40,089 nucleotides of DNA from Chloroflexota bacterium (GTDB lineage: Bacteria > Chloroflexota > UBA6077 > SHYK01): positions 1 through 40,089 of the forward strand of contig JAERMM010000002.1 of assembly GCA_016844585.1 (NCBI GenBank), given 5' to 3'. This document shows, piece by piece, positions 1-40,089 of this stretch; positions within the stretch are counted from its first letter, which is position 1, and each line of letters begins with the position of its first letter. The notes under the pieces were generated by a model. That model did no database searches. It was not told where the DNA came from and saw only the letters and a list, made by a program, of their open reading frames with translations. Position numbers and translations under genes: made by a program.

Positions 1-33
1 GGATTCCTGAGAAGGCGGTCACGGTCGGCTGGC

Positions 34-39
34 TATAAT
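34..39 (+). promoter_or_regulatory. possible -10 box (TATAAT) upstream of larB
   Basis: Exact TATAAT at 34-39, about 30 nt before the larB start; no convincing -35 box. Confidence 0.25.
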
Positions 40-68
40 TCTCCACAGTATCTGCCTCGGAGGAGCCG

Positions 69-848
69 TTGCGTGACCCGCTTCAGGAGCTGCGCGGGGC
101 CCTTGACGCGGCGGCCGACAACGCTCAGCCGCCTCACCTCGTTCATCTCGATCTCAACCGCGAGTCCCGCACGGGTGTACCTGAAATTGTCTTCACGCGG
201 GGTAAAGACGTTGCTAGCCTCCTCGCCATTGCACAGGCCATGCTGGACGAGCGTGGACGCGTCATTCTGAGCACCGCGGGACCGGCGAAGACTCGGGCTG
301 TCCGCGAGGCGTTTCCTGAGTATCGTATCGATGAGTTCCCTCGGGCTCGGATGGTGGTTGTGAAGCGTCCCGACTACGCCGCGGCGCGTACAGGTGGCCG
401 CGTCGGCATCGTTACCGCCGGCACGGCCGATGCTCCAGCGGCGGAGGAGGCAGCGGTCATTGCAGAAGAGATGGGCTGCGACACGCAAGTGGTTTACGAC
501 GTGGGCGTTGCCGGACTGCACAGGCTGATCGCGCCACTGACCCGGTTCGTTTCTGAGGATGTCGACGCCATCGTCGTGGCCGCCGGGATGGATGGAGCCT
601 TGCCGTCGGTGGTTTCGGGTTTGGTGGACATTCCGATCGTTGGTCTTCCAACGTCAACCGGTTACGGTGTCGGCGGCCGAGGCCTGGCAGCTTTGCTGTC
701 CATGCTCCAGACTTGCGCGCCAGGCCTGACGGTCGTCAATGTAGACAACGGCGTGGGCGCGGGCGCGGCGGCGGCGCGCATCGCCAACCGCATGGCTGCC
801 GCCCGCGCCGCGGTGGGTGCCCAGCGACATCAATCTGGCTCAGCGTGA
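69..848 (+). CDS. larB: nickel pincer cofactor biosynthesis protein LarB (AIR-carboxylase-like)
   Basis: Motifs GRVGIVTAGTADAPAAEEAAV, VGVAGLHRL, VVAAGMDGALPSVVSGLVD, TVVNVDNGVGAG; TTG start with AGGAG upstream; next to larC. Confidence 0.92.
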   Translation: MRDPLQELRGALDAAADNAQPPHLVHLDLNRESRTGVPEIVFTRGKDVASLLAIAQAMLDERGRVILSTAGPAKTRAVREAFPEYRIDEFPRARMVVVKRPDYAAARTGGRVGIVTAGTADAPAAEEAAVIAEEMGCDTQVVYDVGVAGLHRLIAPLTRFVSEDVDAIVVAAGMDGALPSVVSGLVDIPIVGLPTSTGYGVGGRGLAALLSMLQTCAPGLTVVNVDNGVGAGAAAARIANRMAAARAAVGAQRHQSGSA

Positions 849-2245
849 GCAGGGCCCTCTCGGTTCCCCGCCTCGTGCCGTGGGATCTACCGCCGCCAGA
901 TGCGCTCCAGCGTGATCCGGGGTTTGCCGACGCCCTCAAAGGGATCTACGCCTACTCTGATCGCCCCCGGTCGGGGCAGGAGAAGCAGCTTTCACGGGTT
1001 CGCAAGCTAGATCGCGTAAGAGCGCTTCTGGAATTGATGGGGTCTCCCCAGGCGCATTTCGCGACCATTCTGGTGGCGGGAACGAAGGGAAAGGGCTCAA
1101 TAGCGGCCCAGCTTGCTTCGATTCTGCAGGCGGCTGGACATCGCGTCGGCCGTTACACACAGCCACACCTGTATAGCTACTGCGAACGCACCTGGGCCAT
1201 CGGTCGATATATCAAACAGGATGAGCTTGTTGCGATCCTACGGGATGTGCAACCCGCATTGCATGCAATCGAGATGCGGGCTCCTGAACTTGGCCTGCTG
1301 AGCACCTTTGACGTCGGCACGGCACTGTCGCTGGAGCACTTTGTGCGCTGCGGTGTCGAGATCGCCGTCGTAGAGGTCGGCGTCGGAGGGGCAGGCGACT
1401 CAACCAACGTTCTCGATCCGATCCTTGGGCTCATCGGGCCGGTGGACATTGACCACGTGGAGACCCTGGGGGCCGATCTGGGGGCCATCGCCCGGGAGAA
1501 GGCAGGAATCTCGCGGGCAGGCGTGGACCTTCTGGTAGCTCCGCAGCAAGAAGAAGCCACAGCGGGCATACGGGCGGTCGCGGGCGTGGTAGGCGCACGC
1601 CTTTACGAGCTGGCCCCTGAGAGCCTGCGCATCGACCATGACGGGTGTGCAGGCGAGTTCGAGATCGACGGACCAGGTGGCCGGATCGGTGCGTTGTCCA
1701 CGCCGCTCGCGGGTCGGTTTCAGCGGCAGAACGCTGCAATGGCCGTTTCGGCAGCCCAAATGTTGGTTCGACAGGGGTGGACGGTTTCCGATGAAGCAAT
1801 CCGAGCGGGATTGGCCGGGGTCCGGTGGCCAGGGCGATTCCAGACTGCCGTCTCGGATCCGCTAACCGTGGTAGATGGCGCTCACAACCCAGCCGCGGCC
1901 CGCGCCCTGGCGGCCGCGATCCGCGAGTGCCTTGGAAGCCGCCCAGTCACTCTCGTTCTTGGAATGTCCGTGGAAAAGAACGCTGCGTCGACGATCGCTG
2001 AGCTTGGCCCGTATGTGGAGCGCGTGATCGCGACGCGCGCACGTCATCCGCGATCGCGGAGCGCCGATGAGCTTGCGCAACTGGCTCGGTCGGCCGGTGT
2101 CGAGGCCAGCGTGGCGACAACTCCGGGCGAAGCGGTACGGTCTGCCTGGGCGGTGCAGCAGCCGAACGGAGCCACGGTCGTTGCGGGTTCCCTTTTCCTG
2201 GTTGGCGACGTTCTCGAATGGCTGAGTAATGAGGCCCGGGGGTGA
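845..2245 (+). CDS. folC: FolC-like Mur ligase (folylpolyglutamate/dihydrofolate synthase family)
   Basis: VAGTKGKGS P-loop, YTQPHL, VVDGAHNPAAARAL motif. Start refined to GTG 845, overlapping the larB stop, in frame with ORF 713..2245. Confidence 0.8.
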   Translation: MSRALSVPRLVPWDLPPPDALQRDPGFADALKGIYAYSDRPRSGQEKQLSRVRKLDRVRALLELMGSPQAHFATILVAGTKGKGSIAAQLASILQAAGHRVGRYTQPHLYSYCERTWAIGRYIKQDELVAILRDVQPALHAIEMRAPELGLLSTFDVGTALSLEHFVRCGVEIAVVEVGVGGAGDSTNVLDPILGLIGPVDIDHVETLGADLGAIAREKAGISRAGVDLLVAPQQEEATAGIRAVAGVVGARLYELAPESLRIDHDGCAGEFEIDGPGGRIGALSTPLAGRFQRQNAAMAVSAAQMLVRQGWTVSDEAIRAGLAGVRWPGRFQTAVSDPLTVVDGAHNPAAARALAAAIRECLGSRPVTLVLGMSVEKNAASTIAELGPYVERVIATRARHPRSRSADELAQLARSAGVEASVATTPGEAVRSAWAVQQPNGATVVAGSLFLVGDVLEWLSNEARG

Positions 2246-2251
2246 GGTGCG

Positions 2252-3430
2252 ATGGCCGCGGGCCGAATAGCGTTTTTCGATTGTTATAGCGGCGCTAGCG
2301 GGGACATGATCCTCGGATCGTTGGTCGATGCCGGCCTGGATCTCAGTCACCTGCGCGACGCGCTCGCTGCCCTCCCTGTCGCCGGCTTCGAGCTGTCGGC
2401 CGAGCCGATGACGCGGCACGGCCTCGTCGGAACGCACCTGCGGGTGATGCTGGCGCAGAAGGAGACACACCCGAGGTATCTTGCCGAGATCGAACACATC
2501 ATCGAGTCCAGCGCTCTCTCCGAGCGTGTGAAGGGCGCTTCACTCGGTGTGTTTCGCCGCCTTGGTGAGGTGGAGGCGCACGTTCACGGCATCCCCGTTG
2601 AAGAGGTCCACTTCCACGAGGTTGGGGCAGTCGATGCCATCGTCGACATCGTCGGCGCGGCCATCGGCATGGAAGCGCTGGACCTTGACGGGGTTTATGC
2701 ATCGGCACTGCCAATGGGCCGCGGTAGCGTCGAGACCGCGCACGGCCGACTGCCGCTTCCTGCCCCAGCGACGCTTGAACTCCTGGCAGGGTCAGGCGCT
2801 GTCACATACGGGGTGGACCTTGAAGCTGAGCTGGTAACGCCAACCGGTGCCGCGATTCTGGTCACCCTCGCCGAGTTCCGACAGCCTCAGATGACTATCG
2901 ATCGCATCGGCCTGGGGTTTGGAACGCGTGAGCTGCCGTGGGCAAACGCTCTGCGGGTGTGGCTCGGTACCGCAGCAGAAGCAGGTCTCGAGGTCGGCGA
3001 GGTGACGGTCATCGAGACCAATCTGGATGACTGCACTCCCGAGCAGGCGGGGTTTGCGATGGAACGCCTGCTGGCGGCGGGCGCTCTCGACGTCTTCTTC
3101 ACGCCGATTCAGATGAAGAAGAACCGGCCGTCGGTGCTTCTGACCGTGATGTGCCTACCCGTCATGGCGGATTCGCTGGCGCGCATTGTGCTTCGTGAGA
3201 CGACGTCGCTCGGCGTCCGCTACAGCAACAGGCGTCGCTTGATGTGCCCGCGGCTCGATGGTGAGATTGAAACCGCGTTTGGGACGCTCAGGGTGAAGAT
3301 CAAGATCATCGATGGCCAGGAGATCGTCTGCCCGGAGTACGAGGAATGCGCGCGCGTGGCCCGAGAGCGTAGCCTGCCGCTTGGCGACGTGTACGCCGCG
3401 GTGGTGGCGGCGGGGCAGCTGAAACGATGA
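2252..3430 (+). CDS. larC: nickel pincer cofactor biosynthesis protein LarC
   Basis: FFDCYSGASGDMILG N-terminus, HFHEVGAVDAIVDIVG, ETNLDDCTPEQ, QMKKNRPSVLLTV; one uninterrupted ORF. Confidence 0.94.
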   Translation: MAAGRIAFFDCYSGASGDMILGSLVDAGLDLSHLRDALAALPVAGFELSAEPMTRHGLVGTHLRVMLAQKETHPRYLAEIEHIIESSALSERVKGASLGVFRRLGEVEAHVHGIPVEEVHFHEVGAVDAIVDIVGAAIGMEALDLDGVYASALPMGRGSVETAHGRLPLPAPATLELLAGSGAVTYGVDLEAELVTPTGAAILVTLAEFRQPQMTIDRIGLGFGTRELPWANALRVWLGTAAEAGLEVGEVTVIETNLDDCTPEQAGFAMERLLAAGALDVFFTPIQMKKNRPSVLLTVMCLPVMADSLARIVLRETTSLGVRYSNRRRLMCPRLDGEIETAFGTLRVKIKIIDGQEIVCPEYEECARVARERSLPLGDVYAAVVAAGQLKR

Positions 3431-4355
3431 GCAAGGCTGAAATGCCTGATGTGACCGTATCCATAATCGTTCCGAACTGGAATGGGGCAGCCCTGATCCG
3501 CGACTGTCTCGAATCAGTTCGCCAGCAGAGCTATCCGCGAGTCGAGTGCCTCGTGGTAGATGATGGCTCGACCGACAGCTCAGTTGAGATCGTTCGCCGT
3601 GAGTTTCCGACCTTCCAGGTAATTCGGCTCCCTCGAAACGGCGGCTTTGCGCGCGCGGCGAATACGGGAATGCGAGCCAGCCAGGGGGAGATGCTCGCAC
3701 TGTTGAACAACGATGCAGTAGCCGATCATGGTTGGATCGCCGAACTGGTATCGGCGCTGGCTCGGCATCCGTCGGCCGGTTCGGCTGCTTCGAAGGTTCT
3801 ACTCCTCGATCAGCCCGACAGGCTGAATTCCGCGGGCGATGTATTTACGCGGGCTGGTACCCCGAATAACCGTGGGGCCTGGGAGGTGGATCGCGGGCAA
3901 TATGACGCCGAAGTCGAGGCCGCCGCAGCATGCTCGACGAGATTGGATTCTTCGACGAGCGGTTCTACATGTATTGCGAGGATGTGGACCTCTCCTTTCG
4001 CGCACAGAGAGCGGGGTACCGGTGCGTGTACGCTCCGCGCGCTGTGGTTCGACACCGACTGAGCGCCACGGGCGGTGGGGTGCTGGCAAGCTACCAGTGC
4101 GGTCGGAACTTCATCTGGCTTCTCGCGCTTGACGTTCCCGGGATGGCCTGGAGGCGATACGGCGCCCGCTTCGTCCGGATGCAGGCGCGTCTGGCGATAG
4201 ATGCCCTGTGTCATTTCCGAGAGTCGTCCGCGCGCGCCAGGCTGCGCGGCCAGATCGGTGGTTTGTTGACCGCTCCCAGACTTCTTGCGGAGCGTCGTCG
4301 CAGCGTCGCGAACCAGCGGGTTAGCGACGCTTACGTGTTGGGGCTTCTGACGTGA
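3427..4355 (+). pseudogene. GT2 family glycosyltransferase, apparently frameshifted by an internal deletion near 3920
   Basis: ORF 3427..4062 starts VSIIVPNWNGAALIRDCLESVRQQ...DDGST...NNDA; the family's C-terminal part (MLDEIGFFDERFYMYCEDVDLSFRAQRAGY) is in another frame in ORF 3930..4355. Confidence 0.65.
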
Positions 4356-5098
4356 GCGCCGCATCGAGGACATGCGATGATTCACCTGACGTCTCGATCA
4401 TCATTCCGGCGCACAACGAAGAGAAGCGCCTTCCGACGGCCATTGACGGGCTGACCCGGTACCTTGACTTGCTTCCGATCAGTGCGGAGGTGGTGATTGT
4501 CGAGAACGGTAGCACCGATGACACGGCGCGCATCGGGGACGAGGCTGCCGTCCAGGATGCGCGCTTCCAATGTCTTCACATCGGTGACCCCGGTAAGGGC
4601 CGAGCAGTGCGCCTCGGGATGCTCACAGCTCGAGGCCAGGCCGTGCTGTTTTGCGATGCTGACTTCTCGATGCCCATTCCCGACATCGATCTCTTGCGCT
4701 CAGCGCTCGACTTGGGCCAGGACATCGTGATCGCGTCACGCGAGGTCGCCGGAGCCGTCCGCGAAGGTGAGCCTACACGGCGTCACGTTATGGGGCGGGT
4801 CTTCAACTGGCTCGTTCGAACGATTGCGGTCCGCGGAATCGAAGATACTCAGTGTGGGTTCAAGGCATTCCGACGAGAGGTCGCGAAGGACCTGTTTTCT
4901 CGGCAGCGGACGAACGGCTGGGCGTTCGACGTTGAGATCCTCTTCCTTGCTCGACGGCGGGGGTACCGTATCGCGGAAGTTGGCGTGACGTGGCGGTATG
5001 ATCCGTCGAGTCGCGTTCGTCCGGTCCGTGATACAATCGGCATGCTACGGGAGTTGTTCATGATCCGCGTCAACGACATGCGAGGGCTCTATCGGTAG
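4352..5098 (+). CDS. GT2 glycosyltransferase, dolichyl/polyprenyl-phosphate glycosyltransferase (ALG5/DPM-like)
   Basis: VSIIIPAHNEEKRLP, VENGSTDDT, DADFSMPI, IEDTQCGFKAFRR, WAFDVEILFLARRRGY. Confidence 0.85.
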   Translation: MSAASRTCDDSPDVSIIIPAHNEEKRLPTAIDGLTRYLDLLPISAEVVIVENGSTDDTARIGDEAAVQDARFQCLHIGDPGKGRAVRLGMLTARGQAVLFCDADFSMPIPDIDLLRSALDLGQDIVIASREVAGAVREGEPTRRHVMGRVFNWLVRTIAVRGIEDTQCGFKAFRREVAKDLFSRQRTNGWAFDVEILFLARRRGYRIAEVGVTWRYDPSSRVRPVRDTIGMLRELFMIRVNDMRGLYR

Positions 5099-5127
5099 GT
5101 CGTCCGTCAGCCGTGCCACTGCATGTT

Positions 5128-5153
5128 GGGGGGCTCAGCCCCCCGATTTTTTT
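5128..5153 (+). terminator. Rho-independent terminator
   Basis: GGGGGGC-TCA-GCCCCCC stem followed by GATTTTTTT, 30 nt after the GT2 stop. Confidence 0.85.
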
Positions 5154-5207
5154 GCTTGCTAACCTGTGATTCATTCCAATTCTGATGCGACTCATGGGAG
5201 AGACGTG

Positions 5208-6860
5208 ATGGCCGAAAAGGTGCTCGTCTGCGTTGCCTGGCCCTACGCCAACGGCTCGCTGCACGTTGGCCAAATAGCCGGAGCCTACTTGCCGGGCGAC
5301 ATATTCGCGAGATTCCAGAGACTGATCGGCAACGACGTGCTCATGGTCTCCGGCTCGGACGAGCACGGGACGCCGATCACCGTGCGCGCCGAGCAAGAGG
5401 GGCGTCCTCCAAAGGAGATCACCGACCATTTCCACGAGGAGTTCTTGGAGTCGTGGCGGCAACTCGGAATCAGCTTCGACCTCTTCACGCGGACGGGAAC
5501 GGACAACCACCGCGAGGTTGTGCACCAGCTATTCTTGAAGATGTACGCCGAGGGCTATTTGACGGTCAGCACCATGGAGGCGCCCTATTGCGCGTTCGAT
5601 GCTCGCTTTCTGCCGGATCGCTATGTCGAGGGCGTCTGCCCTCATTGCGGCTTCGACGGGGCTCGGGGCGACCAGTGTGATAACTGCGGCCGCCCGCTCA
5701 ACGCGATCGAGCTGGTCAAACCGCGCTGCCGTTTTTGCGGGCGACCCCCAGAGATACGCGAGACGCGGCATTTCTTCCTGCAGCTCCCGAAGTTCGAAGC
5801 TGCACTGAAGGAGTGGGTTGCCAGGCAGTTGCACTGGCGTCCCACGGTGCTCAATGCCACGAGAAGCTTCCTTGATCAGGGGTTGCTTCCTCGTCCGATC
5901 ACGCGAGATATCGATTGGGGTGTGACCATCCCGGTCGATGGGTTTGAGGACAAGCGGATCTACGTTTGGTTCGAGGCCTGCACCGGTTACCTCTCGGCCA
6001 GCATCGAGTGGGCAAAGCTGCAGGGTCAACCGGATCTCTGGAAGGACTGGTGGACCGGCGAGAATCACACGTACTACTTCATCGGCAAGGACAACACGTT
6101 CTTTCATACCATCATCTGGCCCGCGATGCTGATGGGGCACGAAGACGTCAACCTACCGTTCGACGTACCCGCGAATGAGTACCTGACCCTTGAGAACGCG
6201 AAGGTATCGACGAGCCGAAACTGGGCTATCTGGGTCCCTGAGTTCCTGAAGCGGTACGACCCGGACCCGCTTCGCTACATGCTCGCGGCGAACATGCCTG
6301 AAACGCGAGATGCCGACTTTACCTGGGAAGAATTCATTCGGCGAAACAACGAAGAGCTGGTGGCTACGTGGGGGAACCTCGTGCACCGCACGCTGACCTT
6401 CGCCGTGCGGAACTTCGATGGCAAGGTGCCTACAGCTGCGACGGATGTCTCTGAGCTCGTCGAGGAGCGGGCAGGGCAGACGTTAGCGACCGTGCGCGAA
6501 CTGTTGGGCGGCTGCCACTTCAAAGAGGCGCTTCGTGAGACGATGGCGCTGGCCCAGTATGGAAATCGCTTGCTCGACGAGCGGGCGCCCTGGCGTCAGA
6601 TCCGCGAGGACCGAGAAGCCACGGCAGCAACGATCTACGGTCTGCTGACGCTGATCAATGCGCTGAAGGTCCTGACGTACGCGTTCCTTCCGTTTTCCGC
6701 GCAAAAGCTACATGGACTGCTCGGGTATCAGGATGAGCTCCTGGGCCACGGCTGGGTCGTTGAGCGTCTCGTGGCAGGAACGCCGCTTCCAACACCTTTG
6801 CCGCTCTTCGCCAAGCTTGACCCCGCTGCTGAGAGCCTAGCGCCGACCGCCGCCGAGTAG
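5208..6860 (+). CDS. metG: methionyl-tRNA synthetase
   Basis: VAWPYANGSLHVGQIAGAYLPGDIFARFQRL, GSDEHGTPI, zinc-knuckle cysteines, KVSTSRNWAIW (KMSKS region). ATG 5208 preceded by GGGAG; ORF track start 5166 lies upstream. Confidence 0.95.
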   Translation: MAEKVLVCVAWPYANGSLHVGQIAGAYLPGDIFARFQRLIGNDVLMVSGSDEHGTPITVRAEQEGRPPKEITDHFHEEFLESWRQLGISFDLFTRTGTDNHREVVHQLFLKMYAEGYLTVSTMEAPYCAFDARFLPDRYVEGVCPHCGFDGARGDQCDNCGRPLNAIELVKPRCRFCGRPPEIRETRHFFLQLPKFEAALKEWVARQLHWRPTVLNATRSFLDQGLLPRPITRDIDWGVTIPVDGFEDKRIYVWFEACTGYLSASIEWAKLQGQPDLWKDWWTGENHTYYFIGKDNTFFHTIIWPAMLMGHEDVNLPFDVPANEYLTLENAKVSTSRNWAIWVPEFLKRYDPDPLRYMLAANMPETRDADFTWEEFIRRNNEELVATWGNLVHRTLTFAVRNFDGKVPTAATDVSELVEERAGQTLATVRELLGGCHFKEALRETMALAQYGNRLLDERAPWRQIREDREATAATIYGLLTLINALKVLTYAFLPFSAQKLHGLLGYQDELLGHGWVVERLVAGTPLPTPLPLFAKLDPAAESLAPTAAE

Positions 6861-6981
6861 ACACTTCCCAGCCGGTTACCGGAGGCGTCCTTCGTGGCAT
6901 CAGTTGGCGCTCCCTGTGCGCTAATTTTCGGGTTAAGCACGGCCGATTGACTCACTACGGTTCGGGCGCATTGGGTTGGAT

Positions 6982-8337
6982 TCAGGGTCCAACCGTCGCA
7001 GAAACCACCCATCCTTCCTGGCCATCCAGGGCTCGCACGCGGACCCAGCGGAAACCGTCGCTTCCGGTTACTGCGTCACTCAAGAGGTCGACCTGCACGC
7101 CGTTGTTCAGACTGCGGAGCAAAGTCGAATTAGAGGTCGGTTGCGATCGCATGCGGGCGCCTATCTGGCCGGCGACCGAATAATTCACGGTTACTCGTGC
7201 CAGCACCGCGGCGGCACTAGGCTCCGGAGCCTCTTCCTCCTCTGGTTCCGCATTCGCTGTCGGACCGGCCGTCGGCGGTACCGCTGGCACCACCGTTGGC
7301 GGGACGGCGGTAGGCGGAATCCGCGTAGATGTTGCGGGTACGGCCGTGGCGGGCCTGGATGTGGGTTGGGCGGTGATGACCACCAGGGGAGCTGGAGTTG
7401 AGCCGAGTCCGCCAAGCATCCCGCCGACCGCTGCGCCCGCGACCAGCAGGAGGATCACAGCTGCTGCCGCAAGGGCGACGAGCAGGTTGCGTCCACGCGA
7501 TGCTGGCGGAGCAGCCACCAGGAGCCCGGCATCTTGGGCGCCAGAGGCTGTCTCGGTAAGTGCAGTTGCGTCTTCCCCCACGAGCTCAGCAGCGACCGGC
7601 GCTTCTGCCGCAAAAGCCACCGCTTCGGGTACGGGCAGCTCATCCTCAACAGCGGCGACTTCTTCCGCCTCTAGCGGGATCATTGCCTCGTCGGCCGGTG
7701 GGGTCGCGGCGGCAGGCTCGTCAAGGATCTCTACAGTCGGCAGGGCGTCGTCATCAATGCTAATCGTTTCGATTGCTTGTTCGTCGGCTGGCGGCTCGAC
7801 TTCCTCGGCCGCTTCCACATCCGGTTCGGCCTCAACTGCGGCAGGTTCGGCATCCGCTTCGGCGGCAGCAAAAGCAGTTCCTTCTTCAGGCTCGAGCCGG
7901 ATGGTTTCGTCAAATTCTTTGCTGCTGTCATCGGACGACCCTGGCTCAATGATGGCGCGCTCGCTGGCTAGTGGTTCGGCCGCTCTCGCCTCCGGCTCCT
8001 CCCGCTCGGCGGGCTCCTGAGGCTGGCCAGCATTGGCAACTTCTTCGGCGGTAGGAAGGGCAAATGCGACGGTCGGCCGCTCCGCAATCTCCTCCTGCAG
8101 AGCGGCAATCCGTGCGAGAACCTGATCTAACTCGGTCTGCTTCCCGGTGAGCTCTTGCCGAGCCATTGATTCACGGAGCCGCCGGACGGACCGATACGCA
8201 TCGCTCGAATCGGCGTCCCCGCCCGGTCCCTGGATCGCGGCCTCGAGCTGAGCGACCTCCTGCCCTAAAGCATCGGCGCGTTTCTCCAGGTCTTCGAGTT
8301 CTCGACGGCGCGGACTCCGACCAAACGGAAAGCGCAC
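6982..8337 (-). CDS. membrane protein with coiled-coil N-terminus, acidic low-complexity region, TM segment and C-terminal SH3-like domain
   Basis: RRRELEDLEKRADALGQEVAQLEAA; LLVALAAAAVILLLVAGAAVGGMLGG; C-terminal GARMRSQPTSNSTLLRSLNNGVQVDLL...GFRWVRVRALDGQEGWV. Confidence 0.65.
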   Translation of the reverse strand: MRFPFGRSPRRRELEDLEKRADALGQEVAQLEAAIQGPGGDADSSDAYRSVRRLRESMARQELTGKQTELDQVLARIAALQEEIAERPTVAFALPTAEEVANAGQPQEPAEREEPEARAAEPLASERAIIEPGSSDDSSKEFDETIRLEPEEGTAFAAAEADAEPAAVEAEPDVEAAEEVEPPADEQAIETISIDDDALPTVEILDEPAAATPPADEAMIPLEAEEVAAVEDELPVPEAVAFAAEAPVAAELVGEDATALTETASGAQDAGLLVAAPPASRGRNLLVALAAAAVILLLVAGAAVGGMLGGLGSTPAPLVVITAQPTSRPATAVPATSTRIPPTAVPPTVVPAVPPTAGPTANAEPEEEEAPEPSAAAVLARVTVNYSVAGQIGARMRSQPTSNSTLLRSLNNGVQVDLLSDAVTGSDGFRWVRVRALDGQEGWVVSATVGP

Positions 8338-8500
8338 ACTTCCTCCTTGCTGCGATGCCTGGAGATGCTTGCAGGCACGCCGCGGTAAGCCGAAGACTCC
8401 GTGTATCGCCGCCGAGTACGAACTCTGGCAATAGCCCCGTGGGTATATCAGACTTTGGGCGTTTGCGAAAAGGATGGGGATGCGCGCGGCGGGGTGCTTC

Positions 8501-9682
8501 CTATGATGGTGTTGCGGTCGGGAGGACGATGATGGTGATGTTGCTGTTCGGGGCTACTCCGCTGGAGTTCGGGTTTGGTGTCGCCGTTGCCGTTGGAGTA
8601 GGCGTTGGACTACTCGGCAGTTGCGTTGCGGTTGCAAATGGGCGCCGAGTCGTTGTCTCCGACGATGGGGCCGGTGTGACGCCCGAAGCCGTTGGGCTGC
8701 TCGGGGTGGGGGTTCGTGTCGACTGCGCGCCATCGTTCGAGGGGCTGATAGTCGAGAAACCTGACCGCGGGGCAACTACTTCGGCGGCTGAAGGCGTCGG
8801 TGTCGCGGCGAGGCCAGTCGTTCCGGCGGTCGGTCCGCCAATCGGCAGGAAGCCGCTGTTCGTGGCCGGAGCGCCAACCGGGTTGGAGACGCTGGCCGCG
8901 GGAATGGGCTGGGGCGATGATGCCGCGCCGGGAGCGGACACAACAGGATTCGGCGAACTTGTCGGGACGGCCGTCGACGTTTGAAGCGCCGCCTCCGGTC
9001 GCGGCGTGGGGTTTGGATCTGAAAGGGCAAAGGCCGACGATGACACGCTGCTTGAGGAAAGTGATTCGAGGACCGGAAGCCGAGGAGCGATCTTTGCGGT
9101 AATCTGCTCTTGCACCTGCTCGGGCCGCGTTGTTTGCCCCGCCGCGGCACGGGCAGACTCGATGCGCCTCGCGGCGTCGTCGGCCGTGCGCTGAGCCTCG
9201 GGGATGCGGCCACCCTGGATGAGCGCCTCAGCCTCGTCAAGCCGCCGCTCGGCCTGGGCCACGATGATCTGTGGCTTCTGTTCGGTCGGCGCGACAGCAA
9301 CCTGCACGTCCTCGACGAGTAGTTTTACGGAGTAGAGTGGGCTGTCAGGTAGGGAAGCCGCTGAGGTGGCCACCGCCGTGTAGCCAACGACAATGATGGC
9401 AGCGATCGATGCCGCCATTCGGCCAGCCATGATCGTCAGGTCGCGGCGCGACCAATTTGGAACCAGCCAGAGCCGCGGGCGCTGCGGCTCTTGAGCGAGA
9501 GCGCGGGCAAATCCATGCCGTCGAAGGCGCCTGGGCGCCTCGACTGCGTGCAGGTGGCTGAGCCGACGAGACAGCGCAAACAGCGCGTCGGCCTCTGCCT
9601 GAGCGCTAGTTTGCGGGGTCTTCGCTGGGCTCTCGAACTCTTCGAGAAGCCGCTCGAATGCCCCCTGCACGTCCTTCGACAT
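8501..9682 (-). CDS. DUF5667-type membrane protein, probable sigma-factor partner
   Basis: LPDSPLYSVKLLVEDVQVAVAPTEQKPQIIVAQAERRLDEAEAL; one TM segment; Pro/Thr/Ser-rich tail; directly follows an ECF sigma gene; resembles 35884..37491. Confidence 0.7.
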   Translation of the reverse strand: MSKDVQGAFERLLEEFESPAKTPQTSAQAEADALFALSRRLSHLHAVEAPRRLRRHGFARALAQEPQRPRLWLVPNWSRRDLTIMAGRMAASIAAIIVVGYTAVATSAASLPDSPLYSVKLLVEDVQVAVAPTEQKPQIIVAQAERRLDEAEALIQGGRIPEAQRTADDAARRIESARAAAGQTTRPEQVQEQITAKIAPRLPVLESLSSSSVSSSAFALSDPNPTPRPEAALQTSTAVPTSSPNPVVSAPGAASSPQPIPAASVSNPVGAPATNSGFLPIGGPTAGTTGLAATPTPSAAEVVAPRSGFSTISPSNDGAQSTRTPTPSSPTASGVTPAPSSETTTRRPFATATQLPSSPTPTPTATATPNPNSSGVAPNSNITIIVLPTATPS

Positions 9683-10235
9683 TGCCTAGTGCTCCCCCTG
9701 AGCTAAGGACTTTCTGTAGGGCCTTGAGCGCGCGCACCTGGATCTGTCGAACGGCGACCACGCTCTTATCGAGCATGGCGGCAGCTTCCGCATGCGACAT
9801 GTCTTCGATGAAGCGCAGGATGATGACATCGCGTTGGTCGTCCGGGAGTAGCAGTAAGGCGGTGCGCAGAGATTCCACCTCAATATCACGCAGGACGACT
9901 TCGTCCGGGGCAGGATCATCATCCGCCGCGTCATAGAGATCATCGATGGATGTGGTCGGCCGCCGTTTCGACCGCCAGTGGTCGATGACCACGTTGCGGG
10001 CGATGCGAAGAAGCCAGTGTTGGATCGGGAGATTCCGCCACTGATAGCGATCGATGCGCTCCCAAGCTTTCGCAAAAACGTCAGCGGTCAAGTCCTCCGC
10101 GATGGTTGGATCGCCGACCTTGTAGTAGACGAAGCGGTAGATCACGTCGAGATGGGCGTGATAGAGCTTTTCGAAGGCTCCAATGTCCCGCTGCGCCGCC
10201 CGTTCGGCGATGTCTTGGGAATCCTGCTGCGTCAT
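9606..10235 (-). CDS. ECF-type RNA polymerase sigma factor
   Basis: AFEKLYHAHLDVIYRFVYYKVGDPTIAEDLTADVFAKAWERI (region 2), LLPDDQRDVIILRFIEDMSHAEAAAMLDKSVVAVRQIQVRALKAL (region 4). Start refined to ATG 10235. Confidence 0.87.
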   Translation of the reverse strand: MTQQDSQDIAERAAQRDIGAFEKLYHAHLDVIYRFVYYKVGDPTIAEDLTADVFAKAWERIDRYQWRNLPIQHWLLRIARNVVIDHWRSKRRPTTSIDDLYDAADDDPAPDEVVLRDIEVESLRTALLLLPDDQRDVIILRFIEDMSHAEAAAMLDKSVVAVRQIQVRALKALQKVLSSGGALGNVEGRAGGIRAASRRVREPSEDPAN

Positions 10236-10476
10236 AGGAGCCCTGGTCTCCTGGTGGCGCTCCCAACACACTAAACGGGCGAGGGAGGCGAACGTGACAG
10301 GTTGAGCGTCGAGGAGGTGATACTGCAGACCGGGAGCCGCTTCGGAGGAGTTGAGGCAGAGGGGTGGAACCGACAACGTCCCTTGCAGGATCTTCACCCC
10401 GTGCCTATGATACGCTCAGACTCAAGGGGCGGCCAAAACCGGTCGGTTGCCGCGCCATTTACGCGGAGCGTTGTGC

Positions 10477-10659
10477 ATGATTGACCAGGAACTGATGGAG
10501 ATCTTGGCGTGTCCCCTCTGCAAGACCCCGGTCCGCCTAGAGGGTGACCGCATCATCTGTGACAAATGCGGCCGTCGCTACCCGGTACGCGACGGAATCC
10601 CTGTGATGCTCATTGATGAAGCCGAGCAGGGCCCCCCGCAACCAGCCGCGGGCGGCTAG
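10477..10659 (+). CDS. Trm112 family protein (UPF0434-like)
   Basis: LMEILACPLCKTPVRLEGDRIICDKCGRRYPVRDGIPVMLIDEA; start refined to ATG 10477 with CGGAG upstream. Confidence 0.8.
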   Translation: MIDQELMEILACPLCKTPVRLEGDRIICDKCGRRYPVRDGIPVMLIDEAEQGPPQPAAGG

Positions 10660-10725
10660 TCTGACGGCGTCGACGACGCGGCCGCGCACCAATTCGACCC
10701 TGTCGTACCTGCGCACCCCCCGTAA

Positions 10726-13242
10726 ATGAGCCCCCGGCGGGGAGGGCTCCGCGGTGTCGCGCGCGACTGGGCCTGGTGCATCGCTCTCGGCGTCGTCTTG
10801 GTCTCTCTGGGGACGGGCGTGCCTGTGACGCTGTACGCGGCGCCGCCGAACCAATTTGGAGATCCTCCGAGTCCAACGCTGAACCCGCTGTTTCCTCCGC
10901 GGCAGTCGAGCAGTTCCACGCCCGCGCCCTTCGCGTCACTGACGCCCACGCCACTCCTGACGCAAACGGCGACAGCGCTTCAGACGCCAACGCTCGTTGT
11001 CGCCACGCCGGTCCCTTCCCTCACTCCAACCGCTACCTCGACGCCTGACGCTGGGCCGAAGACCATAGGCCTGGTGACGCCCAATGACGAGTTGTACGAT
11101 CAGTACCAATGGAATCTGCGGCAAGTACGCGTGCCCGAAGCGTGGGAGGTTTCGACCGGTTCGTCAGCCGTCATTGTCGCGGTCCTCGATACGGGTGTCT
11201 CGTCAACCCACCCGGATCTGTCCGGCAGGTTGGCGCCTGGGTACGATTTCGTCAACGACCGGCCGACGGTTGAGGACGACCACGGGAATGGCACCCACGT
11301 TGCAGGCATCATCGGAGCGACAGGCAACAATCGGCTAGGCGTGGCGGGGATCGCATGGCAAACGCGGATCATGCCCATCAAAGTGCTCGACTCAAGCGCT
11401 CGAGGAGATACCGGGCTCGCCGCGCGAGGCGTCATTTGGGCGGTCGATCACGGCGCCAGCATCATCAATCTCGGGCTGGCCGGCCCCCAGCCCTCTGAGG
11501 CTCTGGAGGAGGCGATTGAGTACGCGTACTCACGGAACGTCCTCGTTGTGGCCCCAGTCGCCAGCGCTGGGACATCCGAAATCTCGTATCCTGCCGCTGG
11601 CCCTAGGGTAATCGCGGTGGCTGCTACAGACCGATCGGACAGGCGGACTGAGCTTTCCAATACGGGGAGCTATATCAGCGTCGCAGCCCCCGGCGACCAG
11701 ATTGCCAGCACGTTCAAGCCACCTTCCGGACCGGATGGCTACGCCGTCGCAAGCACTACCGCCCAGGCGGCTGCACATGTGTCAGGCGTTGCCGCGCTGA
11801 TGCTGTCTGTCAATCCTACCCTGGCGCCCGACGAGATTCGCTCGATCGTTGAGGCCACCGCCGACGACGGTGGTCGTGGCGCAAACGACGAGACTGGCCA
11901 CGGCCGAATCAATGCTTCACGTGCCCTGCAGTTCGTCGCGCCTTGGAATCAGGAGGCGCGCGGAGCGGGAAGTTACGTGGCCAGTAGCAGCCCAACGAAC
12001 AATCTCTACTTCCCGCTCGTCATGAAGAATTCAAACGGTTGGAGCACATCGCTCACCGTTTTGAATACGGGCAACAGCCCCGCCAACCTGACCCTGGAGC
12101 TATTCGACGACGCGCGTCCTGCGCGATTCTCCTACGCCGCAACGCTAGCGCCACTCGCATCGACGACGATTCGTCCTGATCAGCTACTAGACCTACCCGA
12201 CCGCTTCCTGGGAGCCGCCGTGGTCAGTGGCGACGCGTCGATCGTTGGCGTTCTGAACGAGGATCGTGCCGGTTCAGACCGATTGACGTATGAAGGATTC
12301 GGCAGCGGATCGCCGAGCGTGTGGATTCCGCTGCTCATGCGCGCCGTAAATGGCTGGAATACGGGATTGCAGGTTCAGAATCTCGGGCTGGCAAGCACCT
12401 CCGTACGCGTCACGTATTACACGCGCGATGCGACAACCCCGCTTGGCTCTGCCACGTTCGCGCTGCTTCCGCTTGCCTCCAGGAGCCTGTATCAGCCCGC
12501 GGACCCCCGTATTCCGGACGGGTGGGTGGGGTCGGCAACCGTCGAGTCTCTCGACGACCAGCCGCTCGCAGCTATCGTGAACCAGGTGCGGACGAGCGGA
12601 GCTGGGATGAGCTATGTAGGTGTCGGCCAGTCCGGCCCGAGCCTCTGGGCCCCCCTGCTCTTCAAGAGCGCGGAAGGCTGGGCCACCGGGTTGCAAGTGC
12701 AGAACGCGGGACTCGACGCAACAGTCGTGCAGGCTACGTACATGCCGTCCAATGGAGACTCGCGCACCTGGACTGAGCAGCGTGGCGTCGCAGCAGGGGC
12801 ATCAACTACGTTCTATCAACCCGGCAACACGGAGCTACCGGATGACTTCGTTGGCTCCGCGGAGGTTCGCTCGACCGGAAACGCGCCGGTGGTGGGTGTG
12901 GTCAATCAGGTTCGCTCTGGGTCCGAGTCGTCCATGGCGTACAACGCCATGCTCGGCGGAGCAGAGTCTCTGTACGTCCCTCTTGTCTATCGTGCGTTCG
13001 CAGGGTGGAATTCAGGGATCCAGGTGCAGAATGCGGGCAGTGCCACCGCGACGGTGACTCTGTCATTCGTATATCAGGAGGGTATGGCTGCCGCGTCCTT
13101 GACTGAGGCTATCGAGCCGTCCGGGTCGAGGACGTTCTATCTCCCGGCCCTTGAAGGCCTGCCGCCCAGCTTTGTTGGTAGCGTCTTCATTGACAGCCTA
13201 GATGGCCAACCCATCGCTGCGATCGTCAACCACGTAAAGTAA
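10726..13242 (+). CDS. S8 subtilisin-fold protein, predicted catalytically inactive, with four C-terminal repeats of about 100 aa
   Basis: VAVLDTGVSSTHPDL (Asp) and HGNGTHVAGIIGA (His) present; serine motif reads ASTTAQAAAHVSG instead of SGTSMATPHVSG. Repeats start LYFPLVMKNSNGW, VWIPLLMRAVNGW, LWAPLLFKSAEGW, LYVPLVYRAFAGW. Confidence 0.85.
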   Translation: MSPRRGGLRGVARDWAWCIALGVVLVSLGTGVPVTLYAAPPNQFGDPPSPTLNPLFPPRQSSSSTPAPFASLTPTPLLTQTATALQTPTLVVATPVPSLTPTATSTPDAGPKTIGLVTPNDELYDQYQWNLRQVRVPEAWEVSTGSSAVIVAVLDTGVSSTHPDLSGRLAPGYDFVNDRPTVEDDHGNGTHVAGIIGATGNNRLGVAGIAWQTRIMPIKVLDSSARGDTGLAARGVIWAVDHGASIINLGLAGPQPSEALEEAIEYAYSRNVLVVAPVASAGTSEISYPAAGPRVIAVAATDRSDRRTELSNTGSYISVAAPGDQIASTFKPPSGPDGYAVASTTAQAAAHVSGVAALMLSVNPTLAPDEIRSIVEATADDGGRGANDETGHGRINASRALQFVAPWNQEARGAGSYVASSSPTNNLYFPLVMKNSNGWSTSLTVLNTGNSPANLTLELFDDARPARFSYAATLAPLASTTIRPDQLLDLPDRFLGAAVVSGDASIVGVLNEDRAGSDRLTYEGFGSGSPSVWIPLLMRAVNGWNTGLQVQNLGLASTSVRVTYYTRDATTPLGSATFALLPLASRSLYQPADPRIPDGWVGSATVESLDDQPLAAIVNQVRTSGAGMSYVGVGQSGPSLWAPLLFKSAEGWATGLQVQNAGLDATVVQATYMPSNGDSRTWTEQRGVAAGASTTFYQPGNTELPDDFVGSAEVRSTGNAPVVGVVNQVRSGSESSMAYNAMLGGAESLYVPLVYRAFAGWNSGIQVQNAGSATATVTLSFVYQEGMAAASLTEAIEPSGSRTFYLPALEGLPPSFVGSVFIDSLDGQPIAAIVNHVK

Positions 13243-13308
13243 GGTCGTCCAACGCTGGGACAGCCTGGGTGGCCAACCCATTGCTGCGATCGTCAACCAC
13301 GTAAAGTA
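13192..13308 (+). repeat. direct repeat of the 3' end of the first subtilase gene (two 50-nt copies)
   Basis: 13192..13241 and 13259..13308, 47/50 identical by eye; each encodes SL(D/G)GQPIAAIVNHVK followed by a stop. Confidence 0.9.
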
Positions 13309-13347
13309 GAGAGAACGTCCCAGCAGCCCCGCGAAGGACAGTCGAAA

Positions 13348-15489
13348 ATGGCACGAGCATCGAGCGTTCTCGCCGCGGTCATGCTGTGCCTGGTTTTTGC
13401 AGGCGGAACCCCAGCCTGGTCTGTCAACGCCGAAGAGGAATTGGACTACGGTCCCTTTGTCCCCGGGGAATTGCTAGTTCGTTGGCAATCCGAGGCGTCG
13501 CATGAGGCTCTAGCGACGATCGGAGGTGTCGTCCTCGAGGAGGTCGGCCCCGGTCCAGTAGAGCTGATCCACGTCGCGGAGGGGCTGGAGACCAGAAGCG
13601 TAGCTGCGCTCGCCGTGGACCCGTCGGTGGTGTGGGCGCAGCCGAACTACGTACGCCGCGCCGACTCGACACCAAACGACCCGCGCTTCCGCGACCAATG
13701 GGGTTTGCAGCGTATCCAAGCGCCGACCGCCTGGGACATCACGACGGGTGTCGCATCAGTCGTCGTGGCAGTGCTCGACACGGGAGTCGATCTGGACCAT
13801 CCGGATCTGCGAGACCGTCTGGTTCCGGGCTACAACTTCTTCCAGCCAGATGAGCTCCCGATGGACGACAGCGGCCATGGAACTCACGTCGCGGGCACCA
13901 TCGCCGCGACAGCGAACAACAGCACGGGCATTGCCGGCGTTGCGTCGGGTGTCTCCATCATGCCGATCAAGGTTCTTAACAGCCGCGGTGCGGGACGCGA
14001 CTCGCGGGTGGCCCAGGGGATAAGGTGGGCTGTCGACCACGGCGCCAACATCGTGAATATGAGCTTTGGTGGGCAAGACATTTCGCCCGTGCTCAGCGAG
14101 GCCGTGGAATACGCGAGCAGCAGTGGGGTTGTTCTGGTTGTTGCGGCGGGGAACGAAGGCGGCTCTGAGCCGAACTACCCGGGAGCAACCGATTCCGCTA
14201 TCGCCGTGGCAGCAACCAACTCGCGTGACAGGAGGGCGATGTTCTCCAACTATGGCTCATGGGTTGACATCGCAGCGCCAGGAACGCAGATCGTCAGCAC
14301 ATACTGGGATGGCGCGTCCACGTACCGCGCCGGAACGGGGACCTCAATGGCCACCCCCCACGTGACTGGGGTGATCGCTCTCATGCTTTCCCTCAAGCCC
14401 GGCCTGTCTCCGGCAGAGGTCGAGGAGATCTTGAAGGCGAACGCTGATCCGTTGCCGGATGATGATGTCGGATCCGGGCGCGTCAACGCGGCCCGGGTCC
14501 TAGCGTCCATTCGGTCATCCGTTCCTCCCGCGGTCCCTGAGGGCCTTCTACTGCAAACGTACGAAGCCCCGTTGCTCGGGCGGGTCGTGTACGTCCCCAT
14601 GGTTCTGAGCGACGCCAACGGATGGAGGACAGTGCTGCTGGTCCAGAATCCATCAGACCGAGCAGTCGCCGCCTCCGTTCTGTGGGTGAGCGTTGACGGA
14701 GCCCTGCTTGGATCGGCGCAAGTGCCGCTCCCGGCGAATGGGATCGCTGTCACTGGCCCCCCCACTGCGCCCATTGGGTGGAGGGGTTCAGCGGTGATCT
14801 CGGCAGATGTTCCCATCGCGGCGTTGGCCGCGATGTCCCGAGGAGGAGGGTCGTCGGTGGGCATCCCCGCTTCCGCCGCGGGTGGGCCAACGGCAGGAGT
14901 TTCCCTGGTCTTCAAGGATCGAGAGGGTTTGACCACGACCATCGCTGTGCAGAATCTCGCTGGAGTACCCGCGGTGGTAGACCTTGCCTACACCGGCGGT
15001 GACGGTCGGTCAGTGAGTGGAGGGCGCGCCACGATTGGGCCGCTCGCCGCCCACTACGTCAATCTCGGCGGAATCGCCGATCTACCCTCGGGCTTCTCGG
15101 GGTCCGTTACGGCGCGCAGCACAAACGGTCAGCCTCTGGCGATTGCCGCTCTAGCCATCAATTCGACTGGCGCGGCGAGCGCCCAATCGGGAATCAGCGC
15201 CAGGTCGGCGGTCCTGGCCGCGCCCAAAGTTGTCCGATCGGTAGGAGGCGCAACCACCGAGATCCAGGTGCGGAACCACGGTGGCGCCGCCGCCAACGTG
15301 ACGATCAGTTACTTCGGAAGCAGCGGCGGCCTGGCCGGGTCCGATACGGTGACTATTGAGCCTGGCGCTCTTCGCCTCCTGTCTGCAGGCACAGTGGCTG
15401 GACTCGCGGACAGCTTTGATGGCGTGGCGGTAATCCGTTCGACGAATGGCCAGCCCATTACGGCGGTGGTTCGGACGACGCAGAACTGA
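13348..15489 (+). CDS. S8 subtilisin-like serine protease with propeptide and C-terminal repeats
   Basis: Intact VAVLDTGVDLDHPDL, HGTHVAGTIAA, VVAAGNEGG, GTSMATPHVTG; N-terminal propeptide-like GELLVRWQSEASHEAL...VVWAQPNYVRR. Confidence 0.92.
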   Translation: MARASSVLAAVMLCLVFAGGTPAWSVNAEEELDYGPFVPGELLVRWQSEASHEALATIGGVVLEEVGPGPVELIHVAEGLETRSVAALAVDPSVVWAQPNYVRRADSTPNDPRFRDQWGLQRIQAPTAWDITTGVASVVVAVLDTGVDLDHPDLRDRLVPGYNFFQPDELPMDDSGHGTHVAGTIAATANNSTGIAGVASGVSIMPIKVLNSRGAGRDSRVAQGIRWAVDHGANIVNMSFGGQDISPVLSEAVEYASSSGVVLVVAAGNEGGSEPNYPGATDSAIAVAATNSRDRRAMFSNYGSWVDIAAPGTQIVSTYWDGASTYRAGTGTSMATPHVTGVIALMLSLKPGLSPAEVEEILKANADPLPDDDVGSGRVNAARVLASIRSSVPPAVPEGLLLQTYEAPLLGRVVYVPMVLSDANGWRTVLLVQNPSDRAVAASVLWVSVDGALLGSAQVPLPANGIAVTGPPTAPIGWRGSAVISADVPIAALAAMSRGGGSSVGIPASAAGGPTAGVSLVFKDREGLTTTIAVQNLAGVPAVVDLAYTGGDGRSVSGGRATIGPLAAHYVNLGGIADLPSGFSGSVTARSTNGQPLAIAALAINSTGAASAQSGISARSAVLAAPKVVRSVGGATTEIQVRNHGGAAANVTISYFGSSGGLAGSDTVTIEPGALRLLSAGTVAGLADSFDGVAVIRSTNGQPITAVVRTTQN

Positions 15490-15493
15490 GGCG

Positions 15494-17770
15494 TCACGGC
15501 AGATCCGGCGGTGAGACGTCGATCTCCGTGTTGTAGTCGAAGAATGTCGCCGTCATGTAGTGCCCGGGCGCGAGCATGCGTTCGCGCGAGATTCGAAACG
15601 TCTCGAGATCGATCCACAGCGTATATCGCACACTCTGGCTGTCGGCGAAGGTGACGGCAAAATTCGGACGTCTGTCTACGTCTTCGATACCAAGAAGCCG
15701 TGCGTTGCTGGCAAGCTGGGAAAAGCTGTACGCGGGCCAGCGGAAGCCCCGTGGGTCAGGCCATGGCTCGGCGTGCCATTCCCCGTCGCGTCGTTCAAAC
15801 CGCTGCGCCAGGGCTGCGATCAGCAAGGTCCCCGACGAGTCCTGGGCTTCCATGCGGTCTGGCGCCACGTAGGCATAGGTGGCGTCCGACGGTCCGTTAG
15901 GGCCGCCCTCGATGACTTGGCGCTCTCGAAGGCTCGTCAGCGTGTTCATCGCCGCGTCTGCGCGGGCCACGATGTCCCTGGCGCCGGCCGCGGGCAGACT
16001 GAACGTAAAGGTGGCGAACTCTTCGGCCGATGCAGGCTGTTTGACCCCGACCATCAGGTTCCAGCGTCCGGGTCCCGCGTTGAGAACCAGTCGATAGCGC
16101 CCGGACTCCGCTTTTCGAGCCAGAAGCGGCCGCTCCGACAGCGGCAGACCGTCGAGATTCGCACGCACTTCAACGACCGCGTCATCGACCGGGCGGGCGA
16201 CGCTATCGATCACTTCAATTGTTAGGGTCGAGTCTCCCGGCTGTGGGGGGGTCAGAGTGATTGACACCAGATAGTTGGCGGCGTTGCCTGAAAGCGAGAG
16301 CGTGTCGTTCGTCGAGCCTGGTTCGGGAGTCGTTGCGAACACAGTTGCTTCGCGAGCCTGGATGACCGCGCGGGCAGGTGACAGGCTGACGAGCAGCCCT
16401 ACAGCGCCGAGTACCGCCACGCCGCCTACGGCTTCGGCCAACAGCGTGGCTCCGATCCGACCCTGTCGGAGCGGAGGATGTCCGCCCCGCCCGATCGTGT
16501 CGGGAACGCGCCGCAGCCGGGCGAAATGCCAGGCGCCGAGGGCCAGCGCGACGCTCACGATGCCCAGCTTGGCAAGCAACGTCATGCCGTACTCCGTATC
16601 CGTCAGCTGGGACGGCGACGGCACGTTGGTCCAGGCGCCGTAGAGCCCCGTCGCCAACAGAATCGCGCCGGTCACCGCGGCGGGAATCGTGAACCTGCGC
16701 GCGAGCAGGAGCGCCGTGGGCCGATTGTGGCTGGGCGATAGCGCCTGAATGGCTAGATGCAGTAGTCCGCCAACCCAGATCACGGCGCAAGTCAGGTGTA
16801 TCCAATCGATTGCGACCGAGACTGGCACCGGGTCGGCGATGCCTGCGTGGCCGGCGAGCGACATGGTCGCCAGAATTGTTCCGCCGACCACAGCGGACGC
16901 CTTCCACCAGATGTCACTCCGAAGCGCTTCATTTCCTGGGCGCTCACCCCGTGTATTGTTCGCAACTGATTCGACTCGTGCGAGTGATGCTCCGAGCGTG
17001 CTCAGCAGGATCATGCGTGCCATCCAGAGTTGGCCATGACGGGAGAAGAAGAGGACGTCGGGAAGCCGCGACAAGTCGGGCCAGCCCGCCCCGGCATCGA
17101 GCGCCTGCGCAAAAATGCCCACCACTGACGCGGCGAGAAATACAGAAAAAGCTCCCCAGCAGGTCTCGGTCACTCGATCTTCCGAGACGTCCAGTTGTGT
17201 CGAGAACGATGGGTTGACCCGTCTAAAGGGTGCGATTACCAGGACCCGGAAAAAGATCCCGCCGATCAGGCCCGACGCTGCGACGAGGGTGATCCAGCGT
17301 ATCAGCGCCTCTGGCAGAGGGTTCCGTCCCACGTCGGGCGCGATACTGCCGGACGCCGGCCGACCCACACCAAACTGGAAGCTGCCCGCGACCAGGTGTC
17401 CGTCGAATCCCATCGCGCGCCAGCGAACCGCGTACCCGCCAGCCCCCAGGATGCCGAGGCCGGTGCGGATCTGGCGGCCATTCTCGAGGCGCGTTGTATC
17501 TCCGCGGTCGACCCGCTGCCCTGCCTCTGAATACACAGTGACGTCCAGAAAGCGCGCCTCGACGGGCTCCGTGAAGGTGATCGTCAGAGCCTCCGGCGCG
17601 GTCTGTACCACAGAATTGGCCGGTGGGTCAGATCGAAGGTACTCGGCGTGCGCGCTGGCAAGCGCCGGTGTGAGCAGGACGAGGAGAAGCGCGGTCAGGA
17701 GCCCGATTCGCCAGGACAGAGCTTCGGGCTTACGAGTCGGGCGCGGCGTGTTCCCATCCGACGGAAGCAA
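15494..17770 (-). CDS. CopC-CopD copper resistance fusion protein with extra C-terminal domain
   Basis: AHAEYLRSDPPANSVVQTAPEALTITFTEPVEA (CopC-like), multi-TM CopD-like region, then soluble domains. ORF open to 17911; TTG 17770 suggested as start, uncertain. Confidence 0.8.
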   Translation of the reverse strand: MLPSDGNTPRPTRKPEALSWRIGLLTALLLVLLTPALASAHAEYLRSDPPANSVVQTAPEALTITFTEPVEARFLDVTVYSEAGQRVDRGDTTRLENGRQIRTGLGILGAGGYAVRWRAMGFDGHLVAGSFQFGVGRPASGSIAPDVGRNPLPEALIRWITLVAASGLIGGIFFRVLVIAPFRRVNPSFSTQLDVSEDRVTETCWGAFSVFLAASVVGIFAQALDAGAGWPDLSRLPDVLFFSRHGQLWMARMILLSTLGASLARVESVANNTRGERPGNEALRSDIWWKASAVVGGTILATMSLAGHAGIADPVPVSVAIDWIHLTCAVIWVGGLLHLAIQALSPSHNRPTALLLARRFTIPAAVTGAILLATGLYGAWTNVPSPSQLTDTEYGMTLLAKLGIVSVALALGAWHFARLRRVPDTIGRGGHPPLRQGRIGATLLAEAVGGVAVLGAVGLLVSLSPARAVIQAREATVFATTPEPGSTNDTLSLSGNAANYLVSITLTPPQPGDSTLTIEVIDSVARPVDDAVVEVRANLDGLPLSERPLLARKAESGRYRLVLNAGPGRWNLMVGVKQPASAEEFATFTFSLPAAGARDIVARADAAMNTLTSLRERQVIEGGPNGPSDATYAYVAPDRMEAQDSSGTLLIAALAQRFERRDGEWHAEPWPDPRGFRWPAYSFSQLASNARLLGIEDVDRRPNFAVTFADSQSVRYTLWIDLETFRISRERMLAPGHYMTATFFDYNTEIDVSPPDLP

Positions 17771-18407
17771 GAATCGTTTGATTGGCGAGGATGTCGAGGT
17801 ACGGGAATAGCAGCCAGACGGTGGCGATCCCGGTGATAGCGCCGGTCGAAACCCGCAGCTCCCAGGTGCTCTCTCGCCAGCTGGGAAGCTGTGTGAAGCC
17901 GTCGAGCGCAATAGGAATCAGAAGCAGGAGGTAGAGGAGAACCGACGGTGGAGACAGCCGCGGCCGCAGGCGCGAATAAACGGAGCCCATTAAGAGTGCC
18001 GAAGCGAATATTGCGAGGTCCCGCTCGCAGAGAGCCATTTTGAAGCCGGTGGCGTCATTCCCTACGAAGGTCCAGATCTCGGCCGGGCCGGCGATCGCCG
18101 CGATGGCCTGCGCGTCATAGGTCGCCGATGGCCCGAACAGGAAGAATGCCCGGAATGGCCACTGGTGGCAGATCGCGTAGTACGCCTGGTAGATAGGAGA
18201 TGCTTCCGCGACAAGGCCGACCGATCCCAGCAAGGGCGCCACAATTGACAGAACGATAACAGCGGCTAGCCCCATGTTGGCCAGCGCAAGCCAATGGCGT
18301 GCGACGCCGACCTGCGCTACGTCCAGCGCGCGGTTTGCTCGGAGGTTCAGGCCGGTCCGCAGCGGCGTGAAGGGCCTCATCGACTTATCTGGGCTGCGCA
18401 GCGACAC
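17730..18407 (-). CDS. DUF2085 family integral membrane protein
   Basis: YAICHQWPFRAFFLFG, MALCERDLAIFASALLMGSVYSRLRPRL, several TM segments. Confidence 0.75.
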   Translation of the reverse strand: MSLRSPDKSMRPFTPLRTGLNLRANRALDVAQVGVARHWLALANMGLAAVIVLSIVAPLLGSVGLVAEASPIYQAYYAICHQWPFRAFFLFGPSATYDAQAIAAIAGPAEIWTFVGNDATGFKMALCERDLAIFASALLMGSVYSRLRPRLSPPSVLLYLLLLIPIALDGFTQLPSWRESTWELRVSTGAITGIATVWLLFPYLDILANQTILASVGWEHAAPDS

Positions 18408-18487
18408 GAAGCTCTCCGTAGGCCTGCCTGCTGCGCGGTGATCCGCATCGCAGCTCGACCGTGGGGAACGCTACTATAGCACCGGCT

Positions 18488-18516
18488 TTGACAGCCCAGT
18501 GACGCCGGGGTATAAA
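18488..18516 (+). promoter_or_regulatory. sigma70-type promoter: TTGACA - 17 nt - TATAAA
   Basis: TTGACA at 18488-18493, 17-nt spacer, TATAAA at 18511-18516, upstream of the ABC operon starting at 18695. Confidence 0.6.
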
Positions 18517-18694
18517 CATCAGCGTCCCCTTCGGAAGTTGTCGGCTCCGGCGCGCCCATCGGCCGGCGACTAAGCGGGGCCGGCACGAAGCGTCAAGTCG
18601 CCCGTTCGAGCATCCGGACGGTCGCGGCGCGGCGTACTAGGTCTGTAAAGGTCCGTCGGGCCAAATTCCCCAGTGTAGGTGAGCAACAAACCTC

Positions 18695-19636
18695 GTGATC
18701 ACAGTCGAGCACCTTACAAAACACTATGGCCGCGTCGCCGCGGTGGATGACATTTCATTCGAGGTACCCAAGGGCGAGATCCTCGGGTTCCTTGGGCCTA
18801 ATGGCGCCGGCAAGACAACCACCATGCGCATACTCACTGGATTCATGCCACCCACCGGTGGCGTCGCGACCGTTGCGGGATACGACATTTTCAAGCAGTC
18901 GCTCGAGGCGCGGCGCCACATCGGCTACTTACCAGAGACGGTGCCGCTGTACCCGGAGATGACGCCGCGAAGCTACCTGCATTTCGTCGGCAAGATCCGC
19001 GGAATGGATTCCAACCTCCGTCGTGCTCGAATCTCTGACGTTGCCGAAAAGTGCAAGATCGAAGACATGCTGGATCGCCATATCGGGAAGCTCTCGAAAG
19101 GGTATCGCCAGCGCGTCGGTCTCGCTCAGGCGCTCCTGGGTAACCCGGACGTGCTGATCCTGGACGAGCCAACGGTTGGCCTCGATCCACGCCAGATCAT
19201 CGAGACGCGACAGGTGATCCGAGACCTTGGCGGTGAGCATACGGTCATCCTCAGTACGCACATCCTGCCTGAGGTGTCGATGACCTGTGAGCGCGTGGTC
19301 ATCATCAACCGTGGAAAGGTCGCCGCGATCGACACGCCCGCGAATCTGCAGCGTCGCATGCGGGGGACCGATGAGGTTGAGGTCGAGGTCCGAGGGCCGT
19401 CCGAGGCCGTCAGAGCCGCCCTCGAATCTATCCCGGATGTGGTTTCCGTCAATGAGCGGGACAACGGCGCTGAGACGTGCATCTTCGAGGTCGGATGCTC
19501 GGTCGGCATGGATGTCCGTGAGAGCATCGCCAGGACGATCGTTCAGCGCGGCTGGGGCCTGCGAGAGCTGCGGCCAACGGCGGTGAGCCTGGAGGAGATT
19601 TTCGTCCAGCTCGTCACCGCGGAGCCGGGCACATGA
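18695..19636 (+). CDS. ABC transporter ATP-binding protein (GldA/CcmA-like)
   Basis: GFLGPNGAGKTTTMR, LSKGYRQRVGLAQALLGNPDVLILDEPTVGLDP. Confidence 0.92.
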   Translation: MITVEHLTKHYGRVAAVDDISFEVPKGEILGFLGPNGAGKTTTMRILTGFMPPTGGVATVAGYDIFKQSLEARRHIGYLPETVPLYPEMTPRSYLHFVGKIRGMDSNLRRARISDVAEKCKIEDMLDRHIGKLSKGYRQRVGLAQALLGNPDVLILDEPTVGLDPRQIIETRQVIRDLGGEHTVILSTHILPEVSMTCERVVIINRGKVAAIDTPANLQRRMRGTDEVEVEVRGPSEAVRAALESIPDVVSVNERDNGAETCIFEVGCSVGMDVRESIARTIVQRGWGLRELRPTAVSLEEIFVQLVTAEPGT

Positions 19637-20346
19637 TCCGAAATGTCCTTGCCGTCGCTGAAAGGGAAGTGAAGTCATATTTCGCTTCGCCTGTAGCGTG
19701 GGTTGTGACGGCGTTCTTCATCGCCATCTGGGGATTTCTCTTCGCCGCCATCTTGAGCGGCAGCCGCGAGGCGAACATTCGCCCGCTGCTGAGCAATTTC
19801 AGCGTCACCTTCCTCTTTCTGGCTCCGCTGCTGACCATGCGGCTCATCGCCGAGGAGGCCCGCTCTGGCACGCTGGAGGTGCTCTTGACGCAGCCCTTGC
19901 GTGAGGTGGAGTTGGTTTTGGGCAAGTACCTGGGCAGCGTGGCGTTCCTCGTGTTCATGCTCGTAATGTCCCTGTACTTCCCGACCATCCTGCTGATATT
20001 CGGCAACCCGGATAAGGGACCGTTGTACGGCGGCTATCTCGGGGTCTTGCTGCAGGGGATGTCCTTCCTGGCGATTGGACTCCTTGCCTCGTCGCTCACA
20101 CAGAATCAGATCATTTCAGTCGCGGTCACGTTTGTGGCTTTGCTCTTATTCTGGTTGAGCGACGCCTTCTCGCGTCTGCTGAGCGGGCCGGTTGCGCAAG
20201 TTGCACAGTACGTCAGCATCACGAAGCGGTTCGAAGACATGCCGCAGGGAGTCATCGACACGAAGGACCTCGTCTTCTTCCTCACAGTCATCATCGGGTG
20301 TCTCTTCATAACGACCCAGATCGTCGCGGCGAGGCGGTGGCGATGA
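19633..20346 (+). CDS. ABC-2 transporter permease (GldF-like)
   Basis: Multi-TM; APLLTMRLIAEEARSGTLEVLLTQPLREVELVLGKYLGS; overlaps upstream ATPase gene. Confidence 0.9.
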   Translation: MIRNVLAVAEREVKSYFASPVAWVVTAFFIAIWGFLFAAILSGSREANIRPLLSNFSVTFLFLAPLLTMRLIAEEARSGTLEVLLTQPLREVELVLGKYLGSVAFLVFMLVMSLYFPTILLIFGNPDKGPLYGGYLGVLLQGMSFLAIGLLASSLTQNQIISVAVTFVALLLFWLSDAFSRLLSGPVAQVAQYVSITKRFEDMPQGVIDTKDLVFFLTVIIGCLFITTQIVAARRWR

Positions 20347-21914
20347 CCATCCTGGAGCGGATCCAGGGGCCGTTTGCGGCTCTTGGCGGCGTCGCCTTCC
20401 TCATCGCGCTAGCGGTGGCAATGGTCCAGGGTGAGGTGACCGGCGTCGCCCGAATTGTCCTCGCGGTGGCTCTCCTCCTTTTCGGCGGCGCGGTAGCCAT
20501 CGATCCCCAGCGTGCGTTCCAGGCGCTAATCCGTCGTGAGTCGCGTTATGGCTCTAACGCCACCTTGCTGACGGTCGCCTTCATCGGCATTCTCGTGATC
20601 GCCAATGTGCTGGCTATTCGCTTCCACTACCGGTGGGACCTGACCGCGCAGCGCGATTTCTCGCTTTCCGAATCAACTCTGAAGATTCTGAGCGAAATGC
20701 CACAGCCCGTCCACGCAACGGCCTATTTCTCTGGAGGCCTGGCTGACCGCGCCAAAACGGAGCAACTCCTGAAAGAGTACGAAGCGCGCTCGGGCGGCAA
20801 ACTGACGTGGGAGGTCGTCGACACCTTCAGCGAGCCAGGACGGGCTCGCGCAGCAGGAGTGAACGTCGACGGGACGACGAAGTTCCGTATGGGCGACCGG
20901 GTACAGGACACCATCACGCCGGACGAGGCGCACCTGACAACAGCGCTCATCAAGCTGGTCAACCCGACGCCGCTGAAGGTGTACTTCATCACCGGTCATG
21001 GCGAGCGCGAGCTGGACAAATTCGACGAGTCTGGCTACTCAGAGCTGAAGACCCAGGTGCAGGCTGACAACTACGTTGTTGAGCCAGTGAACCTGCTTGC
21101 CACCCGCCAGGTTCCAGCGGACGCGGCGGCGATCATCATCGCGGCCCCAAAGTCACCCTACGTCGATGATGAGCTGGCGGCGATCAATAGGTATCTCGAT
21201 GCCAAAGGCCGACTGATCCTCATGGTTGATCCCCTGCAGCCTCAGGCCAACGTCGATCAGATCATCAAGCGGTGGGATCTGACCATTGGCCAGGGCGTTG
21301 CAATCGACGCGGTCAGTTCGTTGCCGCAGGATCCGACCACGATTCTTGTGCAAAGGTATGGGCTTAGCCCGATTGTGAAGGATCTCGCCGCGTTCACGGT
21401 TCTCCCGTTTGTGACCAGCGTGGACATCCCGAACCTGATCAAACGTAGTGTCGACGTCAGCGCTCTGGCCATGACGGTAAACGATCGTTCCTGGCTCGAG
21501 ACGGACATCGCCACTGCGTTGAGATTTGACGAAGGTGTCGACAAGAGGGGTCCGCTGACGCTCGCCGTCAGCGTCGAGGAGGTTGAGAACCCGCCGGCCC
21601 AAGACGAGCAGCCGTTGCCCGGATTCACCGATCCGAACAAGCGCGTGAAGAATCGCGCCGTCATCATCGGCACGTCGGAGCTGGTTACGAACGGTCTGAT
21701 CAAGCAGCCCTTTGGCAACCGCGACTTCTTCTTGAACTCGCTCAACTGGGTGACGCAGACGGACCAGCTCATTACCACCCGCCCTCGCATCGAGGAGCGC
21801 CGCTCCTTGTTTCTCACACCGCAGCAGAGCAACTTCGTCTCGTTCTCCAGCTTCCTCTTTTTCCCCCTGATCATCCTCGGTATAGGCGGCGTCATCTGGT
21901 GGACTCGCCGCTGA
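20343..21914 (+). CDS. Gldg-family (GldG-like) ABC-associated protein
   Basis: TLKILSEMPQPVHATAYF, KVYFITGHGERELDKFDESGYSELKTQVQ, LILMVDPLQPQANVDQIIKRWDL; C-terminal TM. ATG 20343 overlaps previous stop. Confidence 0.86.
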   Translation: MTILERIQGPFAALGGVAFLIALAVAMVQGEVTGVARIVLAVALLLFGGAVAIDPQRAFQALIRRESRYGSNATLLTVAFIGILVIANVLAIRFHYRWDLTAQRDFSLSESTLKILSEMPQPVHATAYFSGGLADRAKTEQLLKEYEARSGGKLTWEVVDTFSEPGRARAAGVNVDGTTKFRMGDRVQDTITPDEAHLTTALIKLVNPTPLKVYFITGHGERELDKFDESGYSELKTQVQADNYVVEPVNLLATRQVPADAAAIIIAAPKSPYVDDELAAINRYLDAKGRLILMVDPLQPQANVDQIIKRWDLTIGQGVAIDAVSSLPQDPTTILVQRYGLSPIVKDLAAFTVLPFVTSVDIPNLIKRSVDVSALAMTVNDRSWLETDIATALRFDEGVDKRGPLTLAVSVEEVENPPAQDEQPLPGFTDPNKRVKNRAVIIGTSELVTNGLIKQPFGNRDFFLNSLNWVTQTDQLITTRPRIEERRSLFLTPQQSNFVSFSSFLFFPLIILGIGGVIWWTRR

Positions 21915-21915
21915 T

Positions 21916-22554
21916 ATGGCGCGAACCACCATCGGAATGGTTGCAGTCTTCGCGCTTCTGGCCGTGGGGGTCTGGGTCCTTCAGACGACAAACCCGCCCG
22001 CTCCTGCGAATGCCACGATCTATGTGCTCGACCTCAAGGACTCTGATGTACAGCGGCTGGTGGTGACCACAGCAGCCGGCACGACGAGCTTCGAGCGAGC
22101 GGAGCCAGTGGGCTGGAAGTTTGCGGAAACCGGCGAGCAGGCGGACCTCAGCCGCGTCAGCAGCGTCGTAAATCGGCTCGCGAAGCTACGCACCTCCGCC
22201 AAGGTCGGCGAAGGCTTCGCGGATCTGTCTCCCTACGGCATGGCGCCCCCAGTGAACGTTGCTACGCTCGTGATGAAGGACGGGAGCAGCCCGCGCATTT
22301 TCATTGGATCCAAGACCGTGAACGACGCCTCGTATTACGCCATGGCCGAGGGAGGGACGACGCTCTACACCGTAAATACGTTGGTGGTGGGCGACCTGGA
22401 GAAACTCGTCACCGATCCGCCCCGTCCCACCCCTACTCCCGAGGGCACCGCCACCGCGACGACAACCCTGACGCCAAGGCCTGCCGCTGGCACACCCGAG
22501 CCGACGGCCGTCCCCACCGCCACGATCGGGCTTCCGTCCCTCTCTGCTCCATAG
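21916..22554 (+). CDS. DUF4340-like protein with Pro/Thr-rich tail
   Basis: N-terminal TM, DLKDSDVQRLVVTTAAGTTSFER, operon position after GldG. Confidence 0.65.
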   Translation: MARTTIGMVAVFALLAVGVWVLQTTNPPAPANATIYVLDLKDSDVQRLVVTTAAGTTSFERAEPVGWKFAETGEQADLSRVSSVVNRLAKLRTSAKVGEGFADLSPYGMAPPVNVATLVMKDGSSPRIFIGSKTVNDASYYAMAEGGTTLYTVNTLVVGDLEKLVTDPPRPTPTPEGTATATTTLTPRPAAGTPEPTAVPTATIGLPSLSAP

Positions 22555-23283
22555 GTGACAGCGGACCGGTCACCAGGGCTCGCACTAGCAGTCTTCCACG
22601 AGCTTCTCGACCATCAGGGCGACCCACCGCCGCGTCCTCTTCAGGATCCGCTCTCCGAGCTGATTCAAACCGTCCTGTCCCAAAACACTGCCGACGTGAA
22701 CTCGGACCGAGCCTACACAAGCCTGATGGCGAGATTCGGCGGCGATTGGGAGGCTGTGGCCGGAGCGCCTGTCATCCAGGTTGCTGATGCCATCCGAATC
22801 GGCGGCCTGGCCGACATCAAAGCGGCTCGGATCCAGTCGATCCTTCACGAGATCAAGGACCGTCTCGGCGAGCTGGATCTGTCATTCCTCCACGACGCCT
22901 CGCTGGATGACGGGCGGACATTCCTCCGCTCGCTCGGAGGCGTTGGGCCCAAGACGGCTGCCTGCGTTCTCTTGTTCGCCTGTGGAAAGCCGGCGCTACC
23001 GGTTGACACTCACGTTCATCGAGTCAGCCTACGCCTTGGATTGGTTCCTCCGAAGGCCACAGCCGAGCGAGCGCACGAGCTGCTGGAAGCGCTGATCCCG
23101 GCAGATCTCGTGTATGCATTCCACATGCTGTTGATCCGCCACGGCCGAGAGATCTGCAAGGCCAGCAGGCCGCGTTGCGAGCAGTGTTCGGCTGCCGCGC
23201 TGTGTCTGTTTCCGGACAAGACGTCTTCTGCAGCGCCTGGCGCCAGGTCACGTCACCGCACGACGGCCGAGGCCCGGACGTGA
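22555..23283 (+). CDS. nth: endonuclease III-like HhH-GPD DNA glycosylase
   Basis: LSQNTADVNSDRAY, GGVGPKTAACVLLF, LPVDTHVHRVSLRLGL, C-x6-C-x2-C-x5-C 4Fe-4S motif (CKASRPRCEQCSAAALC); GTG start. Confidence 0.88.
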   Translation: MTADRSPGLALAVFHELLDHQGDPPPRPLQDPLSELIQTVLSQNTADVNSDRAYTSLMARFGGDWEAVAGAPVIQVADAIRIGGLADIKAARIQSILHEIKDRLGELDLSFLHDASLDDGRTFLRSLGGVGPKTAACVLLFACGKPALPVDTHVHRVSLRLGLVPPKATAERAHELLEALIPADLVYAFHMLLIRHGREICKASRPRCEQCSAAALCLFPDKTSSAAPGARSRHRTTAEART

Positions 23284-24047
23284 CCGGAGAGCTCGCAGCG
23301 GCGATTGCTGCCGCCCGGGCCGCTGGTCGCCTGCAACGCCGCCGATTCGGTCGGCGGGAATCATTTCAGCTCAAGGCGGACGACACACCCGTGACCGCGA
23401 CTGATCGGGATTCCGAAGATATGATACGTAAATTGCTCACGAACGCAGTGCCGGGTGGCGGGTTCCTCGGAGAGGAGAGCGGCGAGACCGCGCCCGAGGC
23501 GAACGTCGCCAGCCGGTGGATCGTCGACCCGCTCGATGGAACCAAGAAATTCGTTCGCGGCTTGCCGTTCTTCGGCCCCTGCATCGCTCTCGAAGTCGAC
23601 AGCGAACTCCAACTCGGCGTCATGCATCTGCCTGCGTTTAAGCAAACGATTTGGGCGGAACGGGGCGCTGGCGCGTTTCTCGATGGCGAACCGATCCATG
23701 TATCGGACCAGGGTCGCCTTGATCGCGCCTACGTCGTGTACTCGAGCGAGGCCGAGTTCATTCGACGTGGCTGGAGCTCAGCGCTGGAAAGGCTGATCGT
23801 CGGGAGCTATCACAATCCTGGGTTTCTGGACCTCTACTCGTACGCGATGCTTGCTTGCGGTCGAATCGATGCCATCATTAACATCGGTGAGTCGCCCTGG
23901 GACATTGCCGCGGCCCGTGTCATCGTGGAGGAGGCCGGCGGTCGTCTCACCGACTTTCAAGGGAACCCCACCGTTTATGCAGGTACCGCGGTGACGAGCA
24001 ACGGACACCTGCACGAACAGTTGCTCAGGATTCTTCGGGACCTCTAG
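23280..24047 (+). CDS. inositol monophosphatase family phosphatase (histidinol-phosphatase HisN-like)
   Basis: GEESGE, WIVDPLDGTKKFVRGLPFFG, ESPWDIAAARVIVEEAGG; GTG 23280 overlaps upstream stop. Confidence 0.86.
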   Translation: MTGELAAAIAAARAAGRLQRRRFGRRESFQLKADDTPVTATDRDSEDMIRKLLTNAVPGGGFLGEESGETAPEANVASRWIVDPLDGTKKFVRGLPFFGPCIALEVDSELQLGVMHLPAFKQTIWAERGAGAFLDGEPIHVSDQGRLDRAYVVYSSEAEFIRRGWSSALERLIVGSYHNPGFLDLYSYAMLACGRIDAIINIGESPWDIAAARVIVEEAGGRLTDFQGNPTVYAGTAVTSNGHLHEQLLRILRDL

Positions 24048-24063
24048 CCGTCGGCCTTCGGGG

Positions 24064-25341
24064 TCATGGCAGGAACCGCAGCGGGTCGGTAGGGACTCCA
24101 GCAAGACGCACCTCGAAGTGGAGGTGCGGACCCGTGCTTACGCCCGTGCTCCCTGCGTAGCCCAGACGCTGGCCCTGGATCACCCGTTCGCCTGGCTTCA
24201 CCGTGAAGGCGCTCATGTGCGCGTACAGGGTCCCGATCCCGCCGCCGTGATCTATCTCAACCCGCCAACCGTAGCCGTAGTCAGACTCGAGGGCCATGGT
24301 GACGATGCCCGGGGCGGCGGCGGCCACAGGGTCGCCCGTGTTAGCCATGATGTCAATGCCCGAATGGCCCCCATCGCCGAACTCTGTTGAGATTCCACCG
24401 CGCGCGGGCCATCCGAGGATGGCGGGCCCGGGTCCTCCGGTCTGGGGCGGCCGCGTGGCGATGCTGAACACAGGCGCCGTTGTCGTGGGAGCCACCGTGC
24501 TGGTTCCAGGAAGGGCCGTCCGTCCTGGCGTGGCTGTTGCGATCGCAGTCGCTGTCATGGGGCGAGCTGTAGCCGTGGGCAGCGGCGGCGCCAGCGTGGG
24601 TGCTGGCGTCGAGGTTGGGATCGGGGCTACTGCTCCGGGGATGAGGAGGCGCTGGCCGCTAAAGATTGCGCTCGGGTCTGAAAGGTCATTCGCATCAGCG
24701 ATGGCGGAAATCTGAACCCCGTAGAGAGCGGCGATCTCTCCGAGCGATTCTCCGGGTCGTACGGTGTGGACGGCGCCGAACACTCGCGGGATCAGTAGGG
24801 CCTGCCCGACCTGGATCGTTCCGTCCTGCGATAGGCGGTTCGTCGAGATGATGGCTGCGCTCGGAACACCGTAGAGCGCCGCGATCGAGGAGATGGTGTC
24901 GCCAGGAACGACGACGTGGTCGAGTACCGCGGCCGGGCGAGTCGCTGTAGGCTGTGCGGTCGGGACGGATGTGGTGGTAGGCTCAGGAGTGGGTGTTGGT
25001 GATTCTGTGGGGGACGGCTCGATTGTCGCTGTAACCTCCGCCGTCGCGGTCGGAGTTGCCTCTGGGGTGGGGGTTGCTGTGGTTGTTGCCGTGATGGTCT
25101 CATCGCCCAGTGAGATATCTTCGGGGGTTGGCCTGGGGATCGGTGTTGTGCTGGGCACGGACGTGCGCGTCGCGACGGCCAGGAGCGCGTTTGAAGCAGA
25201 CGCGGGGGTCAGGCGAGGCGTGGCCCCAAGCTGGTCGATTGCGACGTAGACGCCGAGGCCGCCGATAGCAATAATGGCGATGATCGCTACGAACAGCCCG
25301 GGACCGCCCACGGTCGGGGGGCGAGGCCTCAGATGGCGCAT
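24064..25341 (-). CDS. LysM and M23 peptidase domain protein
   Basis: Two LysM repeats (VVPGDTISSIAALYGV, VRPGESLGEIAALYGV), M23 signature GHSGIDIMANTGDPVAAAAPGIV...STGPHLHFEVRLAG; N-terminal TM; Pro/Thr linker. Confidence 0.9.
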   Translation of the reverse strand: MRHLRPRPPTVGGPGLFVAIIAIIAIGGLGVYVAIDQLGATPRLTPASASNALLAVATRTSVPSTTPIPRPTPEDISLGDETITATTTATPTPEATPTATAEVTATIEPSPTESPTPTPEPTTTSVPTAQPTATRPAAVLDHVVVPGDTISSIAALYGVPSAAIISTNRLSQDGTIQVGQALLIPRVFGAVHTVRPGESLGEIAALYGVQISAIADANDLSDPSAIFSGQRLLIPGAVAPIPTSTPAPTLAPPLPTATARPMTATAIATATPGRTALPGTSTVAPTTTAPVFSIATRPPQTGGPGPAILGWPARGGISTEFGDGGHSGIDIMANTGDPVAAAAPGIVTMALESDYGYGWRVEIDHGGGIGTLYAHMSAFTVKPGERVIQGQRLGYAGSTGVSTGPHLHFEVRLAGVPTDPLRFLP

Positions 25342-25483
25342 GGCATCGCGGGCGACAAAGGGCAGTAGCTCCTGAAGACCCTGGGAAGTACAAGGATACG
25401 CGCGGTGACGGACACAGCGTCAACGCTCTTGACGTCTGTCGGCTAGATAATCGGCGTTTGTGATCCAGATGTGATGGAAGCGG

Positions 25484-28042
25484 TCAAGTGATTGTGAACG
25501 CGGACCCCAGGTGGGTCTTTGTTACCTCGATGCGGACCGGGAACGCGTCCTTCATGTCGTCAAGGTGCGTAATGACCAAAATGCGCTTGAAGTCGTCCTG
25601 AATGGCTTTGATAGCCTCGACTAAGCGATCGCAACCATCGCGATCCTGACTACCGAACCCCTCGTCGATGGCCAACATCTGCAAAGGAGCCCCCGCCCGG
25701 CGGGCCAGCAGCTGCGAGAGAGCGATGCGAATGGCAAAGCTGATCCGAAACTTTTCCCCACCCGAAAACAGCTCGTACGGTCGGGAGCCCAATTCGTCCG
25801 ACACGACCACGTCCAGTGTGCTGATCGGGCCGCCGGTGCGGCTGGCTCGTTGGGTGTTGAGCTGCAGGCGCATCTTCCCGTCGGTCAAGCGGCCGAGCAG
25901 ATCGTTCGCGCTGTCCTCGATCTCCGGCAGCGCGTGTTCTACGATCATTTCCTGGATGCCATTGCGGCCGAACGCTTCGGCCAGCTGGTCGTAGGCGGAT
26001 GTATCTTGCCGCGCCGCCAGGCGCTGAGCATCGAATTCCCGGCGCTCCACCTCTTGTTGGTCGAGCCACGTGACCATCTGCCGAGCCCTGCCGAGTCGTT
26101 CCTTCGCGGCGAGTTGTGTCTTTGCCGCGGACTGCAGCTCCTGGCCCTTGATGTCCAGCGCTGCTCGTGCCCGTGGCAGATCCCCGGCCACCCGCGCGAA
26201 TTCTGCGCGCTCCTTGGCCAGGCTTGCAGACTCTGTCTGGGCCGCGGCGAGACTGGCCTCAATCCGCACACGGTCCACGGCGGCGTTCTCTCGGGCGGTT
26301 CGCGCCTGGTTGAGCCGCTGCATCGCTTCAGGCGCCTCGCGAAGTCTGAATCTGGTGTCGCGAACCGCCTTGTGATGCTCCGGATCGTAGCCGACGTTCC
26401 TGACGCGCTCCTCGAGGGCTGGCAACCGTCCGCGGACGTCGGATGCGAAGTCTTCATCGGCGAGGACTCGGCTCAGTTCCGTCTCCTCCTGTCGGATGTC
26501 GGCCAGGTGGCCGCGGTCCTGATCGACACGCGCCCGGCGGCTCGTAAGCTCGCCAAGCGCCTGCTCAACACCCGAACGCGCGACCAATTCGGCCTGCCTG
26601 TTGGCGATGGTGGCCTGCGCCGCCTTCACGCGAGTGTCCTCGGAAGCGTAGCTGCTGCGCGCGGCCCTGAGCTGGTCCTCGAATTGCTCGCGCTCGGCAG
26701 CCAGTCGAGCGCGAGCCGCGCTAAGCCCTTCTTCGCCAAGGGGCTGGCCGCAGAGCGGACAATCCTGGTTTTCGCCTAGCATTTCGATGCGCTTCGTCAC
26801 GTCCTCGACGTTAGAGTGCAGTCGCTTTCCGTCTTCGAGGAGGACCTCCCGTCGCTTATTGGCCTCCTCCAATTCACTCCGTACTGCGTTCAGATCGTTA
26901 TTGACCTCATCGAGGCGCGCGAGCTCCATTCCGCGCCGTTCTATCTCTGTGTCGAGAGTAGCCGGGTCGTCCAGCCGCCCCTCGATCTCGCGTGCTTGTC
27001 GGGTGACGCTCTCGAGTCGGGCCTCGATCGACATCCGCTCGCGGTGGATGGCAGTTTGCGCCTCGGCCAGACTGTCCCGAGCGGCACTCCAGGCGTCGAA
27101 GCGCGATGAAAGTTCGCGGTCCTCTTCGTCGGAGCGCTGGTACTCCTCGTGTTCTTGCTCGATCGCTGGCGCACGGAGAGCGACGGCGTCCGCGTCAAGA
27201 ATGCGGCGGTCCAGGTCCTCCATCTGGCCACGCAGGCGCGAAACCTGATCTTCCGCGTCCCGCGACTGGCGCTCCTTTGTGACCGCCTGACGCTCGGCCT
27301 CTGCGAGCGCCTCCACCTCTGTCAACAGCCCGCGACGCTCGTCCTCGAGTCGGTCTTTCAACGCTGTGGCTTCTGTCGCGTTCGACTCTGTCGATTTGAG
27401 CTCCTCGAGGTACACATCGCGTTTCGCCAACTGTGCGTCGATGCCCTCGATAAGTCCGGAAAGGCGTATGCCCTCGGTTCGCGCAACGCGGCTTAGATCG
27501 CGCGCGCGCTGTGATAGGTCGTCGTAGTGCTGCAGATCGAGGATCTCGCCGAGCACCTGCTTGCGGTCCCGGGGTGGGAGGGTCATAAACGCGTCCGCCG
27601 CGCCCTGTGCGATAAAGGATGCGTGGGTGAAGGTCTTATGAGTCATTCGGAGTAGGTTGTTGATGCTGTTCTGGGTTTGAGCGATGGATCCCCCGGTCAG
27701 CGTGCGCCAATCGCCACCGTCCAGGCTCTCGAGGGACAGCTCCCCTCGGCCTAGCTTGCCCTGCTTCGTGCGTCGCCGAGTGACCCGATACCGAACGCTG
27801 TCAAGCTCAAACTCCAGGGACACCAACATCTCATGTGCGCCTTGACGGATGAGGTCGTCACCAGCCCTGTCTCCGCCGCGCGCTTCACCCCATAACGCCC
27901 AGATCATTGCGTCGAGCAGAGCGCTCTTGCCATTGCCATTCGGCCCGGAAAGACACGCCACGTGAATCCCCTCGAGTGACAGGGGCTCGTGGTCTTCACC
28001 GTAGGAGAGAAAGTTCCGCAGCTCGAGCCGAAGGGGAATCAT
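25484..28042 (-). CDS. sbcC: SbcC/Rad50-like exonuclease subunit
   Basis: MIPLRLELRNFLSYG, GPNGNGKSALLDAMIWALWG, zinc hook CPLCGQPLG, FSGGEKFRISFAIRIALSQLL. ATG 28042; upstream ORF extension comes from heptamer repeats. Confidence 0.92.
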   Translation of the reverse strand: MIPLRLELRNFLSYGEDHEPLSLEGIHVACLSGPNGNGKSALLDAMIWALWGEARGGDRAGDDLIRQGAHEMLVSLEFELDSVRYRVTRRRTKQGKLGRGELSLESLDGGDWRTLTGGSIAQTQNSINNLLRMTHKTFTHASFIAQGAADAFMTLPPRDRKQVLGEILDLQHYDDLSQRARDLSRVARTEGIRLSGLIEGIDAQLAKRDVYLEELKSTESNATEATALKDRLEDERRGLLTEVEALAEAERQAVTKERQSRDAEDQVSRLRGQMEDLDRRILDADAVALRAPAIEQEHEEYQRSDEEDRELSSRFDAWSAARDSLAEAQTAIHRERMSIEARLESVTRQAREIEGRLDDPATLDTEIERRGMELARLDEVNNDLNAVRSELEEANKRREVLLEDGKRLHSNVEDVTKRIEMLGENQDCPLCGQPLGEEGLSAARARLAAEREQFEDQLRAARSSYASEDTRVKAAQATIANRQAELVARSGVEQALGELTSRRARVDQDRGHLADIRQEETELSRVLADEDFASDVRGRLPALEERVRNVGYDPEHHKAVRDTRFRLREAPEAMQRLNQARTARENAAVDRVRIEASLAAAQTESASLAKERAEFARVAGDLPRARAALDIKGQELQSAAKTQLAAKERLGRARQMVTWLDQQEVERREFDAQRLAARQDTSAYDQLAEAFGRNGIQEMIVEHALPEIEDSANDLLGRLTDGKMRLQLNTQRASRTGGPISTLDVVVSDELGSRPYELFSGGEKFRISFAIRIALSQLLARRAGAPLQMLAIDEGFGSQDRDGCDRLVEAIKAIQDDFKRILVITHLDDMKDAFPVRIEVTKTHLGSAFTIT

Positions 28043-28050
28043 TGTACGAG

Positions 28051-28078
28051 TGCTGAGTGCTGAGTGCTGAGTGCTGAG
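28051..28078 (+). repeat. heptanucleotide tandem array (TGCTGAG)x4
   Basis: Four exact units between sbcD and sbcC, 9 nt from the sbcC start codon. Confidence 0.95.
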
Positions 28079-28143
28079 ACGACCGAGGGGCGCACGGCGC
28101 ACAGCAGTGTTGGCGGCTGATTGCGTCGAATCGCAATGTGCAT

Positions 28144-28173
28144 CTGAGGACTCAGCACTCAGGACTCAGCACT
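28144..28173 (+). repeat. inverted/degenerate arm of the same heptamer family
   Basis: CTGAGGACTCAGCACTCAGGACTCAGCACT, largely complementary to 28051..28078; overlaps the sbcD stop codon. Confidence 0.85.
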
Positions 28174-29394
28174 GGCGAGGCGGGTGGCATATTCGCGAAG
28201 ACGAACGCGATCTGTCTCGGGTATCTGTTTCTCGGCGAAGTAGTCGTCCAGAAGCTCGAGTGACGTCCGTCCTTCCACAGTCATGCCAGCAATGCGGTCT
28301 CGTATCGGACGATCTACCTCCCGGTTTATGCCCGCGATCCAGAACGCATCAGAGAGGGCGGCGCGCACCCGCGACTCATCGAAAAGCGCCTGGTTCTGCA
28401 GGCTCATCTTGACGCGGACCCGTACGACCGCGTCCGCAACCTCGTTGCGTTGCCGTTCGACCTGACGAAGGGTTTCCTCTGTCGGATCGCCAGAACGGTC
28501 GGGGACGTCTATGGTCACAAACTTGCGCGCTGACAGCGTCCTAGGCTCCCACTCGGCGTGCCCGCGCGACACTTCCGCGACGATGAAGACTTTTTCCTCT
28601 TTCTCTTCTCCGAAGTTGACGCGCTCTATGCTGCCCGGGTACACGGCTGGCGGCTTGACAAGCAGTTTTTGGTGGCTGTGGATGTGGCCGAGCGCGACGT
28701 AGTCAAACGTGTCCAACGCGATGCTCGTGATGGGGACCAACGGGTCTGTGCCAACCGTGAGCAGCCGTTCTGCGCCGTCCCTGGCCTCCGCTGCGTGGAC
28801 GTGAGCCACCAGGAGCGAGGGCGCATCCTGCATGGTGGGCTTTTTACGATGCTCGATGACCTCCTCAGCCAGGTCGAGCGCGGACCCGACGATGACTCTG
28901 ACCAGCTCCTCGTCGATGCGCACAGAGGACATCGTGTTTGCGCCGCTCATCGACAGCACCGCGCTTCGGGTCACCCACGGGATCGCGGAGACCATGATCG
29001 GCCCCGACGCCGTGTCAATCGTCCAGCACTTCACGTCGCGAGCCACCGTGACCCCCGGAACCTCCAGGTCGCGGAAGATATCGATGGACGTGGCGCGGCT
29101 GACTGCGTTGGGCAGGTCGTGGTTGCCCGCCAGCAGAAACACGGGGATGCGCGCCTGTACCAGGCGCAGGACCTGTCTCGCGAATAGCCGCTGATGCGTG
29201 GGCGAGGGCTCACGGTTCTTGTAGATGTCGCCAGCCATGACGACGAGGTCGGCGTGTTCTTCGATCGCCGTGTCGACGATGCATTCGAGTGCTTTGAGAA
29301 AGTCCTCCAGTCGCCGCGGTAAGCCCGTGTGCGGATTGACTGGCCCATGGGTCTCCATGCCGATGTGTAAATCGGCCGTGTGGACAATCTTCAT
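28159..29394 (-). CDS. sbcD: SbcD/Mre11-like DNA exonuclease subunit
   Basis: MKIVHTADLHIGM, VMAGDIYKNREPS, FLLAGNHDLPN, LLVAHVHA, DYVALGHIHSHQ. Confidence 0.92.
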   Translation of the reverse strand: MKIVHTADLHIGMETHGPVNPHTGLPRRLEDFLKALECIVDTAIEEHADLVVMAGDIYKNREPSPTHQRLFARQVLRLVQARIPVFLLAGNHDLPNAVSRATSIDIFRDLEVPGVTVARDVKCWTIDTASGPIMVSAIPWVTRSAVLSMSGANTMSSVRIDEELVRVIVGSALDLAEEVIEHRKKPTMQDAPSLLVAHVHAAEARDGAERLLTVGTDPLVPITSIALDTFDYVALGHIHSHQKLLVKPPAVYPGSIERVNFGEEKEEKVFIVAEVSRGHAEWEPRTLSARKFVTIDVPDRSGDPTEETLRQVERQRNEVADAVVRVRVKMSLQNQALFDESRVRAALSDAFWIAGINREVDRPIRDRIAGMTVEGRTSLELLDDYFAEKQIPETDRVRLREYATRLASAES

Positions 29395-29410
29395 AGAGGC
29401 GCCTGTAACC

Positions 29411-31099
29411 TCAATCGTCAGGAAGCGATGCGAAGTCCCGGGCGCGTTTGCCGTCCGGGAAGTCCGGTCCGCGACTGCCGGCCATCACGTCGGCGTAGAA
29501 CGCCGCATCGATCGTTCTGACCTTGATAACCACGGGCATTGGGACGGCGTGCCCGAGCAGCATGGCCTGCTGCTGGGAGTCCAGCGACGCCAGCACCGAA
29601 CGCAGGTGGCTTGCGCCGCTTATGCCCGCCAGGATTGCCGCGATGTCATTCTCATCGTTAAGTTGGCAGGTCAGGCGTGTCCCGATCTGTGAGAGCACCT
29701 CGGGATCGATCCCGGACGGTCGCTGATCCACGATCAGGAGCGTCACGTTGAACTTCCGCAGCTCTCGCGCGATGGTGCCGAAGCTGGTGTGGCGCGCCGC
29801 CGAGGGGCTGAGGAACTTATGGGCCTCCTCGACGGTGATCACCAGGAGCGGCGGCCTATCCGCCTCGTCGGCGTGGGCCGCTTGCATACGCGCGGTCCAG
29901 CGAGCGTGGATCCGCCGGGTTAAGACGTTCGCAACGAGCATGTATGGCAGAAGCTGGCTTTCGTGCTCGAAGGCGAGCACGACGTTACTTCCGCGCTCCA
30001 GGCTGTTGACGATCAGCTCGAGCGACGATGACGCGCGAGACACGTGCTCGTCCGTGACGAACTCGAGCTGCCGAAGCTGGTTCAGCTTGCGATTGAGGGC
30101 CCCAACAGCGCCGGGGTGGGCGTTGACCTCGTCGCAGAACGCTTTGATGTCGGATGGCGTCATCTCCAACAGGTCCCTGAGCCACGTATCGCCGAAGCGG
30201 CTCTGTAGCAGGTAGATGGTTTCGATGGCTGTCTCGTTCAGGTTGAGCAGCTCTGAGAGCAATGCGATGTCGTCGATGTCGATTTCGTTGAGGCCGATGC
30301 GGATGTCCCCGTCGGTCCGGTGGCCGGTCGGACGCGGACGAGTGGAGCGAAGCGTATACACGGCGACGCGGGCATTTCCGAACAGGTCTTTCAAACTGCG
30401 GAGCATGAGCCCGCTGCCGGCGTCGCGCGTCGGCCAGGCGTATTCGCTGTGCATGTCGAAGATCAGGTTCACCGCTGCGCCACTGCGAATCAGGCCGGAG
30501 AGCAGCACGCGGGTCAGCATGCTCTTGCCGCTGCCGGACTTTCCGAACACCCCATTAGATCTCTCGGCAACGCGCTCCAGATCGAGCCGCACCGGGATGT
30601 CCATGTCGAGAGGGGTGCCGATCTCCCACGATCCTTCTCCCTCAGGAGCGAAAACGCGATCGAAGTCATCCTTGGTGGCGGCATCCATGGGAGCAAAGTG
30701 CACCGGAATGGTTCGCACCGGTAGCGGCCTGCCCATCTCGTCAGGAGCGACTTGGTCGGCTGGCTGTTTGTTCAGCATCAACATGGGCTGCACCACGACG
30801 GAGCCGAAGGTCGCCGTTCCGAGAAGCACGTCTTGCAGGAACGAATCGGCTGGGTCCGGTGGGTCTGCCAGGACCTGGTCGCTGCTGGCGCCCAGAGCCA
30901 CGTCCGTAATGAGGCAGAAGAAGTCGAAGTGCTCGCCTCGGATCTTGACAAAGCGGCCCACGCGCACGTCTTCGACGGAACAACTCCCATCGAGTCGAGC
31001 CGTCAGGCCCTTCGTAAGCGAGCCTTCGACCACGAGGCCAAGACGAGTGCTGAGTGCTGAGTGCTGAGTGCTGAGGGGGCCATCGTGCACGCTTATCAC
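29411..31099 (-). CDS. herA: HerA-like DNA translocase/helicase ATPase
   Basis: GVFGKSGSGKSMLTRVLLSGL (Walker A), LLVITVEEAHKFL (Walker B), VTLLIVDQRPSGIDPEVLSQIGTRLTCQL; N-terminal HAS-like region. GTG 31099 overlaps the permease stop; a later start is possible. Confidence 0.9.
   Translation of the reverse strand: MISVHDGPLSTQHSALSTRLGLVVEGSLTKGLTARLDGSCSVEDVRVGRFVKIRGEHFDFFCLITDVALGASSDQVLADPPDPADSFLQDVLLGTATFGSVVVQPMLMLNKQPADQVAPDEMGRPLPVRTIPVHFAPMDAATKDDFDRVFAPEGEGSWEIGTPLDMDIPVRLDLERVAERSNGVFGKSGSGKSMLTRVLLSGLIRSGAAVNLIFDMHSEYAWPTRDAGSGLMLRSLKDLFGNARVAVYTLRSTRPRPTGHRTDGDIRIGLNEIDIDDIALLSELLNLNETAIETIYLLQSRFGDTWLRDLLEMTPSDIKAFCDEVNAHPGAVGALNRKLNQLRQLEFVTDEHVSRASSSLELIVNSLERGSNVVLAFEHESQLLPYMLVANVLTRRIHARWTARMQAAHADEADRPPLLVITVEEAHKFLSPSAARHTSFGTIARELRKFNVTLLIVDQRPSGIDPEVLSQIGTRLTCQLNDENDIAAILAGISGASHLRSVLASLDSQQQAMLLGHAVPMPVVIKVRTIDAAFYADVMAGSRGPDFPDGKRARDFASLPDD
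31048..31075 (+). repeat. heptanucleotide tandem array (TGCTGAG)x4
   Basis: 33 nt (31043..31075) identical to 28046..28078; lies within the predicted N-terminus of herA. Confidence 0.95.
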
Positions 31100-31911
31100 C
31101 TGCCCCGGAGAAGCTGTTCGCGATCGAAGATGCGAATGGCAATGAAGATGAGCAGCGCATCGAGCCCGAAGAAGCCGGATGCAAGGATGGCGAGTGCCCA
31201 GGGCGTCAGAAAGAAGAGAAGCACCGTCTGAGGCACGATCAGGGTAATGATCGGGAGCACCACCAGCCCGTTGAGCTGATATGCGGCGCGATAGGTTGCC
31301 ACCCGCGTCGAGATCAGGGCGGCTACTCCCGCCGACATCAGCGCCATCAGCGGAACCATGATGAGTGCAGAAGCCAGCCAGTCGGGGTCGGCCAACAGGA
31401 AGCCAGGGAAATAGGGGTTATGCGATCTCCACACCGCCAGTGTGAAGATCGCGAGCCCGAGCCAGGTGCCGAGGATCGCGGGCACCACGGCCGCTACGAG
31501 CTTGCCCAGGAACAGCTCGCCGTTCTTGATCGGCGTGGCGAGCAATGGCTCGAGCGTGTCGCGCTCCTTTTCACCCACGAAGCTATCCGCGGCGATGGTC
31601 GCCGTGAGCGCAACGGTGACGATCCAGAAGAGCGGGAGCGTCATCGCCTTCAAGATCGTCCCGACGAGCGCTCCCTGCTGCTGTTCTGAAAGCTCCAGGT
31701 AGAACTGCATCCACCGCGGCGATAGCTGCTCGGCTCCGATCGTGCCAACAACGACGCTCACGGTGCTTGAGTCCGCCCCCGCGGTCCCGAGGACGGCGAG
31801 CGATGCGACCACGCCCATGAGCGCCGGCATCATGATCATTGGCCCGAGAAGGTTGAAGTCCCGAATGACTTCGGTCATCTCACGCTGTGTGACGAGCAGC
31901 GCCATCCGCAT
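31096..31911 (-). CDS. ABC-2 type transporter permease
   Basis: Multi-TM; ADSFVGEKERDTLEPLLATPIKNGELFLGKLVAAVVPAILGTW. Confidence 0.88.
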   Translation of the reverse strand: MRMALLVTQREMTEVIRDFNLLGPMIMMPALMGVVASLAVLGTAGADSSTVSVVVGTIGAEQLSPRWMQFYLELSEQQQGALVGTILKAMTLPLFWIVTVALTATIAADSFVGEKERDTLEPLLATPIKNGELFLGKLVAAVVPAILGTWLGLAIFTLAVWRSHNPYFPGFLLADPDWLASALIMVPLMALMSAGVAALISTRVATYRAAYQLNGLVVLPIITLIVPQTVLLFFLTPWALAILASGFFGLDALLIFIAIRIFDREQLLRGR

Positions 31912-32830
31912 CGTTAACCCTCTTCATCAGGTGCAGGTACGCATCTTCGAGAGCAACTGCCTCCTCCTGGACGCTGACAACGTCAGCGCCGGCGGCTACC
32001 AGGGCCCGCACAACATCAGGATTGACTTCGGCCGTCCTGTTCGTCATGTACGTGATGCAACCATTTTGTGTAGCCAGGTCCTCAACCCCGGGAACAGCCC
32101 GTACCGACTCGACGTACTCGTCACGCATCGACGCGAGTGTGAGGGTGACTGCCCGCTCAATTCCGGCTTTCAGCTCGGATGGCGTCCCCTCAGCCACTGT
32201 CCGTCCATTCTGGACCACGCTCAGGCGGCTGCAGATTCGCTCCGCTTCGGCCAGGTTGTGCGTGCAGAGGAGCACCGTGCTGCGTTCCTGCTCGATCAGG
32301 CTTACCAGGTGATCGCGGACGGTCCGTGCTGCCTCCGGGTCCAGCGCCGCGGTCGGCTCGTCGAAGAACAGAACGCGTGGTTCATGGATGAGGGCCCGTG
32401 CAATCGCCACCTTTTGTTTCAGCCCCTTCGACAGGGTCCGTAAGCGTTGTCGGCGCATTTCCCAAACCCCGAGCAGCTTCATCAAGCCTTCGATGCGAGC
32501 CCGTCGGCGCTGGCCAGGGAGTCCGTAGACGCGGGCGAAGAAGTCTAGATACTCATATGCCCCAAGCCGCTCGTAGAGGCCAGGGACCTCGGTCAGAATG
32601 CCGATGTTCTCGCGCACCTTCTGCGGGTTCTGGCTGACGTCGAATCCAGCCACCCATGCGCGACCGGAATCGGGGGTCAGCAAACAAGCCAGGATGCGGG
32701 TGGTCGTCGTCTTGCCAGCGCCGTTCGGTCCCAACAGCCCGTGGATTTGTCCCTCCGGAACCGTAAAGCCGATGTCGGCGACCGCGACCTTGGCGCCGAA
32801 GTTCTTGGCTAGTGACTCGGCAACGATCAT
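31880..32830 (-). CDS. ABC transporter ATP-binding protein
   Basis: LLGPNGAGKTTTTRILACLL, LSKGLKQKVAIARALIHEPRVLFFDEPTAALDP. Confidence 0.92.
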   Translation of the reverse strand: MIVAESLAKNFGAKVAVADIGFTVPEGQIHGLLGPNGAGKTTTTRILACLLTPDSGRAWVAGFDVSQNPQKVRENIGILTEVPGLYERLGAYEYLDFFARVYGLPGQRRRARIEGLMKLLGVWEMRRQRLRTLSKGLKQKVAIARALIHEPRVLFFDEPTAALDPEAARTVRDHLVSLIEQERSTVLLCTHNLAEAERICSRLSVVQNGRTVAEGTPSELKAGIERAVTLTLASMRDEYVESVRAVPGVEDLATQNGCITYMTNRTAEVNPDVVRALVAAGADVVSVQEEAVALEDAYLHLMKRVNDADGAARHTA

Positions 32831-33504
32831 CGCGTCTCACCCACCAGGCGCGCTCTGGGTCGTTCGTCGACAGCGGTTGGCCGAATCCTCTGCAGAACGG
32901 TGATCAAGCGTTGGTGATCGTCTCGTAGGAGCGCCGCGACCTCCCGTCCGGCGCGAACGCGGAAGGCGTAAGCGGTTTCATCCGCGACGGTGCGCTCGCG
33001 CGCTGTTGCGGCGCATCGGATGTGGGCTGCGAGGACCTCCTCGGTGGGTAAGCTCCGTTCCCCGAGGAGCATGCGGAAGTAGTCGAGCGTACGGGTGAAG
33101 CCGCGAACTTCGTCTGAGCTGCCCATGCCTATCGAATAGTGAATTGGGGGAGGCGTTGGCGGCAGGTGCTGGTGGATCCCAGCATTGTCGTCAAAGCCGA
33201 CGACCAAGCAGTCGAAGCAGGTCCGAAGCACGAGCGCGAGATCCGGATGGTTGTGGTAGACCTCCGCGTCCTCCATGCCGTCGGCGGCTCGCGGAATTGG
33301 CCTAGCTCCCACGTCCAGGCCGTCCGTGAAGGCGCCGACGACGATGCCGTAAATCGTCAGGTCCGTCTCGGCCCTGACTCGAACGAGCGCTCCTAGCGGC
33401 GGCGACTCGTGGAGACGGAGGCACTGTCCCTGAAAGGTCGAGATGGCCGTACCGATTACCTCGCCAACTCGAGACGCTTGATCGTTCGGAGATTGCAGGC
33501 TCAT
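32827..33504 (-). CDS. hypothetical protein with HAS-barrel-like N-terminal domain
   Basis: GEVIGTAISTFQGQCLRLHESPPLGALVRVRAETDLTIYGIVVGAFTDGL resembles HerA N-terminal barrels. ATG 33504 chosen because the upstream extension is repeat-derived. Confidence 0.6.
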   Translation of the reverse strand: MSLQSPNDQASRVGEVIGTAISTFQGQCLRLHESPPLGALVRVRAETDLTIYGIVVGAFTDGLDVGARPIPRAADGMEDAEVYHNHPDLALVLRTCFDCLVVGFDDNAGIHQHLPPTPPPIHYSIGMGSSDEVRGFTRTLDYFRMLLGERSLPTEEVLAAHIRCAATARERTVADETAYAFRVRAGREVAALLRDDHQRLITVLQRIRPTAVDERPRARLVGETR

Positions 33505-33526
33505 TGCGCACTCTGTCGGTTCTGTT

Positions 33527-33650
33527 CCTCTCCCATCGCAATGGGAGAGGCTAGGCGAGGGCACCTTGTGGGCGCCGCAGGGTCACCTGGACCCGGCAGA
33601 GGGGTGGCCCTCACCCCCGCCTCTCCCGCCGCGGCAGGAGAGGGGCAGAC
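33527..33650 (+). repeat. composite two-palindrome repeat, copy A
   Basis: CCTCTCCCATCGCAATGGGAGAGG at one end, GGTGGCCCTCACCCCCGCCTCTCCCGCCGCGGCAGGAGAGGGGCAGAC at the other. Confidence 0.85.
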
Positions 33651-33690
33651 AAGCTCGCCCCAACCCACGGTGGTCCTGCGCCAAGCTCTA

Positions 33691-34848
33691 CTAGACTGCA
33701 CGGAGGTTCTTGCTCGCCTGCTTTTCAGAGAGCCCGGCTGACATGCCAGCCCGCTGAAGCGCCTCCGCCACCAGCTGCTGAAATGCTCGGCGATCACCGC
33801 CGCTGATCACCGCCTGCTCGTGGGCACGAGCCAGCGCCACCGGATACCCCTGGCCCCGAGTCGCTTGATCGACCACGACGGAGTGAACGCGCTCGATCAG
33901 CTCGTTGTCCTCGGCCACCCAGCGAGGAACCTCTACTCGGGCGACCTCGCGTCCGACGTGGACGTAGAAGAAATGCGAACGGTTATGCTCTCCGTGGCGG
34001 TCGGCGTCTCGACCGGCTGCCTGCAGAAGGCCCGATCGGTCCCCCGGTTTCAGCTGATCGTACAGGCTCAAATCGATGAGCCCATCGAAAGCGCAGCCGA
34101 CCTCGGAGCATTCCACCTCACAGCCGGATTGACCGTATTGGCAACGGGCTGCCATCCGCAACGTGTCGATCAGGAGGTGGCCGTGCGGGTTGCTGACGTA
34201 GGCCGCCAGTGGCAAACCGCGCCCCCGTATCGCGTCCAATGCCTGGCCGAGCTGGTCGGACACCTCGTCCGCGCCTGCACCGGCCCAGTCTTGACGCCAG
34301 ATGGTCAGCAGACCGTCAGCGAGCGCGACTCTGGGAGCATCGATAGTTGAAGGCTCGTCGGCCAGTTGGCCCAGAGCACGCATCTCCGCCACGCTCCGCC
34401 TTGCATCGAGCAGCCGTTCCTGCAACAACACGCGGCCGCCGGCCTGTTCGACGTACAGCTCCTCGGGACGAAAGTAGAGGCGGGGCTCGTTGCTGAGGGC
34501 CGCGAACGGCGAGTCGCCATATCGAAGCCTGACAAGCCCGACGTTTATCAACGCGCAGATCGTGAGTCCGTGGCGGTCGGGCTCGATCGACGATCCATCG
34601 CTGGCGAGCACTTCGTAGGACGGCAGCGCCGGCGGTGCAGCGTGGACGGTGTCCAATGGCTCGGTGGGCGCCGCGCAGGTACGACCGCTTGCACGAGCCA
34701 TGTCCGCCAGCTTCTGCCAGGACGACGCGGACGCCTGAAACCAGGCCCGTGCAAGATCGAGTCGTGCCCTTCGTCCGTCGCGGGAGTCGCGCAGGTGCTC
34801 CCCCATGCGCTCGAGCTGGTTGCCGACACGAAGAAGGTCGAGCGTCAC
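33691..34848 (-). CDS. nurA: NurA domain nuclease
   Basis: VLASDGSSIEPDRHG, ICALINVGLVRLRYG, FFYVHVGREVARVEVPRWVAED; linked to herA. Start suggested at GTG 34848; ORF extension to 35004 is repeat-derived. Confidence 0.8.
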   Translation of the reverse strand: MTLDLLRVGNQLERMGEHLRDSRDGRRARLDLARAWFQASASSWQKLADMARASGRTCAAPTEPLDTVHAAPPALPSYEVLASDGSSIEPDRHGLTICALINVGLVRLRYGDSPFAALSNEPRLYFRPEELYVEQAGGRVLLQERLLDARRSVAEMRALGQLADEPSTIDAPRVALADGLLTIWRQDWAGAGADEVSDQLGQALDAIRGRGLPLAAYVSNPHGHLLIDTLRMAARCQYGQSGCEVECSEVGCAFDGLIDLSLYDQLKPGDRSGLLQAAGRDADRHGEHNRSHFFYVHVGREVARVEVPRWVAEDNELIERVHSVVVDQATRGQGYPVALARAHEQAVISGGDRRAFQQLVAEALQRAGMSAGLSEKQASKNLRAV

Positions 34849-34911
34849 GGGGCGGTCCGCCCAGCCACTAGTAGAGCTCGGCGAAAGAGCGCCGTCGATT
34901 GGTATGAGTCC

Positions 34912-35032
34912 GTCTGCCCCTCTCCTGCGCAGCGGGAGAGGCGGGGGTGAGGGCCACCCGTTCCGAATCCAGGCGGCTACGGAGCGCCGAAAGGGTGCCC
35001 TCACCTAACCTCTCCCATCGCGATGGGAGAGG
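34912..35032 (-). repeat. composite two-palindrome repeat, copy B, inverted relative to copy A
   Basis: Contains perfect 24-nt palindrome CCTCTCCCATCGCGATGGGAGAGG (35009..35032) and GTCTGCCCCTCTCCTGCGCAGCGGGAGAGGCGGGGGTGAGGGCCACCC (from 34912). Confidence 0.85.
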
Positions 35033-35320
35033 GATAGAAACGAACCCGAGCACCTTGGGCACAACCGAGGCCGGGTATTCATTGTCGTGTCCGGCGCCCT
35101 CGTTTTTGGCTGCTTTTGCAATCCGCCTGACGGAATCTACGCGTTCCAAGGGTTCTCCAGGGCGGCGCATGCGAGCACCGCGCAAGTGTAGCAATCGCAG
35201 TAGCAGCGACGAAAGAATAGTCGTGCCCGGCGTCGCCATCTTGAGGAATATCACCACGGCCTGAGAGAATTGCTGTAACAATGATAGGTAGAGCAACGTT
35301 ACCAGGAGTGACCGGGGAGA

Positions 35321-35887
35321 ATGTCGTCCAACCCCCCCGTCGAGACCGAGCAGGAAGCATCGCTGGTCGAGCGGGCCATCAATGGTGAGGTAGCAGCGTT
35401 TACGGAGCTTTACGATTGCTATCACGACCGCATTTACCGTCACGTCTTCTATCGCGTGGCTCGGTCCGAGGACGCGGAGGACTTGACTCAGCAAGTGTTT
35501 CTGCGAGCCTGGCGTGCGCTCGGCCGCTACCGTCAAACCGGGAGCCCGTTCGTCGCCTGGCTCTTTACTATCGCGCATAACGAGATCGTCAGTTTCTATC
35601 GACGCCAACGGCCAACCTCATCGCTCGATGACGAGGTAGGCGACTGGCCATCCGATGAACGACTTGAGGGAGTAGCCGAGGTACGGCTGGAGCACGAGAG
35701 AGTGCGTCGGGCCATGACGAGGCTCAAGCCCGAGCAGCAGCAAGTCCTCTCGATGCGATTTCTGGAAAGCCTGGAGTATCGAGACATCGCGGCGGCCCTC
35801 GGGAAATCGGAAGGGAACGTCCGTGTGATGCAGCATCGGGCGATTGAGCGGCTGAGGCAGATCCTCGAGGAAGGGGCCAGAGCATGA
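35321..35887 (+). CDS. ECF-type RNA polymerase sigma factor
   Basis: AFTELYDCYHDRIYRHVFYRVARSEDAEDLTQQVFLRAWRAL; LKPEQQQVLSMRFLESLEYRDIAAALGKSEGNVRVMQHRAIERLRQIL. Confidence 0.9.
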   Translation: MSSNPPVETEQEASLVERAINGEVAAFTELYDCYHDRIYRHVFYRVARSEDAEDLTQQVFLRAWRALGRYRQTGSPFVAWLFTIAHNEIVSFYRRQRPTSSLDDEVGDWPSDERLEGVAEVRLEHERVRRAMTRLKPEQQQVLSMRFLESLEYRDIAAALGKSEGNVRVMQHRAIERLRQILEEGARA

Positions 35888-37491
35888 ATCCAGAGCTGGC
35901 GAAGCTCTACGATGACTGCCTGGCCGATGTAAAGGCCGGCCGTAAGACAGTCGCCGAATGCCTGGCGGACCATCCGACTTGGGCGGATGAGCTGAAGGCG
36001 TTTCTCTCCATCGCGCTTGCCATCCGGATGCCCCGCGTGCCGGTTGACCAGGACCGGAAGCTAGCAGCGCGTGTGCGTTTCATCGAAGCCTTGCACAAAG
36101 AGAGCCAGCCGCGCCCCTCGCGCCTGACGACTCTGGCGAGGTGGCTTGCGCCTGTTGCGCGTCCAGGTTTTGCCGCCGTGATCCTCGCCGTGCTGATCGT
36201 CGCGGTGACAGGAACGTCCACCGTGCTTGCAGCCCAGGGGTCGATCCCCGGCGACGTGCTCTATCCAGTGAAGACGACGCTCGAACAGGTCCAGGTCGCC
36301 ATCGCTCCGACGCCGCAGCGCAAGGCTAGGCTGCACGTCGAGTTCGCGCGGAAGCGGCTCGCGGAAGCGGAGGCCGCCGCGATCTCCGGCCGCGACGACG
36401 CGGCTCAAATCGCAATGCGCGGCTACGCCGACGCGATGGCACAGGCGAACGCTGAGGTTGAATCGGCGCCCGGCGGCCCGGAAATGACGCCCCTGGTGCA
36501 GGAGATTCAGGGTAACGTTCTGCGCGCTGAGGAGGTTCAGTCCCGAGCGCAGGAGAGGAAGCGAACGGGGAACGAGCCACAAGCACCGGCTTTCGGCCCT
36601 CCAACGCGTAGTCCAGAGGCGCTGGCTGGGGCAGCCGCGAGCGTCGATCCGCCATCATCTCCAATGGCCGTCAGTGGCGGCGGCTTCGTGCCGGGCACTC
36701 CAACCATCGCGACTGATGGCTTAGTTCAGCCGACGGCGCTTCTCTCTGAAGCTCAACCCCTGATCGCCATCCCACCGGGAACCGCGACATCAACGCGCAA
36801 CGATCGCGATGACACGCAACCGGGGACTGCGCGCGCCACCCAAACGCCGAGACCGGTCACCGTCACCCCCTCCCCAACCCGCCCGGCCACCGCCACCGCG
36901 TCACCGACCCGACCGGCTCCTTCTCTGATTCCGACGGCCTCACCGACGATAACGCGACAAGCAGTTGTTATTCCGCTAGCGCTTACGATTCGGCCGGCCT
37001 CGCCGACAGCCGTCGGGGACGACGATGCGGACACTGACGACCGTTCGGGTGGCCCGGCCGATCGAGCGACGGTCCGGGACGATCTCGGCGACGGGGACGA
37101 CTCAGGCACCGGAGTGCGCCAGGACGATCCACGGCGTGACCTCCTCCCCACATCGGTGCGGGCTGCTACCCCTACCCCTACGCCGCGGCCGAACTCCACG
37201 CCTGATGCAGCGTCGAGGGGCGCACTAGCTTCGACGGTTGAGACGCCACGAGAGTCCGATAACCGCCGTTGGAACGACGACGATAACGAAACGGACGAGC
37301 GCCGCACGTTGGACACTGTCGGGGCCTTGACGGCGACTCCACCACGAACACCTTCGCCGACGTCTACGCGCACAATCACAACGACACCTGGTCGTTCAGG
37401 CAACGGCAACGACCGGGCAGGACCCAGGGTCACATTACCAGACTTGCGCGACCTTTTCCGCCGTGGAAGGACTAGCTCACCCTTATTCTGA
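35884..37491 (+). CDS. DUF5667-type membrane protein with long Pro/Thr/Asp-rich tail
   Basis: IPGDVLYPVKTTLEQVQVAIAPTPQRKARLHVEFARKRLAEAEAAA; TM segment; ATGA overlap with upstream sigma gene. Confidence 0.75.
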   Translation: MNPELAKLYDDCLADVKAGRKTVAECLADHPTWADELKAFLSIALAIRMPRVPVDQDRKLAARVRFIEALHKESQPRPSRLTTLARWLAPVARPGFAAVILAVLIVAVTGTSTVLAAQGSIPGDVLYPVKTTLEQVQVAIAPTPQRKARLHVEFARKRLAEAEAAAISGRDDAAQIAMRGYADAMAQANAEVESAPGGPEMTPLVQEIQGNVLRAEEVQSRAQERKRTGNEPQAPAFGPPTRSPEALAGAAASVDPPSSPMAVSGGGFVPGTPTIATDGLVQPTALLSEAQPLIAIPPGTATSTRNDRDDTQPGTARATQTPRPVTVTPSPTRPATATASPTRPAPSLIPTASPTITRQAVVIPLALTIRPASPTAVGDDDADTDDRSGGPADRATVRDDLGDGDDSGTGVRQDDPRRDLLPTSVRAATPTPTPRPNSTPDAASRGALASTVETPRESDNRRWNDDDNETDERRTLDTVGALTATPPRTPSPTSTRTITTTPGRSGNGNDRAGPRVTLPDLRDLFRRGRTSSPLF

Positions 37492-37524
37492 GTTGTCATG
37501 CGTCTTCGACGCGCCGCTGACGGA

Positions 37525-37540
37525 TGAAAACGCGTTTTCA
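37525..37540. repeat. 16-nt perfect palindrome TGAAAACGCGTTTTCA
   Basis: Read directly; lies between convergent genes. Confidence 0.8.
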
Positions 37541-37648
37541 GAGCAGCCCACGGGCGAAGAAGCCATAGCCCATTGAACAGCAGTGAACGGGTCCTTCGCT
37601 TCGCTCAGGATGTCGATGGCCTTGGGCGCGCTTCTAGAGCAGTGGGGA

Positions 37649-38770
37649 TTACTCGACGTAATCGCGGAACTGCTTCATGAACGGGACAGTCGTCCGCAGC
37701 TTGCGAATCGCCTCAGCCTCGATCTGCCGTGCTCGCTCGCGGCTAATGTCCAGCTCATCCCCAACTTCGCCAAGTGTTCGCACCTGGCCGTCTTCGAGGC
37801 CGAACCGCATGCGCAGCACCTGCGCCTCACGTGGAGTCAGATGACGGCGAAGCGCGTCGTCAAGCATGTGCGCGAGAACGACTTCCTCAGCCTCTTCCGC
37901 GGGTGCCCTGGCTCCCGCGTCGGCGATCAGGTCGGCGAGCGTCGACTCCTCTTCCTCGCCGATTGGGGTCTCGAGTGAGATGGGGACCTTGGCGGCACGG
38001 AACGCCTCGCGGACCCTCTCGGGTTCGATGCCCAGGCGCTCGCCAATCTCGGCAGGGGTGGGCTCACGCCCAAGCTCCTGGTGAAGCTCGCGCGCCGTGT
38101 TGTAGAGACGGGTGAGCTGCTCGATGATGTGAACCGGAAGACGGATGGTTCGTGCCTGGTCGGCCACGGCACGGCTGATGGCCTGACGGATCCACCAGTA
38201 CGCGTAGGTCGAGAATCGGAAGCCACGCCGCCAGTCATACTTTTCCACGCCGCGTTGAAGGCCGATGTTTCCTTCCTGGATGAGGTCGAGGAAAAGCAGG
38301 CCACGCCCCATGTACTTTCTCGCGACCGACACAACCAGCCGCAGATTGGACTCGACGAGCCGACGGCGCGCCGCGTCCCCGATGGCTATGACCTCGTCGA
38401 GACGTTCACGATCGTCCTGATCGATCTCGCCGGCGGCCACAACCTCTTTGGCGGCCTCGCCTGCCTCGCGCTGCTGCGCCAGCATGACTTCTTCTTCGGC
38501 GGTAAGTAGCGGTCGCTGGCTGATCTCGCGGAGGTAGAGCGCAGCGGGGCTATCAGGGGCTAACTCCTCGGCGGGACTGGGCGTGCGCGGGACGGCGAAC
38601 GAAGGCCCGTCGTCTGCCATTGCCTCGATGTCAGCCCAGGGATCGCCGCCATGTTGTTCGACAAGCTCAATTCCAGAATCGCGAACCAGTTTGCTCGCCT
38701 CCTCAAGATCCATTGGTGATGATGAATGATCTAGCATGCGTTGTTGGTCACCTGTCAGCGTCCATTCCAA
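37649..38770 (-). CDS. RNA polymerase sigma factor, sigma70 primary-type (RpoD/SigA family)
   Basis: [98 protein letters not shown]. Confidence 0.94.
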
Positions 38771-38923
38771 CTACCAGCCCGTTAGATTTCTGCTTGTTAC
38801 GGCCACCGGGGACCACTGCTTTGCAACGGGATGCTAAATGTAGAGCGCTGTCACTCCTATGATACCAGGGTGGTCAGTCGGGCTTTCGGCATGAGTGCCC
38901 GATAGTCCCCTGATCACGGTACG

Positions 38924-39454
38924 TCACTTTGCCCAATCTGTAAAGAAGATGCGATGCAAACGGTCCAGATCGTCCTCGGCGACAACCGAGCCGCCCGGTG
39001 CCTCCGACATCTCGGCCAGGCGCGCCTCGGCCAGCCGCAATCGCGTGGCGAGGACCCGCGCCAGATTCAGGACAACGCGGTAAGCGGGCAGCGATCCCGA
39101 CTCCAGCATTGCCTGAAACCGCCCTGCGCTGAAGCGCAGCACGACGCATCGATCGACCGCGTAAGCCGTTGCCGAATGAGTTCCGCCGACGAGCATGCTG
39201 GTCTCGCCCACGACGGCGCCAGATCCGAGCGTGCCGAGGGTGCGCTCCTGCCCTCCTGTGCCGCGGACGCTCACCTCGATGGAGCCAGCAACGACGACCA
39301 GGAAGGCGTCGTTCGCCTCCCCCTGGAGGAAGACTGCCTCGCCGGCCGGTATCTCGACACGAGTCGCCGCGTCTACCAGCTCTTTACGATCTTCGGCCGC
39401 CAGCCCGTCGAAGATCGGGCTGCTGGCCACCTGATCGGTCATCAACTCTGCCAT
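38924..39454 (-). CDS. cyclic nucleotide-binding domain protein without DNA-binding domain
   Basis: EIPAGEAVFLQGEANDAFLVVVAGSIEVSVRG...ERTLGTLGSGAVVGETSMLVGGTHSATAYAVDRCVVLRFS; ends without an HTH. Confidence 0.8.
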   Translation of the reverse strand: MAELMTDQVASSPIFDGLAAEDRKELVDAATRVEIPAGEAVFLQGEANDAFLVVVAGSIEVSVRGTGGQERTLGTLGSGAVVGETSMLVGGTHSATAYAVDRCVVLRFSAGRFQAMLESGSLPAYRVVLNLARVLATRLRLAEARLAEMSEAPGGSVVAEDDLDRLHRIFFTDWAK

Positions 39455-39457
39455 GCG

Positions 39458-39555
39458 CCTACACTCCCTGCAAGACGGCTGCCCGGCCTACTCGACCGAC
39501 CGCGATCCTACACTCCCTGCAGGACCGCAGCCCTGCCTACTCGACCGACCGCGAT
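39458..39555 (-). repeat. tandem duplication of the gdhA 3' terminus (two ~49-nt copies)
   Basis: CCTACACTCCCTGCA.GAC.GC.GCCC.GCCTACTCGACCGACCGCGAT twice, about 45/49 identical. Confidence 0.88.
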
Positions 39556-40089
39556 GATGAAGGCGGAAGTGCGGAGATCGAGGTCCCGCTCTCGCGCCAG
39601 GTTTGCAACGGATCGATAGGCGTTCGTCATCGTTGTGCCCAGTTGAGTACGAACGTCGTTCAGGGTCCAGGTGACGTGCTGCAGGTTCTGCACCCACTCG
39701 AAGTACGACACCGTGACCCCTCCGGCATTCGCCAGAATGTCGGGCACGACGGTAATCCCCCGTTTGCGAAACACCTCATCAGCCGCCGGCGTCGTTGGTC
39801 CGTTGGCGCCCTCGACCACCATTTGTGCCTGCACCGCGGCGGCGACGTCCGCGTCGAATACTTCCTCGAGGGCACACGGAACGAGCACGTCGCATTTCAG
39901 ACGGAGCAGCTCCTGGTTGGTGATGCGCTCTCCTCCGTCGAACTCCACCAGGAGGCGCTTTGACCGAACGTGCTCCAGAAGAGTAGGCACGTCCAACCCA
40001 CCCGGTTGAGCCCGGCCGCCGGAGGAGTCCGTCGCACCGATGACCGTGCCGCCGCGCTCGTGGATCCAGCGGGCCGCGTTCGAGCCAAC
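39508..40089 (-). CDS. Glu/Leu/Phe/Val dehydrogenase, partial (5' end outside window)
   Basis: GSNAARWIHERGGTVIGATDSSG; VLVPCALEEVF; MVVEGANGPTTPAADEVFRKRGITVVPDILANAGGVTVSYFEWVQNL. Confidence 0.9.
   Translation of the reverse strand, partial: VGSNAARWIHERGGTVIGATDSSGGRAQPGGLDVPTLLEHVRSKRLLVEFDGGERITNQELLRLKCDVLVPCALEEVFDADVAAAVQAQMVVEGANGPTTPAADEVFRKRGITVVPDILANAGGVTVSYFEWVQNLQHVTWTLNDVRTQLGTTMTNAYRSVANLARERDLDLRTSAFIIAVGRVGRAAVLQGV

Follow-up and report, generated by a model that had tools for sequence, protein, structure and literature searches.

A stand-alone HAS-barrel protein as a candidate partner of HerA and NurA in a Chloroflexota end-processing gene cluster

In thermophilic archaea the herA-mre11-rad50-nurA operon holds four enzyme families in one cluster. 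A bacterial NurA-HerA complex is known from Deinococcus radiodurans (PDB 7f6d, 7wrw), in which HerA is composed of HAS, RecA-like and helical domains and the HAS barrel serves as the docking face for NurA (PMC9960219). HerA's HAS barrel likewise docks NurA in Sulfolobus (PMC8708640). The solved Deinococcus complex has two components (2:6), and the HerA-NurA complexes of known structure operate with no additional subunit (PMC9960219). The way in which HerA holds NurA has been termed unclear, as has the link between HerA-NurA and Mre11-Rad50 (PMC8708640, PMC12977600). Bacterial SbcCD consists of the nuclease SbcD and the zinc-hook ATPase SbcC, which form the families TIGR00619 and TIGR00618.

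The window, the whole stretch of 40,089 nucleotides of Chloroflexota DNA that was analysed (contig JAERMM010000002.1), carries seven minus-strand genes at positions 25484-34848 in the order nurA-HAS-(ABC)-herA-sbcD-sbcC, as was verified by an ORF check. A sequence-only reading had described them as a HerA-NurA-Mre11-Rad50-type module in a bacterium, and this was borne out by Pfam and NCBIfam profiles. Homologues of herA, nurA, mre11 and rad50 lie in one cluster on the same strand, which is the gene set of the archaeal operon. In contrast to that operon, the window harbors an additional stand-alone HAS gene and an exporter gene pair, and its SbcCD is of the bacterial type. Like the Deinococcus pair, the system is bacterial, but there the stand-alone HAS subunit is absent.

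The 385 aa product of nurA (33691..34848, GTG start), a member of a 5'-3' nuclease family and already proposed to be NurA, matched PF09376 with 2e-25 and 90.2 bits (cut-off 21). In an alignment of 11 members D84-G85, E155, D178-G179 and G334-Y335-P336 were invariant, so that the profile score and the conserved acidic positions together assign the protein to NurA at the sequence level; no PDB NurA was aligned in a PDB sequence search. HerA (29411..31099) contains a HAS barrel (PF09378, 3.3e-6) and a DUF87 motor (PF01935, 1.5e-27), both above their Pfam cut-offs, with the Walker A motif GKSGSGKS and a match to the HerA structure 4d2i (1.5e-18). Both herA and sbcD were found as single copies in the genome of the window. 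SbcD (28159..29394, 411 aa), a Mre11-like nuclease, scored 158 bits against TIGR00619 (2.9e-46, cut-off 77.65) and matched Mre11/SbcD structures in the PDB. The Rad50-like ATPase SbcC (25484..28042, 852 aa) matched TIGR00618 with 2.1e-77 and 261 bits, which is below the cut-off of 478.5, while its zinc hook (PF04423) and Walker B (PF13558) domains exceeded their own cut-offs and Rad50/SbcC structures were matched in the PDB. By these profiles the two proteins classify as SbcCD, differing from other bacterial SbcCD in their linkage to nurA-HAS-herA.

Three of the seven gene starts (HAS-like, SbcC and HerA) had to be trimmed; the longer ORFs of these genes extend across dispersed repeats. The HAS-like gene starts at ATG 33504, the ORF listed to 33564 running into a repeat, sbcC at ATG 28042, and herA at GTG 31099 or at a GTG near 31033. 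A repeat search revealed a dispersed intergenic repeat (33602..33694) and, upstream of nurA, its inverted copy (34868..34959), which together bracket nurA. A 7-nt TCAGCAC tandem repeat lies at the permease/herA junction (31043..31075), with further copies at 28046-28078 and, inverted, at 28144-28173. Rfam and tRNA searches gave no lead. The concern raised beforehand, that this gene order might be unique through misassembly, was ruled out, as the order recurs in other, separate assemblies.

Between nurA and the exporter lies the gene of a 225 aa protein (32827..33504), which had been suspected to be a separate HAS-barrel protein. Its match to PF09378 was only 0.073, below the cut-off, and on its own this profile would not have identified it. 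The AlphaFold2 model, however, showed a confident fold (pLDDT 88.6), and the top matches of a Foldseek search against the PDB were all HerA. Comparison with the N-terminal domain of HerA itself by hhalign gave an E-value of 1.5e-6 over residues 4-130, whereas the same type of profile comparison with unrelated families gave 0.09-0.96. Of the HerA translocase the protein thus has the HAS barrel, by fold and by profile, and lacks the ATPase motor, since no P-loop domain was found in domain searches and its length is only ~225 aa. Its identity as a HAS barrel with a helical tail and without an ATPase is confirmed by the modelled fold. No lead came from searching PDB sequences with the HAS family or from a comparison with viral structures.

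Relatives of the protein were found in 151 of 400 Chloroflexota genomes. A second form, homologous to that of the window (profile E 5.5e-9) and also folding like the HerA N-terminus, is encoded in a divergent cluster of the order mre11-rad50-nurA-HAS-herA, with its gene flanked by nurA and herA. The two forms never occur together in one genome. Of 48 genomes with NurA, 44 had one or the other form, as against 1 of 13 genomes lacking NurA (Fisher 1.3e-8, calculated over these 61 genomes with phylogeny ignored), and HerA was present in all 16 HAS-containing genomes that were examined separately. Among 83 distinct HAS loci, part of which had been retrieved via NurA, 40 adjoin both nurA and herA, 20 only nurA and 13 only herA; the other 10 have neither partner within 2.5 kb, and 4 of these lie at contig edges.

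One explanation for such a protein is that it acts as a cap or inhibitor, which would cover the face of HerA to which NurA docks, or take the place of some HAS barrels in the ring, and so restrain the nuclease. It has the same fold as the docking domain, and the charge of its barrel (mean -5.1) is similar to that of HerA's own (-4.9), both being acidic. Its linkage, by lineage, to nurA alone or to herA alone is nevertheless less expected of a permanent inhibitor than of a bridge, and we regard the inhibitor as a rather unlikely reading.

The second form also occurs outside the bacteria. Plasmids of the haloarchaea Halobaculum marinum, Natrinema zhouii and archaeon DL31 carry mre11-rad50-nurA-HAS-herA in an order identical to that of the second-form cluster of Chloroflexota, with the HAS gene annotated only as "hypothetical protein". 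These plasmid clusters share five components with the window, HAS included, but differ from it in gene order, HAS form and HerA/NurA clade and have no exporter. A plasmid search with the HAS protein of Herpetosiphon gave no lead. A related five-gene cluster of identical order in haloarchaea and in other Chloroflexota might suggest that the whole cluster of the window was recently taken up from archaea. However, the cluster shared with archaea is the second form, and in a tree in which haloarchaea were the sole archaea, HerA and NurA of the window fell in a separate, long-diverged clade apart from that of Chloroflexota plus haloarchaea. Haloarchaeal HerA is closer to second-form HerA (38-42% identity) than to the first (23-33%), and SbcC and SbcD scored highest with bacterial models. 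A recent archaeal import was therefore rejected as highly improbable: the label "archaeal-style" holds for the gene set and fails as a statement about recent ancestry of the window lineage. Taken together, these data indicate that the stand-alone HAS protein is a conserved putative partner of HerA-NurA, present in two forms across Chloroflexota and on haloarchaeal plasmids, and not a peculiarity of one locus.

The two remaining genes encode, as the sequence-only reading had recognized, a two-gene ABC-2 exporter, with a DrrA-like ATPase (31880..32830; PF00005 3.5e-30) and a permease (31096..31911; PF01061 1.5e-8, PF12679 3.1e-8). The pair shares the ATPase and permease domains of DrrA/DrrB-type exporters and differs from them in being embedded in a DNA-end-processing operon. 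The best NCBIfam match of the ATPase was drrA (TIGR01188, 4.4e-82), but its score of 275.7 lies below the cut-off of 312.45, so it is not assigned to the daunorubicin-resistance exporters. The ATPase gene shares 4 nt with the end of the HAS gene and herA, if read from GTG 31099, shares 4 nt with the end of the permease gene. Such 4-nt overlaps of the exporter genes with their neighbours occur in several genomes and fit co-translation. These overlaps, together with in-cluster copies from three families that occupy one and the same position and are 56-66% identical to those of the window, would agree with the exporter being a functional part of the module, which might for example export a DNA-damaging compound or anchor the machine at the membrane. 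Yet among the 11 genomes in the order that have a window-type core, the exporter lies in the cluster in only 4 and not in the other 7, and it is missing from all other Chloroflexota clusters mapped. In G005 it is a fused ATPase-permease, alone at another locus beside unrelated genes, and sister to the in-cluster copy of G013 (97% support). In view of this patchy presence and of the relocation, a core function was judged distinctly unlikely. The exporter trees were congruent, which points to vertical descent with repeated loss from or movement out of the cluster. Between the two options left by the earlier reading, unrelated insertion or working part, the former is thus the better explanation: the exporter is probably a lineage-specific, separable passenger with no role in the machine.

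Our preferred explanation of the whole, held with somewhat better than even confidence, is that HerA-NurA and SbcCD process DNA ends with the help of a HAS-barrel adaptor of their own, the exporter being a passenger. It draws on the gene identities, fold, conservation, co-occurrence, linkage and exporter phylogeny described above, from which we infer a complex acting in resection. SbcCD (Mre11-Rad50) would open or trim the break, and the HerA hexamer would drive duplex DNA into the NurA nuclease dimer. The HAS protein, HerA's N-terminal HAS barrel minus the motor plus a helical tail, would be a third HerA-NurA subunit in this lineage, acting as an adaptor for docking or gating at the HerA crown, the site at which NurA is held by the HAS barrels of HerA itself. 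It could fasten NurA to HerA or govern the access of the nuclease, and its tail may couple to SbcCD. The exporter would be co-transcribed, inherited vertically within the order and dispensable for the machine. Since two components suffice in the HerA-NurA complexes of known structure, the role of the HAS protein may be no more than regulatory.

In a study of T. kodakarensis, the resection role was doubted and degradation of foreign DNA was suggested (PMC12977600). The module might accordingly be mainly anti-phage or anti-plasmid, like the defence systems HerA-SIR2 (Nezha), HerA-DUF4297 or TdpAB, in which a HerA translocase likewise feeds DNA to a partner enzyme. HerA of the window matches PADLOC HerA models (3.9e-28), HerA-NurA of T. 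kodakarensis breaks down both DNA strands and has been proposed to be antiviral (PMC12977600), and the haloarchaeal copies sit on plasmids. In the window, however, the partner is NurA; no SIR2 or DUF4297 partner was found beside HerA, no PADLOC model matched NurA or HAS, and the phages and viral contigs searched contained no relative. Unlike these systems, the module is conserved phylum-wide, mostly in single copy, with vertical inheritance within the order. A primarily defensive function thus appears fairly unlikely, and end processing with a HAS adaptor is retained. That the module replaces AddAB is unsupported as a simple rule: G002 has the full cluster and two adjacent large AddAB-looking PDDEXK_1 proteins. 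AddAB-like proteins were not found in G000 at 80% completeness.

From published work one would gather that HerA-NurA in bacteria belongs mainly to Deinococcus-Thermus and that haloarchaea have no such pair; these findings correct that picture. An unannotated family, present in over one third of the sampled Chloroflexota genomes, gains a name, and the protein is easy to test because Herpetosiphon, Natrinema and Halobaculum, which carry some of its members, are in culture. In both bacteria and archaea, a version of the docking domain that lacks the motor is conserved and encoded between nurA and herA, which makes it a concrete candidate for what holds NurA on HerA and connects HerA-NurA to Mre11-Rad50. 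We tentatively propose, with confidence a little short of even, that HerA-NurA of Chloroflexota and haloarchaea works as a machine of three subunits, in which the motorless HAS protein would be indispensable as the adaptor that connects the nuclease, the translocase and Mre11-Rad50, and that similar partners may hide as "hypothetical protein" in other HerA systems.

Profile searches of the window against Pfam and NCBIfam confirmed the identities of NurA, HerA, SbcD, SbcC and the ABC-2 exporter pair, and all seven genes of the minus-strand cluster proposed in the sequence-only reading were present in the proposed order: nurA, HAS-like, ABC ATPase, ABC permease, herA, sbcD and sbcC. HerA carries its own HAS barrel and SbcC a zinc hook. 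The window is one entire contig of a genome that is 80% complete and belongs to Chloroflexota, as judged from its named relatives. Three predicted gene starts (HAS, SbcC and herA) extend into dispersed repeats; ATG 33504 is the likelier start of HAS and ATG 28042 that of SbcC, while herA starts at either GTG 31099 or a GTG near 31033. Short arrays of the 7-nt unit TCAGCAC are located at operon gene junctions (28046-28078, 28144-28173 and 31043-31075), far over chance (9 matches versus 0.09 expected), and make HerA and SbcC seem longer at the N-terminus. A GC-rich dispersed repeat, which may be of mobile-element or REP-like origin, flanks nurA in inverted copies (33602-33694 and 34868-34959), which are 97% complementary along one 32-nt stretch. 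Downstream of sbcC, a LysM-M23 peptidase gene (24064-25341) is found on the same strand, and a relative also follows sbcC in the Chloroflexota genomes G002, G007 and G012; upstream of the operon lies a divergent ECF sigma factor gene (35321-35887; PF04542, PF08281).

The small HAS protein matched PF09378 only weakly (0.073), but 14 of its 20 family members match this profile (best 1.9e-8). A single-chain AlphaFold model built from an alignment of these 20 members was confident (pLDDT 88.6, pTM 0.83), and the best 50 PDB matches listed were all HerA-family translocases or complexes with them, including HerA-NurA (127-152 aligned columns). In profile comparison it matched the N-terminal domain of HerA proteins from the same clusters (E 1.5e-6, residues 4-130), versus E 0.09-0.96 for unrelated families. 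These fold matches and the profile comparison bear out the proposed separate HAS-barrel-like protein: it is HerA's N-terminal domain minus the motor, and a helical stretch of ~70 residues comes after it. The structural claims are predictions of single chains.

Comparison of neighborhoods across Chloroflexota revealed two arrangements. One is a nurA-HAS-herA core, with sbcD-sbcC often coming after it, and belongs to the window's order and to related groups. In other Chloroflexota the order is sbcD-sbcC-nurA-X-herA, with X of ~200 aa being homologous to the window HAS protein (profile comparison, E 5.5e-9) and having the same predicted fold (pLDDT 84.5), with only HerA-family structures among the top PDB matches listed.

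Among 61 genomes, either HAS form was present in 44 of 48 with NurA versus 1 of 13 without (Fisher p 1.3e-8, a statistic that ignores phylogeny), and the two forms were never found together. In the 29-genome class 25 genomes have HerA, 23 of which have HAS in either form. If nurA and herA are separated, HAS remains beside one of the two, and HerA was present in all 16 genomes checked with this or a similar arrangement. Systematic searches covered Chloroflexota, and many of the genomes are draft assemblies. The 83 distinct HAS loci comprised 40 beside both genes, 20 beside nurA only, 13 beside herA only and 10 beside neither; these proportions are biased since part of the loci were retrieved via NurA, yet HAS-seeded loci give the same linkage picture. 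Linkage of sbcD holds in the window's order, but several other families of the class have the gene at a separate genomic position, therefore the tightest unit is nurA-HAS-herA. The herA of G015 (L043:4190-5870) is split across two overlapping ORFs in different frames, either a frameshift or an assembly error, and L082, a record named Candidatus Gracilibacteria with a nurA-HAS pair close to Chloroflexales pairs, is probably a mis-binned contig.

The exporter lies between HAS and herA in 4 of 11 genomes of the order with the window-type core (G000, the window's own, G002, G009 and G013). Identity to the window's permease is 56-66% in the other three genomes and 44% in the next relative, and the families group in the permease tree as they do in the core tree. 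In G005, which belongs to the G013 family, the copy is on another contig, as a fused ATPase plus permease of 614 aa that is sister to the in-cluster G013 copy and is a relocated relative of the window's exporter. It stands alone (L150:6174-8015) among unrelated neighbors, by eye TIR-domain protein-like and cytochrome P450-like genes. A single insertion close to the base of the order, with about three losses or departures afterwards, is the simplest history. Of the two roles first considered for the exporter, insertion or functional part, a co-transcribed passenger is therefore the better fit and a machine component the poorer one; 4-nt gene overlaps at the exporter in several genomes suggest a shared transcript, no more.

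Bacterial HerA-NurA and archaeal HerA-Mre11-Rad50-NurA operons are already known, and a literature search for HerA, NurA and Chloroflexota combined found no paper. In the accessible portions of the HAS-barrel and HerA literature a stand-alone HAS subunit of HerA-NurA was not described, and such a gene may have been noticed earlier. The HAS barrels of HerA form the face that seats the NurA dimer in Deinococcus (PMC9960219) and Sulfolobus (PMC8708640). Since the HAS protein shares this fold, has the same acidic barrel as HerA and is encoded with NurA and HerA, it would most simply act as an adaptor or gate at the NurA-docking face of HerA. SbcCD would prepare DNA ends, and the outcome may be either resection for repair or the degradation of foreign DNA; a study of T. 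kodakarensis argues against resection (PMC12977600).

Searches of plasmid proteins with second-form NurA gave matches in four haloarchaeal records, and the second-form HAS protein was found in the same four. The three plasmids examined (L153, L154 and L155) encode a complete mre11-rad50-nurA-'hypothetical protein'-herA cluster in exactly that order, the hypothetical protein scoring 136-158 bits with the X profile. HerA and NurA trees both separate the window's form from a group that unites haloarchaeal and second-form sequences (100% support). Two papers state that HerA-NurA is absent from haloarchaea (or Haloferax volcanii); the plasmid clusters contrast with this published view that haloarchaea lack HerA-NurA.
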